From Bdellovibrio svalbardensis (GTDB lineage: Bacteria > Bdellovibrionota > Bdellovibrionia > Bdellovibrionales > Bdellovibrionaceae): DNA of 64,000 nucleotides. Position 1 is the stretch's first letter, and each line of letters opens with the position of its first letter. Below, in pieces: positions 1 through 64,000 of this stretch. Location of the stretch: contig NZ_JANRMI010000002.1 in assembly GCF_029531655.1 (NCBI RefSeq), positions 248,001 through 312,000 on the forward strand, read 5' to 3'. The notes under the pieces are model-generated. The model was not told where the DNA came from, did not search any database, and worked only from the letters and a program-made list of their open reading frames with translations. The position numbers and the translations under genes are program-made.

Positions 1-1520
1 GCCAAGAAAGATAGAACTGAGAATGTCAGACCCATTCCCTCTAGTTTTCTGTGAGTGGCTTTGGTGATTTCATTGTAGCCAGAGCGAGAAACCTCTTGAG
101 CCTCTGGAGCCGTTTGTGGCGGAGCCATTTTGATTGTTTTAAAGATGTTGTAACACATCATCAAGAAACCAACGATGTACAGAGTTCCGCCGAGCGCGCG
201 CACCCAATACAACGGCACAATACGCACTACAGTTTCGATGAAGTCTGGGTAAACCAATGTTCCATCTTTAGCAACTGCTCTCCACATCAAGCCTTGTGTG
301 ATTCCGGCAGTAACCATTGAGATGTAATAAAGAAGGACGCCTGTCAGACCAATCCAGAAATGATTCTCCAACAGTTTCTTGGAATACAATTCAGTTTTCC
401 AAAGACGTGGCACGAGATAGTAAATCATCCCGAAGACCAAGAATCCATTCCAGCCCAAAGTTCCGGAATGCACGTGACCGACAATCCAGTCTGTATAGTG
501 ACCCAAAGCGGAAACAGATTTGATTGAAAGCAAAGGTCCTTCGAATGTCGACATTCCATAGAATGTTAAGGCTGCGACAAAGAATTTAATCAGCGGCTCC
601 GTACGCAACAAATGCCAAGAGCCTTTCAAGGTCAAAAGACCGTTGATCATACCACCCCAAGAAGGCGCCCAAAGCATGATCGAGAAAATCATTCCCAATG
701 TTTGCGCCCATTCAGGAAGGGAAGTGTAAAGCAAGTGATGGGGGCCAGCCCAGATGTAGATGAATACCAAGGCCCAGAAGTGGACAATCGATAAACGGTA
801 AGAGTAAACCGGGCGATTCGCCGCTTTTGGGACATAGTAATACATCAAGCCCAAGAACGGAGTGGTGAGGAAGAACGCCACTGCATTATGGCCATACCAC
901 CATTGTACCATGGCATCTTGGATGCCGGCATACACAGGGTAAGAGTTCATCATGCCCACAGGAATTTCGATTGAGTTCACAATATGCAAAACAGCAATCG
1001 TAATGATTGTCGCAATATAGAACCAAATAGCCACATACATATGCTTTTCACGGCGTCTGCGGATGGTCATGAAGAAGTTGATCGCAAAAACCACCCAAAT
1101 AACCGCGATGGCAATATCGATTGGCCATTCTAGCTCTGCGTATTCTTTAGATTGGGAGTAACCCAGTGGCAAAGTGATGGCAGCGGCAACAATGATAAGC
1201 TGCCAGCCCCAGAAGTGGATCTTGGATAGCAGATCCGAAAACATGCGGGTTTTCAAAAGTCTTTGTGATGAATGATAAATTCCGGCAAAGATCGCATTTC
1301 CACCAAAGGCAAAAATAGCAGCATTGGTATGCAAGGGACGCAGACGTCCAAAGGTGATCCATTCCAAATTGGCATTCATTGGCCAATAGGCAAGTTGAAG
1401 TGCTGCAATCAATCCGAATACAAAGGCGGCGAGGGCCCAGATCATCGTTGCAAGAGTGAATTTTTTAACAATATCGTCATCGTAGAATATTCTTTCGATG
1501 ACATTCCCTGAAGTATTCAC
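1..1520 (-). CDS. ccoNO: cbb3-type cytochrome c oxidase, fused subunits I/II (CcoNO), 3' end missing
   Basis: Catalytic core of the high-affinity cbb3 terminal oxidase in the inner membrane, which reduces O2 to water and pumps protons. The frame starts at GTG 1520 behind an AAGGAA ribosome site, 2 bases after the ccoS stop, and stays open to the left edge (505 complete codons). The N-terminal part is CcoN-like: RPLHTNAAIFAFGGNA lies near residue 45, followed by hydrophobic segments. The last roughly 20 codons read HRKLEGMGLTFSVLSFL, which resembles the start of CcoO (mono-haem subunit II), so the two subunits are fused with no stop between them. CcoNO fusions are known in other bacteria. The CcoO haem site and any ccoP lie outside the window. 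Confidence 0.93.
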   Translation of the reverse strand, partial: MNTSGNVIERIFYDDDIVKKFTLATMIWALAAFVFGLIAALQLAYWPMNANLEWITFGRLRPLHTNAAIFAFGGNAIFAGIYHSSQRLLKTRMFSDLLSKIHFWGWQLIIVAAAITLPLGYSQSKEYAELEWPIDIAIAVIWVVFAINFFMTIRRRREKHMYVAIWFYIATIITIAVLHIVNSIEIPVGMMNSYPVYAGIQDAMVQWWYGHNAVAFFLTTPFLGLMYYYVPKAANRPVYSYRLSIVHFWALVFIYIWAGPHHLLYTSLPEWAQTLGMIFSIMLWAPSWGGMINGLLTLKGSWHLLRTEPLIKFFVAALTFYGMSTFEGPLLSIKSVSALGHYTDWIVGHVHSGTLGWNGFLVFGMIYYLVPRLWKTELYSKKLLENHFWIGLTGVLLYYISMVTAGITQGLMWRAVAKDGTLVYPDFIETVVRIVPLYWVRALGGTLYIVGFLMMCYNIFKTIKMAPPQTAPEAQEVSRSGYNEITKATHRKLEGMGLTFSVLSFL

Positions 1521-1522
1521 GG

Positions 1523-1672
1523 TTAGTTCCTTTCGTGTTCGTCTTTTAACATTCGGTGTGCAGGTGTCTCGAGGTCATCAAACTGACCTTTGGATGTGGC
1601 CCAGAGGAAGGCTGAGACAAAGCCAATTCCTAAAATTAAAGCCATGGGAATCATCAAAATCAAAATATTCAT
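1523..1672 (-). CDS. ccoS: cbb3 oxidase maturation protein CcoS
   Basis: A 49-residue single-span membrane protein needed for haem/copper cofactor insertion into the cbb3 oxidase. It has one hydrophobic helix (residues 3-24) followed by the family signature SAFLWATSKGQFDDLETP and a short charged tail. Its ATG overlaps the ccoI stop as ATGA (1669-1672), and it ends 2 bases before the GTG of ccoNO, so the three genes are translationally coupled. Length and sequence match CcoS well. Confidence 0.93.
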   Translation of the reverse strand: MNILILMIPMALILGIGFVSAFLWATSKGQFDDLETPAHRMLKDEHERN

Positions 1673-3987
1673 TTAAGCCCCCACAAAGAGGACAAGATAA
1701 TAATCACGGAGCTGATCGGCATTAAGATCGCGGCCATCATGGGATTGATAAATCCAGATAGAGCCAGCACAGCACCCAGAGTATTGTAGATGAGAGAAAT
1801 TGATAAATTGCGAATCAAAACTTTGCGTGCTTGTTGAGCAAGGGCGATCAAATCTAAAAGTGGCATGAGTCCGCCACGGGTGAAATAGACATCAGCGCTT
1901 TGCAAACTCAAGTCAACGCTTCCTTTCACGGCTATTCCCACATCGGCCTGCTGCAGGCAGAGTGAATCATTGGCTCCGTCGCCAATCATACAGGTCTGTT
2001 TATAGCGTTCAAGAATATCTTTTTTGTCTTCAGGGAAAAGCTCGGCGAAACATTGCCCCTCAGGAATATGACAGGATTGTGCAACAGATTTGACGCGAGA
2101 CTTTCTATCACCCGAGAGCAGAAAGCTGTTAAGTCCCAAAGAATGAATTTTTGCCACAACTTCGGGGGAGTCTTTGCGAAGTGAGTCGACAAAGTAAAGA
2201 CGGCAAAGACTTTCGTGATTCTTAAAAACTTCAATACCCAGTTCCGAGTCATGAGTGGTTTCCGATAAATGGCGAATTTCATAAAGATCTTCGTCAATCA
2301 AACCGCGCACACCTTTTCCCAGGATTTCTTGGGCCTCTTTAATTTCATAAAGAGTCTCGTCATTCTTCCACGCCTTGCGAAGAGCAAAGGCGATCGGATG
2401 ATAAGAATGAGCTTCCAAGCTCAAGATGATTTTTTGTAGATCAGCAGGAATTACAGTCGGGGCCGTGTGCACCAGGCTTAAGGCGCCTTCAGTCAGAGTG
2501 CCGGTTTTATCGAAGAAAATATTTTTAACAGCGAGTATCCGCTCCAGACTGTTCGCATTCTTGATCAACATGCCCATGCTTTGCGCTTTTTTTAACGCAA
2601 GGCCAAGAGTGAGGGGCGAGCCAAAGGCCAAGGCGCAAGGGCAGGCCAGGACAATTAATGCTAAAGATCTGTTAAAGGCTTCAGACGGATCGACAAAGAA
2701 GTAGATTGCGAAGAAAAGAATCGCCGTCGCAAAGACGGTGACAATCAGTTTTTGTGCCAAGCGATCGGTTAAAGTGACAAAGTTGCTTTTTTGATAGGCC
2801 TGTTGATCAAGTTGTTTGAACAATTGACCAACACGGCTTCTTTCGAAGTTGGTAAGTGCTTTGATTTCAATTTTATCATTTAAAACTTTACTGCCGGCAA
2901 AAAGAGTCATGCCTTGGGTGAAATCTTTAGGAAGAGATTCCCCATTGTAAAGTGACATATCAAGACTGGCACGCACGGAGATCAGTTCGCAATCAACGGG
3001 CAATGTTTGACCAGACTTAACCAGCAAACGATCTTTGGGAGCGATCTTATTCCAAGGAATGAGTTCGTTGTCCATGGTGCCGATGGCGCCGATGGAGCCA
3101 GTGCCGATAGCGCCGATGGCGCCAGTGCCGATGCGTAAATATTTTTCCCCTTGAAAAAGAGAAGAGGCGCGAGCGGGAGCCAGATAATTTTGCTGTACGC
3201 GTTTTAACAGATAGCGCGCGCTCAAAATAAAGAACATAAAGCTCGCCGTGCTATCAAAGTAAATGGACCCGTCGCCGCGAATTAAATTGTAGGTTGAAAA
3301 TGAAAAGCCAGTGAGCAGAGCTATCGTGATTGGAAGATCCACATTGGCGATCTTGTATTTGAGTGAGTTCCAAGCTCCTTGATAGAAAGGGACTGCACTG
3401 TAAAGTAGAATTGGAAGAAAGAGCAGGAAGCTGATCCAGTTGAAAGTCACCGCGAAAGATCCAGCCAACCCTGCGTAAACCGGAATCACAAAAAGCATGG
3501 TGTTACCGGCACAAAAACCAGCAACGGCAATACGCATAAGGAAACGTCTATTTTCCAGTTTGTATTTTTCCTGCAAGTCATCTTGGGGGCTGAGCAGGCT
3601 GGGTTTGTAGCCAAGCTCCTGTATGGCTAGAGCCACATTTCCCAATGAAGCGCTGTCATCGAGATTGATGGCCACAGTGGATTGGCCAAAGTTCACTCGG
3701 GCGTTTGAGACGCCTTCGCAAAATTGCGGTAGTTTCTCAAGTAAATGCACGCAAGAGGAGCAGTGCAGGCCTTCCGCAAAAAAGAGGAAGTTGTAGTCAG
3801 TGCCCTGAGGTTGACGATAAAGATTGCGGAAGTCATTTTGGTCTAAATACGAATAAGGGTTCTCAATAGGGCGCGCGAGGGAAGAGTGAGTTTTCTGATC
3901 GAGGATCTCACAGGCAGTGCAGCAATAAGTTGCGCCCTCAGTGAGCGCTCCACAATATTGGCAATTCTGTTTATCTACCACTTCCAT
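1669..3987 (-). CDS. ccoI: copper-translocating P-type ATPase CcoI (FixI type)
   Basis: A 772-residue inner-membrane P1B ATPase that supplies copper for cbb3 assembly. Order of parts: Cys-rich N-terminus (CQYCG and YCCTAC), heavy-metal domain with CSSC, membrane spans, actuator domain, metal site CPC (about residues 446-449), phosphorylation motif DKTGT (about 491), HP motif and GDGAND hinge. Two oddities are visible. The actuator loop reads NGES (about 347) where TGES is usual. A 24-nt repeat encodes two copies of IGTG(A/S)IGA around residues 286-304. ATG 3987 follows a GAGGA site. CcoI context (ccoS and ccoNO directly downstream) separates it from the detoxifying CopA type. Confidence 0.93.
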   Translation of the reverse strand: MEVVDKQNCQYCGALTEGATYCCTACEILDQKTHSSLARPIENPYSYLDQNDFRNLYRQPQGTDYNFLFFAEGLHCSSCVHLLEKLPQFCEGVSNARVNFGQSTVAINLDDSASLGNVALAIQELGYKPSLLSPQDDLQEKYKLENRRFLMRIAVAGFCAGNTMLFVIPVYAGLAGSFAVTFNWISFLLFLPILLYSAVPFYQGAWNSLKYKIANVDLPITIALLTGFSFSTYNLIRGDGSIYFDSTASFMFFILSARYLLKRVQQNYLAPARASSLFQGEKYLRIGTGAIGAIGTGSIGAIGTMDNELIPWNKIAPKDRLLVKSGQTLPVDCELISVRASLDMSLYNGESLPKDFTQGMTLFAGSKVLNDKIEIKALTNFERSRVGQLFKQLDQQAYQKSNFVTLTDRLAQKLIVTVFATAILFFAIYFFVDPSEAFNRSLALIVLACPCALAFGSPLTLGLALKKAQSMGMLIKNANSLERILAVKNIFFDKTGTLTEGALSLVHTAPTVIPADLQKIILSLEAHSYHPIAFALRKAWKNDETLYEIKEAQEILGKGVRGLIDEDLYEIRHLSETTHDSELGIEVFKNHESLCRLYFVDSLRKDSPEVVAKIHSLGLNSFLLSGDRKSRVKSVAQSCHIPEGQCFAELFPEDKKDILERYKQTCMIGDGANDSLCLQQADVGIAVKGSVDLSLQSADVYFTRGGLMPLLDLIALAQQARKVLIRNLSISLIYNTLGAVLALSGFINPMMAAILMPISSVIIILSSLWGLK
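3076..3132 (-). repeat. 24-nt in-frame tandem repeat inside ccoI
   Basis: Two 24-nt units differing at two positions, plus a partial third, built from GCCGAT/GCCAGT blocks on the plus strand. They encode IGTGAIGA-IGTGSIGA-IGT in the CcoI actuator region. The period is a multiple of three, so copy-number change would keep the frame. I see it as a local slippage-type expansion. Confidence 0.85.
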
Positions 3988-4021
3988 AGCTTGTCCTCTG
4001 TGATCACTATGGATGAGGCTT

Positions 4022-4035
4022 ATACTTTAAAGTAT
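4022..4035. promoter_or_regulatory. 14-bp perfect palindrome before ccoI
   Basis: ATACTTTAAAGTAT lies in the 72-bp gap between the FNR-like regulator gene and ccoI, about 35-50 bp upstream of the ccoI start. It is not the TTGAT-N4-ATCAA FNR consensus. It could be a regulator-binding site or an AT-rich coincidence. I saw no separate clear promoter hexamers. Confidence 0.3.
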
Positions 4036-4059
4036 GATCGGAGTCATGGCCTTGCTAAA

Positions 4060-4767
4060 TTACACCCCGGGAGGAGACGCGCGAATTTTGAGCTTTTCTT
4101 TCTCTAAAATGCGAATACTTCGACCATCTGTCTGGTCGATGAGTCCTTCTTTTTCAAATTGAGCCAGTGTGCGAATAACTGTCTCAGGGGTTGTACCAGC
4201 CCACTGCGCAATCTCGCGACGAGTCCAATTTTGGTGCGTGAAGTGATCTTGTAAAAACAAGAGGGCCTCAGCAATTCTCTCGGCCGCCCCTTTATCCATC
4301 TGGCCCATCCACTTTTCCTCGGCAATCCGAAGGTCCTTGGAGATATGATGAAGAAGTTTGAGGGCCATCTCAGGATGAGTGGTGAAGAGATTCATGATGT
4401 CGGCTTTTGAAATGAAACAAAGTTCGCAGTCTTCCACCGCAATTGCCGAAGCATGATAAGGCTCATTAGCAAAAAGGGAGCGATATCCCAACGCGGCTCC
4501 TGGTCCCATAAGACGCAGGGTGTGTGCAGCACCCGAAGGTGATGTTACTTCCAACTTCACCAAGCCACTTTGAATAGTGAAAATCCCAAGTGGATCGTTA
4601 TCCGCATAGAAAATGACCTGACCACTCTTAAAACGACAGGTGACCTTTGCTTTTTGGATGACATCAATAGCATCAGGAAAAGAGCACAGAAGACTTTCGT
4701 CTTTCATGTCACAAAATTGACAATTGGTCGTAGCGTGTTTCGGGCAGTCGGTCTTTGGCGTGGACAT
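4060..4767 (-). CDS. Crp/Fnr-family regulator with FNR-like cysteines
   Basis: A 235-residue transcription factor. It has a cyclic-nucleotide-binding-like sensor fold (about 45-150), a dimerisation helix and a C-terminal winged helix (about 182-207, TRREIAQWAGTTPETVIR). N-terminal cysteines are C8, C16, C19 and C28, and C114 falls where E. coli FNR has its central cluster ligand (C122). This suggests an oxygen-labile 4Fe-4S cluster, although the C19-C28 spacing is longer than in FNR. I chose ATG 4767; an upstream ATG at 4794 would add nine residues. It sits upstream of ccoI-ccoS-ccoNO, which fits oxygen-dependent control of the cbb3 oxidase. A plain Crp-like or FixK-like role remains possible. 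Confidence 0.85.
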   Translation of the reverse strand: MSTPKTDCPKHATTNCQFCDMKDESLLCSFPDAIDVIQKAKVTCRFKSGQVIFYADNDPLGIFTIQSGLVKLEVTSPSGAAHTLRLMGPGAALGYRSLFANEPYHASAIAVEDCELCFISKADIMNLFTTHPEMALKLLHHISKDLRIAEEKWMGQMDKGAAERIAEALLFLQDHFTHQNWTRREIAQWAGTTPETVIRTLAQFEKEGLIDQTDGRSIRILEKEKLKIRASPPGV

Positions 4768-5037
4768 AAACCTAGAGTAACAAACAATCTCCATCTTCCG
4801 TAGAGAAAACGCACATTGGTATGGTGCTCTCCATCTAGATGTCCCTTTGCGTTAGGTAGATGGGGTGAGGATCCAGGGTCCAGTTGTCGGTAGCTTAACA
4901 AAAGTCTAACAATATTCCATTTGCCAATAGTCTTAGGTCTGTTTCTAATAGGGCATGTTCCGCACAGCAACAGGATGTTGTTGGCGAGAACAAAAAAGAA
5001 AACCAAATTGAACAGCTCTAGATGGACTTGGAGACGT

Positions 5038-5928
5038 ATGCATAAGCTTCTTCTCGTGTTAGCGATCAGCGCGATAGTTTCAAACACTCACCAAGCTTCA
5101 GCTCAGGAAGAGCAGAAATTGGGATCAAATCCTCGCTTTGACGACTACTATACAGTTTCCGATGTCGACATGGCGTCAGAGCAAGTGAGTCATCAAGACA
5201 CCATTAAGAAAATTGGCAAAGAAATCGACCCCCTGCAGTCGGCGCAAAATCTTTTTCTGGAAGCTCCAGAGTGGATGGCGGAGTTAAAAGCTAAAGTTCT
5301 GTCTCTGCTTCAGTTCGATCATCACAATGAGAGCTACGGCGATGTGAATGAACCGTACAACCGCAGCAAGCATTTTGGTGGATGGATTAACGATAAAAAC
5401 GATGACACTTGCTATAACACTCGAGCCAAAGTTTTGATTCGAGATTCTAAAACACCGGTCACGGTCAGCTCCAGTGGTTGCACGGTGGTTGCGGGTTCTT
5501 GGGATGAGCCTTATACAGGCAATCAATTGACCAAAGCCAGCGATATTCAAATTGATCACTTTGTTCCTTTAAAAAACACTTACATCAGCGGTGGCTGGCG
5601 CTGGGATTTCCGTAAACGTTGCTTGTATGCGAACTTTTTGGGTAACAGCTTTCATCTGATTTCTGCGGATGGTCCACAGAATATGAAAAAGAGCGACCGA
5701 ACGCCTGAAGAGTATATGCCTCCGAATAAAGCTTATGCGTGCCAGTATCTGGAACAGTGGCTCAAGGTGAAATTGATCTGGGAATTAGGTCTGACGCCGC
5801 CAGAAAAACAAGCCGTGGTGTCGCTGATTGAGCAAAATCACTGCGATCTTTCGAAATTCAATTACTCTGCTCAAGATTTGCAGCAGCAAAGAGCCTTTAT
5901 GGCTGACAATATGAATCTCTGTCAGTAG
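5038..5928 (+). CDS. secreted HNH-type nuclease (DUF1524/GmrSD C-terminal-like)
   Basis: A 296-residue exported protein. The signal peptide runs to about ASA-Q (residue 22). The C-terminal half carries the pattern of DUF1524 HNH nucleases: IDHFVPLKN with D173-H174, then N215 and D220-R221 in NMKKSDRTP. This family usually holds one Mg2+ and cuts DNA. Four or more cysteines suggest disulfides outside the cytoplasm. ATG 5038 follows GGAG at good spacing; an upstream in-frame extension to 4921 would place charged residues before the signal and was rejected. It is the first gene of a tight run with the ADP-ribosylglycohydrolase (9-bp gap). Likely role: digestion of extracellular or prey DNA (inferred). 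Confidence 0.85.
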   Translation: MHKLLLVLAISAIVSNTHQASAQEEQKLGSNPRFDDYYTVSDVDMASEQVSHQDTIKKIGKEIDPLQSAQNLFLEAPEWMAELKAKVLSLLQFDHHNESYGDVNEPYNRSKHFGGWINDKNDDTCYNTRAKVLIRDSKTPVTVSSSGCTVVAGSWDEPYTGNQLTKASDIQIDHFVPLKNTYISGGWRWDFRKRCLYANFLGNSFHLISADGPQNMKKSDRTPEEYMPPNKAYACQYLEQWLKVKLIWELGLTPPEKQAVVSLIEQNHCDLSKFNYSAQDLQQQRAFMADNMNLCQ

Positions 5929-5937
5929 TACAGAGGA

Positions 5938-6861
5938 ATGTCAGAAGCGCAAATCAGACAAGATAAAGTTTTAGGAATGTTGTGGGGGCTGCACGCCGGA
6001 GATTCTCTGGGAGCCCCTCTTGAATTTTTGCCCCCATCAGAGTCGTGGAATTCTCAAACTGAAATTGTCGGCGGTGGGAAGTTCAATTGGAAAGCCGGCG
6101 AAGCGACGGATGACACGGATCTGATGCTTTGTGTGATGCGTGCCATTCAAAGTTCTTCGCAATTTTCATTCGATATTTTGAAAAGGGAGATGCTGGCCTG
6201 GTATGCCAGCAATCCGCCGGATATCGGGACGACGACGATCAAAGGTTTGAAAAATCTGGCGGCAGACCTTCCTCTACGTGACTGTGGCTTTGTGAATAAT
6301 GATTTCCAGGGAAATGGCTCGATCATGCGGGTGGCTCCCATGTGCCTTCTGGATGAGCAGGTCACCACCCACTATCAAGGAGAAACGATCGTCTCATCAT
6401 TGACGGACGTTTTGATCACACAAACCAAAATGACCCATGGACATCAGCACTGTGTCGATTGTGATTTGGTTTTTGTCGCGGCTCTTAAAGCGGCCTTGGC
6501 GGGGAATGGGAAAAATGAAATCTTCGCCGTTGCTGTCGAAAAAGCCAAAGAAGTTTCACCGTTGATTGCGGAACGTCTTCAGGGGTTGTTGTCACTTCCC
6601 TGGGAGCAGCTTCCAACTTCTGGATTTTGCGTAGATACATTGTGCGCAGGCCTTTATGCCTTTATGAATTACAATTTTCTTGAAGAATCTCTGGTGGCTG
6701 TCATCAATCGCGGTGACGATTCAGATTCTTGTGGAGCCGTGGCAGGGGCGCTTTGTGGTGCCTTTCATGGCAGCGCGGCGATTCCGGCAAGGTGGCTTAA
6801 CAAATTAGAATTTAAAGAAGAAATCCAACAACTGGTGAACGCTTTTTTTGGACAGCACTAA
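5938..6861 (+). CDS. ADP-ribosylglycohydrolase family protein (DraG/ARH-like)
   Basis: A 307-residue cytosolic protein with no signal peptide. It shows the binuclear Mg2+/Mn2+ site motifs of the family: GDSLGAPLEF near the N-terminus, ATDDTDL (about 57-63), and a C-terminal GDDSDSCGAVAGAL. These enzymes remove ADP-ribose from proteins or small molecules. The ATG lies only 9 bases after the nuclease stop, with AGAGGA abutting it, so translation may be coupled. No ADP-ribosyltransferase or nitrogenase gene is nearby, so the substrate is unknown. Confidence 0.87.
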   Translation: MSEAQIRQDKVLGMLWGLHAGDSLGAPLEFLPPSESWNSQTEIVGGGKFNWKAGEATDDTDLMLCVMRAIQSSSQFSFDILKREMLAWYASNPPDIGTTTIKGLKNLAADLPLRDCGFVNNDFQGNGSIMRVAPMCLLDEQVTTHYQGETIVSSLTDVLITQTKMTHGHQHCVDCDLVFVAALKAALAGNGKNEIFAVAVEKAKEVSPLIAERLQGLLSLPWEQLPTSGFCVDTLCAGLYAFMNYNFLEESLVAVINRGDDSDSCGAVAGALCGAFHGSAAIPARWLNKLEFKEEIQQLVNAFFGQH

Positions 6862-6885
6862 ACTTTCCTGAGTAGTATAGAGTTC

Positions 6886-8175
6886 ATGACATACACAACG
6901 ATTGAACTCCTCGGTGCTATTTTCTTCGGTCTTGCGGTTATTCACACATTTTTGGTGGGCCGTATTCTTGCTTTGTCTCATCATTTTCCGAAGGATTCGA
7001 TGTGGAGTAATACACTTCATCTTCTGGGGGAAATCGAGGTTGTCTTTGCCATTTGGGCGTCGCTGTTTATGGCCGTCTATATTGGCGTCGAAGGTTGGAA
7101 AGCGGCGATTGCCTATCAAAAGTCATTAGATTTCATTGAACCGTTTTTTATTTTTGCGATCATGGTGGTCTGTTCAACCAGACCTATCTTGACAGCGGCT
7201 CGTCAGGGAATTTTGGCATTGAGCACTTTGGTTCAAAAAGTTTTTAGAACACCAGCTGTTCTTACGGATCTGATCATCATTTTGATTGTTGGCCCATTGA
7301 GTGGCAGTTTTATCACTGAGCCTGCGGCGATGACGGTTACGGCCTTCTTGTTAAATTCAATGTTGCAAAAAGAAACGAGCAAATTGATCTACGCGTTGAT
7401 TGCAGTTTTGTTCGTTAACGTCTCTATTGGCGGAGCTTTAACACCTTTTGCAGCGCCGCCGATTCTGATGGTGGCAACGAAGTGGAATTGGGACTTTCAA
7501 TTTATTCTCTCTAATTTTGGCTGGAAGAGCGCTCTTGCCGTGACAGTGAATGCCTTTGGATTGATTTTGATCTTCAGAAAACAGTTCCAGGAAAGCTGTA
7601 TCACTTTACGAGAAGTCGAACAGCGTTTAGCGTCGGGCCACGCCGAAATTCCATGGGCGGTGACTTTGGTGCATTTGGCTTTCATGGTGGGAATCGTCGC
7701 CACGGCTCATTATCAAAATGCCTTTATGGGATTGTTTTTGCTTTTTATGGGTGTTGCCAGTGTGACTCTTCGCTATCAAGATCAACTTCGTCTTAAAGAG
7801 AGTCTTTTGGTATCCATGTTTTTGGGCGGAATCATCCAGTTCGGAGCATTCCAAAAATGGTGGTTGGCGCCGCTGTTGGGAAGCATGAATGAGATTTTGT
7901 TATTTAAAGGTGCTGTCGCTTTAACCGCAATTACCGACAATGCCGCTTTGACATATTTGGGGTCGCAGGTCGAAGGTTTGTCTGACGCAAGTAAATATGC
8001 TTTGGTCGGGGGAGCTATTGCTGGTGGTGGTTTGACTATTATTGCCAATGCTCCAAATGCAGCCGGGTATTCTATTTTGAGCCAAAAATTCCCCGGTGGT
8101 ATCAAACCTTTAAACCTTTTATTGGCGGCCCTTGCTCCGACCGCAGTCGCGATCGCATTTCTTTGGTTACTTTAG
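6886..8175 (+). CDS. putative Na+/H+ antiporter family membrane protein
   Basis: A 429-residue polytopic inner-membrane protein with about ten or more hydrophobic segments. The start resembles the 'putative Na+/H+ antiporter' family PF07399: IHTF near residue 20 and HLLGEIEVVFAIWA near 46-59. Conserved polar stretches inside membrane segments (ITEPAAMT, ITDNAALTYLGS, IANAPNAAG) resemble ion-transporter reentrant motifs. It follows the ADP-ribosylglycohydrolase by 24 bp and is probably the last gene of that run. Ion and direction of transport are not shown by the sequence. Confidence 0.75.
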   Translation: MTYTTIELLGAIFFGLAVIHTFLVGRILALSHHFPKDSMWSNTLHLLGEIEVVFAIWASLFMAVYIGVEGWKAAIAYQKSLDFIEPFFIFAIMVVCSTRPILTAARQGILALSTLVQKVFRTPAVLTDLIIILIVGPLSGSFITEPAAMTVTAFLLNSMLQKETSKLIYALIAVLFVNVSIGGALTPFAAPPILMVATKWNWDFQFILSNFGWKSALAVTVNAFGLILIFRKQFQESCITLREVEQRLASGHAEIPWAVTLVHLAFMVGIVATAHYQNAFMGLFLLFMGVASVTLRYQDQLRLKESLLVSMFLGGIIQFGAFQKWWLAPLLGSMNEILLFKGAVALTAITDNAALTYLGSQVEGLSDASKYALVGGAIAGGGLTIIANAPNAAGYSILSQKFPGGIKPLNLLLAALAPTAVAIAFLWLL

Positions 8176-8210
8176 GGGAGCAATTTTCAAAAAATATTTT
8201 TATTGCCCTC

Positions 8211-8239
8211 TAGACAAGGCAAAAACGCTTCGCTATTCT
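8211..8239 (+). promoter_or_regulatory. sigma70-like promoter for a very short gene
   Basis: TAGACA (8211-8216, one mismatch to TTGACA) and TATTCT (8234-8239, two mismatches to TATAAT) are separated by exactly 17 bp. The predicted start near 8246 is about 11 bp before a perfect AGGAGG ribosome site. Confidence 0.6.
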
Positions 8240-8267
8240 AGCACCATCTTTACGAGAGGAGGACATT

Positions 8268-8330
8268 ATGATTTTCACTGCATTGTTAAAATTGCTAAAA
8301 TCGATGGACCTCCTACATTCGGCTTTTTAG
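8268..8330 (+). CDS. possible 20-residue amphipathic peptide
   Basis: ATG 8268 lies 5 bases behind a perfect AGGAGG (8257-8262) and downstream of a well-spaced promoter. It opens a 20-codon frame, MIFTALLKLLKSMDLLHSAF, ending at TAG 8330. The peptide is Leu/Lys-rich and would form an amphipathic helix. I do not recognise it. It could be a small membrane-active peptide, a leader peptide, or the 5' end of a decayed gene; the 160 bp downstream up to 8491 carry no clear frame. The support is the initiation signals, not homology. Confidence 0.45.
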   Translation: MIFTALLKLLKSMDLLHSAF

Positions 8331-8491
8331 CTTCACTGTTTTTAGAGTCACAGTCTTATAAAAGATAGAATATAAAAGACTAACTCTCTTGATGTTCCCC
8401 CAAAATAACCGACGAAGTCTCGGGATCTAAAAAATCTTTCTGACGGAATCGAAAATTAAATTAAAAAATTCTTCCTTTGAATTGGATTCTT

Positions 8492-11400
8492 ATGAATTTC
8501 TTCAGACGTTTATTCTTCACCGAGGTTTCCCCCTTGGTCAAAAAAGCAAGGACTCAGATCATTCAAGAAAACGATCTTTTGCCTTTGCCAGCCGATATTG
8601 ATCCGCGTGTGGTATCTATCGATATCGCCAAAGTGAAATGGCATGCGCCGCACGCGCATTTATTCTCCTTATTGAGCTCTTTAAAGAAGTATCTGGTGCC
8701 GGCTTATTCCTGGTATATCGCCAGTGCTGTATTTTCTTTGTGTACGCCCGTGTTGGTGCATCGCTTTGTCGGATTGATATCGGCAGGAGTCACGAATGAA
8801 AACCTCAAAGAAACCCTCTTGGTCGGAACCTTGCTGGGATTCTGCGGCTTCTTAACAGGTTTCTGTATTCAGCATTACTACGTGCGGACTTTGCGCTCTT
8901 ATCAGCTTTTAAGTAATTTGCTGAATGAGAAAATCTTCCGACACAGCCTCAAGCTCAGTCTGCAGGCTCGTCAGAAAAACCAGCTCGGTGATATTGTGAA
9001 TTACATGGGCAGCGACAGTGACTCGGTCGCGGACTATGCCTTGATCCTTGCAGATTTGGCCTATGCCGTGGTCATGATTTTCGCGATCGTCGGGATGCTC
9101 TTCTATTATATAGGATGGTCGACATTGGCGGCGATTGCCGTCCTTTTGGTTCTGGCGCCTTTGACGAAGTTTATCAGCAAAACGTTCACCAAACTGGATG
9201 ACGAGATGATGGCCCATCGCGATCATCGGGTCACTTTGATGACGCAAGCCTTGAATGCGATCCGCGTGGTGAAGTATTTTGCTTGGGAAAAAAGCGTTGC
9301 AAAAGAAGTGAATGATGTCAGAGCCAAAGAACTGGCAGCTCGTCGTCATCTTGCGCGCGCGGAAACTTTTTCGTCATTGGGTTATCTTGGCGTTTCCACT
9401 TTTGTGCTTTTCGTGGCCTTGGCCGTTCATGCCTGGCGCGGTGAAAAGTTGGATGCGGCCTTGATCTTTACCTGCATCTCTTTGTTTGGTCTTTTGGAAG
9501 GGCCCTTCGGAGAACTATCGCGTTTGATCTCTCGATATACCCAGGCTTTGGTGGGCGCTCGTCGTATTTTGAATTTCTTGTCTCAGGAAGAGGTTCAGGA
9601 AAAAACCGGACGCTTGGATGAATCTGGTAAAGCGGCTGGCGTTAAAGTGGATGGCTTGACGGTGTCTTATCAAGATGCGGTCAGTCCTGTTTTGCAGAAT
9701 ATTTCATTCTCTGTGGCACCAGGAAAATCTTTGGCTGTCGTAGGGCCTGTGGGAGCCGGGAAAAGCTCTTTGATTTATACTTTGCTAGGGGAAATTCCAA
9801 CATCAGCAGGAGCTGTGGAGTTTACGGGCTTGGATGCCGCTGAATTGCGTCCGCGCGTGGCTTACGTTCCGCAAGAGGCTTATGTCGTCAATGCCTCTTT
9901 GCTTGAGAATCTTAAGTTTGGTGAAGAGGTCAGTGGTGAAGAACTGCGCCGCTCTTTACATAACGCCTGTTTGGATAAAGATCTGAAAGAATGGAAAGCG
10001 GGTTTGCGCACTGAGATCGGCGAAAAAGGTGTGAATCTTTCCGGTGGGCAAAAGCAACGTGTCGCTTTGGCACGAGCTTATTTGTCTCGGCCGCAAGTGG
10101 TTTTGCTGGATGACCCATTGTCGGCGGTGGATGCAGAGACAGAAAATCAACTGGTTCAGCGTCTGATCTTTGGCGCGTGGAAAGAAAAAACTCGCATCGT
10201 GGTTACGCATCGTCTGGAGCATTTGGCGATGTTCGATCAAGTTTTATATATCGAAGACGGACAAGTGAAAGGCCTTGGTACTTTTGCAGAGCTTAAGGTG
10301 ACCTGTCCTGAGTTTGCCGATTTCTATTCTGAACACGGCAAAACTCAAGGGGAGCAGGAGCCCGCAGCGATTCAAGAGGTGGCTGCTGTCGCCGCAGAAG
10401 CCGCGACTACAGAGATTCATGAATCCCGCGTGACCGAAGACGAGGACCGCGAAGTTGGGGCTGTGAAGGGATCCGTGTATTGGGATTACATCAGCTCATT
10501 GGGCGGGGATGGGAAATACACGAAACCTTTGATTTTGTTGGCCCTGCTATTGGGGGCACTTGGTGTGACGGTTTTGCCGTTGGCGCAGAAGTCATGGTTG
10601 TCATATTACTCCACTCATCAAAATGAATGGAATGCTCTGACGGCCATTGGGATTTATGGTGCCATTGGTATTTCAGTCCTGGTGGCCAGTTTGTTGGATA
10701 ATTTGTTTTGGCTCAGCCGTGGAATTCAGGCGGGCAAGGACATGCACGACAAAATGCTGAAGAGTGTTTTAAAAGCTCCCGTCAGATTCTTTGACTCGAC
10801 TCCGGTGGGCCGTGTTTTGCAAAGATTTTCTCGCGACATCGAATCGGTGGATGTCTATCTGCAATGGAGTTTCAGTTCTGCTGTGAACTGTGCTTTGCAA
10901 GTGGTCGCGGCGCTGGTGCTGATCTTGGGACTAATGCCTTATATGGTGTTTGTGATCGGGCCCGTGATGTTGCTGTATTACTTCTTACAGCGCGACTACC
11001 GCAGGCCGGCCCGTGAAGCCAAGCGTTTGGACAGTATTGCGCGCTCGCCTCGCTATGCTCACTTTAAAGAGAGTTTGCAGGGCTTGGTGGTGATTCGTGG
11101 TTTCAGCAAGTCTGATTGGTTCTTGCAGAACTTCTATGACAAGTTAGCACACAGTCAAAGAATGTTCTTCTCGCACTATATGTTGAATCGTTGGTTTTCT
11201 TCTCGCATTCCCGTGGTGGGGGGATTGATCTCTATCGGAACAACGGCGGGTGTGAGCTTGTCCGCTTATTATGGCATCATGAGTGCCGGTACGGCGGGCT
11301 TGGTAACAATGTATTCATTGTCCTTCTGGGCCTATTTGAATTGGGGCGTGCGTATCTTTGCTGATATCGAATCACGCATGACTTCGATTGAGCGCTTGAA

Positions 11401-12184
11401 GTTTTTCGCCAACCTGCCTGCGGAGAAAGACACGTTGGTCGCATTGCCAGAGCCACTGCGCCCCACTTGGCCAGAGTTCGGCGCGATTGAAGTGAACAAC
11501 CTGCAAGTGCGCTATGCGACTCATCTGCCCTTGGTTTTGAAAGGTATCACTTTCAATGTTGAGGCGGGGACACGAGTCGGGATCATTGGTCGCACGGGCT
11601 CAGGGAAAAGCACCTTCTTTCAATCTTTATTCCGTTTCATCGAGGCGGAAGAGGGCCGCATCGTGATTGATGGCGTGAATGTCGCAGGGGTTTCTTTGGA
11701 AAGACTTCGTCGTAGTTTGGCGATCATTCCTCAAGACCCGACATTGTTCATGGGCACGATCCGCAATAATTTGGATCGTTATAATGAATACAGCGATGAA
11801 GAAGTTATGGGCGCTTTGAAGCATGCCTCTATGTGGGAGCATGTTGAGTCGCTACCGCAAGGATTGAATTCGCCGGTGACTGAAGGTGGTTTGAATTTGA
11901 GCCAAGGGCAAAGACAGTTGCTGTGTCTTGCGCGAGCACTCTTGACGAAAGCGCGGGTCATTGTGATGGACGAAGCGACTGCCAGCGTGGACGTACAAAC
12001 CGATGCGATCTTGCAGAAAGTGATACGCGAAGCCTTTGCGGGAGTGACGATGTTGATCATCGCACACCGTTTGGGAACTATCGCGGACTGTGATCAAATT
12101 GTTGAGATCTCTGCCGGCACGGTGAAATCGATTCGCCGTCCTCATGAGATCTCGGTGGAAGAGATTGAAGAAAGTCTGGTCTAA
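8492..12184 (+). CDS. full-length ABCC/MRP-like ABC exporter (TMD-NBD-TMD-NBD)
   Basis: A 1230-residue single chain holding two complete half-transporters. NBD1 has Walker A GPVGAGKSS (about 419), LSGGQ (about 515) and Walker B VVLLDDPLSAVD (about 536). NBD2 has GRTGSGKST (about 1032), the variant signature LSQGQ (about 1136) and VIVMDEATASVD (about 1156). Asp in place of the catalytic Glu in NBD1 and a non-LSGGQ signature in NBD2 are the asymmetric-site pattern of eukaryotic ABCC proteins. An acidic, Ala-rich linker (about 610-655) joins the halves. ATG 8492 was chosen over TTG 8477. The substrate is unknown; a split relative lies at 38533-42184. Confidence 0.9.
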   Translation: MNFFRRLFFTEVSPLVKKARTQIIQENDLLPLPADIDPRVVSIDIAKVKWHAPHAHLFSLLSSLKKYLVPAYSWYIASAVFSLCTPVLVHRFVGLISAGVTNENLKETLLVGTLLGFCGFLTGFCIQHYYVRTLRSYQLLSNLLNEKIFRHSLKLSLQARQKNQLGDIVNYMGSDSDSVADYALILADLAYAVVMIFAIVGMLFYYIGWSTLAAIAVLLVLAPLTKFISKTFTKLDDEMMAHRDHRVTLMTQALNAIRVVKYFAWEKSVAKEVNDVRAKELAARRHLARAETFSSLGYLGVSTFVLFVALAVHAWRGEKLDAALIFTCISLFGLLEGPFGELSRLISRYTQALVGARRILNFLSQEEVQEKTGRLDESGKAAGVKVDGLTVSYQDAVSPVLQNISFSVAPGKSLAVVGPVGAGKSSLIYTLLGEIPTSAGAVEFTGLDAAELRPRVAYVPQEAYVVNASLLENLKFGEEVSGEELRRSLHNACLDKDLKEWKAGLRTEIGEKGVNLSGGQKQRVALARAYLSRPQVVLLDDPLSAVDAETENQLVQRLIFGAWKEKTRIVVTHRLEHLAMFDQVLYIEDGQVKGLGTFAELKVTCPEFADFYSEHGKTQGEQEPAAIQEVAAVAAEAATTEIHESRVTEDEDREVGAVKGSVYWDYISSLGGDGKYTKPLILLALLLGALGVTVLPLAQKSWLSYYSTHQNEWNALTAIGIYGAIGISVLVASLLDNLFWLSRGIQAGKDMHDKMLKSVLKAPVRFFDSTPVGRVLQRFSRDIESVDVYLQWSFSSAVNCALQVVAALVLILGLMPYMVFVIGPVMLLYYFLQRDYRRPAREAKRLDSIARSPRYAHFKESLQGLVVIRGFSKSDWFLQNFYDKLAHSQRMFFSHYMLNRWFSSRIPVVGGLISIGTTAGVSLSAYYGIMSAGTAGLVTMYSLSFWAYLNWGVRIFADIESRMTSIERLKFFANLPAEKDTLVALPEPLRPTWPEFGAIEVNNLQVRYATHLPLVLKGITFNVEAGTRVGIIGRTGSGKSTFFQSLFRFIEAEEGRIVIDGVNVAGVSLERLRRSLAIIPQDPTLFMGTIRNNLDRYNEYSDEEVMGALKHASMWEHVESLPQGLNSPVTEGGLNLSQGQRQLLCLARALLTKARVIVMDEATASVDVQTDAILQKVIREAFAGVTMLIIAHRLGTIADCDQIVEISAGTVKSIRRPHEISVEEIEESLV

Positions 12185-12247
12185 TTCCTGACCTCTTAGT
12201 GAAGAAGCAATGCGACGCCAGCGCTGGTGTTGGATTGTTTCTTCGTC

Positions 12248-12823
12248 TTATGGTTTTACGCAAAGGCCTTTGTGTTGGCAGGCGATCATATCATAGCGGT
12301 GTTGATGAAGTTCTAAAAGAGTGTACTCAAGTTCCTGACCATAACCAGCTTGAACCGTGCCTTTTTGTCCAAGAGTGATGAAGTCGCTGACACCTTCAAA
12401 TTGTTCTTTGGAATAAGTCACATCTGACGATGTCGATCTGAAGATCAATCCTTTTGAAGAACGAATGGCTTTCAAAAAGCGTTGGCGTTGTTCCATGGCC
12501 TTTTCCAAGCCAGCGCGAATGTCTTTCCAGCATTTGACTTCGGCGATGCGAATCACTTTGTTCATGTTCTTATCGAAAACAATAACATCCAATTCGCCGA
12601 TCACGCGTCTTTGTTCATCGCTGTAGGAAATCCCCGTGATCACTTCATATTGCGGAGCCGGATAAGATTTTTGAACATCAAGGCGGGCAATCTCTTCACA
12701 AATGGCGCCGGAATCTTCATAGCTGCGCGGTACACTTTTGAGGTTTTCGAAGTCTTCAGCCCAAGTCGCGGCAAACGTATTCAATGAGAAGAAAAGAGAG
12801 CAGACCAGGATAAAGTGTTTCAC
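12248..12823 (-). CDS. exported PD-(D/E)XK-like putative nuclease
   Basis: A 191-residue protein with a cleavable signal peptide (MKHFILVCSLFFSLNTFAA). The core shows the spacing of a PD-(D/E)XK fold: helix Glu (E43/E44), GELDV with D79, and AEVK with E95 and K97, followed by a helix with a Gln/Arg pair. Endonuclease-like domains with this layout normally bind Mg2+ and cut DNA. Four cysteines agree with an oxidising compartment. Family-level homology is inferred from the motif only. A separate secreted HNH nuclease lies at 5038, so this genome segment encodes two unrelated exported nuclease candidates. Confidence 0.65.
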   Translation of the reverse strand: MKHFILVCSLFFSLNTFAATWAEDFENLKSVPRSYEDSGAICEEIARLDVQKSYPAPQYEVITGISYSDEQRRVIGELDVIVFDKNMNKVIRIAEVKCWKDIRAGLEKAMEQRQRFLKAIRSSKGLIFRSTSSDVTYSKEQFEGVSDFITLGQKGTVQAGYGQELEYTLLELHQHRYDMIACQHKGLCVKP

Positions 12824-13157
12824 GGGAAAACCTCCAAATGAGGTCTTTTAAGTCTCTTAAGAGTCTTAGGGAGGCAATAAGTTCTCTAGGAATTTCAGCT
12901 TCTTGGGAATTATTTACAGAGCACTACAGCCCATTTCTGGTTCGGAGATAATACTTCATCAACTGATCGGCGCGAGAGTAGAGGCGGGTCTTGGTTTCGT
13001 CAGAGACTGTGCCTGGGTAAAAGTCGATATCAGGTATAATAAGATCGGCAAAACAACGAGAAAGCAGATGCTTTCTTTTCGGTCATTGCGAGGCAGGCAC
13101 AACAGAATGTTGGAATAGAATGTGAGATAGGGAAGTGATAGAGAGAGGATTTTAGGC
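12824..13157. other. intergenic region with a possible gene remnant
   Basis: No convincing gene starts here. On the minus strand, 12927-13082 is open for 52 codons ending at TAG 12924. It reads protein-like (DIDFYPGTVSDETKTRLYS, then SRADQLMKYYLRT), but it lacks an ATG except near its end and follows a TGA. It may be a decayed or frameshifted gene fragment. AGAAAGC-AGAT-GCTTTCT (13059-13076) forms a hairpin followed by TTTTC on the plus strand. Confidence 0.35.
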
Positions 13158-13186
13158 AAAAAAAAGGGAACCCGAAGGTTCCCTTT
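13158..13186 (-). terminator. intrinsic terminator of the Ala/Lys-rich small protein gene
   Basis: On the minus strand, AAAGGGAACC-TTCG-GGTTCCCTTT is followed by a run of T. It has a 10-bp perfect stem with a stable TTCG tetraloop, 31 bp past the stop at 13217. Confidence 0.9.
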
Positions 13187-13216
13187 CTACTTAGAGCAAA
13201 GCTCGAAGTACTCAAA

Positions 13217-13426
13217 CTAGTGAGCAGCTTCTTCTTTTTTCTCTTCAGTTTTAGCAGCTTTTTTGCCGTGTTTTTTAGCAGCTTTTTTCTCAGCTTTAAC
13301 TTCTTCTTTAGCTGGAGCAGCAGCAGCAGCTGGAGCAGCTGTAGTAGCAGCAGCAGGTGCAGTTTCGTTAGCTTGAGCAACAACACCAGCAAAAACAACA
13401 GACATCAAAAGAGATGCGAATTTCAT
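13217..13426 (-). CDS. small secreted Ala/Lys/Glu-rich protein
   Basis: A 69-residue protein with signal peptide MKFASLLMSVVFAGVVAQA, then a low-complexity tail of Ala/Pro/Thr (about 22-38) turning into Lys/Ala/Glu repeats and ending EEAAH. A strong GGAGG precedes the ATG and a textbook terminator follows, so it is a single-gene transcript. No enzymatic motif is visible. Its composition resembles small periplasmic or cell-wall-associated proteins, but function is unknown. Confidence 0.8.
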   Translation of the reverse strand: MKFASLLMSVVFAGVVAQANETAPAAATTAAPAAAAAPAKEEVKAEKKAAKKHGKKAAKTEEKKEEAAH

Positions 13427-13512
13427 AAAACCTCCAAAGGTTTGGTTAAAAGCCCGTTATTGGGATCGGGATTAGACTAGCAAAGGGGGTTAAATCTGTG
13501 ATTAAAAGCATA

Positions 13513-14982
13513 TTAAATGTTTTTAATCTCAAAGATAAATCGCGCCCCATTTCCTAAGTGATTTTCAGCACTTAGCTTTGCGTTGTGAAGTATTGCAATC
13601 TTTTGAGCAATTGCTAGACCCAGTCCAAAGCCCTTAACTCGAGCTTCCATATTAGAACCGCGAGAGAAACGTTCGAAAATGAACGGCAATTGATCATCAG
13701 GAATGCCAGGGCCGTTATCTTCCACCATCAACTCACTTGTCTCATTCTTGTACGTGAGAGTAATAGAGACGACTTCGTTATTCGGAGAATACTTGATCGC
13801 ATTCTCTACGATATTAAATATCAAATTTTCCAAGAGATCGTTGTCACCTAAAACCATCTTACGGTCTTCATTGGATTCATTGATGATGTTCAGCTTCAGT
13901 TTGATGGATTTGGCATTCGCGATCTTTTCACAGCGAGACAGAGCATCGAATATCAACTCATCCATAGAGAGCTCTTGCAGATTCAATGCCCCAATACCGG
14001 CATCGGCACGAGCAAGCAGAAGCATTTCTTGAACGATGTTGGCGAGATTGTCGACCTCTTGCAAAGAGCTGCGAATAAAGAGATCCACATCACGCTTTTC
14101 AGTTTTTTGTAAAAGCTCAAGCTCTTGGCGCATGATCGTCAGGGGTGTAAGCAACTGATGAGACGCATCGGCGACGAAACGTTCCTGACTTTGAAAGGCC
14201 TGTTGGATGCGGTCGAGCATGGCGTTCAAGGTCAGCGCCAGTTTTTGAATTTCATCCTTCGCATTCGGTACGGGAACGCGGGCTGAAAGTTCACTGGCTT
14301 TAATGTTCTGAGTGATATCGATCATGCGTTTGAGTGGCGCCAGGGCGCGGGCAGACAAGAATAAACCGCCAAAGGTTGCGATCAATAGCACAATTGGAAT
14401 ACCAAATTCCAAAAGAGTCAGACGTTTGGATATTTGCGTTTCCAGCAAGGTCATCGGCACCGCAATTTGCAACAGCAGTTGCGGTTTCGCCGCGTTATCC
14501 AGTGGGAAGGAGATCAAACGATAGGAGTCGGCCTCTGCCGAAGGGATATTGCTGATATGTTCAATCGTGCGATAAGTCGCCTCTTCGCCGCCCCAGATGC
14601 GTTCGAAATCCTTTTTGTAGGGCGGATTGAATTCCCCGAAATTTCCGACTCGCGCAAGCACCGCGCCGGAGCTGTGCCGAACTTGGATTAAGGCCGTCCC
14701 CAAGGGGAACGGTAAAATCTTACCGTGATCCAGACGCAACGGAGGAAAGTTAAGATCTCCTTTGACGCCGATCTCGACTCCTTCAGAAACGTCGACGGCA
14801 TAATTGAAAAGCGCATCGTCGAAATCCTGTTGAAGATTGTCGATCATCATTTTGAACACGAATGTGTTAAACAGAATCGTCGTGACCCCGAAAATGGCGA
14901 CGAAGATCAGCGACAGACGCAGACGAATGCTAAAGCTGGAAAAGAAGTTATAAATCTTTTTATGGATTTTCTTTAAGAACAT
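13513..14982 (-). CDS. sensor histidine kinase (HAMP, HisKA, HATPase)
   Basis: A 489-residue inner-membrane kinase. It has an N-terminal transmembrane helix (about 18-43), a periplasmic region of roughly 140 residues, a second helix (about 190-212), HAMP, then HisKA with SHQLLTPLT around phospho-acceptor H275. The ATP-binding domain has the N box (NIVENAIKYS), DNGPGIP and GFGLGLAIA. The H-box has Gln where SHELRTPL has Glu-Leu-Arg, a tolerated variant. It overlaps the upstream response-regulator gene by 23 bp and is its cognate partner. The signal is unknown; the LtaS-like gene upstream suggests an envelope stimulus (inferred). Confidence 0.93.
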   Translation of the reverse strand: MFLKKIHKKIYNFFSSFSIRLRLSLIFVAIFGVTTILFNTFVFKMMIDNLQQDFDDALFNYAVDVSEGVEIGVKGDLNFPPLRLDHGKILPFPLGTALIQVRHSSGAVLARVGNFGEFNPPYKKDFERIWGGEEATYRTIEHISNIPSAEADSYRLISFPLDNAAKPQLLLQIAVPMTLLETQISKRLTLLEFGIPIVLLIATFGGLFLSARALAPLKRMIDITQNIKASELSARVPVPNAKDEIQKLALTLNAMLDRIQQAFQSQERFVADASHQLLTPLTIMRQELELLQKTEKRDVDLFIRSSLQEVDNLANIVQEMLLLARADAGIGALNLQELSMDELIFDALSRCEKIANAKSIKLKLNIINESNEDRKMVLGDNDLLENLIFNIVENAIKYSPNNEVVSITLTYKNETSELMVEDNGPGIPDDQLPFIFERFSRGSNMEARVKGFGLGLAIAQKIAILHNAKLSAENHLGNGARFIFEIKNI

Positions 14983-15643
14983 ATCCCGTGCCTACCACAG
15001 TGTGGATCAATCGTTTAGGGAAAGGGGCATCGATTTTTTTGCGCAAAAGATTGATGTACACATCGATCACATTGCTTTCGGAATCAAAATGAATATCCCA
15101 AACATGTTCCGCGATGGAAACGCGGCCCAAAGGGCGTTCGGGATTTCTTAAGAAGTATTCCAGCAGTGCGAACTCTTTGGCTGTTAAAGAAATCTCCTGT
15201 CCCGCTCTGCGAGCTTTGCGTTGAATCAGATCCAGCTCCAGGTCAGAGTATTTCAAAGTGCTGCTGACCGCCGCACCATTCGGAGATTTACGGCGAAGCA
15301 GGGCTCGCACACGAGCGTGCAATTCATCGAAAGAATAGGGCTTCGTCAAATAGTCATCGGCGCCGGCATCCAAGCCATGAACTTTATCTTTGGTTGTTGA
15401 TAGAGCTGTGACCATCAAGATCGGCCCGTCATAGCCATCGCGGCGGATGTGTCGAGCAGTGTCGATACCATTTTGATCTGGCAACATCACATCCAGAATC
15501 ACCAAATCATAATCGCCTTGAGCCATATAGGACTCCGCAGAGGTGCCGCTTTCCGCAATGTCGACAGCATAGCCAACCTCATTGAGTCCTTTTTTTAGGA
15601 AGTTGGCCATTTTTGCCTGATCTTCTACTACGAGGATTCGCAT
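14960..15643 (-). CDS. OmpR/PhoB-family response regulator
   Basis: A 227-residue DNA-binding regulator. The receiver domain has acidic residues E7/D8, phospho-acceptor D51 (LVILDVMLPD), conserved Thr/Ser in the VTALS stretch and Lys in YLTKPYSF. The C-terminal half is a winged helix ending in HTVVGTGYVL. It is co-transcribed with the histidine kinase (23-bp overlap) and lies 64 bp downstream of the LtaS-like gene. Confidence 0.94.
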   Translation of the reverse strand: MRILVVEDQAKMANFLKKGLNEVGYAVDIAESGTSAESYMAQGDYDLVILDVMLPDQNGIDTARHIRRDGYDGPILMVTALSTTKDKVHGLDAGADDYLTKPYSFDELHARVRALLRRKSPNGAAVSSTLKYSDLELDLIQRKARRAGQEISLTAKEFALLEYFLRNPERPLGRVSIAEHVWDIHFDSESNVIDVYINLLRKKIDAPFPKRLIHTVVGTGYVLKENP

Positions 15644-15667
15644 GGCTTGATGTTCCTTTCAAATGAC

Positions 15668-15711
15668 TGATCCTTCAGGGATCAATTCTCTTGCTGATCT
15701 TAAGAGATCAG
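15668..15711 (-). promoter_or_regulatory. two inverted repeats between the LtaS-like gene and the response regulator gene
   Basis: TGATCC-TTCAG-GGATCA (15668-15684) and CTGATCT-TAAG-AGATCAG (15694-15711) are adjacent hairpins or dyads. The second includes the stop of the upstream gene. Neither has a T-run, so they are not classical terminators. They may process or attenuate the transcript, or serve as operator sites for the downstream regulator. Confidence 0.45.
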
Positions 15712-17804
15712 TGCTCTTGCTTCTCTTTCATAAAATAGTAATCCAGGATTCCCATCAAGGATTTATACTTCACGGAGAGCTGTTTTTGATTTTCAGTAGT
15801 ATCCACCGGGGCGAGTCTTTCAAAATGACCCTCCCATTTGAGTCCATGGTCGTCTTTGCTTTGGGCTGCAACCAGAACTGCCCCTTCCTGATTCGCAATC
15901 AAATTGGATGCATTCACTGCATAATCAGGGGTTTTTGAAAACAAGTCGCGAGCGATGCTGTAATAAGGTTTTTCAGACAACGCCAAGTTGTATAGCGTTG
16001 GCAGAATATCAGCGTGTGAACCAAATGAATTCGGCGCCAGCTTTTTGCGAATGGCTTGCGGCATGTAGAGATACAGCGGCACAGAACCTTTTTGCAGCAT
16101 TTCGTCTTCACCAAAATTGACGATCCAGAAAGTGTGATCGCCAGTTACGGCGATGATAAGCTTGTCTTTCAACGGAGAGTTTTTCACGCGGTCCAAGAAT
16201 TGCGCCAGTTTCTGTGTGGAGTAGCGATAGGTGCGGAAACGATTTTGCGCCAAATTTTTGTCAGCGATAAGGCGCGATTCCAACTCTGCCGGGACTTTGA
16301 AATCAGGAGACTGATAGGTCGAAGGCAATTGATAAGGCGGATGATTGGTGGTCGTCATCGTCAAAACGAACTGCGGCGTCTTCGCTTCGTCGAGAGTTTT
16401 GTAAAGATAGCTGAAGAGATCTTCATCATAGATCCCCCAATCGTGGCGTTCTTTGACGCCTCCTGCAACGTTACTGATGCCTTCGCTGATTTCAGTTTCC
16501 CCTTCGACCGAATCAAAACCCTGACGGAGAGCAAACTTATTGACTTCGCGCCAGCCAGGATTTCCGCCGTAAACAAAGCGCGCCTTGTACCCGGAGTTTT
16601 TAAAAGTGCGTGCAGGGCTTGAGCGGAAAGGAACTTGCAAATAACCACTTTCCGTCAGGAACTCGCTGATAGGGCGTTGCGGAGACCCGATCATCAGACA
16701 GCTCAGGCTGCCAATGGTGGCATTCGTGCTGGAAAGGAAATTGGTGATATAGGTGTCTTGGTTGAAGTGTTTCTTCAAATCTCCAACCAGATCAAATTCT
16801 GGTTTGTCGTACTGAAGCCAATAACTGCCCAAAGACTCCATCACAAGAACCAAAACATGCGGTTTGGTCTTTTCAGCCCATTCATTTTTTGCGGTCGTGT
16901 GTTTAAGAAGTTCCAAGGGATCGGCAGGAACCTGGGCTTCAGGAATTTGATAGAAGTCCGCAAAGGCTTGACGATAATTTTCGCCATAACCGAAGTGTTG
17001 AAGATTGCTGTCCCAACGGCTGTTGCTTTGTGATTTCAATTCGATGGCGCGGGTGAAGGCCCGTGTCCCGTTGAAACACAGATGATTGATAAAGATATTC
17101 TTGGAGATGCCCGTATCCATCTCACTTAAGGGAAACAGGCTGACAGAGCCACGCGCGCCCACTCCGTTGACAAAGAAGACGGCCAGGGCAAAAAGAACAA
17201 ATACAGGGTAAGAGATCTTTTCTGAACGCAACGGCAGCCATTCTTTACCTTGGGTGAAGTTGAGCTTTAAGCCCTTCCACAGAAGCCAGGTGAAAAGAGT
17301 CAAACCCAGGAAGATCCAGATGATGGGATAGTTTCTCCAGATGGTTTTCACGAGGGCGGTGGTGTCATCCTCGAAGAATCCAAAGATCAAAACATTGATG
17401 CGATCTTGATAGAAGCTGTAGAAGCCAAAATCCACCGCGCTGATGAAGGTCACTAAAAACAAAAACACAGTGTAGTAGGGGACTAGAAACTTAGTGAAAC
17501 GGCCGTAAACCAGTTCAAGAATTTTCTCGCAGATCTTGAAGCCAGAAAAGAAACTGAGCAGAAAAAGAATCAGCAGAGGAATCGCATTGATATAAAATAA
17601 AATCGTACTGTCAAAGCGTGCGCCCAAAACAAAAGCATGCAGAATGTCTGATTTGTAGAGCTGGAGATCTTGCGAGCTTCCGTAAAAAGAAAGGAAAGCC
17701 CAGCGCCATAAAAAGCCAATGCCAATAAATACGGCATTTATAATGAGGATGCGTTTGAGATAAAGCCAAAATGCGTTCAGCCAACGAGCTCGGGATTTTT
17801 CCAT
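15708..17804 (-). CDS. LtaS-like phosphoglycerol transferase / sulfatase-fold membrane protein
   Basis: A 698-residue protein with five N-terminal membrane helices (about 15-180) and a large periplasmic alkaline-phosphatase-fold domain. Visible active-site elements are VMESLG (about 323), the nucleophile Thr in NATIGSL (about 364) and GDHTFW (about 555). LtaS and OpgB-type enzymes move phosphoglycerol from phosphatidylglycerol onto glycans or polymers; related members are phosphoethanolamine transferases. Which acceptor is used here cannot be read from sequence. It precedes a two-component system in the same orientation, so it may be regulated by it. Confidence 0.85.
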   Translation of the reverse strand: MEKSRARWLNAFWLYLKRILIINAVFIGIGFLWRWAFLSFYGSSQDLQLYKSDILHAFVLGARFDSTILFYINAIPLLILFLLSFFSGFKICEKILELVYGRFTKFLVPYYTVFLFLVTFISAVDFGFYSFYQDRINVLIFGFFEDDTTALVKTIWRNYPIIWIFLGLTLFTWLLWKGLKLNFTQGKEWLPLRSEKISYPVFVLFALAVFFVNGVGARGSVSLFPLSEMDTGISKNIFINHLCFNGTRAFTRAIELKSQSNSRWDSNLQHFGYGENYRQAFADFYQIPEAQVPADPLELLKHTTAKNEWAEKTKPHVLVLVMESLGSYWLQYDKPEFDLVGDLKKHFNQDTYITNFLSSTNATIGSLSCLMIGSPQRPISEFLTESGYLQVPFRSSPARTFKNSGYKARFVYGGNPGWREVNKFALRQGFDSVEGETEISEGISNVAGGVKERHDWGIYDEDLFSYLYKTLDEAKTPQFVLTMTTTNHPPYQLPSTYQSPDFKVPAELESRLIADKNLAQNRFRTYRYSTQKLAQFLDRVKNSPLKDKLIIAVTGDHTFWIVNFGEDEMLQKGSVPLYLYMPQAIRKKLAPNSFGSHADILPTLYNLALSEKPYYSIARDLFSKTPDYAVNASNLIANQEGAVLVAAQSKDDHGLKWEGHFERLAPVDTTENQKQLSVKYKSLMGILDYYFMKEKQEH

Positions 17805-17857
17805 CTAGGACGCGAAAATCTCACTTCCCAAGCTCAGACGCAAGTTGATTCCAGCAC

Positions 17858-18349
17858 TCAATCTGGAACTTTTCCGAAGTCCCATTTTTGGTTGGGATCG
17901 GTGGGAGGGACATAGCCGGAGCGGCTGCTTCCTGCCTTATTCAGTTCGACTGATTTGATGTTTTTGTCAGAGTCAGCGGTGACTGTGACCGCAGGTCCAC
18001 CTGCTTTTTTGCTGGCCTCCAGGCTTTTGAGCATTGCAGCAAAGTTCGATTTGGAACGGGAAAGTGAATAGATCCCTTTAGCATCTTCACCCTCGAATAA
18101 AACCTCAATATCGTCAGAGATATCGCGAACAACACGAACTTTGCCGGTGAATGACTTTGTGTCATCTTTGGCCTCTTCTTGTTCATACAAATTGCTGTTG
18201 TATTGTGATTTTGGTTTCTTTGGTTTTTTGTCGCCGCCCGCTGCGGCCTTTTCCATGATTTGAACGGGGTTTAACGGTTGGTCTTCGGCCTGAGCGGAAG
18301 CGCCGCAAAGAAATCCTGCGACTAAAAAGGTCGTGATGAAACTACTCAT
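17858..18349 (-). CDS. secreted protein of unknown function
   Basis: A 163-residue protein starting at ATG 18349 with GAGG 8 bases upstream; the longer GTG start at 18358 lacks spacing for a ribosome site. It has a signal peptide to about ASAQA, a Lys/Pro-rich linker (GGDKKPKKPK), a compact domain with alternating hydrophobic residues (about 65-145) and a Pro-rich end. I do not recognise the family. It lies 53 bp upstream of the LtaS-like gene in the same direction. Confidence 0.75.
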   Translation of the reverse strand: MSSFITTFLVAGFLCGASAQAEDQPLNPVQIMEKAAAGGDKKPKKPKSQYNSNLYEQEEAKDDTKSFTGKVRVVRDISDDIEVLFEGEDAKGIYSLSRSKSNFAAMLKSLEASKKAGGPAVTVTADSDKNIKSVELNKAGSSRSGYVPPTDPNQKWDFGKVPD

Positions 18350-18376
18350 AGATTGCACCTCAGGCTATTATTGTGC

Positions 18377-18408
18377 AGGGCCTTTTGTTGCTGCGCAACA
18401 GGGCCTTG
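18377..18408. other. GC-rich hairpin in a divergent promoter region
   Basis: GTTGC-TGC-GCAAC flanked by CC/GG pairs makes a hairpin in the 227-bp gap between divergent genes at 18349 and 18577. It could be in the leader of the minus-strand gene. There is no T-run, so it is not a terminator. Confidence 0.3.
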
Positions 18409-18576
18409 GTGGGATTTCTAATTTTGAGACGGAAGAACAGTTACAAAGTGTCTTGAAATACGTGAATTAGGAGAAAGACGGGAATTGGGAGCGCTTTGTC
18501 CCGCACGACGGTTCGACCTTAAGTTGACACCAAAACTTTAGATTGAGAGAGTTTTCCAATTAGAAAAGGAATTACC

Positions 18577-19149
18577 ATGAATCGTCTACTCTGCTTAGTG
18601 GTCGCCGCATCTTCTATTATTGCAACTGGAGTGAGTTACGCACACGCGGATCAGGGATCTGCCGTAGATCCTTCAAATTTTTGTGTTGAAAACCCTCAGT
18701 GCTCTGAGCCAATGAAAAACATCGCAAAGTCCTATGGTGAAGGCTTCGCAACCTTTACCCAAAAAAATGTGTCTGCATTTAGCGGGAAGTGTTTCCATAT
18801 GGATCCAATCTATGATCCTGACCATGCACACTTTGGCGCCTTTGCTTTTGAAAGTCAGCCGTCTAAAATTTTGATCAATGGACTTTTTGGTTTCTTCTAT
18901 GAAGGTGATCCCTTTGCCGGGATGACTGTTGGGGAAACGATTGCGGCCATTCGTGAGGGCAGCGCTCAGGCCTCTGAGGGTGTGTTGCGCCCTGATCATG
19001 TGGAATTGGCCTTTAAAACTTCGGCGACCGATATTCGCTATTGGTTCCGCAGCGACAAGGCGCAAAAAAATCTTTTCGTTATTGGAAAACAAGTCAGCGC
19101 AAACAGCAGCTCAGCGAAATTGGTATTTTGCAAATTGCTAGCTCACTAG
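18577..19149 (+). CDS. exported protein of unknown function upstream of selD
   Basis: A 190-residue protein with a signal peptide (to about AHA-D, residue 25) and four cysteines in the mature part (CVENPQC, KCFHM and VFCKLL). An AAAGGAA site precedes the ATG. It ends 3 bp before the GTG proposed for selD, so the two are probably on one transcript. No known motif is evident, and the link to selenium use may be positional only. Confidence 0.8.
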   Translation: MNRLLCLVVAASSIIATGVSYAHADQGSAVDPSNFCVENPQCSEPMKNIAKSYGEGFATFTQKNVSAFSGKCFHMDPIYDPDHAHFGAFAFESQPSKILINGLFGFFYEGDPFAGMTVGETIAAIREGSAQASEGVLRPDHVELAFKTSATDIRYWFRSDKAQKNLFVIGKQVSANSSSAKLVFCKLLAH

Positions 19150-19152
19150 AGG

Positions 19153-20211
19153 GTGGTTACTTTGAGTTCGGAAAAAATTGCCTTGACCCAAACGGTTCAA
19201 AAAGGTGGCTGTGCGGCGAAAGTCGCGGCCAGTGAGCTTCGAAAAATTCTTCAAAGAGTGCAATTCCCCGCGGCACACCCGGCACTTATGATTGATGGTG
19301 GCCTTTTTGACGATGCGGCGATTTATAAAGTGACGGAAGATATCGCCATGGTTCAGACCCTGGATTTTTTTACTCCCATTGTGGACACACCAAAACTGTT
19401 TGGAGCCATTGCCGCAGCCAACGCCTTGAGCGATGTTTATGCCATGGGAGGAAAGCCTAAAACGGCCATGGGTATTTTGGCTTTTCCGATCGCCACAATG
19501 ACCGACGACGTGATCGTCGATGTTTTGCAAGGAGCCAGCGACAAGGTCGCTGAAGCTGGGGCAAACTTCGTGGGTGGCCATTCGATTGACGATGACACAT
19601 TAAAATTTGGCCTCTCAGTGACCGGCTTTGTTCATCCCAACCATGTCTGGTCCAATGCGGGGGCTCAAGTTGGGGATCATCTTATTCTGACAAAAGCGTT
19701 GGGCACTGGAACTATGACGGCAGCTTTGAAGCGCCAAGAGGCCAGCGAAGCTGATATCATGGAAGCTCTTGAAAGTATGGCCACCGTCAACAATGCTCTT
19801 GATTTCATGAATGAGGAGCAGAAGAAGTCTGTCCATGCGGCAACGGATATTACGGGCTTTGGCTTGTCCGGACATTCCATGCAGTTGGCTAAGGCAAGCC
19901 AGGTGACACTGAAGTTTCAAGCGCAGTCGCTGCCAAAGTTCGCGAAGGCTTTGCATTTCCTAGAGAAAGGTTTCTTGACGAAAGCTCATCGCAGCAATGC
20001 TCAATACACTGAAAATGATATCGATGTTACGGCACTCGATAATCTACATAAACTTCTTATTCATGATCCCCAAACCAGCGGGGGATTGCTTTTGAGTGTG
20101 CCGGCTTCTTTGAGTGCAGATTTGGTTGCAAATTTAAAAAAGAAATTTTCATTTGCCGCAGTGGTTGGCGAAGTTTTGCCAAAATCTGATAAAGCGGTGA
20201 TTTTTGAATAA
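19153..20211 (+). CDS. selD: selenide, water dikinase
   Basis: Makes selenophosphate from selenide and ATP. The 352-residue length is typical. The glycine-rich N-terminal loop reads KGGCAAK, with catalytic C20 and K23 matching Cys17/Lys20 of E. coli SelD (GAGCGCK); the second Cys there is Ala here. Asp-rich Mg-ATP motifs follow (DDAAIY, SDVYAMGGKP, GGHSIDD). The start is GTG 19153 or TTG 19162; GTG gives the better N-terminus. The gene overlaps mnmH at its end, so the selenophosphate is likely meant for tRNA 2-selenouridine. Confidence 0.93.
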   Translation: MVTLSSEKIALTQTVQKGGCAAKVAASELRKILQRVQFPAAHPALMIDGGLFDDAAIYKVTEDIAMVQTLDFFTPIVDTPKLFGAIAAANALSDVYAMGGKPKTAMGILAFPIATMTDDVIVDVLQGASDKVAEAGANFVGGHSIDDDTLKFGLSVTGFVHPNHVWSNAGAQVGDHLILTKALGTGTMTAALKRQEASEADIMEALESMATVNNALDFMNEEQKKSVHAATDITGFGLSGHSMQLAKASQVTLKFQAQSLPKFAKALHFLEKGFLTKAHRSNAQYTENDIDVTALDNLHKLLIHDPQTSGGLLLSVPASLSADLVANLKKKFSFAAVVGEVLPKSDKAVIFE

Positions 20212-21358
20212 TAGAATCAAACCGGAATCCTTTGCGGAACTTTTATTGGCGAACACACCTTTGATAGATGTGCGCGCGCCGATAGAGTTTCAGCAAGGGT
20301 CTTTGCCGGGGGCCGTGAATTTGCCCATCTTGAATGATCAAGAGCGGGCGCTGATCGGGACCACCTACAAGCAGCAAGGTCAAGAGGCCGCTGTGAAGCT
20401 GGGTTATGAATTGATTTCGGGGGCAGTCAAGGAATCGCGAGTGCAGTTGTGGGCGGAGTCGATTCAAGCCAATCCACAGACAGTGATATACTGTTTTCGC
20501 GGAGGAAAAAGATCACAGATCACACAGCAATGGCTGCGCGAAATAGGTATTGAAAGACCGATCATAGAAGGTGGCTACAAAGCCGTTCGCGGTTTTTTGA
20601 TCTCAGAGTTGGAACGCTATTCTCAAACTCATTCCTTTCGTGTGTTAACAGGTGCGACAGGAAGTGGGAAAACCCGCTTTCTGCAAGAGCTTAAAAACGA
20701 AATCGGCTTGGTGGATCTCGAAAAATTGGCCCACCACCGCGGTTCGGCCTTTGGGTCCATGGGAGTTCCTCAACCATCGCAAATTGATTTTGAAAACCAG
20801 TTGTCGCTAAAACTGATTAGACTCGATAGGGACTTTCCCAAAGATTTTAAACCATTGATCGAAGATGAAAGTCGTCTGATTGGGGCTTGCCATTTGCCGG
20901 GGGCCTTCTTCGAATCATTGCGGAGCTCCAGTGTTATCTGGATTGATGAACCCTTGGACAAACGTGTCGATAATATTTTTAAGGACTATATTGTCGACAG
21001 TGCCATCGGTTTGGCGGTGGCCTCGATTCCTCGCTGTGCTGAAGAAGTTGAAATTCTAAAATCAGAAGCTCTTCGTTTGTTTGACCGCTATAAAAATGCG
21101 GTGAAAGCCATCACTCGAAAGTTGGGTGGCTTGCGTGCGCAAGAGATTTTGGTCGATCTTCTTGCTGCGGAAACTCAATTTCTAGAGTCCGGCGAGCTTT
21201 TCGCGAATCGTATTTGGATCGAAAAATTGATCAGTTGGTATTACGATCCGATGTATTCTGGCAGTCTGGAGAAACGCCAAAGTCATGTCTTATTTAAAGG
21301 GTCCTACGAGGCCTGTCTTGGGTTCTGTAGAGACGAAGTCACGGTTTCTCGGCCCTAG
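20204..21358 (+). CDS. mnmH: tRNA 2-selenouridine synthase
   Basis: Converts 2-thiouridine at the tRNA wobble position to geranylated and then 2-selenouridine, using selenophosphate. It is 384 residues with an N-terminal rhodanese domain (LIDVRAPIEF; active Cys about residue 97 in VIYCFRGG) and a P-loop GATGSGKT (about 151-158). The only workable start before the rhodanese domain is TTG 20204, which overlaps the selD stop by 8 bp. This close coupling supports selenium delivery in this strain. No selA, selB or selC is in the window. Confidence 0.92.
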   Translation: MNNRIKPESFAELLLANTPLIDVRAPIEFQQGSLPGAVNLPILNDQERALIGTTYKQQGQEAAVKLGYELISGAVKESRVQLWAESIQANPQTVIYCFRGGKRSQITQQWLREIGIERPIIEGGYKAVRGFLISELERYSQTHSFRVLTGATGSGKTRFLQELKNEIGLVDLEKLAHHRGSAFGSMGVPQPSQIDFENQLSLKLIRLDRDFPKDFKPLIEDESRLIGACHLPGAFFESLRSSSVIWIDEPLDKRVDNIFKDYIVDSAIGLAVASIPRCAEEVEILKSEALRLFDRYKNAVKAITRKLGGLRAQEILVDLLAAETQFLESGELFANRIWIEKLISWYYDPMYSGSLEKRQSHVLFKGSYEACLGFCRDEVTVSRP

Positions 21359-21560
21359 TTGCTCCCATCGGTGTTCCCTCTAGTTGTCTCATTTTGAGAA
21401 TCTTTCCATTATATCAAGAGCCTAAATTGGCACTTCTCAGCGTCGTTAACAGGTCAAACTGTTTCGGAGCCAATCAATCACGAGGGAGCGTGGCTTAGTG
21501 TTTGCTTTAAAGTTGAGCAGATTTAAAGAGCTGTGCTCAATTTTTAATGAGGAGATTTGT

Positions 21561-22046
21561 ATGAAAAAGGTCATGAAGTTTGTCTTGTCTGCGGCAGTCT
21601 TAACCTCTGCGATCCCAAAGCAGGTCTTTGCAGCAGAAGCCACTGGGGAGGTCTCTCTGGATCAAGTTATCGCCCAGAAGAAGCAGCAAAATGAGCAGGC
21701 AAGATTGCAGTTGATTAATTTGAAGCTACAGCTTTTGGAGATGCATCAAGAACTGGAGCAGGAGAAAAATCGTTTTGGATATCAAGCCTCTAAATGGACT
21801 CGCAATATCGCATTAGCGACCGCGGGTTTTGCATCGGTAGCCACGGTGGTGAACGCAAGAACTGGAACAAACAGAAATTTTATTGGATATTCGCTGATCG
21901 CCCTGGCGTCGGGTCTTGTCGCTGGCCTGGGTGAAGTGGGTGTTATTCTTACCAATGATCAAGTTGTTGAACTGAACGAGAAGATTATTGAGCTTCGCAA
22001 GAAGGTTGATGCCGCAGAAGCAAATCTTGCAGCTGCAGGAGTCTAA
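21561..22046 (+). CDS. exported coiled-coil protein with a glycine-rich membrane segment
   Basis: A 161-residue protein starting at ATG 21561 behind GAGGAG. It has a signal peptide to about VFAAEA, a coiled coil (about 30-80, rich in Gln/Leu/Glu), two Ala/Gly-rich hydrophobic stretches (about 90-140) and a second short coiled coil at the C-terminus. The helix-membrane-helix pattern suggests an envelope protein that oligomerises. It lies 42 bp before the next exported unknown. Family unknown. Confidence 0.8.
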   Translation: MKKVMKFVLSAAVLTSAIPKQVFAAEATGEVSLDQVIAQKKQQNEQARLQLINLKLQLLEMHQELEQEKNRFGYQASKWTRNIALATAGFASVATVVNARTGTNRNFIGYSLIALASGLVAGLGEVGVILTNDQVVELNEKIIELRKKVDAAEANLAAAGV

Positions 22047-22088
22047 CCTTCACGGGTATTTTCATTATTGAGGTTTCGCTTGAAGAGC

Positions 22089-23192
22089 ATGGTCAGACAC
22101 ATTCTAATTTTTGCGTTATCATTAGGGATTTGTCTGCAATCTCTGGCGGGGCCTCGTTTTTGTTCCACTGTTTTTACCCTGGAATCTGCGGAGGCGAAGC
22201 CCTCCTTCTTTAAGGAACTTCTACTTCCCCGCGCCATTAAGACTTTTGATGCTGAGCTGTATTGGCGGGTTCGGACTTCTGACTTCTCCAAACTGCAGCT
22301 TTCTGCAAAAGAAATGAAAAGAATTGAAGTTAAATTGGCTCTGATCGACCAGGTCATGCCAACGGGTAAGTTGAAGTGGTCTGAGCGTATTTTCAACTTG
22401 GGACTGTTGCGTGTTCGCGACTTGAATGCCCTTTTCTCGAAATACCAGATTCAAGATTTTCAGGATCCTTATTTGCGAAAACAATTTATCACTCAGCTTT
22501 ACACTCTTCATGAGACTCCGTGGATGGGACTAAGAAAGTCTGTTGAGTTGTCGCGCAACGAGCGCCTGCAAGAGTGGGTCGTGCGAACCTCAGAGCAAAG
22601 AATGCTCAATGCGGGGCTTCGCGAACTGGTCGATGAAATGAGTTTGGGCAATGCCAGTATTTTGAAGTTGGCGCAGGTGAATTTAAAAAAGGTTCTGAGC
22701 AGCGGGTGGTTGGGGCTTCCGACGCGGTTGCCAATGTTCAACAAGCCTTTGGAGCCCATCATTTTTGAGAAGATACTTTGGGAGGGGCCTGCCTCGTACG
22801 AGCAAGCCTTGCGCTCTGTGATGAAAAAGGATCATGCCGCAGACGTCTACAACAATTTCACTCGCGCCTATAATAAGGCGGCAATGGTGGCTTTGATTGC
22901 GGTGCTTTATTACACTCTTCCGCAAATGCAAGATGAGTTAGAAGAGCAGGTTCTTAAAGCGCAGGAATCCCACGCCCAAGATCCTGAGAATGTTAAAAAG
23001 CGAGATGAAGCGTTTCAAAAGGCCATGGCAAATTTAGATAAGATGGCACAGCAAATAGACGAGCTCAATAATCAGGATCCCAAAGAACAGATGTTTCAGG
23101 AAACCCTGGTTATGTTCGAGAGTGCGAACAATCGAAAAGCGACGGCGACAGAGATTCAGACTCTAAGAGAAAAGCTGGGCCTGCTGCATTGA
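22089..23192 (+). CDS. exported protein of unknown function
   Basis: A 367-residue protein, mainly helical. ATG 22089 follows GAAGAG; a TTG at 22068 is less likely. The signal peptide ends near SLAGP, a single hydrophobic segment lies around residues 260-275 (AAMVALIAVLYYTLP), and the C-terminal third is a charged coiled coil with repeated Gln/Glu/Lys. Probably cotranscribed with 21561-22046. No enzyme motif found. Confidence 0.8.
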   Translation: MVRHILIFALSLGICLQSLAGPRFCSTVFTLESAEAKPSFFKELLLPRAIKTFDAELYWRVRTSDFSKLQLSAKEMKRIEVKLALIDQVMPTGKLKWSERIFNLGLLRVRDLNALFSKYQIQDFQDPYLRKQFITQLYTLHETPWMGLRKSVELSRNERLQEWVVRTSEQRMLNAGLRELVDEMSLGNASILKLAQVNLKKVLSSGWLGLPTRLPMFNKPLEPIIFEKILWEGPASYEQALRSVMKKDHAADVYNNFTRAYNKAAMVALIAVLYYTLPQMQDELEEQVLKAQESHAQDPENVKKRDEAFQKAMANLDKMAQQIDELNNQDPKEQMFQETLVMFESANNRKATATEIQTLREKLGLLH

Positions 23193-23298
23193 TCAGTGAG
23201 GCTTTATGCTCCTGACATGCTTTAAAAGCAGAAACGAACTCTTAACGTGACAAACGAGTCCATTTCTTGAGAAGACATAGTCACCTGGTTTTTTTCTT

Positions 23299-24333
23299 GT
23301 GTCGGGGGACTGTCTGAATAGCCGCAAAATCTTTTTGGTCATTTTAATTCTTTTTGAAGTGAGCATTTCTTGGGGCGAATGGAGAGGTCCCACAACAGGT
23401 GCGGTCGCACAAAGTCATAAGACAGTTTATTTTATTGCCTCAGATTTGAAGAACGGTGGTGTGTCAGCTGTCGTTGAGGGGCTGCAAGCGGCAAGTCGTT
23501 CTCTAAAATGGAGTCTGAAAGTTCTAGACGGCGAAGGGAATGCAAATCTTGTTAAAACTCACTTCATTGAAGCTTTAAGAGCCAAAGCCGATGGAATTGT
23601 TTTGGGAGGAGTTGAGGCAAGCCAATACTCTGATGAAATAGCTGCGGCTCATAAGAAAAACTTAAAGCTGATTGGGTGGCATGCTTCACCTCAGCCAGGT
23701 TCCAGCAAAAACTTGATAGCCAATATCACGACGGACCCAGCATTAGTTGCAAAAATGGCGGCTGAGCTGGTTCCAGATCGCGGGTCTAAAAAGGCGGGCG
23801 TGGTTATAATTACGGATCGTAACTTTTCGATTGCCGCTGCAAAAGTTTCTTATATGAAAACGATCGTTGAAAAGGTCAAAGCCCAAAAGGTTTTGTCGAT
23901 TGAATACGTAGATATATCAAAGGCGGATCAAGTCATTCCACTTCTGGTGGAGGATTTGAATCGCCGCTTTGGGAAGCGGTGGACTCACACCTTGGCTATC
24001 AATGACATCTACTTTGATCACATGAACTATCCACTTAAAAAAATTAAAAGAACGGATGTTGTGAACATTGCGGCGGGGGATGGGTCCAGGATTGCGATCA
24101 ATCGTATCAAGTCTGGTCTTTCTCAACAGATTGCCACGATTGCTGAACCCTTGCACTGTCAGGGATGGCAAATCGCTGATGAACTCAATCGTGCATTTCA
24201 TGGGGATCCTCAGAGTGGCTTCGTCAACGAGCCTATCGTGGTGACAAAGGCCTTTCTGGATTCGCTCAAAAGTAATGATGTTGAGGCGAATATTTCCTTT
24301 CAAGATGCCTATATGAAAATTTGGTATCCCTAG
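23299..24333 (+). CDS. periplasmic sugar-binding-protein-like (type I PBP fold)
   Basis: A 344-residue exported protein with the layout of the periplasmic-binding-protein 4 family: TVYFIASDLKNGG, the ADGIVLGG sheet region, a hinge near the middle and an AINDIYFDHM loop. The proposed start is GTG 23299, with no strong ribosome site; the true start may be a few codons later, before the hydrophobic run IFLVILILFEVSISWG. No ABC permease or ATPase is adjacent, so it may feed an unlinked transporter or act as a chemosensory binding protein. Confidence 0.72.
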   Translation: MSGDCLNSRKIFLVILILFEVSISWGEWRGPTTGAVAQSHKTVYFIASDLKNGGVSAVVEGLQAASRSLKWSLKVLDGEGNANLVKTHFIEALRAKADGIVLGGVEASQYSDEIAAAHKKNLKLIGWHASPQPGSSKNLIANITTDPALVAKMAAELVPDRGSKKAGVVIITDRNFSIAAAKVSYMKTIVEKVKAQKVLSIEYVDISKADQVIPLLVEDLNRRFGKRWTHTLAINDIYFDHMNYPLKKIKRTDVVNIAAGDGSRIAINRIKSGLSQQIATIAEPLHCQGWQIADELNRAFHGDPQSGFVNEPIVVTKAFLDSLKSNDVEANISFQDAYMKIWYP

Positions 24334-24484
24334 GGTGGGGATTTTGAGGCGCTTTTCTTAAAGAAGAATGGCCTCAATGATGATTGGTTTTTTGTCATCG
24401 CGCATCATCTATTTGAAATTTAAAGAAACAAGCGCAAGATGATGAGGCTGAAGAAATTAACAACCTTAAGGGGAGACGACAACG

Positions 24485-25180
24485 ATGAATAAGTTGGTAC
24501 TAGGAGGCCTTGTATTAGCAATGGCTTTCTCAACTGCTTGTAACAGAAAAGTAAAATTGGACACTGACGTAAAAAAAGCTAGCTATGCAATTGGCCAGCA
24601 AATCGGTGGCAACTTGAAGCAACAAAACATCGAGTTCGATGCTGATGCTTTGAACCAAGCATTGAAAGATGCAGCTGCTGGTAAAAACGAAATGTCTAAA
24701 GAAGACATGCAAGCGGCAATGATGAAGCTTCAAGAAATGGCGATGAAGAAGCAACAAGAACAAGCTGAAGGCAATGCTAAAGCTGGTAAAGAGTTCTTGG
24801 AAAAAAATAAATCAGCTGCTGGCGTAAAAGTTACGGCATCTGGTCTTCAATACATCGTTGAAAAAGAAGGCACTGGCGCTTCTCCTAAAAAAGAAGACGT
24901 AGTAAAAGTACACTACAAAGGTACTTTGACTAACGGTGAGCAATTCGACTCTTCATACGACCGTGGTCAACCAGCTGAATTCCCAGTTGGTGGCGTTATC
25001 CCTGGTTGGACTGAAGCTCTTCAGTTGATGAAAGTTGGCGGCAAAGCTAAACTTTTCATTCCACCTGAACTTGCTTACGGACCATCTGGTCGCCCAGGTA
25101 TCCCACCTAATTCAGTTTTGGTTTTCGAAGTTGAATTGATGGATATCGTTAAAGCTGACACTAAAAAGGCAAAAAAGTAA
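24485..25180 (+). CDS. FKBP-type peptidyl-prolyl cis-trans isomerase lipoprotein (FkpA/Mip-like)
   Basis: Folds envelope proteins by isomerising X-Pro bonds. It is 231 residues with a lipobox STAC at residue 19, a Gln/Lys-rich helical dimerisation domain (about 30-105) and a C-terminal FKBP domain (about 125-222) with VHYKGTL, SSYDRGQP, PGWTEAL and LAYGPSGRPGIPPNS. Strong AAGGGGAG ribosome site. It ends 4 bp before pdxH, so they probably share a transcript. Confidence 0.92.
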   Translation: MNKLVLGGLVLAMAFSTACNRKVKLDTDVKKASYAIGQQIGGNLKQQNIEFDADALNQALKDAAAGKNEMSKEDMQAAMMKLQEMAMKKQQEQAEGNAKAGKEFLEKNKSAAGVKVTASGLQYIVEKEGTGASPKKEDVVKVHYKGTLTNGEQFDSSYDRGQPAEFPVGGVIPGWTEALQLMKVGGKAKLFIPPELAYGPSGRPGIPPNSVLVFEVELMDIVKADTKKAKK

Positions 25181-25184
25181 TTTA

Positions 25185-25772
25185 ATGCTGGATCTTAGTA
25201 AAAGCCCTTTTGAGCATTTCGACCGTCTGATGAAAGAGGCGGTCGAAAAGCAGGTTCCAGAAGCGAATGCAATGTCAGTCGCAACTGTGAGTCCGGAAGG
25301 TATACCCTCCGTTAGGATCGTCTATTTAAAAGAGGTCACTTCGGAGGGTTTTGTTTTTTATGGCAACTATCGCAGTCATAAGGGACAGGATCTCGAAGAG
25401 AATCCCAATATCTGTTTGAATTTTCACTGGCCCGTATTGTGGCAACAAATCCGTATTACTGGTATGGCCGTGAAATTGAATCCTGAAGAAAGCGATGCTT
25501 ATTTCCGCACACGCGCACGCTTAAGCCAAATCGGTGCTTGGGCCTCAAATCAAAGTGAAGAAATTCCTAGTTACGAACATCTTGCCCGTCGAGTGCAAGA
25601 GTATGAAAAACAATTCGATGGCCAAGAAGTTCCGCGTCCTCCACATTGGGGTGGCTGGCTCGTTGTGCCCACTGAAATCGAATTCTGGTTCGGTCTAACC
25701 GGCCGCCTCCACGAACGCTACATCTACCAGTTCACAGAAGAGGGTTGGAAGACATTCATGAGGAGCCCTTAG
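25185..25772 (+). CDS. pdxH: pyridoxamine 5'-phosphate oxidase
   Basis: FMN enzyme that forms pyridoxal 5'-phosphate from PNP or PMP with O2. At 195 residues it is a little shorter than the E. coli enzyme because the N-terminal arm is short. Motifs visible: SVRIVYLKEV, FYGNYRSHKG, FHWPVLWQQIRI, RARLSQIGAWASNQS and the C-terminal RLHERYIY with a final W...R..P. The ATG is 4 bp behind the PPIase stop. No other vitamin B6 gene is nearby. Confidence 0.93.
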   Translation: MLDLSKSPFEHFDRLMKEAVEKQVPEANAMSVATVSPEGIPSVRIVYLKEVTSEGFVFYGNYRSHKGQDLEENPNICLNFHWPVLWQQIRITGMAVKLNPEESDAYFRTRARLSQIGAWASNQSEEIPSYEHLARRVQEYEKQFDGQEVPRPPHWGGWLVVPTEIEFWFGLTGRLHERYIYQFTEEGWKTFMRSP

Positions 25773-25787
25773 GCTTCTCAGTTTGCT

Positions 25788-26327
25788 CTATGCGAAGCCC
25801 GTAGGCGGAATCGGCGGTTCACCCTTGCGTTCCGTTTGACTGTAAGTTTTTGCATTACTTCGCGCTTCTTGTTTTTTACTACGGGATATTTTTCTAGATT
25901 CAATATGATCCATGATCAGCAACGAAAGAGCTTCATCCAAACCGGGGGCGCCTTTGCTGGCTTCTTGCGCCTGCTCGTGAGCTTTTGCTCGGGCTTTCAT
26001 ATGCTTCACGCCCGGCCATGCGCGGCTGAAGACATAAATATATCCCACTAAAACGATCGCGGATAATATCAAGCCTGACCAAAAAGTGGCTCCAAAATAA
26101 ATTGAACCGCTGGCGTCATACTGTCTCGTTGCATCGACCAGACTGATGAAAACTCCACCGCAGATAAAAATGATGGAGGCCAATCCTAAAAGAATGAGCC
26201 CAATGGGCTTACGGCTTCTGGCCATCGACTCGTCAAAAACTTCCATGGCCATTTCTTTGAAATTTAAACCTTTGGAAGGTTTTGCGCCGAAAAGAAGTCC
26301 CAAAATAATAGAAACCCATTTCATCAT
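25788..26327 (-). CDS. two-span membrane protein, YqjE-like by context
   Basis: A 179-residue protein starting at ATG 26327 (AAAGGA upstream), with a hydrophobic helix near residues 41-64 and another near 75-100, then a charged, Lys/Glu-rich cytoplasmic tail. It lies downstream of a DUF883 gene, as YqjE follows YqjD in enterobacteria, but sequence similarity to YqjE is weak and a terminator-like hairpin separates the two. Function unknown. Its stop is 15 bp from the convergent pdxH stop. Confidence 0.75.
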   Translation of the reverse strand: MMKWVSIILGLLFGAKPSKGLNFKEMAMEVFDESMARSRKPIGLILLGLASIIFICGGVFISLVDATRQYDASGSIYFGATFWSGLILSAIVLVGYIYVFSRAWPGVKHMKARAKAHEQAQEASKGAPGLDEALSLLIMDHIESRKISRSKKQEARSNAKTYSQTERKGEPPIPPTGFA

Positions 26328-26365
26328 TTTGCAGTCCTTTGTGTGATGTTGAATCAAGAGGAAAA

Positions 26366-26408
26366 GAACGAAGGCCCTCATTTGGGGGAGATGGAGAGGC
26401 CTTCGTTC
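26366..26408 (-). terminator. terminator-like hairpin after the DUF883 gene
   Basis: An 11-bp perfect inverted repeat, GAACGAAGGCC/GGCCTTCGTTC, with a 21-nt loop begins 18 bp after the stop at 26427. On the minus strand it is followed by TTTTCC. It probably ends or reduces transcription into the next gene. Confidence 0.65.
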
Positions 26409-26426
26409 ACCGCTTGGATGTGTCGT

Positions 26427-26723
26427 TTAATGACGTGTGCGACGAGCAATAAGCCCCGCAACAAATCCCACGGCACAAGCTCCAAGCACGGTTGCAATTG
26501 GATGCTCTTTAACAAAATCTTCGGATGTGCTTACTGCATCTTGCGCTTTGTGTTTGATAGACTCATAACGATCGTTTAGCTGGGCTCTTAGATCTGATTT
26601 GGCCTCACCGATGTGAGATTTTATTTCAGATTTGGCATCACTATAGATGCTTTTCCCAGTTTCCAAAGCTTGCTTGCCAGTGGATTTCATATCGTTCACG
26701 AGTTCTCTTGAAGACTCAGCCAT
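26427..26723 (-). CDS. DUF883 (ElaB/YqjD-like) membrane-anchored protein
   Basis: A 98-residue protein starting at ATG 26723 behind an optimal AAGGAGG. The longer open frame to 26816 lacks such a site. It has a helical, charged N-terminal part with Lys/Asp/Ser repeats (about 5-65), then VKEHPIATVLGACAVGFVAGLIARR, the C-terminal membrane anchor typical of the family. E. coli YqjD binds ribosomes at the membrane in stationary phase; whether this relative does is unknown. Confidence 0.87.
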   Translation of the reverse strand: MAESSRELVNDMKSTGKQALETGKSIYSDAKSEIKSHIGEAKSDLRAQLNDRYESIKHKAQDAVSTSEDFVKEHPIATVLGACAVGFVAGLIARRTRH

Positions 26724-26837
26724 AAGATCCTCCTTATTGGTGAAAGCGTTATCACCATTGTGGAAGAAACTTAGCGTCATTCTCCAGAGAACTTTGCGAA
26801 ACTTGTCATGGTTCACTGAAATATTTTTTGAGCGGTG

Positions 26838-27443
26838 CTACTTGGCAGTTTTTGTTTTTGGAAACCTAAACTTAAATCCAAACTCTTCGCTGGTTCCAGC
26901 GTACAATAACAAGTCAACCCACTTGCCGTGGACATAAAGGCGACGCGGGGAAAGGCTTTCTTTGCGAAGTCCAATATTCTTGGCCACTTTGATGGAGCGC
27001 TTATTTGTGGGCATGATGCCAGCTTCAATGCGGTGAAGTTTTAAATCTTTAAAGGCGATTTCAATCGCCGCATGGCAGGCCTCGGTTGCATACCCATGTC
27101 CCCAGTGATTGTTGTAGATGCGATATCCCAGATAAGCGTTCTGAAAAATCTGGCGAGAAATATCCATCAAGCTGACGGTGCCGATCAGGAGACCGTCGTC
27201 TTTGCGGAAAACACCGAATTCATAAAAGTGATCTTGAGAGCGCCATAGGAGGTTTTTTTTTAAATGCGCTTTGAATTTAGGAAGAGTCAGTTCTGACTCC
27301 ACCCAATTTGTCTCATCCCATTCGTTTTGAGGTGGGCGCATGGAGGAGTAAGCCTGTGCCCAATTCTCGAAGTCATGAAGTTCCAACGGGCGAAGAACAA
27401 GACGTTTGGTTTTCTTAAAGATAGGCAGATGCGCGGTTTTCAT
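26838..27443 (-). CDS. GNAT-family N-acetyltransferase (RimJ/RimL-like)
   Basis: A 201-residue cytosolic enzyme predicted to transfer acetyl from acetyl-CoA. It starts TKRLVLRPLELHDFE and carries LGYRIYNNHWGHGYATEAC, the acetyl-CoA binding loop (G-x-G-Y-A-T-E), followed by RIEAGIMPTNKRSIKVAKN, the usual strand 5/helix 4 segment. The acceptor could be a ribosomal protein, another protein N-terminus or a metabolite. It overlaps the upstream gene by 29 bp. Confidence 0.88.
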   Translation of the reverse strand: MKTAHLPIFKKTKRLVLRPLELHDFENWAQAYSSMRPPQNEWDETNWVESELTLPKFKAHLKKNLLWRSQDHFYEFGVFRKDDGLLIGTVSLMDISRQIFQNAYLGYRIYNNHWGHGYATEACHAAIEIAFKDLKLHRIEAGIMPTNKRSIKVAKNIGLRKESLSPRRLYVHGKWVDLLLYAGTSEEFGFKFRFPKTKTAK

Positions 27444-27768
27444 GGGTAGACATTCCTCCAGAAATCAATTTGAAGGGAACGCGCTTCAGGTTGCAATAAT
27501 AATAAGTCAAATCGTGTGAACTTCTTACGCAAGCTTTATGGCTTTCGTGTCCCACGAGGCGAACTTCGATTTCAACGGGTTGGTCCTTGGGAATTGCAAC
27601 TAACTTTGGAGTCACATAATTCGTGCGAGCCCCTTGCACCCAAATCTCAGCACCTTCTTGTTCCGAAACCACCATACAAAGACACATCTCTTCAGCGAGA
27701 CTCTTTGGTAGTCTCTCAGGCAGTTTGCGAACCCCCAAAAGCTCTCTCAGATTCTTAAACAAAGTCAT
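27415..27768 (-). CDS. PEGA-like small protein
   Basis: A 117-residue protein starting at ATG 27768, with GGAG 7-8 bases upstream; an ATG at 27774 touches the ribosome site. The C-terminal half (VTPKLVAIPKDQPVEIEVRL, then a cysteine pair) resembles a PEGA-type beta domain. There is no signal peptide. It overlaps the GNAT gene by 29 bp, so the two are coupled. Function unknown. Confidence 0.65.
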   Translation of the reverse strand: MTLFKNLRELLGVRKLPERLPKSLAEEMCLCMVVSEQEGAEIWVQGARTNYVTPKLVAIPKDQPVEIEVRLVGHESHKACVRSSHDLTYYYCNLKRVPFKLISGGMSTHENRASAYL

Positions 27769-27856
27769 ACCCATCTCCTTTGCCAGCGCGCCGAAGGAAA
27801 TACCACACTCACCAAAAAACACCACCCCAACTTTCAAAACTAGACCAGGAGCTGCC

Positions 27857-27888
27857 GAGGTACGCCGTACCTTTTTGAGGCTCGGCGC
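27857..27888. repeat. GGTACGCCGTACC hairpin repeat, copy 1
   Basis: GAGGTACGCCGTACC followed by TTTTTGAGGCTCGGCGC. GGTAC-GCC-GTACC makes a stem followed by T5, like a plus-strand terminator. GCCGAG (27854-27859) can also pair with CTCGGC (27881-27886) as an outer stem. A copy with one mismatch in 31 bases lies at 28410-28440. It is downstream of apaG (minus). Confidence 0.85.
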
Positions 27889-27918
27889 GTTAAGTTTGTG
27901 TGGGTAAGTAATTGAGGG

Positions 27919-28308
27919 TTAGTGAATCGCCATGGGGGCGATGAGGTAGAACTCAGGAATTTCGACAGAGAAGGTTTCGCCACCTTCAGAAGTCATAAAG
28001 TAGCGACCCTTCATGGAGCCCGTGGAGGTGTGAAGAGGGCAAGCTGAATCATATTCAAAAGTTTGGCCAGGTTGAATTTTTGGCTGAATTCCAATCACTC
28101 CAGGGCCGCGAACTTCTTCTTTGGTGCCAAGTGCGTCGGTGATGATCCAATGACGGCTCATGAGTTGAGCTGAGGCGCTGCCGATGTTTTTAATCGAAAT
28201 TTTGTATGCAAAGAAATGGTAACCTTGTTCAGGGCGTGACTCTGAAGGGATGTAAACCACTTTCGCGGTAATTTGAAAATCGGGAAAAACAGTCTTTTGG
28301 ATTGCCAT
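27919..28308 (-). CDS. apaG: ApaG-domain protein
   Basis: A 129-residue immunoglobulin-like beta-sandwich protein of the ApaG family. The signatures YHFFAYKISIKNIGS, LMSRHWIITDALG, VRGPGVIGIQP and MKGRYFM are all present in order, and the length is normal. In E. coli apaG affects Co2+ resistance, but the biochemical role is unsettled. It stands alone here between two hairpin repeats. Confidence 0.93.
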   Translation of the reverse strand: MAIQKTVFPDFQITAKVVYIPSESRPEQGYHFFAYKISIKNIGSASAQLMSRHWIITDALGTKEEVRGPGVIGIQPKIQPGQTFEYDSACPLHTSTGSMKGRYFMTSEGGETFSVEIPEFYLIAPMAIH

Positions 28309-28407
28309 TGCGAAATCCTACTCCGAAGATTTGGCCGAATCAAGATTTGCAAAAGAGCGCTAAAGAACCCTCGCCAAAATTGCCGTCAACTCCTTGATCC
28401 GAGCGAA

Positions 28408-28440
28408 AAAGGTACGCCGTACTTTTTTGAGGCTCGGCGC
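28408..28440. repeat. GGTACGCCGTACC hairpin repeat, copy 2
   Basis: AAAGGTACGCCGTAC followed by TTTTTTGAGGCTCGGCGC. AAAAAGGTAC and GTACTTTTTT pair around GCC, so it can act as a bidirectional terminator. It is directly followed by the larger AAGCAAAAGGTGCC element. Confidence 0.85.
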
Positions 28441-28443
28441 ATC

Positions 28444-28486
28444 AAGCAAAAGGTGCCTGGCACCTTTTGCTTCACTCGGTGCGTAA
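28444..28486. repeat. AAGCAAAAGGTGCC palindromic repeat with conserved tail, copy A
   Basis: A 14-bp perfect inverted repeat around one central T (28444-28472), followed by CACTCGGTGCGTAAG (28473-28487). The same 43-bp element, differing at two or three bases, occurs 24 kb away at 52863-52905. It abuts the stop codon of the minus-strand gene at 28488. The stem with flanking A4/T4 could work as a terminator in both directions. Confidence 0.9.
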
Positions 28487-28487
28487 G

Positions 28488-29519
28488 CTATTTGAGGGGG
28501 ATGTTTTCGATTTCAAAGACGATCGGGTAGTGATCGGAGGGGAGTCGAAGTTTGGCTTCCATGTTGGAGGGAACTCCGATTTCAGATCCGAATTCGTCTT
28601 TGTAGCGATACGCCAAGCTGCTGTTGGGCTTGAGGTGTTGCTGCAAGAGAGGTGACAAAAATGCAAAATCGATTTGTCGGCCCTCTGTGCGTGTGTTGTT
28701 CTTTACTTGATAAAAAGTCGCGCGTTTTTCAGCACTTAGTTGGGCAACCTCAAAAACATCTAGAAGTTTTGTTGTGCTGTAAATGTCTTTGAATTCTTCA
28801 TCGGTGCCAACGGTGGAGGCGTTCCCGTTGAAGTCTCCCGCGATCATGATGGGTACATCAGGATGTACAGCCTCGAGCTCTTTGTAGATTTCCAAAAGAG
28901 TGCGCAGTTCTGCCTGGCGACGTTCGAAGCCATTGGGATCAATGCGTTCCGGATCCAAACGAGATTTCAAATGTGTGAGGAGGGTGATCAAAAACGGCTT
29001 TTCTTTGTCTTTGCTGAAAAGTCGCAGCTCGGCCACGTCTCGAGAGAACTTGTGGCTGGTCGTGATCTTGCCACCTTTGACGGGATAGCCATGCGCCAGG
29101 CTTTGCCTTTCGTGCGGATACAGATAATTAATGGGGCGGCTTTTGTTCGAAAGAAGATCGAAATAGTAAGGTGCGTTCTTACGAATTAAAAAACCCACGT
29201 CGATGTTGCGATCTGAATTTCCCTCAACCAATACTGGTGAATAGGCATCATCCATAAAGAGTTGGTTGAAGTTCTTCAAAGACTCATAACCACCAACTTC
29301 GCACAGCATAATGATGTCGGCGTTGATGTCGATCAGGCATTTGGCGATATCGTGGCACTTCTTGAGCGACTTGTTTTCATAAACGGAAGTGCTGGTCCTT
29401 TGCCACTGAGTTTCGCTCAGCTTTAAAAGCTCCTTGGTTGGCTCGGTATCAAACAGAAGAAACAGGTTCTCTGCATTGAGTAAGCAACATTTTAAATTTG
29501 TGGTCGCTGTCCACGTCAT
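28488..29519 (-). CDS. endonuclease/exonuclease/phosphatase family hydrolase
   Basis: A 343-residue protein of the DNase I/exonuclease III fold. Metal and catalytic motifs: LNAEN near the N-terminus, IIMLCEVGG (catalytic Glu), LLTHLKSR, IAGDFNGN and C-terminal SDHYPIVFE. There is no signal peptide, so it probably acts in the cytoplasm. Members cut nucleic acids, phosphoinositides or other phosphodiesters; the substrate is not evident. Divergent from pepA, with 55 bp between the starts. Confidence 0.87.
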   Translation of the reverse strand: MTWTATTNLKCCLLNAENLFLLFDTEPTKELLKLSETQWQRTSTSVYENKSLKKCHDIAKCLIDINADIIMLCEVGGYESLKNFNQLFMDDAYSPVLVEGNSDRNIDVGFLIRKNAPYYFDLLSNKSRPINYLYPHERQSLAHGYPVKGGKITTSHKFSRDVAELRLFSKDKEKPFLITLLTHLKSRLDPERIDPNGFERRQAELRTLLEIYKELEAVHPDVPIMIAGDFNGNASTVGTDEEFKDIYSTTKLLDVFEVAQLSAEKRATFYQVKNNTRTEGRQIDFAFLSPLLQQHLKPNSSLAYRYKDEFGSEIGVPSNMEAKLRLPSDHYPIVFEIENIPLK

Positions 29520-29574
29520 ATTATGATTTTATGGATTTTTATACCTTAAGCTCAAACTAAAAAATGAGGAAATC

Positions 29575-31173
29575 ATGGCAAAGAAGACAAAGACGGCAAA
29601 AACCACTCAACGTGCGACTGCAAGCGCAACAAAATCGTCTATCAACGCTTCGGCTTCGACGAAACACAAAGAAAAACTTCACTTTCAATCTTGGGTTGAA
29701 ACATTCGATATTGGCAAAGAGTTAAAAGTTAAGAACGAATTAACGGGTTTCGTGTATTTCTTGGGCGTAGATGACTCTAATAAAGTCAAAAGTTTGATCA
29801 AAGAGCACTCTTTGCAATGGCAAACGGACTCTTTGCAAAAGAGTGAGCGCGAATTCATCTATTTCGTTGGCCAACAAGGCCCTGTGTGGATTTTGAAACC
29901 TCGTACTAAAAACAGCGCTGGACACGATGGACTCATTGACGAAGCTCAATACACTTGGGCGCGCGATCAATTCGGTTCTTTGGTGAGCCAATTGAAAGCT
30001 CATCAGTTGAAGGCTGTGCAGATTGAATTCCATGGAACTGAAGAAGCGCAGGATTTGGGAGCTTTGGTTGGTTTGGATATGGCACCTTACAACTTCCGCC
30101 AATTCGTTGACGGAAAACAGCTTGTGGATCTTCCAAAAGTGGCGCTTCGCAAAACTTTGGGCGCCCTTGAAAAAACGACTATTAAGGATGCAATCAGCAG
30201 AGCTCGCGCGGTCAGTTTGGCGCGCCATCTGGTCAGCCTTCCGCCTAACGATTTGAATCCTAAAACTTTCGCAGAAATAGCCACTAAAAAACTGTCTTTC
30301 TCTGCTGCTAGCAAAGTGACAGTCTGGGACTCTAAAAAATTGATCCAAGAAGGCATGGGACTTCATGCGGGAGTAGGGCAAGGGGCAGAGCACGAAGCCT
30401 GCATGGTTCACATCAAGTACCGTCCTGCAAAAAAATCAAAATTGAAGCCGATTGCTTTTGTCGGCAAAGGAATCACCTTCGATACGGGTGGTTTGGATAT
30501 CAAGCCCTCATCAGCAATGCGATTGATGAAAAAAGACATGGGTGGAGCAGCGAGTATTTTAGCGATGGCTCTTTGGGCTTCTGAATCTCAGTATCCTGGT
30601 CCTTTGGATTTCTATTTGGCCTTGGCTGAAAATGCTGTGGATGCAAAGTCTTTCCGCCCTGGTGATGTTTTGATCGCACGCAATGGCTTGAAAGTGGAAA
30701 TTGACAATACGGATGCTGAAGGTCGTTTGGTTTTGGCAGATGTTTTGGATGTGGCATGCACACAAAAAGGCGCTGATGAACCAGAATTGGTGATCGACGT
30801 GGCAACTTTGACGGGCGCTATTAAAGTTGGTTTGGGTGCAGAGATCGCAGGTCTTTTCTCTAACGACGACGATTTGGCGAATGAATTGACGAAAGCGGGA
30901 CAACGCGCTGGGGATTTGAACTGGCGCATGCCTTTGTTCGAAAAATACTGGGCTGAAATGTCTTCTCCGTTTGCTGACTTCAAAAATTCTGGCGGCGGTT
31001 TCGGTGGCGCCATTACGGCAGCCTTGTTCCTTCAGAAATTTGTAGGGGGTAAGAAGTGGGCGCATTTGGACGTTTACGCATGGACTGATAAAGCACAAGG
31101 AGCTTTGTTGGCGAGTGGTGGTAACGGTCAGCCGGTTCAATGCTTGATCGAGTTTTTGAAGGCTCGCGCGTAG
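29575..31173 (+). CDS. pepA: leucyl aminopeptidase (M17)
   Basis: A two-metal cytosolic aminopeptidase of 532 residues. It has a Lys/Ala/Thr/Ser-rich N-terminal tail of about 30 residues, an N-terminal domain, and a catalytic domain with VGKGITFDTGGLDIKP, MKKDMGGAA and the M17 signature NTDAEGRLVLADVL (about 378-391). All usual metal ligands (Lys, Asp, Asp, Asp, Glu) are in place. The basic, low-complexity N-terminal extension is not part of the usual enzyme. It likely releases amino acids from peptides, which suits a predator's diet (inferred). Confidence 0.93.
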   Translation: MAKKTKTAKTTQRATASATKSSINASASTKHKEKLHFQSWVETFDIGKELKVKNELTGFVYFLGVDDSNKVKSLIKEHSLQWQTDSLQKSEREFIYFVGQQGPVWILKPRTKNSAGHDGLIDEAQYTWARDQFGSLVSQLKAHQLKAVQIEFHGTEEAQDLGALVGLDMAPYNFRQFVDGKQLVDLPKVALRKTLGALEKTTIKDAISRARAVSLARHLVSLPPNDLNPKTFAEIATKKLSFSAASKVTVWDSKKLIQEGMGLHAGVGQGAEHEACMVHIKYRPAKKSKLKPIAFVGKGITFDTGGLDIKPSSAMRLMKKDMGGAASILAMALWASESQYPGPLDFYLALAENAVDAKSFRPGDVLIARNGLKVEIDNTDAEGRLVLADVLDVACTQKGADEPELVIDVATLTGAIKVGLGAEIAGLFSNDDDLANELTKAGQRAGDLNWRMPLFEKYWAEMSSPFADFKNSGGGFGGAITAALFLQKFVGGKKWAHLDVYAWTDKAQGALLASGGNGQPVQCLIEFLKARA

Positions 31174-31245
31174 TTGTTCGCGGAGTGGTGCCAACTTGAC
31201 TCTAAATGAGTTGGCCTCTGTTTTGCTTTAGTATTTTTGCAGTAG

Positions 31246-31279
31246 TTTTCACCTTCTTCATTGGGGGAGAAGGTGAAAA
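31246..31279. promoter_or_regulatory. 12-bp perfect inverted repeat before the Cys-module gene
   Basis: TTTTCACCTTCT (31246-31257) and AGAAGGTGAAAA (31268-31279) pair around a 10-nt G-rich loop. It lies 28 bp upstream of the ATG at 31307, so it is probably in the leader of that mRNA. On the plus strand there is no T-run after it, so it is a leader hairpin or operator and not a clear pepA terminator. Confidence 0.6.
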
Positions 31280-31306
31280 ACCACTATAAAACTGCTGGGG
31301 GCAACA

Positions 31307-31912
31307 ATGATGGCATTCATAAGAAATTCTTTGGTAATTGTGTTTTCACTCGCACTTTTGATGGGCGCTTCCACTGCAAGCGCTCGTTACTCCGACGAAG
31401 TCGGAGCGCAAGCAGGTCAGGGTGGAGTTCGTCCCAGTAATGGATATGGAAACAACGAAGAACGAGTGCGTGTCCTAGAAACCCGTGTCGGTCAGCTGGA
31501 ATATTCTCTCTATCAAATCAATCAGCGTTTGGCTGCTTTAGAAACTTCACAAAGACCTCAACCTTATCCAACTCAACCGCAGGAGATGGCCTGTATGGTT
31601 GTCGACTCTTTAGTTTACAGAGCTTCATTGGGTAAAGGCCGCACGAAACTAGAGGCCGAAGCAAATGCTCGTCAAGCCTGCGCAAGCTCCGTGCATTCAA
31701 GCTATTGTCAAACTGCTGCTAAATGTTCTGATGAGCGAGACTTGCAAGTACGTCAAGGTGTGATGTGCGTTCTTAAGGACACTTTGGTTTCCAGAACATA
31801 CAAAGGCGAAGCGAAAACTTTTGTCGAAGCTGAATATCAAGCTCGCAAAGTATGTGCAGAGAGCGTTCACGGATCTTACTGCCGTGCCGAGGTTCGTTGC
31901 GAAGCTTTCTAG
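31307..31912 (+). CDS. exported protein with coiled coil and two Cys modules
   Basis: A 201-residue protein with a signal peptide (about 1-27), a linker, a short coiled coil (about 45-75, RVLETRVGQLEYSLYQINQR) and two tandem copies of a roughly 46-residue module. Each copy has four cysteines in the same order: (A/M)CMV/CVL, QAC/KVC, SYC and KC/RC, with EA(N/E)(A/Y)QAR and SVH(S/G)SYC shared. The paired modules probably form disulfides outside the cytoplasm. Family not recognised. A strong terminator follows. Confidence 0.82.
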   Translation: MMAFIRNSLVIVFSLALLMGASTASARYSDEVGAQAGQGGVRPSNGYGNNEERVRVLETRVGQLEYSLYQINQRLAALETSQRPQPYPTQPQEMACMVVDSLVYRASLGKGRTKLEAEANARQACASSVHSSYCQTAAKCSDERDLQVRQGVMCVLKDTLVSRTYKGEAKTFVEAEYQARKVCAESVHGSYCRAEVRCEAF

Positions 31913-31961
31913 GTGTTTGTTAATTGCCTAAGTCTTTAGAAATAAGAAAAATTATGACGAA

Positions 31962-31988
31962 GGGAGCTTGAGGAAGCTCCCTTTTTTT
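31962..31988 (+). terminator. intrinsic terminator
   Basis: GGGAGCTT-GAGG-AAGCTCCC followed by seven T residues, about 50 bp after the stop at 31912. Confidence 0.93.
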
Positions 31989-32128
31989 ATTTTCCCGACA
32001 GCTGCAGGGTGAGGGTACTGTTTCGGAATAACAACCAAACAGTATTAATTTCGTCGTATAGACAATCAGTCTCTTGTTGGGCTTCATAATTAATAAGAGA
32101 CATTTTAACGAACTATAGGCTGTTATAT

Positions 32129-32872
32129 TTGGAAAAATCTGGAATTCATAACGTCTTAAAGGAAATACTAAATTTACGCCAAGCGAGAAATCCTAAATAT
32201 TCATTAAGGGCTTTCGCGAGGGATTTAAACTGCTCCGCAGGAAGAATCTCTATGGTTCTGTCTGGAAAAGCGGAAGTGGGTCTGCGCCTCAAAAAGAAGC
32301 TTCTGCAAGCGGATGCCTTCTCAGAGGAAGAACAAGTCCTTCTTGAGAAAGTCTTCAAACAAAATTCAAAACCCTTGGTGGATTTTTGCACAATTCGAAA
32401 TCAAGATTGGCCGATTCTGAGCTCTTGGCAGCTCCATGCGGCCGTTTCTGTGTTGCAGGCTGCAGATGCCCGGTTTGAAGTAAATTGGGTGGCCCGTCGA
32501 TTGGGTTTGGATGCGGCGATAGTTGAAGAGATTTTCGAAGTGCTTTTGCGCAATGAAATCGTCGTTCAGCAAGAGGAAGACTTCGACGTCAAAATTACTC
32601 ATATCGGTGACTGTCGCACCATTTTTGAAATGGATTTCGTGAAGTCCTATTGTCAGTTGAATCGGAAGTTAATCGATGAAATGCCAACAACTGATGAGGG
32701 TGATTATGGATTCAACTCTATGATCTTTTCGATTGCTTTAGAGAAGATGGAAGAAGTGAAGAAATTGACTCAGCAATTTTTAAATAGAATTGAACAGCTT
32801 TCACAGAAGAATACGTCTGGAGAAGTTTTTAATCTGACAGTCCTTCGTCATACTTTAAGTCGAAAACTGTAA
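32129..32872 (+). CDS. TIGR02147/DUF4423-family regulator
   Basis: A 247-residue cytosolic protein. The N-terminus has a helix-turn-helix-like region (RQARNPKYSLRAFARDLNCSAGRISMVLSG, broken here by position at about 17-46). The middle and C-terminal parts (WVARRLGLDAAIVEEIFEVL, then a second region to about 230) match the TIGR02147 family seen in Fibrobacter and Bdellovibrio. The only in-frame start before the HTH is TTG 32129, with no good ribosome site. Regulatory targets are unknown. It is convergent with the gene at 32909. Confidence 0.72.
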   Translation: MEKSGIHNVLKEILNLRQARNPKYSLRAFARDLNCSAGRISMVLSGKAEVGLRLKKKLLQADAFSEEEQVLLEKVFKQNSKPLVDFCTIRNQDWPILSSWQLHAAVSVLQAADARFEVNWVARRLGLDAAIVEEIFEVLLRNEIVVQQEEDFDVKITHIGDCRTIFEMDFVKSYCQLNRKLIDEMPTTDEGDYGFNSMIFSIALEKMEEVKKLTQQFLNRIEQLSQKNTSGEVFNLTVLRHTLSRKL

Positions 32873-32874
32873 AA

Positions 32875-32896
32875 AAAGCCTGCGGCGGCAGGCTTT
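32875..32896. terminator. bidirectional terminator between convergent genes
   Basis: AAAGCCTGC-GGCG-GCAGGCTTT. The minus strand adds a run of seven T, so it mainly serves the gene at 32909. It lies 2 bp after the plus-strand stop at 32872. Confidence 0.88.
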
Positions 32897-32908
32897 CAAA
32901 TTCATCTT

Positions 32909-34324
32909 CTATTTATAACCAAAGAGCTTTTTGCTCTTAATAAGATCGCGGACCTTTTCAGGAACGCAGGCTTCCCAACGAGCATCTCCTTTTTCAAGAA
33001 GGTTCATGACGTCTTGAGAGTGCAGATATTCCCCAGTTTCATCACAGCCGGAGATATCCACGATCTGCTTGTTTTCTGTGAAGTACGAATAGATATGACG
33101 AAGATGTGGAGCCGGGAAGAAGCTCTTCGTTGTCATACAAAGTTGAGCCGTCTTATGCGGGTAAACGTAGAGTTTAGTTTTTTGCTCCAGCAGTTTGCCA
33201 AGTCCTTCCAGAAGACCGCCCTCAAGATCATTGTAGTGCTCTTCTTCGAAGAGCTTTTCTAAAGAGCTTGCACCCACAACCAAGGCCATGAAATGAGAAT
33301 TGTAGCGACGTAAGAACCTCTTCAAACCGTAGAACAAGAAGAAGTTAGAAATCAGAACATGGAAACCCAGAGCCGTTAAAATCTCAACACGCTCAAGGAA
33401 GTCTTTTTCATTCACATGCCCATCCGTTTGCAGGTTGTGCATGGTCAGTTCCATGATTGGCAGAACTTCCACATCTTTGCCTTCGCTTTTCAAAATGTCG
33501 GCGTGACTTTGCACCAAACCTTTTTGAAGGACATCAATATGGGTCGCCGTCACAGGACGGAAAGTGCCACGCTGGATCAGTAAAGATTTGCCGTAAACCG
33601 CGTCTGACACATTCAGGATTTCATTTTTAGGAGAGAACAAGATCGCATCAGCCAAGCCACGACGAACCAGCTCTAGATTCATCAGACGGTCATCGAAATG
33701 CTGCAGATCCGGGCCGTCGAACTTGATCACGTCGATGACGATTTGACCTTCGCGAAGGCTGTCGACCAAACTGTCGATAAAGCCTTCGACTTTATTGGTA
33801 TGATAGAAAGCACAATTCAATAGATTTACGCCCAAGATGCCCAAAGCTTCTTGTTGTTGCAAACGATGACGATCAAGCATGCGCACATGCAAGATGATAT
33901 CGTTGTGTGGGGCACCTGGTTCTTTTTGGAAGCGCACTCCCATCCAACCATGCGATTGTTTGGAGGCTCCAGAAGAAGCGGTGGCCACAGTGTTGGCGAA
34001 TGAGAAGAAGCGAGATTGAGGACCACGGTGAGTTGCCAAACGCTCAATCAGAAGTTTGTATTCATGCGAAAGCATTTTTAGTAAGCGTGATTCACACACA
34101 TAACGGCCGTTGGCTTCGCGGCCATAGATGTCATCACTGACGATCATGTCGTAAGCTGAAATAGTCTTAGCAATTGTTTGTGAAGCTTTGCCGGCTTGGA
34201 AGAAGTGGCGAGCCACTTCTTGTCCGGCACCGATTTCGGCGAAGGCGCCATAACGAGAAAGATCTTGGTTGATGCGCAGAGCTTTGCCCAGTGTCGTTTC
34301 TGTGTTGCAATTTCCATCTGGCAT
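32909..34324 (-). CDS. conserved cytosolic protein of unknown function
   Basis: A 471-residue protein without signal peptide or membrane helices. Its start has FAEIGAGQEVARHFFQAG, then TIAKTISAYDMIVSDDIYG. I recall similar proteins in Bacteroidetes and Planctomycetes that carry labels such as nicotinate-nucleotide adenylyltransferase or TonB receptor; I see no motif here that supports either. It contains several His/Cys residues in the C-terminal half but no clear metal motif. It lies 3 bp after the DUF502 gene, so they are coupled. Confidence 0.7.
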   Translation of the reverse strand: MPDGNCNTETTLGKALRINQDLSRYGAFAEIGAGQEVARHFFQAGKASQTIAKTISAYDMIVSDDIYGREANGRYVCESRLLKMLSHEYKLLIERLATHRGPQSRFFSFANTVATASSGASKQSHGWMGVRFQKEPGAPHNDIILHVRMLDRHRLQQQEALGILGVNLLNCAFYHTNKVEGFIDSLVDSLREGQIVIDVIKFDGPDLQHFDDRLMNLELVRRGLADAILFSPKNEILNVSDAVYGKSLLIQRGTFRPVTATHIDVLQKGLVQSHADILKSEGKDVEVLPIMELTMHNLQTDGHVNEKDFLERVEILTALGFHVLISNFFLFYGLKRFLRRYNSHFMALVVGASSLEKLFEEEHYNDLEGGLLEGLGKLLEQKTKLYVYPHKTAQLCMTTKSFFPAPHLRHIYSYFTENKQIVDISGCDETGEYLHSQDVMNLLEKGDARWEACVPEKVRDLIKSKKLFGYK

Positions 34325-34327
34325 TGC

Positions 34328-34927
34328 TTAAACCTCGTCGTTCTTTTCAGCTTTTACCCAGCCAGTGATGGCAAGGCTCATAGCTTTTTCAATTGGCATA
34401 TCTAATGGTGTGATTTTAGAACGGGGAACCATCAAAGTAAATCCGCCCAGACCGTAACTCATAGGAATATAAACCGCCAGACGATCTCCTGCATTCTGAT
34501 CAATTGCCGGAAGATCTTTGAAGTTTTCTCGGGTCACAAGACCCAAGGCACGAACACCTGTTTCGCCCATATCGACCAAAACCACGGTCTGCAATCCACC
34601 GGGACCACCACCCTTAGAGAACAGATTCATCAGGTCGCGCAGGGGACTGTAGATGGCCTTTATAAAAGGAACTTTCATCAGCTGTTGTTCGAGACGATGG
34701 AAGACCCCCGCCGCGATCAAGTTATTCAGCAAGAAACCCAACAAGAAGATAATGAGGATGGTGAGGAGAAAGCCCAAACCAGGAATATAGACAGGCATCA
34801 CCTGGCGAAGAGCGTCTCCTAAAAGACTGTCGACGATCGAGATGCCGGCATAAACGATATAGATCGTCAGGGCGACGGGAAGAAATGTAACCAAGCCCTG
34901 CAAGAAAATTTTCTGAAGATGTTTCAT
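34328..34927 (-). CDS. DUF502 family inner-membrane protein
   Basis: A 199-residue protein with two membrane helices (about 8-32 and 50-75) and a soluble C-terminal domain. Family marks are GLVTFLPVALTIYIVY, KVPFIKAIYSPLRDLMNLF and the VVLVDMGETG and YIPMSYGLGG stretches. Function of DUF502 is unknown. First gene of a two-gene operon with 32909-34324. It diverges from the subtilase-PilZ gene across 167 bp. Confidence 0.9.
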   Translation of the reverse strand: MKHLQKIFLQGLVTFLPVALTIYIVYAGISIVDSLLGDALRQVMPVYIPGLGFLLTILIIFLLGFLLNNLIAAGVFHRLEQQLMKVPFIKAIYSPLRDLMNLFSKGGGPGGLQTVVLVDMGETGVRALGLVTRENFKDLPAIDQNAGDRLAVYIPMSYGLGGFTLMVPRSKITPLDMPIEKAMSLAITGWVKAEKNDEV

Positions 34928-35094
34928 ACTTAGATGTTCCCTGTTGAATCTATATCGGTAGAGTTCCTGTAAAAAATAAATAACAGCTTAAAGTCGACTC
35001 TTCAAGGGGTTACGCCATCCTGAATTGAGACGTTTTTTTTACTAAACCCGACTGGACTTGCGACCGAAAAGAAAGGGTCACCAAAGGAGATCCC

Positions 35095-36987
35095 GTGAAA
35101 CGGATTCTAACAGGCCTATTTTCATCGTTGTTGGTCTCTGCGCCAGTACTTGCGCAGAGCATTCAAGCCGTTCCGGGTGAGTTTATCGTTAAGTATAAGT
35201 CGACCGCGATGAGCGTCAGTAACGTTCGCGCCAAGCTGTCTTCGAAGGCAAGCTTGCACAAGGCTTTCCCAGCCATGGGGATGTATCACATCTCCATGAA
35301 GGCGGGAGTCGGGGAGGCGGCAAATCTTGAGGATATCAAGGCGGATCCTGATGTGGAGTACGTTGAACCCAACTATATTTGGGATAAGGGAAGCGATTCT
35401 GCTCCTACTGATAACAGTGCTCTGGTGAATGTCTATCAAGACTCTTATACCTATAATGAAGCCATTACTTTGACCAGGGCCAGAGCGGATAATCACTTCT
35501 ATCAAGCGACTTTGAATACCGGAGTTGAAAACTCTTGGTCGCAGTTGTCTCCGTTAGGCGCTAACGAAAATAAGGTCGTCGTGGCAGTCGTTGACACGGG
35601 TGTGGACACATCACACAAGCTTTTTAAAACCGTGGCGAATGGTGGAGCAAATGCCTTGTGGACTAACACACGTGAGCTGAATGGTGTAGGCGGCGTTGAT
35701 GACGATTCTAATGGTTATGTCGACGATATTCACGGTTGGAACTTCATTACTAATACTTCCAATTATATCGATGATGATAATCACGGAACCCATGTGGCGG
35801 GGATTATCGTTGGTGCCGGTCAAAATATTTTTGCCAATCCTTTGGCGGAATCCAAAGTTTCAATTATGCCTCTGAAGTTCTTGGGGGCTAATGGATCTGG
35901 AACGACGACGGCAGCTATTAATGCCATCTATTATGCTGTGAATAACGGTGCCGATGTCATTAATAACTCGTGGGGCGGTTCAAGTTACTCCAGAGCTTTG
36001 CACGAGGCTTTGAGCTATGCTTATGATCACCAAGTATTGATTGTCTCTGCTGCAGGTAATATGGGCAGCAATAACGACAACACTCCGATCTATCCTGCGA
36101 ACTACGATGTGCCGAGCAATATTGCGGTGGCTTCTTCAACAAATAATAATTTCAACCCAGCGATCTCCGGATTCTCGAACTACGGTGTAAACCTGGTTCA
36201 AGTGGCGAGTCCTGGTGAAGATATTCTGAGTACCATTATTGGTGGCAAGTATGCCTCTATGAATGGCACTAGTATGGCGGCTCCTTTTGTTGCGGGTATG
36301 GCGGCATTGGCCTTGCGCGAAGACCGAATTCTGACGGGTTATCAGTTGAAGCAATTGGTTTTGAACAGTGTCAGTGCGAAGCCATTGTACCGCTCTTATA
36401 TTTCATCCGGTGGTCTTATTGACGCCAATAATTTGATTGTGTCAGCGAAAAGCTCCGTGGGCACGATGTCAGCCTATCAGCCTGACTATAAAGCTCAGCT
36501 TCGTAGTGTTGCGAGTGATGGTGCTTCGAGTGGCGGCGGTGGCTGTGGTTTAGTCAGTACGGCTATTCATGGCGGTCCTGGTAGCGGCGGTCCCACTCCA
36601 ATGGGTGGCGTTGTAGCTGGCCTGTTGTGTTTGCCGTTAGCTGTATGGTTTGTGCTTCGTCGACGTGATCCAAAAAATCTTCGTCGCCACGAACGCTTCC
36701 GCATGAGCTCAGAGATCCGCGTGATGGTCGGTGACCGTGAACTGGTGGGTTCGGTGAATACGATTTCCCAAGGCGGTTTGTCATTCAATACGGATCAGGC
36801 TTTGGAAAAAGGCGGTATTGTCACAATGCGAATTGCCAGCCCTGACGGCCACGAAGTCATCGAGGTTCAAGGTCAGGTTGTGTGGAACGAGCAGAATCAA
36901 GCGTACGGAGTTCAGTTCGCAAATGCTCGTCAAGGAACACTCGCTATGATCCAACAATGGACTCAGGCGTTTGGTAAACCATCGTAA
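35095..36987 (+). CDS. subtilisin-like protease with CTERM-like anchor and cytosolic PilZ domain
   Basis: A 630-residue protein starting at GTG 35095 behind AAAGGAG. Order: signal peptide (about 1-21); inhibitor I9 propeptide (about 25-95); S8 peptidase domain with D167 (VVAVVDTGVD), H230 (NHGTHVAG) and S393 (NGTSMAAPF), an intact triad; Gly/Ser/Cys-rich linker (GGGGCGL, about 480-502); membrane helix (about 503-520); Arg cluster (522-524); then a PilZ-like domain (about 528-625) with RRHERFR (R530, R534) and TISQGG (556-561, Thr where Asp/Asn is usual). The Gly/Cys-TM-Arg part resembles CTERM sorting signals. Protease outside and c-di-GMP-type receptor inside is an unusual join. Confidence 0.9.
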   Translation: MKRILTGLFSSLLVSAPVLAQSIQAVPGEFIVKYKSTAMSVSNVRAKLSSKASLHKAFPAMGMYHISMKAGVGEAANLEDIKADPDVEYVEPNYIWDKGSDSAPTDNSALVNVYQDSYTYNEAITLTRARADNHFYQATLNTGVENSWSQLSPLGANENKVVVAVVDTGVDTSHKLFKTVANGGANALWTNTRELNGVGGVDDDSNGYVDDIHGWNFITNTSNYIDDDNHGTHVAGIIVGAGQNIFANPLAESKVSIMPLKFLGANGSGTTTAAINAIYYAVNNGADVINNSWGGSSYSRALHEALSYAYDHQVLIVSAAGNMGSNNDNTPIYPANYDVPSNIAVASSTNNNFNPAISGFSNYGVNLVQVASPGEDILSTIIGGKYASMNGTSMAAPFVAGMAALALREDRILTGYQLKQLVLNSVSAKPLYRSYISSGGLIDANNLIVSAKSSVGTMSAYQPDYKAQLRSVASDGASSGGGGCGLVSTAIHGGPGSGGPTPMGGVVAGLLCLPLAVWFVLRRRDPKNLRRHERFRMSSEIRVMVGDRELVGSVNTISQGGLSFNTDQALEKGGIVTMRIASPDGHEVIEVQGQVVWNEQNQAYGVQFANARQGTLAMIQQWTQAFGKPS

Positions 36988-36997
36988 GTAATTCCAG

Positions 36998-37019
36998 GCA
37001 GGTGAGGGAACTCACCTGC
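36998..37019 (+). terminator. hairpin after the subtilase-PilZ gene
   Basis: GCAGGTGAG-GGAA-CTCACCTGC, a 9-bp perfect stem with a GGAA loop, 10 bp past the stop. There is no adjacent T-run, so it may act as a mRNA 3' end stabiliser. A CCCGTCGACGGG palindrome follows at 37072-37083. Confidence 0.55.
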
Positions 37020-37118
37020 TAGATGCCCAAGCTATTCATCACAGATCATTTTTTGTTTTCGCGGGAATAGGCCCGTCGACGGGGTCGACAGGCTGGAAAG
37101 ATTTACCGCTCCAGCGGT

Positions 37119-38459
37119 TTAGAGCAGAACACCGTGAAGGACGAAGCTTGCTACTGAGAAGTAGATGATAAGACCCGTCACGTCGACCAATGTGGCAACG
37201 GCAGGTGCTGAGGCGCTGGCAGGGTCGAAGCCAACCTTCTTAAGAAGGAAAGGCAGCATGGAGCCCGAGATTGTTCCCCAGAGGACAATGCCGATCAAAC
37301 TGAGCATGACGGTAATCGCCACCAGAACATAGTGAGGGCCGTATAAGGCTTCGCGTGTTGGCCAAATCAGGATACGGCATAGACCGACTAAACCCAAAGT
37401 GACACCCAAGCACAGACCTGCCATCAGCTCGCGGCCGAGGACACGCCACCAGTCGCGCAGACGAACCTCTCCGAGGGCCATGGCGCGAATGATCAGTGTT
37501 GAGGCTTGAGACCCTGAGTTACCACCTGAGCTGATAATCAATGGAATGAAAAGAGCCAAGACGACAGCACGTTCGATTTCTGTTTGGAAGTAGCCCATCG
37601 CAGTTGCGGTGAACATTTCGCCCAAGAAAAGAACCAACAACCAGCCCGCACGTTTTTTGATCATCTCCATCATTGAGATTTTCATGTAAGGGGCATCAAG
37701 GCTTTCAACCCCCCCGAGTTTGTGGATGTCTTCAGTAGCTTCCTCTTGAATCGCATGTGCAATGTCGTCGAATGTCACGATACCACGCATGACTCCGTGT
37801 TCATCGACAACGGGGATGGCCATCAATTCATGCTGAGAAAAAATGCGACCAATCTGCTCCTGGTCCATCTCTGGTGGAAGCTTGAGAATATCTGTGTGCA
37901 TGATATCCACGATCTTCGTTCCCTGCGCTGCAGAGAAAATTTCGCGGAAGGAGATAACCCCCAGGAGCTTCTGATCTGAATCCAGAACATAGGCATAGTA
38001 AATCGATTCAACATGAGTCTTGGCTTGAATTCGCAAATAGCTGATAGCTTCATCCACCGTCATATCGGGACGGAGGCGTACGAAGCGGGTGCTCATCAAA
38101 CCGCCGGCGGCATCTTCTGCATAAGCGAGAAGTGCAATGACTTCGCGTTTGGTTTGCGGGTCTAGTAACGATAAAAGATCCTCTTTGGATTCATGACCAA
38201 TCTCTTGAATAAGATCGGCCACGTCATCGGGAGCTAGCAAGCGAACCCACGAGCGTTTCTCGAGATGAGACGCTTCGGCGATAAGCTCTGCTTGATCATG
38301 TGTTTTTAGACTGAGGAAAAGTTCTTCGGCATCGGTACGGGGCAGTTCCTTGAACTTTTCACGTCGTTCGTCAGGAGTCATTGAAGACCAAGAGTCCAAA
38401 AGGGTGAGGACTGTCTCTTGCTCTGGTTTCTCATCGAGGATTTGGTTGTTGTCTTCCAT
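37119..38459 (-). CDS. mgtE: magnesium transporter MgtE
   Basis: A 446-residue Mg2+ channel. The order is a cytosolic N domain with helical repeats (about 1-130), a CBS pair (about 135-255), and five membrane helices (about 285-446). Family marks include DAAGGLMSTRFV, SGGNSGSQASTLIIRA and the pore region SASAPAVATLVDVTG. In the family the N and CBS domains gate the pore by sensing cytosolic Mg2+. The frame can open at GTG 38462, but ATG 38459 is more likely. Confidence 0.93.
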   Translation of the reverse strand: MEDNNQILDEKPEQETVLTLLDSWSSMTPDERREKFKELPRTDAEELFLSLKTHDQAELIAEASHLEKRSWVRLLAPDDVADLIQEIGHESKEDLLSLLDPQTKREVIALLAYAEDAAGGLMSTRFVRLRPDMTVDEAISYLRIQAKTHVESIYYAYVLDSDQKLLGVISFREIFSAAQGTKIVDIMHTDILKLPPEMDQEQIGRIFSQHELMAIPVVDEHGVMRGIVTFDDIAHAIQEEATEDIHKLGGVESLDAPYMKISMMEMIKKRAGWLLVLFLGEMFTATAMGYFQTEIERAVVLALFIPLIISSGGNSGSQASTLIIRAMALGEVRLRDWWRVLGRELMAGLCLGVTLGLVGLCRILIWPTREALYGPHYVLVAITVMLSLIGIVLWGTISGSMLPFLLKKVGFDPASASAPAVATLVDVTGLIIYFSVASFVLHGVLL

Positions 38460-38532
38460 CACCGCCGCCCGTGCTGTTAACTTTTGTGTGCCGAAGGAAT
38501 ACCCCTTTTCATCGGCACCCGCAAACTTTTAA

Positions 38533-40404
38533 TTAGACCAGTTCTGTTTTTTTAAAGCGGGGCAGAATTTCAGCGGTCGGCCCCAGGGCAACCACTTCGC
38601 CACTCTGTAACCATAAGATCCGATCGCATTTTGCCAAAGTGGAAAGACGGTGGGCGATAATGATTTGAGTTCGATCTGAGAAGAATTCCTCAGTCGCTCG
38701 GACCAGAATTTCTTCGGATTGAGGGTCCACGGAGCTGGTCGCCTCGTCCATAATCACAATCGGCGATTGTTGTAACAGGCAGCGAGCCATACATAAAAGT
38801 TGTCGTTCCCCCAGGGACAAGTTCTTGCCGCGCTCTTCGATTCTCATATCGAGACCCTGTGGCTGCGTCAGAACCCAGTCCAGCAGTCCCACTTGGCGAA
38901 GAACTGCCGTGAGCTTTTCCTCTGTCAGCGAGTTGTCGATATCCAAATTCGAACGCAAAGTCCCTTGGAACAAGATCGGTTCTTGGGAAATAAAGGCAAT
39001 CGATTGACGGTAGAGATTCAAATCCACACCTTGTGCTGATTCTTGAAGCTTCGGTTGATGACCATTAATGGCGATATGTCCCTTATCAATCGGGTAGAGA
39101 TAAAACAAAGCCTGAATGAGGCTCGATTTTCCAGAACCGGTGCGGCCTACGATCCCCAGTCTTTCCCCAGCTTTGATTTCCAAGTTCAAATTTTTAAGAA
39201 CCCAAGGAAGGTCTTCGCGGTATCTAAACCAAAGGTCCTTTATTTCTACGGATGCGCAGCGCTCTTCAGTCAAGCGACGGTGGTTTAGATATTTCTCCAA
39301 AGTCGGCGTATAAGTGGCGTGACCCGTGCTGAACTGGGACGATGCCGGCAAAAGGCTGCCTTGTTCGAGCTCCATGCGCATGTATTGATCCAAGCGTTCA
39401 ACACCAATCATGGCCTCTTCAAATTGGGTCAGCCACTCGAAGAACATTTGCACTGTATTTCCAGAAAGGGCGATGAAAGTGAAAGCCACACCCACCGAAC
39501 CGATGCTGGCCCAGCCTTTCTCCACCATAAAGTAAGAAGAAACGCCCGTGATCAAAAGCAGAAAGGCACTGAGGCTGTTCATTTGAAATGAGAAACTCAA
39601 AATCTGCCGAGTCGTATAAAGTCGCTGTGAGAGGTAATAGCGATCTAAACTTTCAAAGCGCTCTGTGAAGGAGGCCTGTCTGCGGAAAGAGCGAATTGTG
39701 CTGGCCCCTTGGGTTGTTTCCGCGAAATGCGCAATACTTGGGGAGCGACTGGCTGAAAGTTCGCGACGGGCTTGTCTGAGCTTGGCCTGGTTGAGCTTGT
39801 AAATCAGGTAGTTTAGCGCCGCAATAAACAGAACAAAAATCAAAAACAAAGGGTTTGCGATGGTGATCAAAATCACCATCATCACCAGATCAAAGATGAT
39901 AGCCAAGAACTCAGCCAAGGGGCCACCAAACAAACGGAAGATATTTCCGTAATCGCTTGAGAAGCGGGTGATAATTCGCCCGGCTGGTGTGTTATCAAAG
40001 AAGCTCATTGGAAGCCGCGATGTGCGCAAGGTCACTTCATCATAAAAACTGGAAATAGCCTTCGCTGAAAGACGGGAGAATCCCACCCGGAAAACCAGTG
40101 TCATAGCAAAGCCGGTAAGAACCATCGACATCAGCAAAATGATAATTTGCTTTGAGTCCATGCCAGTCAGGGGAGAAGGCTTGCCAACCAGGGTGTCGAC
40201 CCAGTAACCGATCACGTTCGTATTTGCCAAAAGCAAGCCACGTCCTAAGACACCCAGGCCAATGCACAGACCAATGCGACCCAAGAAGGGTTTATAAGCC
40301 ATGTGTAAAGTTTGATAGATGGTTTTATTATAACCACCTTCACGCTTCACTTCGCCGTCAGATAAGTACTTCGGACGTACAACAGTGCGATTTTGTTTAG
40401 ACAC
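38533..40404 (-). CDS. ABC exporter half-transporter, ABCC NBD2-like
   Basis: A 623-residue TMD-NBD protein. The start is GTG 40404 behind AAGGAGG, overlapping the partner stop by 8 bp; the open frame to 40557 is a shadow extension. The N-terminal membrane domain is followed by an NBD with Walker A GRTGSGKSS, variant signature LSLGE, Walker B IVIMDEATSSVD with the catalytic Glu intact, and a His switch. The NBD is like the second NBD of ABCC proteins, so it should pair with the upstream product as a heterodimer. Substrate unknown. Confidence 0.88.
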   Translation of the reverse strand: MSKQNRTVVRPKYLSDGEVKREGGYNKTIYQTLHMAYKPFLGRIGLCIGLGVLGRGLLLANTNVIGYWVDTLVGKPSPLTGMDSKQIIILLMSMVLTGFAMTLVFRVGFSRLSAKAISSFYDEVTLRTSRLPMSFFDNTPAGRIITRFSSDYGNIFRLFGGPLAEFLAIIFDLVMMVILITIANPLFLIFVLFIAALNYLIYKLNQAKLRQARRELSASRSPSIAHFAETTQGASTIRSFRRQASFTERFESLDRYYLSQRLYTTRQILSFSFQMNSLSAFLLLITGVSSYFMVEKGWASIGSVGVAFTFIALSGNTVQMFFEWLTQFEEAMIGVERLDQYMRMELEQGSLLPASSQFSTGHATYTPTLEKYLNHRRLTEERCASVEIKDLWFRYREDLPWVLKNLNLEIKAGERLGIVGRTGSGKSSLIQALFYLYPIDKGHIAINGHQPKLQESAQGVDLNLYRQSIAFISQEPILFQGTLRSNLDIDNSLTEEKLTAVLRQVGLLDWVLTQPQGLDMRIEERGKNLSLGERQLLCMARCLLQQSPIVIMDEATSSVDPQSEEILVRATEEFFSDRTQIIIAHRLSTLAKCDRILWLQSGEVVALGPTAEILPRFKKTELV

Positions 40405-42184
40405 GAGACACCTCCTTCGTTCCAGTGGCCTCTTTGGCGACCGTGGTGGTGTATTCGCGGAATTTTTCATTGCGCGCGAGAAGCTCTTCGAAAGTTCCCT
40501 GGTCGATGATGCGACCGTCTTCCATAAATAAAATACGATCCACTTTATGAAGTGCACTCAAACGGTGAGTCACCAGCAAGCGGGTGCGATTGTCCCAAGC
40601 CCCCAGCAACAATTGATCAAACAGCTTTTGTTCCGTATCAACGTCGACAGCACTCAAGCAGTCATCGAGTAAAAGAATTGGAGCCTGATGGAAGTGCACC
40701 CGCGCCAAGCTGACGCGTTGACGTTGTCCTCCGGATAAGTTGACTCCGCGCTCACCAATCTCAGTGTTGAGACCTTTTTCAACACGCTCGGTGCTAAGAT
40801 CAAATTGGGCCAATTTCAAAGATTCTTCGACGAGAGGATCCCGATCCGGGTCGATATCATAAAGGAAAGCCACGTTTTCACGCAGACTCGCACTCATGAT
40901 GAAGCCTTCTTGGGGCACATAGGCAAATTGCCCCCGCACCTCATCGGCCGACAGGTCCAACGCATTCTTGTCGCCAATATGATAGAAATCAAACTGCGCG
41001 CCAGTTTCCTTCAGTAGGGAAAGGAGCAGCATCGATTTTCCCGAGCCAACTTCGCCGACAACGGCGACGAACTCTCCGTGTTGGACGTCCAAATTGATGT
41101 CTTTCAAAATATTTCTAGCGCCAATGCGCAGGCTCATGCCGCGAACTTGCAGTGCATAAGTTTCATCTCTCTGGCGCATCTTGCTCAACTCGGCTTTGTT
41201 GCTGATCTCTTCAGTTTGATTGTTCTTAATTGCAAAGAAGTCTTCCAAACGTTTCAAAGATGTCCAGGAATCAAAGGCGAAAGTGAAAAACCACGGCATT
41301 TGACGGAAAGGGCGGGTCAGGAAGATTCCCACGATCCATAAAAGTGCGAGCAGCTCGCCGCCAGTTAAATGTTGCTTCGAATAAAGGACCAGGGTTCCCA
41401 ATGCGACAACATTCAGGATGAATGTGATGGATGATGAAATCGCATTCATGACCTGACCATTCGTCACCATTTTGACACGATTTTGAGTCTCGATTTCGCG
41501 TTTGACGAAAATGTGTTTTTCAAAATGACGAATCCATCCAAGGATGCGGATTGTGCGGATGTTTTGAACCCACTCATTGACCAAGCCGATACGCTCAGCG
41601 GCCAGGGTTTTAAATCTGAAAAAGAACTTTGATTGACGAAGGCCCATGAAGGTATTCAGAACGGTAATTCCGGTCATCACCAATACGGTTGGCCACAATG
41701 GAATTTCAAAAAGCACAGAAATAGCAAAGGGTGCCAGAACAAGAGGGAATAAGGTCGATGCTCCGGCTGGTAAAGTTTGATCCAGAAATACCGTCGCTCC
41801 TTGAACATCGGTCGCATACAAAGAGACGATCTCGCCGACGGGGCGGTGGCTCATGGTGTCCACGCGCAAGTTCAAAGTCTTTTCGTAAAGTCTTTCAGCA
41901 AAAACTCTTTGCATGAACAAGGCTTCTTTTGCACTGAGGTAATTCGTCAGTTGAGAAAAAGCCTGGGCCGTTAGTACACAAATAAAGGCACCAACAATAA
42001 ACCAGAGTGGTGTATTGACATCAAAGACATGAAGTTTGGTTTGTACGCCCGTGAGTTGATCGATGAATTCCTTTTGGAAAAAGGGACCCAGAAGACCGAA
42101 GACGGCAGCCGCCAAAGAACAGAGCAGGATCAGGATCCGAGCGTGGAATCGGGTGAAGATAACTTCGCGAAAGAGTGTTTTCAT
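40397..42184 (-). CDS. ABC exporter half-transporter, ABCC NBD1-like
   Basis: A 595-residue TMD-NBD protein with six predicted membrane helices, Walker A GEVGSGKS, canonical signature LSGGQRQRV and Walker B ILLLDDCLSAVD, in which Asp replaces the catalytic Glu. This degenerate site is the hallmark of ABCC-type NBD1. It should form a heterodimer with the next gene. It overlaps the 2-oxoglutarate oxygenase gene by 4 bp, so three genes (42828 to 38533) make one operon. Confidence 0.9.
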   Translation of the reverse strand: MKTLFREVIFTRFHARILILLCSLAAAVFGLLGPFFQKEFIDQLTGVQTKLHVFDVNTPLWFIVGAFICVLTAQAFSQLTNYLSAKEALFMQRVFAERLYEKTLNLRVDTMSHRPVGEIVSLYATDVQGATVFLDQTLPAGASTLFPLVLAPFAISVLFEIPLWPTVLVMTGITVLNTFMGLRQSKFFFRFKTLAAERIGLVNEWVQNIRTIRILGWIRHFEKHIFVKREIETQNRVKMVTNGQVMNAISSSITFILNVVALGTLVLYSKQHLTGGELLALLWIVGIFLTRPFRQMPWFFTFAFDSWTSLKRLEDFFAIKNNQTEEISNKAELSKMRQRDETYALQVRGMSLRIGARNILKDINLDVQHGEFVAVVGEVGSGKSMLLLSLLKETGAQFDFYHIGDKNALDLSADEVRGQFAYVPQEGFIMSASLRENVAFLYDIDPDRDPLVEESLKLAQFDLSTERVEKGLNTEIGERGVNLSGGQRQRVSLARVHFHQAPILLLDDCLSAVDVDTEQKLFDQLLLGAWDNRTRLLVTHRLSALHKVDRILFMEDGRIIDQGTFEELLARNEKFREYTTTVAKEATGTKEVSRV

Positions 42185-42828
42185 AATGCATCGTCCCTAA
42201 ACCAACCCGTTAAACTCATGCGGTTGGCACTGCTTTTTTCCACTTGATGGGGAAAAAGGTCACTGCGGAAAAGAATCAAGGTGCCCATTGTAGGTTCCAC
42301 TTGGCCCAGCATTTCAGAATCCTTATCTGGATTATACAGGCTGAGCTCTCCGCCGTGATCCTTTTGCCAATTCTCATTGAGATAAAGCACAAAAGTAATT
42401 TTGCGATGGTTGGATCCTCCACCAGAGCTGCCAGAATTTTGGCCTGAATTTGGGCGGTGATTATCAATGTGTTTGGCATAGCCCGCACCCGGCGGGTAAA
42501 GCGCAAAGTGAGCTTCCACGCGTCTGAGTCCCAGGAAGAAAAATTGATTCAGAGATTGTCGAATCAACTCAAGGCATTGGTGAAAGGGGTGAGAGTCGTC
42601 CAGCCATTGAATGAAGTCACCACGAATTTCGCTACGCACAGTTTTGCTGGCGCCTTTACCAATGGAGGCCTTGCTCAATTGTCCCGCCGCCGCAAGGTTT
42701 TGACACTCGTGGGCAAGGTCTTTACAGAAGTCTTCTGAAAAGACCTGCTTAGAAATTGCCCAGTTTTTCTGAGCCAATTCTTCCAACATGTCCTCTAAAG
42801 CTGTGAGATTGATTTGCTTCTGTTCCAA
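42181..42828 (-). CDS. 2-oxoglutarate/Fe(II)-dependent oxygenase (prolyl-4-hydroxylase-like)
   Basis: A 215-residue double-stranded beta-helix enzyme. Iron ligands are H120-x-D122 and H194; R203 is placed to bind 2-oxoglutarate. A Ser/Gly/Asn-rich insertion (about 126-140) splits the core loop. Relatives hydroxylate prolines or small molecules. As the first gene of the ABC operon it could modify an exported product (inferred). It has no signal peptide. Its start is only 31 bp from the divergent amine oxidase start. Confidence 0.85.
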   Translation of the reverse strand: MEQKQINLTALEDMLEELAQKNWAISKQVFSEDFCKDLAHECQNLAAAGQLSKASIGKGASKTVRSEIRGDFIQWLDDSHPFHQCLELIRQSLNQFFFLGLRRVEAHFALYPPGAGYAKHIDNHRPNSGQNSGSSGGGSNHRKITFVLYLNENWQKDHGGELSLYNPDKDSEMLGQVEPTMGTLILFRSDLFPHQVEKSSANRMSLTGWFRDDAL

Positions 42829-42859
42829 AGTGTTGCCATCCTATGCCTGTGAGGCATTG

Positions 42860-44365
42860 ATGGCAAAAAGTTCTTTCACTCGTCGCGAGTTTTTAAAAGT
42901 TTCTGCACTGAGTTCTACCGCTGTTGCTTTGGGTGGCTGTGCAAGTTTAGATCGTCTTTTTATGGGCGACAAAAGGGACTTGGCGAACGAAGTTATTATT
43001 CTGGGTGCCGGTGCGGCGGGACTTGCTGCAGCTTATTCTCTTAAGAAGAAAAAAATTCCGTTTCGTATTTTTGAGGCGTCCTCGCGTGTGGGCGGACGAG
43101 TGCAATCCATTTCCGTTTTTCCCGAAGGTGGCCCCGTGGCCGAACTCGGGGCGGAGTTCTTCGAGGAGTCTCATCAAAGTATTTTCACTCTGGCCAAGGA
43201 TCTGAACCTGGATGTGCGCCAGGTAAAGTCGACTCCGGGTCTTGAAGCGCATATGTTTTCGTTTAATGGGCAGATCTATCAAGTGAAAGATTTGGTTCCT
43301 CGAATGAAGACCCTGCAGGCGCCGCTACGTCGTGTGCGTGCCGATCTTTATCGCCAGCAGGATGTGACATTAACCTACAAGAATTCATTGCAATATGAAC
43401 GCTCGACTTATTACGACAGCTTGTCGTTGAAAGATCTTCTGAATCTTTGGAAGAGTGAAGTCGATCCTTTAATTTTGGAACTCATTGAAGCTCAAGCTAT
43501 TGCCCGTTTTGGGGTGGATGCGGAGTCACAGTCCTCGATTCATTTCTTGGAAACTTTGGATGCTGAAGGCAGCTCTTTGTTGTCGGGGCGAAATACCTTT
43601 CGCATGGAAGGCGGCTTGAACCGCTTGATTTCGACTCTGCAGGGCCGAGTGGCAGGGGTGGTTCCTGACTATATTCTTAAGACCAACCATGTGCTGACCG
43701 ACCTGTCAGAGAAAAAAGATGTCTTCACTTTGACCTTCCAAACACCCAAGGGCAAAGAAACATACACGACGAAAAATGTGATCTGCACCATTCCTTTTTC
43801 AAAACTTCGTGAAGTGAATGGCTTGCAAGAAATTGGTTTTTCTAATTTGAAAAAGGAAGCCATCCTGACTCAGGCCTATGCGACTCATAGCAAAGGTGTC
43901 TTGGCTTTCAATGAAACCTTTTGGCGAAAGAAATCAGGCAAAACTCCAGGTAACGTCGGAAATTTCACGGGGGACTTTGTTACTCAAAAGTTCTGGGATT
44001 CCGGTCGCGCCCAAGAGGGAACTCAAGGCCTGCTGACTTTTCAGCGCGGAGGCAAGTCCGGAGCGGAAACGGGCGGCAATGCTGCGGCCGTCGCCAAAGC
44101 GGATCTGAGTTTGTTCTATGCTGATTTAGGTTCCAAGCAAGTGCTCAATTCGGAAGTTATCAACTGGAGTCTGAAGCCGTGGGCTTTGGGCTCTATGGCT
44201 TACTTCAAAAAAGGTCAGTATATGCGCTATAAGGGTGTTGCCGGCGAGCCTGAATTTGGTGGGCGTTTTCTGTTTGCAGGGGAGCACACCAGTCTGAAAT
44301 TTGCGGGAACTTTGCACGGAGCCATTGAAAGCGGCCTGCAAGCTGCGGCCGCTATTTCAATTTAA
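42860..44365 (+). CDS. flavin amine oxidase with Tat-type and lipobox-like N-terminus
   Basis: A 501-residue FAD protein. The N-terminus is TRREFLKVSA, a twin-arginine motif, followed by a hydrophobic stretch and GGCA, so it may be exported folded and lipidated. The FAD-binding motif is VIILGAGAAGLAAAY (about 45) with GGRV; the C-terminal signature is FAGEHTS and GTLHGAIESG. The family oxidises amines, amino acids or polyamines to aldehyde, NH3 and H2O2. ATG 42860 follows GAGG; the longer frame to 42788 would bury the Tat signal. It converges by 4 bp with the gene at 44362. Confidence 0.88.
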   Translation: MAKSSFTRREFLKVSALSSTAVALGGCASLDRLFMGDKRDLANEVIILGAGAAGLAAAYSLKKKKIPFRIFEASSRVGGRVQSISVFPEGGPVAELGAEFFEESHQSIFTLAKDLNLDVRQVKSTPGLEAHMFSFNGQIYQVKDLVPRMKTLQAPLRRVRADLYRQQDVTLTYKNSLQYERSTYYDSLSLKDLLNLWKSEVDPLILELIEAQAIARFGVDAESQSSIHFLETLDAEGSSLLSGRNTFRMEGGLNRLISTLQGRVAGVVPDYILKTNHVLTDLSEKKDVFTLTFQTPKGKETYTTKNVICTIPFSKLREVNGLQEIGFSNLKKEAILTQAYATHSKGVLAFNETFWRKKSGKTPGNVGNFTGDFVTQKFWDSGRAQEGTQGLLTFQRGGKSGAETGGNAAAVAKADLSLFYADLGSKQVLNSEVINWSLKPWALGSMAYFKKGQYMRYKGVAGEPEFGGRFLFAGEHTSLKFAGTLHGAIESGLQAAAAISI

Positions 44366-44874
44366 TTTAGATTTACCGTCAAAGTTGCATCCTGGCCGGA
44401 TGCAGAGACGAAATTATCAACATCCGCTTTGTTGATTGAATTGATCAATGAGCTCATATGATTGCTGGTGGCAGAAACTCCCTGAGGGATTGTGCCATCA
44501 GCATTGATCCAGCTGTAGTTCGCCTGAGAAGAAACCACAAACACCACAATGTTGTAAGAAGGGCGGAAGCCTTCTTTTTCAACTTGCACCGCCGGCAAAT
44601 TCACAGAGTCTGAAGTCAGATAAACCGTGCGTGATTCTTTGACTTGGGAGATGTTAATTTGCGAAGCGTCCGTGGAAATAAACGGACGAGAACCCACAGC
44701 ATAAAGAACTGTCAGATACTGACCACGTAAATTTCCAAGGCGATTAATTTGCAATGACGGGATGGTTTCAAAGCGAGCCGCCTCGGCATTTCTTTGTGAA
44801 ACCGAACCACTCATTAGGCCTAAACCAATGATAAGGGTCAAAGCGTTGATGACGATGAGTTTGAGGGATCTCAT
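44362..44874 (-). CDS. exported protein of unknown function, coupled to the upstream gene
   Basis: A 170-residue protein with an N-terminal hydrophobic segment (about 6-25) and a Ser/Asn/Val-rich body that looks all-beta. Its ATG shares a base with the stop of the 573-residue gene (TAATG at 44872-44876), so the two products are made together. Family not recognised. Confidence 0.75.
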   Translation of the reverse strand: MRSLKLIVINALTLIIGLGLMSGSVSQRNAEAARFETIPSLQINRLGNLRGQYLTVLYAVGSRPFISTDASQINISQVKESRTVYLTSDSVNLPAVQVEKEGFRPSYNIVVFVVSSQANYSWINADGTIPQGVSATSNHMSSLINSINKADVDNFVSASGQDATLTVNLN

Positions 44875-46595
44875 TATTTAACTCCAGTTTTCGCGTAATT
44901 CAAATACATCACTAAGTGACCCGTTTGATCCATCATCAGTCGATTGATGTCGAGGTTCATACCCAAAACTTCCGGAGGCAATGGCAAAGAGCCAGGGATG
45001 TTGGTTTGAGTTGTCGCCCAGGTCGCGCATTTCTTTCTCAGTTCTTCTCTGATTCCAGAGTAGACTTTACCTCTCCAAAGACCATTCAAAAGTTTTCCGG
45101 CCGTTGAAAGATACTTTTCATCCATAGTCATTGTTGAGTCGTCGATTTTGTAAAGGATGAGCTGCAGCCCGTCCTTATCTTTCATTTGCGCCAATTTGGC
45201 AATGATGTCGAAGTCCAAAACAATAGAATCTTTGAGGAAAGTGGAGTCCGGCTTGTTTTCGATAGAAACATGAAGTTTCACAAAGGTTTCTTGTTGTTTC
45301 AAAACCACGCCAGCTAAAGGTTTTACATAGTCGATCGTCGGCATCGCCATCAGTTTCATGGTGTCGCCGCCATTTTCGATTTTCTCAAAGTTGCGTCGTT
45401 CGAAGGAAAGCTGCAAAACACGGTTGATCACAGCCCGGTCCAAGCTCAATGCAATATCATAGTTTTCCATAGGCAACTGGTTCAGGGCGACCTCGCCGCG
45501 GGATTTGTCGATCGCGCGAGGAGTGCTTTTTGAATTCAGTGTGTCTTCAACATAGGCCGCAACATCCACATTCAGTGATTTATTGAGATTGATATTTTGC
45601 AGTCTCAAGCCCCATTTAAAATTAGGCCTTGTATCAGTGGCATCTTTGCCTGGTGGGGCCATATCCTGGATCTGCTCAAGATTGCCGGCCAAGAATTCTT
45701 TGGCTTTTTGATTGAGCATATCCGGAAGAGTCTTGCGCGTGAACTCACCCAAGTTTGAACGAACTTTTTCGATCAACAGGGGAGCCTGTTTCGTCAGGAG
45801 CTTGTCGACTTCTTGATTGTTAAGATAGAATTTCTTCCCGTTCACTTCGACCGCAAAAGTCGGAACAATCAACTTCTGATATTGGAGAGCAATCGCCGTT
45901 TGATCCAGGTTGTTTTCGAGCTCGAGGGCTTCAAACTCCAACTGACCATTGGCATTCATGCGAATATAGAAAGGCAAACGCATCTTCAATGGAGTTTGAT
46001 TGTCTCCAATTGAAATCGTCACGTTCTCCAGACCTGCCTTGCCGAGGAATTCGTTATTTAAATCCCAAGCCAAAATGGAAGCGGTGGAGAGAGTGAATTT
46101 TTTGACTTCAAGTTCAATAGCGAGAACGGCGCCTTCACGTTTACCAAGGCTGCGCATCAATGCTTCGTCAGTCACTAAACCAAAGCGGGAAAACTGTGCA
46201 ACATAGCCGGATTCGCCAATTTGTACCGTCGGTAAATGTGGATTTAATGAAAAGCCCACCAGCCATGTGCTCAACAAGTCTTTCATTTGTTTGTAAGTAG
46301 CAACCGCTTCAGGATTGTCCTTGGCGTAATCGTCGGGATTGATCGGCTTGTCCATGGTGTAGTTCATCGCCGGGAAGTAACCTTCATCCAACTTCACGCC
46401 CATATTGCCTAAGATATTACTTAGATTCTGGTCGAAGTACTTCATACCTCGAGGAGTGATCTGCAATTGAACTGCTTTAGGCAAAATATGGGGATCTGAA
46501 ATCGACGGGCTGGCATCGCCCGCATAAGCGCTCACCCCTTGCATGGTTAACAAGAGGGGAATGAGGATTTTAGATCGCTGTAGCCGACGTACCAT
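44874..46595 (-). CDS. large exported protein of unknown function
   Basis: A 573-residue protein with a signal peptide ending near AYAGDA. The body alternates hydrophobic and polar residues and appears to hold two similar-sized halves (about 30-330 and 340-573), each with long beta-rich stretches. Some features recall lipid-binding extended folds (BPI/YceB-like), but I cannot support that. Cotranscribed with the 170-residue protein. The 192 bp upstream (46596-46787) carry nothing I recognise. Confidence 0.75.
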   Translation of the reverse strand: MVRRLQRSKILIPLLLTMQGVSAYAGDASPSISDPHILPKAVQLQITPRGMKYFDQNLSNILGNMGVKLDEGYFPAMNYTMDKPINPDDYAKDNPEAVATYKQMKDLLSTWLVGFSLNPHLPTVQIGESGYVAQFSRFGLVTDEALMRSLGKREGAVLAIELEVKKFTLSTASILAWDLNNEFLGKAGLENVTISIGDNQTPLKMRLPFYIRMNANGQLEFEALELENNLDQTAIALQYQKLIVPTFAVEVNGKKFYLNNQEVDKLLTKQAPLLIEKVRSNLGEFTRKTLPDMLNQKAKEFLAGNLEQIQDMAPPGKDATDTRPNFKWGLRLQNINLNKSLNVDVAAYVEDTLNSKSTPRAIDKSRGEVALNQLPMENYDIALSLDRAVINRVLQLSFERRNFEKIENGGDTMKLMAMPTIDYVKPLAGVVLKQQETFVKLHVSIENKPDSTFLKDSIVLDFDIIAKLAQMKDKDGLQLILYKIDDSTMTMDEKYLSTAGKLLNGLWRGKVYSGIREELRKKCATWATTQTNIPGSLPLPPEVLGMNLDINRLMMDQTGHLVMYLNYAKTGVK

Positions 46596-46787
46596 TAAAA
46601 TTCTCCCGTTACGGACTTGAATCCATGCGTTGCGAATGCAAGAGCGAATCCAGGAGTTTTGGGCCCTGGAGTGGGCCTCATTTTGATACAGGGGATATGG
46701 CGGTGTCTAAAATTGGTACAGGTGACAAATGACGGCGCCACCCAGCCGGAACCTAGATGGAACGTCGAAGGCTTTCATCAGGGAAAG

Positions 46788-47606
46788 TTAGAATGCCCAG
46801 CCGTAGCCAGCAGAGAAAATCATCTGATTGGCAGAGGAGGTGCTATTGTTTGGGAACATCGCATAGTCAAATTGGAAAGGGATGAAATTGTCTTTGCTGA
46901 GCGAATAGTCAGCACCCAGGGAACCTATGATTGTCTGGTTGGTGGTGACTTTGCTGGTGTCCAGGACGTTGCTGCTTTTTCCAATTGCGAAAAGGAAGCC
47001 CAAACCACCACCGCCCCAGATGTCCCAGGTTTTGCTCTTATGGAAAGAGTAGCGGATCAGAGCATTCACACCTAAATAGCTAAGATCAACACTACAGTCT
47101 GTCGTACCATTGCAGATCGCAGAGTCCGCTGTGCCCTTGGCAACCAGTGTTTGGTATCCACCAAGAAATTTCACGCTGATGTTTTTATCAAGTTGCATTT
47201 GATAGAAGCCCAAAAGATTGAAGCTTGTACCGGTGAGGCTGACAGAACCATTTGCAGGCTTCACAGTCATATTGTTCATCGCATAGCCAACCGATAAACC
47301 ACCGGCAGCTTTGTCTTTAGAGCGATGAGCACCGCCCGCATGACCTTCATATGCTTCCAGAGCAAAACCTTCAGAAGGTTTACCCTTGTCTATGGTAGCT
47401 ACAGCCTTATTGCCTTTGACTTGCTTGACGGTGAGAAGTGCTTTGCGTTTTCCCTGCTCGTTAAGAGCCATGAACTGATCGCCCACGGCGACGGAGTCGC
47501 CTTCTAGATCAATAAGAGCTTTTCCATTCTTGACCACCGTAATTTTGGCAGCTTGAGCGTGGAAAGAGAAAAGGCAGAATGTCATAGCGGCGATTAGTGT
47601 TTTCAT
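46788..47606 (-). CDS. small outer-membrane beta-barrel protein
   Basis: A 272-residue protein beginning MKTLIAAMTFCLFSFHAQA, a signal peptide; ATG 47606 is preferred to 47624. The first third (about 20-85) is a soluble beta region (IDLEGDSVAVGDQFMAL). From about 100 the sequence has alternating aromatic/Gly strands (LSVGYAMNNM, FNLLGFYQMQL, GGGLGFLFAIG) and ends with an aromatic residue, WAF, the usual signal for BAM-dependent insertion. An 8-strand-type porin or adhesin is likely. Confidence 0.78.
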   Translation of the reverse strand: MKTLIAAMTFCLFSFHAQAAKITVVKNGKALIDLEGDSVAVGDQFMALNEQGKRKALLTVKQVKGNKAVATIDKGKPSEGFALEAYEGHAGGAHRSKDKAAGGLSVGYAMNNMTVKPANGSVSLTGTSFNLLGFYQMQLDKNISVKFLGGYQTLVAKGTADSAICNGTTDCSVDLSYLGVNALIRYSFHKSKTWDIWGGGGLGFLFAIGKSSNVLDTSKVTTNQTIIGSLGADYSLSKDNFIPFQFDYAMFPNNSTSSANQMIFSAGYGWAF

Positions 47607-47863
47607 CACTGTCTCTATCGACATTTATTGATTGAACTTAAACAGGACTAAGAGGGGGCGATGAGAGTGTCCTCTTGATAAGTCGAGCACAGTGACATCC
47701 CATCATGAGACGTTAGAAGGAAGGGAGGACTATTTCAATTTGAGTCAGTGGCTGATCGGCGGTTGTCGTTGGAACAGTTTAGAATGCATTTAGCCTAAAA
47801 AATACCGGTAAAGATCTCTGCTATGGCTCATATCTTCCGATAAGAATTGGACGGGGGATTGAG

Positions 47864-48892
47864 ATGAAAAAGCACTTATTTAAAATCAGCGGGCTGGTTG
47901 GCGCCGGAATTTTGATTTTGTGTTTCCAGAATTGCAGCGACATGGTCGTTCAAGATGAAGTCATCTATCAATCAAGCCTGGCTGAATATCAAAAAGATCT
48001 TGATCAAAAAAATCTTCCCAGCATTCTTTCTTCGAGTGGTTTGGCATATTGGTCGAAGCCTGGTGCACCTTCCTACGTGGATATTGTCACCAGCCCGAAT
48101 CTTTTTTTGGCAGATAAATGGAGCGTGGTCATCGCAGCTGATCGCAGTGCCCCGAATGGAACATTGTTTGGTTTCAATTCAGGTATGAACTCTGAGGAAG
48201 GTCGAATTTCCATTGTCGGAGGAAAACTGCGCGCCTACCATTTTTCCGATGCCAGTAACTACTCCTACGTGGAAACGAATCTTCCCACGACAGGTACTAA
48301 GATGGTCATTGCTGCTGCATTTGGCGCAGAGCCAACGCAAATCACTTTGTTAGTAAATGGTGTTATTCAAACAGCAGCAATTGCAAAAACGGGAGTGCCT
48401 GGCACGTTCTCTTTGCTGGCTAAAAGTGTGGGAACCGTTTCAAACTCTGTCATCGAGTCTTTTGTCCATGGTGCGCCGGATACAGGTGTCACTCTGAATG
48501 CTGGTCAGCTCAATGTAATGTCCCGCTATATTGCGACGGAGAATTCGATTCCCAATGTTATTTATGACCCGACATTGATGGGTAGTGGAGATGGCAGCAA
48601 CACCACGGTGACAGATCCCCTGCTAGTGGCTGCGAAAGCGGTCATCGATGCAAAATGTATCAGTTGTCATAATTCAACTGGGAGTGGCGGCAATTTGACT
48701 GGTTTGACTTCGGCGAAGGCTGTTGCCGGCGGTTGGGTTGTGGCTGGCAGACCAGATCAATCCAAGCTTTACTTCCGTTTGAAAGGCTCTTTGTCTGGAC
48801 CTTCCGACAAAAGAGACATGCCGGCCGGTGGTGGTTCGATCTCTGCTGCTGAAGTGAAAGCAGTTGCAGACTGGATTTCTGCTATTAAATAA
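47864..48892 (+). CDS. haem c-containing lipoprotein with LamG-like domain
   Basis: A 342-residue protein. The N-terminal signal ends FQNC (residue 24); this non-canonical ending is, from memory, common in Bdellovibrio lipoproteins. The middle (about 55-220) looks like a LamG/concanavalin-type beta sandwich. The C-terminal domain binds one haem through CISCH (about 265), with Met in KRDMPAGGG as a possible distal ligand. Followed after 46 bp by a YceI gene. It may carry electrons at the outer membrane (inferred). Confidence 0.8.
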   Translation: MKKHLFKISGLVGAGILILCFQNCSDMVVQDEVIYQSSLAEYQKDLDQKNLPSILSSSGLAYWSKPGAPSYVDIVTSPNLFLADKWSVVIAADRSAPNGTLFGFNSGMNSEEGRISIVGGKLRAYHFSDASNYSYVETNLPTTGTKMVIAAAFGAEPTQITLLVNGVIQTAAIAKTGVPGTFSLLAKSVGTVSNSVIESFVHGAPDTGVTLNAGQLNVMSRYIATENSIPNVIYDPTLMGSGDGSNTTVTDPLLVAAKAVIDAKCISCHNSTGSGGNLTGLTSAKAVAGGWVVAGRPDQSKLYFRLKGSLSGPSDKRDMPAGGGSISAAEVKAVADWISAIK

Positions 48893-48938
48893 CTCTATAA
48901 TCTTTAAAAAACCGCATGAAGACGGGGGAAGCAAATAA

Positions 48939-49424
48939 ATGAAACTATTAGTGACATCATTGATTTTGGCATTAGGTGTGAGCAGCTCTGCATTTGCACA
49001 GCAAGTGACTGTTGATATCACCTTGAATCCAATGGGCGATTTCAAAGCAAAGACTTCCGATGTAAAAGGGGAAGCTGTTGTGAAGGGCGACGAAGTGTCA
49101 GCCCAGAACATCGTTGTAAACATGAAGACTTTGAAAACAGGTGTTGAGCTGCGCGATAAGCACACGCAAAAGCATCTTGAAACTGCAAAGTTCCCAGAGG
49201 CTGTCTTGATCTCGGCAACGGGTAAAGGTGGCAAAGGGAAAGGTAAAATTAAAATCAGAGGTATCGAAAAAGATGTCGAAGGAACTTACAAAGTTGAAGG
49301 CAAAGTGTTGAAAGCTGATTTCAAGCTGAACATTGCTGACTTCGATATGAAAGATATCAACTATATGGGTGTTGGCGTTGAAGACGAAGTTGTTCTTCAT
49401 GTCGCGATCCCAGTAAAGCCGTAG
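48939..49424 (+). CDS. YceI-family periplasmic protein
   Basis: A 161-residue protein with a signal peptide to SAFAQQ and a lipocalin-like beta barrel (YceI). It has GDFKAKTSDVKGE, ELRDKHTQKHLETAKFPEAV and the C-terminal NYMGVGVEDEV. YceI proteins bind long isoprenoid chains and help with isoprenoid or quinone handling. Here it is cotranscribed with a haem lipoprotein, which fits an electron-transport link. No Cys in the mature part. Confidence 0.88.
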   Translation: MKLLVTSLILALGVSSSAFAQQVTVDITLNPMGDFKAKTSDVKGEAVVKGDEVSAQNIVVNMKTLKTGVELRDKHTQKHLETAKFPEAVLISATGKGGKGKGKIKIRGIEKDVEGTYKVEGKVLKADFKLNIADFDMKDINYMGVGVEDEVVLHVAIPVKP

Positions 49425-49454
49425 TGGATCAGACTCCGGCTTAGTGAGTGGCGC

Positions 49455-50165
49455 TTACTGAATGCGGTAAGCTAAACCGATTCTCCAGAAGGTGGCCCCT
49501 TTATCGAGGGGGCCAATTCCTTGATAAAAATCCAATTTATCTGAAATTCGCAAGTTCGCATCTGCCAACGCCGTCAAAGTAAAATTTCTTGTAGCGTCGA
49601 CGGTCAGGCCGGCAGTCTCCGAAGGCCATTCTACATTTCGAACATAAGCCATACCAGTTAAGCCCACATTCACTCGCCCTGTCAGGCGATAGAATACGCG
49701 TGGGCTCAAGCCAATAATTGTGAAGGGCTGTTTGTCCTTTTGGTAGGGGATCGTTGAAACATTGCCACCACCGTTGGCGCGACCGGTTCCAATGAATCCA
49801 CCAAAATTCCAGCCCCAGCGATAGTAGATAGTTTCTCGCTGATAGCTCAAAGCAAGTCCGCTGTAGTTGGCGACGTCATTCTCTGATTTGCCAGCCTGTT
49901 TAAGAAGCAAAGCTTCATTCCACTGCAAAGTAGAAAGCCCAATCGCTGATGTGGTGATCGAGGAAACAGATTTCTTTCTTGTTGGAGTGCTGATAGCGGT
50001 TTTTCCCTCAGCAGGAGTCTCTGTCTCTGGAGTTTCGGCCGCCGCAGTGCCGGCGTCAGAAGAAACCGGGACTTCATTTGAAACTTGCTCTTCCGCGAAA
50101 GCTGGAAGAGCCCCTAGAGTCAGAACAGAGGAAGCAAGCAATGACAATGCAATTATTTTTTTCAT
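49455..50165 (-). CDS. outer-membrane beta-barrel protein
   Basis: A 236-residue protein starting at ATG 50165 (AAGG upstream), with a signal peptide to about PAFAEE, an acidic, Thr/Pro/Glu-rich linker (about 28-65) and a barrel of alternating strands (YSGLALSYQRETIYYRWGW). It ends FWRIGLAYRIQ, with aromatic residues close to the C-terminus. It follows the cytochrome-porin gene by 24 bp, suggesting joint function. Confidence 0.78.
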   Translation of the reverse strand: MKKIIALSLLASSVLTLGALPAFAEEQVSNEVPVSSDAGTAAAETPETETPAEGKTAISTPTRKKSVSSITTSAIGLSTLQWNEALLLKQAGKSENDVANYSGLALSYQRETIYYRWGWNFGGFIGTGRANGGGNVSTIPYQKDKQPFTIIGLSPRVFYRLTGRVNVGLTGMAYVRNVEWPSETAGLTVDATRNFTLTALADANLRISDKLDFYQGIGPLDKGATFWRIGLAYRIQ

Positions 50166-50188
50166 ATGTGCCTTCACTTAGCCCCCAT

Positions 50189-51358
50189 CTAATAAGATAC
50201 GTGAATTTGAGATTGAAGAGTCCAGGCGTCAAATTGCCCAGAGCCATCTTCAAATGTTTTTCCGTTCACGGCCATAAAGCGCAGCTCCGTGCGAGGGAGA
50301 GGGAACATCATCGCACCGAAACTGTACTTTAAGTTTTCAGCAGAGGCCTTGTTGATGTCCGCTTTGCTGGTCTCGATCGCCGTCAAAATATTGTAACCAC
50401 GGCGAATGAGAATGAGAGATTCAATCCATGCATAGGTTCCTAAAGTGGCATCGGCATTGGTCAGTTTGTCTTTGCGTTTTTTTAAACCAAACTCAGCCAG
50501 GACGGCTGTGCCTTTAGAGACGCCAATGCGCGAAGTGAATGCAGCGAGATCCCACTGCACTGATTTATTTTCAGAGTGCAATGCCGAACCACCAATTTTG
50601 AAGTTTTCAAAAAGCTGGTACTCGCCAACGACAGAAGCCCCTTTTTGCTTGATGTCTTCATCGTCATAGCTGTTACCGAAGAAGCCATTCACGGCGATAT
50701 CCCACGTCGGATAAGTGAAATGCGCAATCGCACCCAAAGACTGGTCAAATTGTCCCAGAGTGATTGGTGAACGATTTACCGCCGTATGGTCGACGTTGCG
50801 AATCCCATAGGCTTTGTCCATTTGACCCGCATAAAGCCAAAGATTGTTATTCACCTTCCAACGCAAGTAATATTCTTTTGCGTACCAGTCCCATTGCTTG
50901 ACGTTTGTGTGAGGCGGGTAGGCATCGGCATTTGAAATCGTGGTGATCAAGGCAACGTTTTGCTTTTTATCTGCAAAGAAGCTGAGATTCACATCTTCTT
51001 GCATGTTGATGTACTTCTCAATGGTCTGACTGCTGCCAGGATTTACTTTGTACCAAAGGCCACGGTATTTCAAACCTGGTCGGAACCACCAGGGAAGTTT
51101 TTGGGAGCCCAGGAAACCAGATTGGGCGGCGATGGTTTCCTCCTCAGTGTGCTTGTCATAGACATCACGAGCTGTGATCTCAGTCGCAAAAAGGGCCCGA
51201 CCGTAGTCATTCAGAGCCCCACCGCCAAGACCGTTGTAATGACAGGTGATGCAAGAAGAGTAGCTGTAGCCGATAAAGTCAGGATAGGCATGCGCTTCTT
51301 GTTGGTTGAAAAGCAAAAGAAAGGGAGTCAATAAGAGTATCGATTTGATTTTTCTCAC
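50189..51358 (-). CDS. fused monohaem cytochrome-porin (Cyc2-like architecture)
   Basis: A 389-residue exported protein. After the signal peptide comes one haem motif, SCITCH (C36, C39, H40), inside a segment (YPDFIGYSYSSCITCHYNG, then LNDYGRAL) that resembles the N-terminal cytochrome of Cyc2 proteins (P-x-FAR...C-x-x-CH...LN-x-(F/Y)GR). The remainder (about 90-389) is a beta-barrel pattern with alternating Trp/Tyr strands and ends VSY. Cyc2 couples extracellular redox chemistry to the periplasm; whether this protein does is inference. First gene of a pair with the 49455 barrel. Confidence 0.75.
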   Translation of the reverse strand: MRKIKSILLLTPFLLLFNQQEAHAYPDFIGYSYSSCITCHYNGLGGGALNDYGRALFATEITARDVYDKHTEEETIAAQSGFLGSQKLPWWFRPGLKYRGLWYKVNPGSSQTIEKYINMQEDVNLSFFADKKQNVALITTISNADAYPPHTNVKQWDWYAKEYYLRWKVNNNLWLYAGQMDKAYGIRNVDHTAVNRSPITLGQFDQSLGAIAHFTYPTWDIAVNGFFGNSYDDEDIKQKGASVVGEYQLFENFKIGGSALHSENKSVQWDLAAFTSRIGVSKGTAVLAEFGLKKRKDKLTNADATLGTYAWIESLILIRRGYNILTAIETSKADINKASAENLKYSFGAMMFPLPRTELRFMAVNGKTFEDGSGQFDAWTLQSQIHVSY

Positions 51359-51441
51359 AATGAGACAATCATAGAAGACCAGACTTTAGAATCAATAGAA
51401 AAAAATTGTAAACATCACGAAATGGAGCCGATAAGTCATGT

Positions 51442-52131
51442 ATGGAAACAAAATCACTCGGTCTTGAGCGCCCCTTGGTAGTGCAGTTGGCGGCCGCAGT
51501 CTTGATAGCAACTCCCGTTATGGATATTCTGAGCGGCCATCGTTCAGGATCCTATTTATTTGATGCTCTAAGTTGGCTTCTTATCTTCGGAGCCGGGGCA
51601 AGTTTAATGGTGCGCCATAAGTCTTCGTGGCTCTTGGGTATTGTTCTTTGCGTTCTGTTTGTTATCTATAATCTCTTTACAATTATTCAATCAATGCAGC
51701 CAGGTGGAAATCCCGTCGCTCAAACAGCGCGGTTGTTAGATTGTCTGTTGGTGGCTTTCATTATTGGATCGGTATTCTATTTCTTCCGCTATCCATATTT
51801 GGATCGCCGTCAACATTGGTTTGCGCCTACGGGAAGCCGTTTTGCCGCTCAAACACCCGTGGTCCTCAACGGGGCTTTTCAGACAAATTCTTTGGATCTG
51901 TCATACACAGGAGCTCGTATTGCTCTGCCCCAAGGTAACGCGGGTGTGGGGGGATTCAAAAAAGGGGACCGTGTGTCATTACTACTGAGTGAGATTAATG
52001 ACCTTCTTTTTCAGGCCAAAGTCCTTGAGGTGCAAGAGAGTTATATCCGGGTGCATTTCGAGGGGGCTTCTGCGCAAGAACAAGAATTGATTCGTCAATG
52101 GTTGTCGAGCCAGAATTTGCCAAAGGCATAG
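51442..52131 (+). CDS. four-span membrane protein with C-terminal PilZ domain
   Basis: A 229-residue inner-membrane protein. Hydrophobic helices lie at about 11-30, 38-57, 62-82 and 99-119, and a cytosolic PilZ-like domain runs from about 120 to the end. The second PilZ motif is canonical, DLSYTG (152-157). The first arginine arm is irregular (R122, R123, then R133), so c-di-GMP binding is uncertain. The ribosome site is weak. Divergent from the cytochrome-porin across 83 bp. Confidence 0.8.
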   Translation: METKSLGLERPLVVQLAAAVLIATPVMDILSGHRSGSYLFDALSWLLIFGAGASLMVRHKSSWLLGIVLCVLFVIYNLFTIIQSMQPGGNPVAQTARLLDCLLVAFIIGSVFYFFRYPYLDRRQHWFAPTGSRFAAQTPVVLNGAFQTNSLDLSYTGARIALPQGNAGVGGFKKGDRVSLLLSEINDLLFQAKVLEVQESYIRVHFEGASAQEQELIRQWLSSQNLPKA

Positions 52132-52168
52132 TTTTCGGGCATAAGAGATCTTCTTTTTAAGGTGAATA

Positions 52169-52864
52169 ATGGCAAAAAAATCCAGTAAGAAAAAAGTATC
52201 ACCGAAGGTTGAGGAAGCTCATGTCCTTCCGTTGAGTGTTAAGAAAATTCTCGCGAATGTGCGTCCCACGCCGATGATCGAAAACGGTCTGTCGAATGAA
52301 GATAAGATCGAGAAAATCACAGAGAAATTTACTGAGATCCTGGAAGTTCTAGGACTGGATCTTAAAGACGACAGTTTGATCGATACGCCAAAGCGTATTG
52401 CCAAGATGTATGTGAATGAAGTCTTTGGTGGTTTGGATCCGCACAAGTTCCCTAAGATGACGGTTATTGAAAACACCATGAAGTACGATCAAATGATCGT
52501 GATTCAAGCAATTGAATGCTTATCCTTCTGTGAACATCACTTTTTGCCAATCGACGGTGTCGCGACGGTGGCTTATATTCCTAATAAAAAAGTGATCGGA
52601 CTTTCCAAGATCAATCGCATTGTTCAATACTTCTCTCGTCGTCCGCAGGTCCAAGAACGATTGACGAAACAAATCGCAGACTGTCTTCAATATGTCCTTG
52701 AAACTGATCACGTGGCTGTGCACATCAATGCAAAACACTACTGCGTCATGATGAGAGGTATCGAAGATACCCACTCCACAACCGCAACTTCCGATCTGCG
52801 AGGCCACTTCAAAACCCTCCCAGAAACCCGCGAAGAGTTCCTCCATCACTGCCGCCTGAAATAA
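52169..52864 (+). CDS. folE: GTP cyclohydrolase I
   Basis: Converts GTP to 7,8-dihydroneopterin triphosphate at the head of folate (and possibly pterin) synthesis. The 231-residue length includes a basic N-terminal tail (KKSSKKKVSPK). Zinc ligands are in the CEHH motif (about 117-120) and the downstream Cys of HYCVMMRG. GLSKINRIVQYFSRRPQVQE and the DTHSTTATSDLRG signature are intact. It starts 37 bp after the PilZ gene. Its stop lies in a hairpin repeat. Confidence 0.94.
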   Translation: MAKKSSKKKVSPKVEEAHVLPLSVKKILANVRPTPMIENGLSNEDKIEKITEKFTEILEVLGLDLKDDSLIDTPKRIAKMYVNEVFGGLDPHKFPKMTVIENTMKYDQMIVIQAIECLSFCEHHFLPIDGVATVAYIPNKKVIGLSKINRIVQYFSRRPQVQERLTKQIADCLQYVLETDHVAVHINAKHYCVMMRGIEDTHSTTATSDLRGHFKTLPETREEFLHHCRLK

Positions 52865-52905
52865 GCAAAAGGTGCCAGGCACCTTTTGCTTCACTCGCTG
52901 CGTAA
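52863..52905. repeat. AAGCAAAAGGTGCC palindromic repeat with conserved tail, copy B
   Basis: A 14-bp perfect inverted repeat around one central A (52863-52891), then CACTCGCTGCGTAAT (52892-52906). It overlaps the last base pairs of the folE stop. Relative to the gene it follows, it is in the opposite orientation to copy A at 28444. Confidence 0.9.
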
Positions 52906-52910
52906 TAAAA

Positions 52911-52938
52911 AAGGGATCATTAGTGATCCCTTTTTTTT
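52911..52938. terminator. bidirectional terminator after folE and pepN
   Basis: AAGGGATCA-TTAG-TGATCCCTT followed by T8 on the plus strand and T6 on the minus strand. It serves both convergent genes. Confidence 0.93.
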
Positions 52939-52992
52939 ATTCTAATGGAGCAGGCGACTTATTGAAGAATCAAAAAAGTAAGTCCGTACTCT

Positions 52993-55620
52993 TTACGTTG
53001 TCAGGGCAGATTGCAAAAGCTCTCGAGAATTTTTGGAGAGATTTGGCGCGGCCACCATACGCTTGATTTGTGTCAAAGCTTTGTCTTTCATCACGGGATC
53101 CAATTTTTGAACGAAGTTGAAAGCAGAGCACAGACGAGCCGCCACTTGCGGATTCTTTGCGTCGACTTCCAAGATCTTATCCGCATAAGCTTCATAGACA
53201 TTCAACTTCGGATCATTGAAGCGCACGATGTTTGCGCTAAAGGCCCTAAGCAATGAATACACGTTGTTTGGATTTTGCAAATTGAAAGTCGGGTGCTGGG
53301 TGAGCGCCATCACATCTTTCAATACATCAGGACGAGATGTTGCCGACGCCTGAGCTGTGAACCACTTGTTGATCACAACAGAGTCGTTTTTCCATTCGTC
53401 GTGGAAATGTTGCAAAGCTTTTTCGCGATACTCTGATTGTGAGTCAGCCAAAATCGTCAGGGCCGTCATACGGTCGGTCATGTTTTGCGCATCCCAATAC
53501 TGCTTATTTACGATTTCCAGAATCTCTGGATCCTGCAACTCAGCAAGATAAGACAAGGCTTGGTTTTTTAGCTGACGATGACCGAAGACTTTGGTATCGC
53601 GGCTTTTTGGCTCCACACCATGAAATTGACGGTAAGTTTCCAGAAGAGCCGCTTTGTTCATCTTGGCAATTGTTTTGCGCACAGTAACTCGAGCTTTATG
53701 GAACGCTTCTGCATCCAAAACTGGTTCGACCTGCGCCAAAACCGCATAGCTTGGAAGCTGCAACATCTTCGCCTTGAATGATGGGTCGATATTTGGATCG
53801 CGAATTACCGCGCTTAGTGCATTGATGTATTTTTCGTCGACCTGCAAAGCTTCACCTTTGCGAGCTTTGGCAATGAGATTTGAAAGCACGCGAAGACCCA
53901 TCTTTTGTGCCATCTCACGACGGTTGAATGAGTCCGTGTCTTTTTCCATCAAGAAGTACAAATCATCTTCAGAAGCTTCCCAATGCAAATTCACCGGTGC
54001 AGAAAACTCCCTCAAGATTGAAAGCACAGGTCTTTCTTTGATTCCCTTAAAGACAAAAGTCTTTTTGTGATCTTTCAGTTCAATCAGATGTTTGCCATCC
54101 GTATTTTGGGTGATGTGCTCGCAGTTCAGAGCGAGTTCTTTGCCGTTTTTGTCCAGAAGTCCCATCATCAAAGGAACATGGAACGGTTCCTTGGTGGGTT
54201 GATTCGGTGTGGGTGGGCAGCTTTGCTCCAAAGTCAGATGATACTCTCCCGCCGCTGCATCGAATTTTTCAAGCACAGAAACAACCGGTGTTCCGGATTG
54301 ATTGTACCAGCGTTTGAATTGAGAGAAGTCTTTGCCGTTAGGTTCAGAGATCGCTGCTGCAAAATCTTCTGTGGTCACAGCTTGTCCATCATGGCGACGG
54401 AAGTATTCATCCATGCCTTTGCGGAAACCTTTGCGACCGACAATTGTTTGCATCATGCGGATCAACTCGGATCCTTTTTCATAGATTGTCATGGTGAAGA
54501 AGTTATCAACCGCCATGCATGACTCTGGACGAACGGGGTGAGCGTTGGGTCCTGCGTCTTCTGCGAATTGTCCTGCGCGAAGGGCATCGACATCTTCAAT
54601 TCTTTGCACCGCGCGTTCAGTCATATCCGCAGAAAATTCCTGATCACGGAAGACGGTTAAGCCTTCTTTCAAAGACAATTGGAACCAGTTCGCCACGGTC
54701 ACACGGTTTCCAGTCCAGTTGTGGAAGTATTCGTGCGCGACGACGGATTCAATGGAGTGGAAGTCTGTATCCGTTGCCGAAGAAGAATCGGCCAGCACCA
54801 GGCGGGAGTTAAAGATATTCAAGCCTTTGTTTTCCATGGCACCGGCATTGAAATCATCAATCGCCACGATCATGTAGTCATTCAAATCGTATTCAAGTCC
54901 ATAAACATCTTGATCCCAAGTCATGGCTTTTTTCAAAGAGTCCATAGCATGCCAGCAACGATCTTGCTTGCCATGGGAGGCATAAACTTCCAAATTCACC
55001 TTGCGACCTGAAGTTGTGGTGAAGGTGTCACGAATCACGCCCAAGTCGCCAGCGACCAGAGCAAAGAGGTAACAAGGCTTTTTATGCGGATCACTCCAGT
55101 AAGCTTTGTGGCGGCCGTTACCCAAGTCTTCAGTTTTAATGCGATCGCCATTTGAAAGCAGCACGGGATACTTCTTTTTATCTGCTTCAATGGTCACAGA
55201 GTAAGATGTCATCACATCGGGGCGGTCGAAGAAGTAAGTGATTTTTCTGAATCCTTGAGCTTCACACTGAGTGCAGAAGATACCGCTGGATTTGTAAAGT
55301 CCTTCCAGAGACGTGTTGTTTTGCGGTTCCAGCTGCGTTTCAATTTCCAATGTGAAAGAAGCAGGGACGGATGGGATGATCAACTCTTCCGCAGTCACTT
55401 GATATTCAGTGGGTTGAAGTTCCTGGCCGTTGATTTTGACCGCAATGAGTTTGAGGTCGACGCCGTTCAGGTGTAGTGCAGAGCCTGCCGTCAGTTGCTT
55501 AATAGCGCTTTTAGCGCGAACTCGACAAAAGTCTTCGTTCAAGTTGAAGTCGAGGTGCACAGAATCAACAGAAAAAGCTGGGCCTTTATAGTCTTTGAGA
55601 TAAATTTTTTCTTGTTTCAT
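52993..55620 (-). CDS. pepN: aminopeptidase N (M1)
   Basis: An 875-residue zinc aminopeptidase of the E. coli PepN type. The exopeptidase motif GAMENKGLNIF (about 260) and zinc motif HEYFHNWTGNRV (about 296-307), with the distal Glu in SLKEGLTVFRD, are intact, followed by the long alpha-helical C-terminal domain. There is no signal peptide, so it is cytosolic. It trims peptides imported after protein breakdown. Length is standard. Confidence 0.95.
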   Translation of the reverse strand: MKQEKIYLKDYKGPAFSVDSVHLDFNLNEDFCRVRAKSAIKQLTAGSALHLNGVDLKLIAVKINGQELQPTEYQVTAEELIIPSVPASFTLEIETQLEPQNNTSLEGLYKSSGIFCTQCEAQGFRKITYFFDRPDVMTSYSVTIEADKKKYPVLLSNGDRIKTEDLGNGRHKAYWSDPHKKPCYLFALVAGDLGVIRDTFTTTSGRKVNLEVYASHGKQDRCWHAMDSLKKAMTWDQDVYGLEYDLNDYMIVAIDDFNAGAMENKGLNIFNSRLVLADSSSATDTDFHSIESVVAHEYFHNWTGNRVTVANWFQLSLKEGLTVFRDQEFSADMTERAVQRIEDVDALRAGQFAEDAGPNAHPVRPESCMAVDNFFTMTIYEKGSELIRMMQTIVGRKGFRKGMDEYFRRHDGQAVTTEDFAAAISEPNGKDFSQFKRWYNQSGTPVVSVLEKFDAAAGEYHLTLEQSCPPTPNQPTKEPFHVPLMMGLLDKNGKELALNCEHITQNTDGKHLIELKDHKKTFVFKGIKERPVLSILREFSAPVNLHWEASEDDLYFLMEKDTDSFNRREMAQKMGLRVLSNLIAKARKGEALQVDEKYINALSAVIRDPNIDPSFKAKMLQLPSYAVLAQVEPVLDAEAFHKARVTVRKTIAKMNKAALLETYRQFHGVEPKSRDTKVFGHRQLKNQALSYLAELQDPEILEIVNKQYWDAQNMTDRMTALTILADSQSEYREKALQHFHDEWKNDSVVINKWFTAQASATSRPDVLKDVMALTQHPTFNLQNPNNVYSLLRAFSANIVRFNDPKLNVYEAYADKILEVDAKNPQVAARLCSAFNFVQKLDPVMKDKALTQIKRMVAAPNLSKNSRELLQSALTT

Positions 55621-55646
55621 AGTGCCTCGCTTCTGATAATAGGTGA

Positions 55647-56003
55647 ATGAGCTTGGTTTTCACTTCTATCACAATAAATACTATGCATCTACAGGACATG
55701 CTCGATTTTTATCAAATTATCGGCTTCCAATTTAAGGCCGTTAAAGTTGATAAGGGTAGTGAAGTTTACCGAGCAGTGCATAGCGGTGTCGAGTTCTCAT
55801 TATACTCGATAAAAAACGTCCAAAAATCACAAATCCCAAGCCTGCAATTGGGTTTTCGGATTACAGATTTAGAAAAATGTGTTGGCCAACTGAATCAAGT
55901 CAATGGCGCCATGTGTATTTTGGATCCTACAGAAATGCCAGACGGGAAAAAGGCCATCATTCTTGATCCGGACGGTCACTCGATTGAGCTTGTTGAAAAC
56001 TAA
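55647..56003 (+). CDS. VOC-superfamily (glyoxalase-like) protein
   Basis: A 118-residue protein with one or two beta-alpha-beta-beta-beta modules. It starts LVFTSITINTMHLQDMLDFYQIIGFQ (split over residues 3-28) and ends AIILDPDGHSIELVEN, the usual metal-site strand. Members are glyoxalases, dioxygenases or resistance proteins; the active site here cannot be assigned. Convergent with ahpF. Confidence 0.85.
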   Translation: MSLVFTSITINTMHLQDMLDFYQIIGFQFKAVKVDKGSEVYRAVHSGVEFSLYSIKNVQKSQIPSLQLGFRITDLEKCVGQLNQVNGAMCILDPTEMPDGKKAIILDPDGHSIELVEN

Positions 56004-56033
56004 GAAAATGCTGTCAGACAATCGGAAATAAAG

Positions 56034-56056
56034 AAAAGGGGCTTGAATCCCCTTTT
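56034..56056. terminator. bidirectional terminator between the VOC gene and ahpF
   Basis: AAAAGGGG-CTTGAAT-CCCCTTTT with extra T on the plus strand, 30 bp after the plus-strand stop and 6 bp before the ahpF stop. Confidence 0.88.
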
Positions 56057-56062
56057 TTAATA

Positions 56063-57628
56063 TTAGTGTTGATACATGCGGTCTTCGAAGGCTGCAAGGG
56101 CCGCCTTGGCACCTTCACCCATTGCGATCACGATCTGCTTATATGGAGTCGTCGTGACATCCCCCGCAGCGTAAATACCCGGAATCGAAGTGCGGCATTT
56201 CTCATCGACGATGATCTCGCCAAATTTGCTCATGTTCACAGTGTCTTTTAAAAACTGACTGTTCGGCACCAAGCCAATTTGTACAAAGATACCATCCAGA
56301 TCCATCTTCTCGGTTTTATCCAAAGAACGATCTACGTATTGTATCTGCTGAACCTTCTGGCCATCGCCAATGATCTTTTCAGTGCGCGCACTGGTCACGA
56401 TTGAAACGTTGGGCAGAGACTTGAGTTTATCAACCAGGATTTGATCGGCTTTCAAAGCGTCGTTGTATTCAAAGACCACGACTTCGCGAACGATGCCCGC
56501 CAAGTCAATAGCGGCTTCAACGCCAGAGTTTCCTCCGCCGACCACAGCCACTTTTTTGCCTTTATAGAACGGACCATCGCAGTGAGGGCAGTAGGCCACA
56601 CCACGGCCCATATATTCTTTTTCACCTTCGACACCCAGTTCGCGCCATTTTGCGCCAGTCGTAACGATGATGGAATCTGCCGTGAGGTGTTCGCCACTTT
56701 CCAGTTCGATGGCTTTAACTTTATTTTCAGTGTGAACTTTTTTAACCCGGCGATTTTCAAAAACGCGGACCGGGTAGCTCGCGATGTGTTGATTCAACTG
56801 GGCCGCCAACTGAGGACCCTCGGTGTAAGTTACAGAAATCAAGTTTTCAATACCTTTGGTTTCATTCACCTGACCGCCGATTTTTTCAGTGATCAAAGCA
56901 GTGCTTTGGCCTTTGCGAACGCTATAAATAGCTGCCGCTGAACCTGCAGGTCCGCCGCCAATGACCAAGACATCGAAGTGACCCAAATTTTTATTGATAG
57001 GCTCTGAAGGCGCTGCAGTTTCATCCACACCAAAAGTCGCTTCTAATTTGGCCAAAAGATCTAAAAGTTGAATACGGCCAGAGTGGAACATTTTGGAGTT
57101 CGCAACTAAGCTTGGAACTCCTTGGATTCCCAATTTTTGCACTTCATCCTGAACGTAACCACCGTCGATGATTTCATGACGAAGGCTGCCGTGGACAAGG
57201 GCCAATTGATTGATCGCCTGAACAACTTCAGGGCAGTTTTCACAAGTTAAAGAAATAAATGTCTGAATAGTGATATTTTTATTCAAACGTTTCACACGGT
57301 CCACGATCAGGCTGTCTAAAAGCTTTCCTTTGCGGTTGGTATTTAGAATTGCCAAAATCAAAGAAGTAAATTCGTGTCCGCCGGGAATGCCCTTGAAGAC
57401 AATTCCTGTATGTTTTCCCTCATAAGAGATATGGAATTGAGGCATGGCAGAGTTGTTGCCATCATTCTTGCGCAAGACAATCAGAGGGGAAGTGCTTGCA
57501 ACATCTTGAAGCATTTCAAGAAGATCGTTTTGGTCGTCATGGGCGCTGTTTTCATAGACAAGCTCTACCGGTTTATCAAGTGCCGCAAATACAGAAGTTA
57601 GTTGTTCTTTCATTTGTGGATCTAACAT
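56063..57628 (-). CDS. ahpF: alkyl hydroperoxide reductase subunit F
   Basis: A 521-residue FAD/NADH disulfide reductase that recycles AhpC. The N-terminal double-thioredoxin domain has the redox pair TCENC (about 129-132). The thioredoxin-reductase part carries VIGGGPAGSAAA, the second redox pair CPHCDGP (about 347-350) and an NADH motif VVGGGNSGVEAA. It lies downstream of ahpC and is separated from it by a hairpin, so the two could be made at different levels. Confidence 0.95.
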   Translation of the reverse strand: MLDPQMKEQLTSVFAALDKPVELVYENSAHDDQNDLLEMLQDVASTSPLIVLRKNDGNNSAMPQFHISYEGKHTGIVFKGIPGGHEFTSLILAILNTNRKGKLLDSLIVDRVKRLNKNITIQTFISLTCENCPEVVQAINQLALVHGSLRHEIIDGGYVQDEVQKLGIQGVPSLVANSKMFHSGRIQLLDLLAKLEATFGVDETAAPSEPINKNLGHFDVLVIGGGPAGSAAAIYSVRKGQSTALITEKIGGQVNETKGIENLISVTYTEGPQLAAQLNQHIASYPVRVFENRRVKKVHTENKVKAIELESGEHLTADSIIVTTGAKWRELGVEGEKEYMGRGVAYCPHCDGPFYKGKKVAVVGGGNSGVEAAIDLAGIVREVVVFEYNDALKADQILVDKLKSLPNVSIVTSARTEKIIGDGQKVQQIQYVDRSLDKTEKMDLDGIFVQIGLVPNSQFLKDTVNMSKFGEIIVDEKCRTSIPGIYAAGDVTTTPYKQIVIAMGEGAKAALAAFEDRMYQH

Positions 57629-57675
57629 GACAGCCTCCTACAGCCGAGACAGGATCAATACGGGATACAGAGAGA

Positions 57676-57701
57676 AGTCTCCACTCTTGCGAGTGGAGAC
57701 T
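57676..57701 (-). promoter_or_regulatory. 11-bp hairpin between ahpC and ahpF
   Basis: AGTCTCCACTC-TTGC-GAGTGGAGACT, a perfect stem with a 4-nt loop, 19 bp after the ahpC stop and 47 bp before ahpF. There is no T-run, so it probably processes or stabilises the mRNA and does not end it. Confidence 0.7.
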
Positions 57702-57719
57702 GAGAACTTCTAAACAAAA

Positions 57720-58286
57720 CTAGATTTTACCAACAAGGTCCAAACCAGGTTTCAAAGTCGCTTTGCCTGGAGTCCATTTAGCTGGGCACACTTCGCCAGG
57801 ATTTGCAGCGATGTATTGAGCAGCTTGAGTTTTACGGAACAGCTCATCAGCATTACGGCCGATACCGTTGTCTTGGATTTCAGCCAACTTGATTTCGCCC
57901 GCTGGGTTCACAAGGAAAGTACCGCGGTATGCAAGACCTGCTTCTTCAATGTGAACACCAAAAGCGCGAGTCAAGAAACCAGTTGGGTCTGCCAACATTG
58001 GGTACTTGATTTTTTTGATTGTTTCAGAAGTGTCATGCCAAGCTTTGTGAGTGAAGTGAGTGTCAGTGCTCACGCCATAAACTTCACAACCGATTTTTTG
58101 GAAATCAGCATATTTGTCAGCCATGTCACCAAGTTCAGTTGGGCATACAAAAGTAAAGTCAGCAGGGTAGAAGAAGAAGATAGACCATTTACCTTTAAGG
58201 TCTGCTTGAGTCACAGTTTTGAATTCACCGTGGTGGTAAGCTTCAACTTTAAAGTCAGGCACTTTTGTATTGATAAGAGTTGTCAT
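57720..58286 (-). CDS. ahpC: alkyl hydroperoxide reductase subunit C (peroxiredoxin)
   Basis: A 188-residue typical 2-Cys peroxiredoxin. Peroxidatic C48 sits in FTFVCPTE and resolving C167 in NPGEVCPAKW. It reduces H2O2 and organic peroxides and is reduced by AhpF. Strongly biased, even codon use suggests high expression. It diverges from oxyR, the expected regulator. Confidence 0.96.
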   Translation of the reverse strand: MTTLINTKVPDFKVEAYHHGEFKTVTQADLKGKWSIFFFYPADFTFVCPTELGDMADKYADFQKIGCEVYGVSTDTHFTHKAWHDTSETIKKIKYPMLADPTGFLTRAFGVHIEEAGLAYRGTFLVNPAGEIKLAEIQDNGIGRNADELFRKTQAAQYIAANPGEVCPAKWTPGKATLKPGLDLVGKI

Positions 58287-58409
58287 TGTTTCTCCTTAAT
58301 GGGTTTTTAGTTCTGGCCACGGTGACTCATTTTGGTAAGTCACAGTTATGGCCTTTTGTTAGCAAACATCTTTCGTCTTCAACAGTACGGGATCAACTTA
58401 ATTTAAGGA

Positions 58410-58434
58410 AATTGATAATAAAAATGAATTGATA
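58410..58434. promoter_or_regulatory. AATTGATA direct repeats in the ahpC-oxyR promoter region
   Basis: Two copies of AATTGATA (58410-58417 and 58427-58434), 17 bp apart, in the 190-bp space between the divergent ahpC and oxyR genes. The second runs into GATAG, a partial OxyR-type ATAG half-site. They may be OxyR contact points. Confidence 0.35.
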
Positions 58435-58476
58435 GATTTTCTCGATTGCACTAGAATAGGGCATGTTGGAGGGGCT

Positions 58477-59436
58477 ATGACTCCTAAAGTGAACTTTTCT
58501 TTGACTCAGCTCGAATACGTGATGGCTGTCCATAAATATGGTCATTTTGCCAAGGCCGCTGAGGCTTGTTACGTGACGCAGCCAACCTTAAGTATGCAGA
58601 TTCAAAAGCTGGAAGAAGATCTAGGGGCGGTGATTTTTGATCGGTCTAAGAAACCGATTCTTCTGACGCCTGTGGGGAAGAAGCTTGTCGCACAAATGCA
58701 GTCCGTGCTTTTTGAGGCCAAAAAAATTGAGAATATCATTCAGCAGGAAAAGAAGGGGGCGAAACAGGGAAGCTTGGTGATTGGTGTTATTCCGACGATA
58801 GCGCCTTATCTTTTGCCGCGCCTTTTGCCAGTTTGTGAAGAGATGTTTCCGGCTGTGGATCTCACCATTCGCGAAATGCAAACTCATCAAATATTGGAAG
58901 CACTGGATAATGATGAGATCGACGTCGGTCTGTTGGCAACTCCTACTCAAATGCCCAAGATATTTGAACTGCCTTTGTATTATGAACCTTTTTATGTCCT
59001 GACTCACAAAGGTCACGAATACAGTCAGATGAAGAAAATTAAATATCACAGCCTTGGGCGAGATGATATTTGGCTTTTGCAAGAAGGACATTGTCTGCGC
59101 AATCAGGTTCTGGATCTTTGCGCCATTAAAAATGGAAAAGGAAAAGATCGTCGCTATAAGTTTGAAAGCGGCAGTTTGGAAACACTTAAGAACTTGGTCA
59201 ATCTTTATGGCGGTTACACGCTGGTTCCGTATTTAGCCAGCGAGCAAATTGGTGAGCACAGTCAGATTGTTCCATTTGAGCGCCCCATACCCGCGCGCGA
59301 AATTGGGCTGGTCTATCGGCGTGAGCATTATAAGAGCGAGTTGATTGAATCTTTAGGGGACGCGGTGTTGAAGTGTATTCCTGAGGAACTTAGAAAGATT
59401 CGTTCCAAAGATTTGGATGTTCTGCCGATTAGCTAG
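58477..59436 (+). CDS. oxyR: LysR-family peroxide regulator OxyR
   Basis: A 319-residue LysR-type regulator. The N-terminal HTH is FSLTQLEYVMAVHKYGHFAKAA (split over about 7-28); the effector domain has redox cysteines C206 and C215 in GHCLRNQVLDLC, spaced exactly as in E. coli OxyR (GHCLRDQAMGFC). Start ATG 58477 follows GGAGG; a longer frame to 58429 is less likely. Divergent from ahpC, which it should induce on oxidation. Confidence 0.94.
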   Translation: MTPKVNFSLTQLEYVMAVHKYGHFAKAAEACYVTQPTLSMQIQKLEEDLGAVIFDRSKKPILLTPVGKKLVAQMQSVLFEAKKIENIIQQEKKGAKQGSLVIGVIPTIAPYLLPRLLPVCEEMFPAVDLTIREMQTHQILEALDNDEIDVGLLATPTQMPKIFELPLYYEPFYVLTHKGHEYSQMKKIKYHSLGRDDIWLLQEGHCLRNQVLDLCAIKNGKGKDRRYKFESGSLETLKNLVNLYGGYTLVPYLASEQIGEHSQIVPFERPIPAREIGLVYRREHYKSELIESLGDAVLKCIPEELRKIRSKDLDVLPIS

Positions 59437-59546
59437 TCTTAAAAAACCAGACCGCCCCCGGTGGAATTGCATTGTGGGGAGCGGATACTCGCAGTGGCGA
59501 GGTGAAATGATAATTGTAGCTCATAATGAATTATGAGAGGGTTTAA

Positions 59547-59924
59547 ATGATGACTAGAAAACCTTTGGAATCAAGAGAAGACGTGCAGCTCATGGTCGAT
59601 AGCTTTTACGACAAAGTTCGTAAAGACGGTCTGATCGGTCCGATCTTTAATGATGTTGCCAAAGTTAATTGGCCGGAGCATTTGCCGAAGCTCTATAACT
59701 TTTGGTCAGATCTTTTGTTGGGCGAAGATACCTATCGCGGGCGCCCATTTCCACCGCATATGCATTTGAATTTAAAGCCGGCTCATTTTGAGCAATGGTT
59801 GAGACTTTTTGTTGAGACTGTCGATGATCACTTCATCGGTTTGAAGGCTGAAGAAGCAAAGGCACGGGCGGTGCGAATAGCTAGAAACTTCATGATCAAT
59901 TTGAATCTCTTGGACAACAACTAA
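59547..59924 (+). CDS. group III truncated haemoglobin
   Basis: A 125-residue small globin. Family marks include VDSFYDKVRKDGLIGPIF (helix B/E region), LYNFWSDLLLGEDTYRGRPFPPH with the proximal-side His region, and HFEQWLRLFVETVDDHF. Group III globins bind O2 or NO and probably scavenge NO or peroxide. It follows oxyR by 110 bp, and the gap has no clear promoter. Confidence 0.9.
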   Translation: MMTRKPLESREDVQLMVDSFYDKVRKDGLIGPIFNDVAKVNWPEHLPKLYNFWSDLLLGEDTYRGRPFPPHMHLNLKPAHFEQWLRLFVETVDDHFIGLKAEEAKARAVRIARNFMINLNLLDNN

Positions 59925-60036
59925 CCTTCCCAGGGTCAGTGTCTTTCTTCAGTCTTTGCTGTTGTTTTATGGCAAAGTGAAGCCTTTTACTACATGCCAA
60001 CGACAGAGAGTTTTATTTTTAAAGCAGGAGGCTCGT

Positions 60037-60630
60037 ATGAAGCTCACTGTGACATTCTCCTCTCAAGGCCGCATGTTGGAAGCCGCTCTTTTCTTACCAC
60101 CGCAAAGCACTTCGGAGCTGTCTCCTGCGCTTTTGTTCGAAGGAACAATGACGGGGGCCACGGCTATGGTCACGGAGCATATTGCTCATGATCTCAGTGA
60201 AGAAGGTTTTGTCTGCATGGTCTTGGATCATGCTTTTTATGGGGATGATGAATCTTCTGCGCAATCTTGGGAGTCCCCATATAAGCGGGTGGAAGATATT
60301 AAGGCGGGGTTGAAGATTCTAAGCGAGCAAGCTACGACCGATCGTGAAAGTATTGTCGGTGTTGGAGTCAGTGTGGGAGCAGAGTATCTCGCTCGCGCTA
60401 TTCACGAGTCGTCTGTTTGCAAAGGCTTTGTGATGGTGCAGGGGCCGTTTGACGATGCACAAAATCATGTTGGCAATTTGGATATTCCCACTTTGATTGT
60501 TAATGAAAACAATCTTGATGCAGCCGTGGATGAAATTTCGATATGGGTCAAAACTTTGTTGAATCGACCTGGCAATATGAAGCCACTTAACAAGTCGGCT
60601 CCATTTGATTGGAGTAACTATGATAAATAA
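60037..60630 (+). CDS. alpha/beta-hydrolase (dienelactone-hydrolase-like)
   Basis: A 197-residue protein starting at ATG 60037, 5 bases after AGGAGG; the long frame to 59956 is a shadow extension. It has an alpha/beta-hydrolase layout: LLFEGTMTGATAM (oxyanion region), MVLDHAFYGDDE, and the nucleophile elbow GVSVGAEY (G-x-S-x-G). A C-terminal Asp/His pair is less obvious and the protein is short, so it may be an acyl- or carboxyl-ester hydrolase of the smallest type, or catalytically reduced. Confidence 0.75.
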   Translation: MKLTVTFSSQGRMLEAALFLPPQSTSELSPALLFEGTMTGATAMVTEHIAHDLSEEGFVCMVLDHAFYGDDESSAQSWESPYKRVEDIKAGLKILSEQATTDRESIVGVGVSVGAEYLARAIHESSVCKGFVMVQGPFDDAQNHVGNLDIPTLIVNENNLDAAVDEISIWVKTLLNRPGNMKPLNKSAPFDWSNYDK

Positions 60631-60884
60631 TTGCGATAAATAGAACACAAGAGTTCACAATAGTTAGGGTTTTAATTCAAAAGTAGGCGTGTTATAGTGG
60701 TTTCAATCATGTGCGCAAAAGTATTACTATCTACTATCAACAAGCTCTTAGAGACCCATAAGGGTTTGAAGCTGTTGTGCGCGCTTCATTCGAAGTAGTA
60801 TTTCCTTTTTAAAGGTTTCTACTTTCCTAAAATCCAATTTTAAAAATTAAGTTTAAATTTTAAACCTCTCAACAGGAGAACTCT
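60631..60884. other. structured intergenic region with a possible leader ORF
   Basis: A 254-bp region. ATG 60709-TAG 60798 is open for 29 codons (Leu/Lys-rich; MCAKVLLSTINKLLETHK at the start). It has no ribosome site but lies just after a possible -10 TATAGT (60693-60698), so it might be leaderless. CAAC.AGCT...ACCC pairs with GGGT...AGCT-GTTG (60738-60777). GAAGTAG (60792-60798) can pair with CTACTTT (60820-60826). The RBS of the next gene, AACAGGAG, follows. It may be a leader that controls the Rnk-like gene, or a small RNA. Confidence 0.4.
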
Positions 60885-61289
60885 ATGGAGTCGCAATCGC
60901 GAATTTTTGTTACTGATCTTGATTATCAACGTTTGTCATCTTTGGCTGCGCAGACCGAAAGTGACACAGGACTTGCCCTTGAGGAAGAACTCAGTCGCGC
61001 CAATGTCATCGCACAAAAAGATATTCCGGCCAACGTTGTGACGATGAACTCACGAGTGCGCTTTGTCGATGAAGTCACAGGTCAAGAGCAAGAGATGACT
61101 TTGGTTTATCCCAAAGATGCGAACCTTGAAAAAGGACAGATTTCAATTCTTGCTCCGATCGGCGTGGCTCTCTTGGGACTCTCCGTGGGGCAATCCATTG
61201 ATTGGAAACTTCCAAATGGAGCTGTGAAAAAGCTCAAAGTAAAAGAAGTATTGTTTCAACCTGAGTCACAAGGAAACTTCGACCTCTAA
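60885..61289 (+). CDS. rnk: Rnk-like GreA/GreB C-terminal-domain protein
   Basis: A 134-residue protein with a short N-terminal coiled region (about 10-50) and a C-terminal GreA/B FKBP-like domain (about 50-130) with FVDEVTGQEQEMTLVYP and LAPIGVALLGLSVGQSIDW. This is the Rnk architecture. It binds RNA polymerase without the long antipause coiled coil of GreA. The proposed function (nucleoside-diphosphate-kinase regulation) is historic; direct role here is unknown. Confidence 0.85.
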   Translation: MESQSRIFVTDLDYQRLSSLAAQTESDTGLALEEELSRANVIAQKDIPANVVTMNSRVRFVDEVTGQEQEMTLVYPKDANLEKGQISILAPIGVALLGLSVGQSIDWKLPNGAVKKLKVKEVLFQPESQGNFDL

Positions 61290-61347
61290 TCCAACTGGGC
61301 ACGGGCTTTGTATTGGATATCCTCAACGAACCGAAGTGAGGATCTTG

Positions 61348-61932
61348 ATGACAAAGTCCAAGTGCTTGTTGTTAGTGGCGGCGGCTTTATTTGTAGTTGG
61401 TACAGCGGAGGCGCAGCCCCGCAAAGCGAATCTCAAAATGAGACAGACGCAGAAGGTCTCCTCTGTGACAAGAGTGGGCAAACCTGCTCACGGTGCGCCG
61501 GTCAAACCCAACGTCACGAATACACTTCGTTCCGCTTCAGTGTTGGCGGAGAGTCTGGATAATAAAGCAGGTCGAATCATTGATGCCATGTCTTTAAGTC
61601 CAATTAAAAAATGGCTTCATAATGTGGATGAAGGTGCCCTCAAGGCTCAATACGCCGAAGAGCTCATGGTGCATATGACTCGTATGACGTCTTTGTTCAG
61701 TGCTCATCGCAAGGCGGGTCCCTTCGCAAAGTTCAATGAATTTGAGTTTCAGAATCTATTGGTCAAGAGCGACTATCTGCTGTCTTTGGCAGTTTCCCGT
61801 CAAAGTCTTGAATTCGCTCATCACCAGGAGATCTTTGCTGAAAAGTTCAATACCACTTTAGCGGCGTACAATGCGGAACGAGTCGGTTTCGATCAAAAAA
61901 TGATTCGGTTCTCTTTCGTAGCCAAGAGATAA
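61348..61932 (+). CDS. exported protein of unknown function
   Basis: A 194-residue protein starting at ATG 61348 after GAGG; GTG 61336 is possible but would shorten the spacing. Signal peptide to GTAEAQ, basic N-terminal part of the mature chain (about 24-50, rich in Lys/Arg/Thr), then a mostly helical domain with His/Met-rich stretches (VHMTRMTSLFSAHRK). Family not recognised. Cotranscription with rnk is possible, since the gap is 58 bp. Confidence 0.75.
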   Translation: MTKSKCLLLVAAALFVVGTAEAQPRKANLKMRQTQKVSSVTRVGKPAHGAPVKPNVTNTLRSASVLAESLDNKAGRIIDAMSLSPIKKWLHNVDEGALKAQYAEELMVHMTRMTSLFSAHRKAGPFAKFNEFEFQNLLVKSDYLLSLAVSRQSLEFAHHQEIFAEKFNTTLAAYNAERVGFDQKMIRFSFVAKR

Positions 61933-61950
61933 AGTTTCAAATGATTTATT

Positions 61951-61980
61951 GTGAGTGCGATGAATGCCTTCCGCACTCAC
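61951..61980. terminator. bidirectional terminator-like hairpin
   Basis: GTGAGTGCG/CGCACTCAC with a 12-nt loop between the convergent stops at 61932 and 61988. AT-rich flanks follow on both strands, but without long T-runs. Confidence 0.65.
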
Positions 61981-61987
61981 TGAAATT

Positions 61988-62890
61988 TTAATAAAGTCCA
62001 TGGGCCTTCAAAGCTTCAATCAAAATCTGTTTTGCCTGTTTGCCGCCACTGAGTGAATCATTGGCGCCCTTGTCGTTAAAAGTCGCTACCGCAATAAATT
62101 CCTGATCCTTCCCCTCAATATGAGCAACAAACCAGCCCAGTCGTTGCTTGAACTCCGGTGGCATAAACCCGGACCCTGTCTTTCCACTGAGTTTGAATCC
62201 TCGGGGGGTCATTTCTAAAAAAGTGATTTTGCGAGTGAGGTCCATCGCTGCCTGCGAGGCGGGGAGCTGAGAAGTCCAAAGTTTCTTCATGAAATCAACT
62301 TGCTCATAGCCAGAAATCAAAACAGAAGATTTGGGATTTTCATGAGGAACAGGCCCTCCGGTGAGCCAAGCCGTCGTGAGACCGCCAGAGAAGTCGTGGT
62401 TTCCATATTGAAATTTATCAAGATAGCTCTGTACTTTTTTGCGCCCCAGTTTTTGTGTAATTCGCTGTGAATACCAAACTACAGATTCTTGCATCCAACT
62501 TTTTGCGGTCTGATCTTTATTCCACGCAAGGATGGTGTTCTTCCTGCCATCCCATTTAAAAGTGCTGTCTTCATCTTTCAGGATTCCTGAATCAAAGGCC
62601 ATGACCGCCAGTGGAACCTTAAAGGTTGAACAAGGTGAGGTGGGTTGACGGCAGCGAGGGGAGTTGAACTCCTCGACGTAGTCATTGAGCTTCATATCAA
62701 AAAGAAGAAAGCAGCCCTCAAGGTCTGCAAATGAGTCGGTCAACATGTTAAATGCGGATGCCATTTGAGGCGGTGGTGGCGGCGCTGGCGGGATATAAAG
62801 AGTTGTATCTTTTTTCTCGGCGGTTGATGTGCAGGCGAAAGAGTAAAAGACGACAAAAGATATTAAGAAAGTCTTTGCAAGTTTAACCAT
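61988..62890 (-). CDS. class D (OXA-type) beta-lactamase, predicted lipoprotein
   Basis: A 300-residue serine beta-lactamase-like protein. Active-site motifs are all present and ordered: STFK (S88, K91), SVV (136-138), YGN (162-164), W175 and KTG (237-239). The N-terminus is a signal with a cysteine at residue 20 (SFAC), so it is probably a lipoprotein. A Pro-rich linker (PPAPPPPPQ) precedes the catalytic domain. ATG 62890 follows GAGG. Class D enzymes hydrolyse penicillins; here it could also act on the organism's own or prey peptidoglycan (inferred). Confidence 0.9.
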   Translation of the reverse strand: MVKLAKTFLISFVVFYSFACTSTAEKKDTTLYIPPAPPPPPQMASAFNMLTDSFADLEGCFLLFDMKLNDYVEEFNSPRCRQPTSPCSTFKVPLAVMAFDSGILKDEDSTFKWDGRKNTILAWNKDQTAKSWMQESVVWYSQRITQKLGRKKVQSYLDKFQYGNHDFSGGLTTAWLTGGPVPHENPKSSVLISGYEQVDFMKKLWTSQLPASQAAMDLTRKITFLEMTPRGFKLSGKTGSGFMPPEFKQRLGWFVAHIEGKDQEFIAVATFNDKGANDSLSGGKQAKQILIEALKAHGLY

Positions 62891-62985
62891 GAAAAGCCTC
62901 ATTCAGTCTTGCCAAGAAGTAAGTTGAAGTCGCGGCGTTAGTTCTATTAACTCAATTCTTCAAAAGAGAGACAAGGAGTATTGAG

Positions 62986-63033
62986 ATGCAGAGTCTTCTG
63001 ATGGTTCTGTTGTCGTTTTTCGGGGTTTCTTAA
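62986..63033 (+). CDS. possible 15-residue hydrophobic peptide
   Basis: ATG 62986 with AAGGAG 7 bases upstream opens 15 codons, MQSLLMVLLSFFGVS, ending at TAA 63033. It is very hydrophobic. A good terminator follows at 63079. No strong promoter was seen. It may be a small membrane peptide or a coincidence of a ribosome-like motif. Confidence 0.3.
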   Translation: MQSLLMVLLSFFGVS

Positions 63034-63078
63034 CTGGTTGTTTTGTGAATATGCAAAGAACTGGCGGCTGCCTGTAAA

Positions 63079-63110
63079 AAAAAGCCCAGCTCTTGCGAAC
63101 TGGGCTTTTT
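63079..63110. terminator. bidirectional terminator before gltA end
   Basis: AAAAAGCCCAG-N10-CTGGGCTTTTT, an 11-bp stem, 24 bp downstream of the citrate synthase stop (minus) and 46 bp after the short peptide frame (plus). Confidence 0.92.
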
Positions 63111-63133
63111 CAAATCTTTAAATTTAGAAAAGA

Positions 63134-64000
63134 TTATTTTCTTTCTGACAAAGGAACAACTTTACGTTGTTCAGCACCCACGTACTCAGACAATGGACGA
63201 ATGATACGGTTGTCAGCAGTTTGCTCCATGATGTGAGCAGACCAACCCGTTGTACGAGCCATTACGAAGATCGGTGTAAAGAAGTCGATCTCGAAGCCCA
63301 TCATGTAGTAAGCAGGACCCGCTGGGAAATCCAAGTTAGGGTAGATCTTTTTCTTCTCAACCATAACTTTTTCCAAAGCCGTGTACATCTGCATCCATTT
63401 TTGCTCGCCAGTCACATCAGCCATAACTTGCGCATATTTTTTCATAGTTGGAACGCGCGAGTCACCAGAACGGTAAACGCGGTGACCGAAGCCCATCACT
63501 TTTTTCTTATTAGCAAGAGCATCCAACATCCACGCTTCAGCTTTTGCTGGATCCGCGATCTCTTTCATCATGTGCATAACCATCTCATTCGCACCACCGT
63601 GCAAAGGACCTTTTAAGGCACCGATACCTGCAACAGTTGCAGAGTAGATATCAGACTGAGTTGAAGTCACAACACGCGCTGTGAAAGTTGAAGCATTGAA
63701 GCTGTGTTCAGCGTAAAGGATCAAAGAAACGTCAAAAGCTTTAACAACTTCTTTTTGTGGAACTTTACCGAAGCACATGTGGAAGAAGTTTTCTGCCATC
63801 GTCAAATCAGCTTTTGGAGGGATAAAGTCCAAACCTTTTTTGAAACGGTAGTCGGCAGCAACTGCAGTTGGGATCTTAGCAAGCAACATCATGGCTTTAT
63901 CAAGATTTGTTGCAGGAGTCGCATCCCAGATACGTGGATCTTCAGCACCCATGAAAGAAACCGCAGTGCGGATTGAATCCATCGGGTGGCATTTTTGTGG
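63134..64000 (-). CDS. gltA: citrate synthase / 2-methylcitrate synthase family, 5' end missing
   Basis: 289 codons of the C-terminal part run from the right edge; the gene starts outside. Condenses acetyl-CoA (or propionyl-CoA) with oxaloacetate. Visible marks: CHPMDSIRTAVS, AEHSFNASTFTARV, catalytic His in GPLHGGANE, GFGHRVY with the second His, and EQTADNRIIRP with the catalytic Asp region. The type (short, archaeal/PrpC-like) and lack of neighbours leave citrate versus methylcitrate specificity open. Confidence 0.92.
   Translation of the reverse strand, partial: PQKCHPMDSIRTAVSFMGAEDPRIWDATPATNLDKAMMLLAKIPTAVAADYRFKKGLDFIPPKADLTMAENFFHMCFGKVPQKEVVKAFDVSLILYAEHSFNASTFTARVVTSTQSDIYSATVAGIGALKGPLHGGANEMVMHMMKEIADPAKAEAWMLDALANKKKVMGFGHRVYRSGDSRVPTMKKYAQVMADVTGEQKWMQMYTALEKVMVEKKKIYPNLDFPAGPAYYMMGFEIDFFTPIFVMARTTGWSAHIMEQTADNRIIRPLSEYVGAEQRKVVPLSERK

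Follow-up and report, generated by a model that had tools for sequence, protein, structure and literature searches.

A conserved membrane-anchored subtilisin carrying a C-terminal PilZ domain in Bdellovibrio and its relatives: a candidate for inside-out control within a single chain

Bdellovibrio genomes encode many PilZ proteins. Deletion of GGDEF proteins in Bdellovibrio blocks specific steps of predation (PMC3271064), and the pilZ genes Bd2524, Bd2545 and Bd3100 fall after the attack phase (PMC2797640). The combination of a subtilisin-like (S8) protease with PilZ was listed in 2008 for Bdellovibrio bacteriovorus, as 'Subt-PilZ' (NP_969350.1), in one table and one sentence (PMC2605481). This protein has S8 followed by PilZ, the same order as in the gene described here and likewise in a Bdellovibrio, and, compared by description only, is presumably its orthologue; the membrane helix, Cys motif, conservation and mechanism do not appear in that description. 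Bd2692 (BspE) was also considered as a counterpart but rejected, being an S8 protease of 53 kDa without a further domain. No functional study of Subt-PilZ was found in the literature searched (mostly open-access papers), nor was any c-di-GMP receptor fused to an exported protease. Steering of periplasmic proteolysis by c-di-GMP is known from the LapD-LapG system (PMC3032545, PMC3032553).

The S8-PilZ gene occupies positions 35095..36987 (+ strand) of the window, i.e., the whole stretch of 64,000 nucleotides analysed here, and encodes a protein of 630 residues with a signal peptide, a prodomain, the S8 protease, a Cys-containing linker, a membrane helix and the PilZ domain. It is a single intact frame running from a GTG start codon, preceded by the ribosome-binding sequence AAAGGAG (35083..35097 including the start codon), to TAA; a frameshift or stop between residues 500 and 530, which the preliminary description had named as grounds for abandoning the fusion, is absent from the frame. 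The GTG start is shared by 19 of 21 genus members, mostly 3' of AAGGAG, and its retention in the genus may indicate that translation is held low. Matches in a promoter scan of the gene did not rise above the chance level.

All parts of the protein are encoded on the + strand. The first 20 residues (35095..35154), as read from the sequence, are a predicted Sec signal peptide with the cleavage site MKRILTGLFSSLLVSAPVLA/Q. The following prodomain (residues 21-93, 35155..35373) is of the fervidolysin type (Fervidolysin_NPro-like, Pfam PF22148; 3.4e-7, 31 bits against a cut-off of 21) and replaces the inhibitor I9 assignment of the preliminary description, given that no match to I9 (PF05922) is reported. 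The Peptidase_S8 domain (residues 159-426, 35569..36372; PF00082, 1.7e-52, 179 bits against a cut-off of 21.8) contains the triad D167 (35593-35595), H230 (35782-35784) and S393 (36271-36273), which had been located correctly and is invariant in all 109 homologues. Next comes a Gly-rich linker (residues 446-502, 36430..36600) with an invariant cysteine, Cys484 (36544-36546), in the motif GGGGCGLV. The linker leads into a membrane helix (residues 503-521, 36601..36657), the sole hydrophobic segment besides the signal peptide (mean Kyte-Doolittle value 2.26); this helix spans residues 503-522 in a full-length structure model from one sequence, which at a pLDDT of 35 is of low confidence and otherwise unusable. 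The helix is immediately followed by the Arg cluster RRR (residues 522-524, 36658..36666), a positive-inside signal, so that the succession of linker, single helix and Arg cluster noted earlier is present in full. According to the rules for membrane proteins, an N-terminal export signal combined with a later helix that is followed by RRR puts the N-terminal side outside and the C-terminal side inside. The S8 protease is predicted to lie outside the membrane and the PilZ domain in the cytosol, an orientation that had been proposed before and that the export signal, the one helix and the RRR after it support.

This layout is broadly conserved. The whole-genome search covered one phylum, and 109 homologues were read and aligned, 104 of these with PilZ and 5 without. 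The architecture search that had been suggested as a check recovered this arrangement, with S8, helix and PilZ in succession, in 104 genomes, all belonging to the class. Within the family, which is represented by 66 genomes from 20 genera, most genomes have a full-length match; the matches extend over ten families of the order, and another family of the class contributes three genomes. The gene is usually single-copy and occurs in most genomes of the class; the majority of genomes that lack it are either fragmentary or small (1.2-2.1 Mb). Elsewhere in the phylum, the fusion was not found, the only matches being weak ones to separate PilZ proteins. A scan of genome contigs gave one distant Clostridiales subtilase. 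Most sequenced relatives retain this build, which makes the S8-PilZ protein a real and probably important one. That the fusion results from a sequencing or assembly error, or from a chance join, has a negligible probability and can be dismissed: no point in support of it was found, and 104 independent genomes share the identical layout. The PilZ domain is the slowest-changing part of the protein and evolves more slowly than the protease, with a mean identity within the genus of 81% for PilZ, 63% for S8 and 50% for the linker, and dN relative to genome G015 of 0.089 for PilZ vs 0.225 for S8 (dS is saturated in this comparison, and no dN/dS ratio is quoted).

The protein can be interpreted as a single-pass, periplasm-facing subtilisin of the inner membrane under inside-out control by its cytosolic PilZ domain, an interpretation in which we place about even confidence. 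The subtilisin domain would be exported by Sec, face the periplasm and mature through removal of the prodomain, with helix 503-521 holding it in the inner membrane and PilZ sitting in the cytosol. The PilZ domain would respond to some state within the cell, c-di-GMP being the most likely, and its signal would pass via the helix and a short flexible linker to set the place, the time or the target of proteolysis. Inside-out control, which LapD-LapG achieve with two proteins, is the simplest function for a cytosolic PilZ domain attached to a periplasmic protease. Observed here are an unbroken frame, its domains, catalytic and RxxxR residues that are intact, and a layout conserved in its entirety; from these we infer the topology in the cell, ligand binding, the direction of signalling and the substrates.

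Residues 529-623 (36679..36963) match PilZ (Pfam PF07238) with 9.7e-18 and 64.8 bits against a cut-off of 22.5, the top score among the 19 PilZ domains of the genome, and thus the PilZ-like domain of about 100 residues in the preliminary description is a genuine PilZ. That description had made its case depend on a PilZ fold being predicted. The AlphaFold2 model of residues 519-630 from a single sequence (pLDDT 65, modest confidence) is a barrel with a C-terminal helix, and its closest solved structures are the PilZ domains of Alg44 and BcsA. The first Foldseek matches are to the Alg44 PilZ with c-di-GMP (probability 1.00, E 1.2e-3). By VIA-align, the model is nearer to the c-di-GMP-binding PilZ domains of Alg44, BcsA and YcgR than to the non-binding XC1028 type (Z up to 9.3 vs 5.7): Z is 9.3 for BcsA (rmsd 3.0, 88 aligned), 8.9 for Alg44 (rmsd 3.4, 90 aligned) and 5.7 for XC1028 (rmsd 4.0, 81 aligned). 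A sequence search of the PDB with PilZ produced weak matches only. Fold likeness to binders does not by itself demonstrate a ligand.

The two motifs typical of c-di-GMP-binding PilZ domains differ in how closely they follow the canonical form. The RxxxR motif (R530 and R534, 36682..36696) is located where it had been described and is invariant in all 104 PilZ-bearing homologues. The second motif, (D/N)xSxxG, is represented by TISQGG (residues 556-561, 36760..36777). The earlier reading of this motif as degenerate was right about its place; in the alignment of the 104 homologues, it proves to be a kept variant rather than a decayed motif, because G560 and G561 are invariant (104/104), S558 is found in 101 and T or S prevails at the D/N position. 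The residues at that position are T in 57 sequences, S in 38, C in 4, D in 3, V in 1 and N in 1, i.e., T or S in 95 and the canonical D or N in only 4. The main doubt over c-di-GMP binding lies in this substitution, since the D44A mutation abolishes binding in Alg44 (PMC12564702). Despite the T or S, the invariant R530 and R534 argue for a ligand, and the genome carries four GGDEF genes able to make c-di-GMP. Binding of c-di-GMP by this PilZ domain is plausible. The specific form of the inside-out reading, in which c-di-GMP would bind the PilZ variant (RxxxR with [T/S]xSxGG) and one helix would set the periplasmic subtilisin, can be put forward tentatively, with a confidence somewhat short of even.

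The chief rival is a role of PilZ in docking without any ligand. Under this rival, PilZ would bind no nucleotide and would tether the anchored protease to some partner or cellular site, such as a pole or a secretion machine. Non-binding PilZ adaptors have precedents, for example the Xanthomonas PilZ protein that acts with PilB and FimX (FimX-PilZ-PilB, PMC12943098); the departure of the second motif from (D/N)xSxxG in 100 of 104 sequences fits a similar role, and the strongly conserved surface of the whole PilZ domain would also suit a protein partner. However, non-binding PilZ adaptors lack critical residues, whereas RxxxR is invariant here, the fold is nearer to the binders than to the XC1028/PilZ type, and linkage to a partner gene is absent outside the family. 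We regard docking as unlikely, although it deserves serious consideration.

The S8-PilZ gene is flanked by a divergent DUF502 gene (34328-34927) and a convergent MgtE gene (37119-38462). These neighbours are syntenic only within the family and hence the context names no operon partner. The DUF502 gene is paired with a gene for a 471-residue protein (32909-34324, - strand) that has no Pfam or NCBIfam match and stays next to the protease gene in those genomes of the family that were examined. Elsewhere in the window, a membrane protein (51442-52131, + strand) has a weak C-terminal PilZ match (33 bits) without a clear RxxxR. Outside the window, the genome contains a second S8-PilZ association, in this case as neighbours (L153:1280-3757; G000:C2:147779-150256): 81 bases downstream of the gene for a secreted S8 protease of 521 residues, and in the same orientation, lies a gene whose product of 276 residues is a membrane protein with several helices and a C-terminal PilZ domain. 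At another locus outside the window (L141; G000:C4:324964-326469), a GGDEF gene has, downstream on its own strand, the gene of a short secreted S8 protease that shows no obvious prodomain.

Five homologues end directly after the Cys motif, the helix and the basic residues. The preliminary description had held that homologues with the two parts as separate genes would speak against it; none were found, only these five that lack PilZ altogether, and a PilZ frame is absent from the loci read around them. In the tree of the protease part, five changes of the PilZ state are needed, and well-supported branches enforce at least four of these (the tree comes from a quick search with SH-aLRT support only; an earlier, careful tree agrees on the main groups). 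PilZ-bearing members surround the PilZ-less ones and hence losses are the simpler reading, with at least four separate losses of PilZ and retention of the anchor. The repeated loss implies that the protease can do without PilZ in some settings, and the Cys-helix-basic anchor is a unit of its own. In genome G119, the PilZ-less copy is the sister of the full-length copy of the same genome. This PilZ-less copy (L176:4025-6521) overlaps, tail to tail, the gene of a rhomboid protease with a zinc-ribbon end, which could be a processing enzyme.

The preliminary description had likened this anchor to CTERM sorting signals. The likeness holds for the layout, with an invariant Cys, a helix and a basic end that is C-terminal in the five PilZ-less homologues, and fails in the tests for known sorting systems. 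Cys484 is invariant in 109/109 sequences (GC in 106, CG in 107) and is the only cysteine of the exported part in 73 of the 109, which leaves it without a regular disulphide partner in the chain. In MYXO-CTERM, cleavage by the CPBP protease MrtX requires the invariant Cys (PMC11980579). By analogy, the tail might be a true sorting signal: Cys484 would be lipidated and a membrane protease would cut behind it; the S8 protease would then reach the surface, the helix-PilZ stub would remain behind, and PilZ would time the release. The Cys pattern, the resemblance to MYXO-CTERM, the five proteins ending exactly at the Cys-helix-basic part and the rhomboid gene overlapping one PilZ-less copy are in line with such sorting. 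Against it, two tail fragments had no match among the NCBIfam CTERM models at E up to 10; the tail does not lie at the very C-terminus, the place of MYXO-, JDVT- and GlyGly-CTERM signals, except in the five PilZ-less homologues; and a profile of 20 tails matches only the S8-PilZ gene in the genome. A CPBP protein occurs in 54 of 140 genomes of the order, and most complete genomes of the genus have none, yet keep the tail; the sole CPBP protein of this genome scores 23.6 bits vs 75 for MrtJ, and rhomboids are present but, in the 24 genus genomes searched, none reaches the rhombosortase cut-off. Both CPBP and rhombosortase were rejected as the sorting enzyme for lack of co-occurrence or sub-threshold scores. 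Given these negative results, the tail is not assigned to CTERM; the sorting idea is weak, and the reading as a whole, with a release timed by PilZ, appears quite improbable, although something other than these enzymes may lipidate or cleave the protein at Cys484.

A signal could also run from the outside in: after the protein cleaves itself in the linker, or after some change on the outer side, PilZ would be released or altered and would then act in the cytosol. Protease and flexible linker share one chain, and a Bdellovibrio subtilisin, BspE, trims itself at both ends when expressed (PMC6510308), but a cut in the linker, outside the membrane, does not alone free PilZ, and a second, intramembrane protease is not gene-linked in most genomes; this direction seems more improbable still than sorting. 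For the inside-out reading count the intact triad (109/109), RxxxR and GG (104/104), the conserved layout, the slow evolution of PilZ, the fold match and the GGDEF genes; T or S at the D/N position (95/104), the effect of D44A in Alg44, the losses of PilZ (at least four) and the pLDDT of 65 count against it.

Altogether, what is new here is the membrane layout, the anchor with its invariant Cys, the forms that lack PilZ, and how widely and in what pattern the protein is conserved; each known system shares only part of the design. The best NCBIfam match of the protease is the T7SS mycosin (TIGR03921), also a subtilisin on one C-terminal helix that faces outward, with a score of 121.7 bits, below the membership cut-off of 278.75. 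Mycosins end after the helix and are not known to carry PilZ. MYXO-CTERM proteins, the substrates of myxosortase, share the invariant Cys, helix and basic residues; unlike these, the S8-PilZ tail is not C-terminal in PilZ-bearing members, belongs to one protein per genome, matches no model and has no conserved sortase. Alg44 and BcsA, membrane proteins whose PilZ domain faces the cytosol as predicted here, provide the nearest PilZ folds, but control polysaccharide synthesis and export and involve no protease, and the canonical D44 of Alg44 is T in this protein. LapG-type cysteine peptidases (PF06035) are absent from this genome and present in 1 of 24 genus members, where a Peptidase_C93 gene lies about 10 kb from the S8-PilZ gene (L175; G007:C8:50598-50867). 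If the proposed mechanism is true, a class of bacteria with predators among its members would possess, almost throughout, an ancient single-chain switch that couples second-messenger decisions directly to proteolysis at the envelope; the gene is found in most genomes of this class, with the sensor more conserved than the enzyme. In the accepted precedent, LapD-LapG of Pseudomonas, a cytosolic c-di-GMP receptor likewise controls periplasmic proteolysis, but two proteins are needed, LapD being a degenerate GGDEF-EAL receptor that holds the cysteine protease LapG, whereas S8-PilZ puts the sensor, a PilZ domain, and the exported protease, a subtilisin, in one chain.
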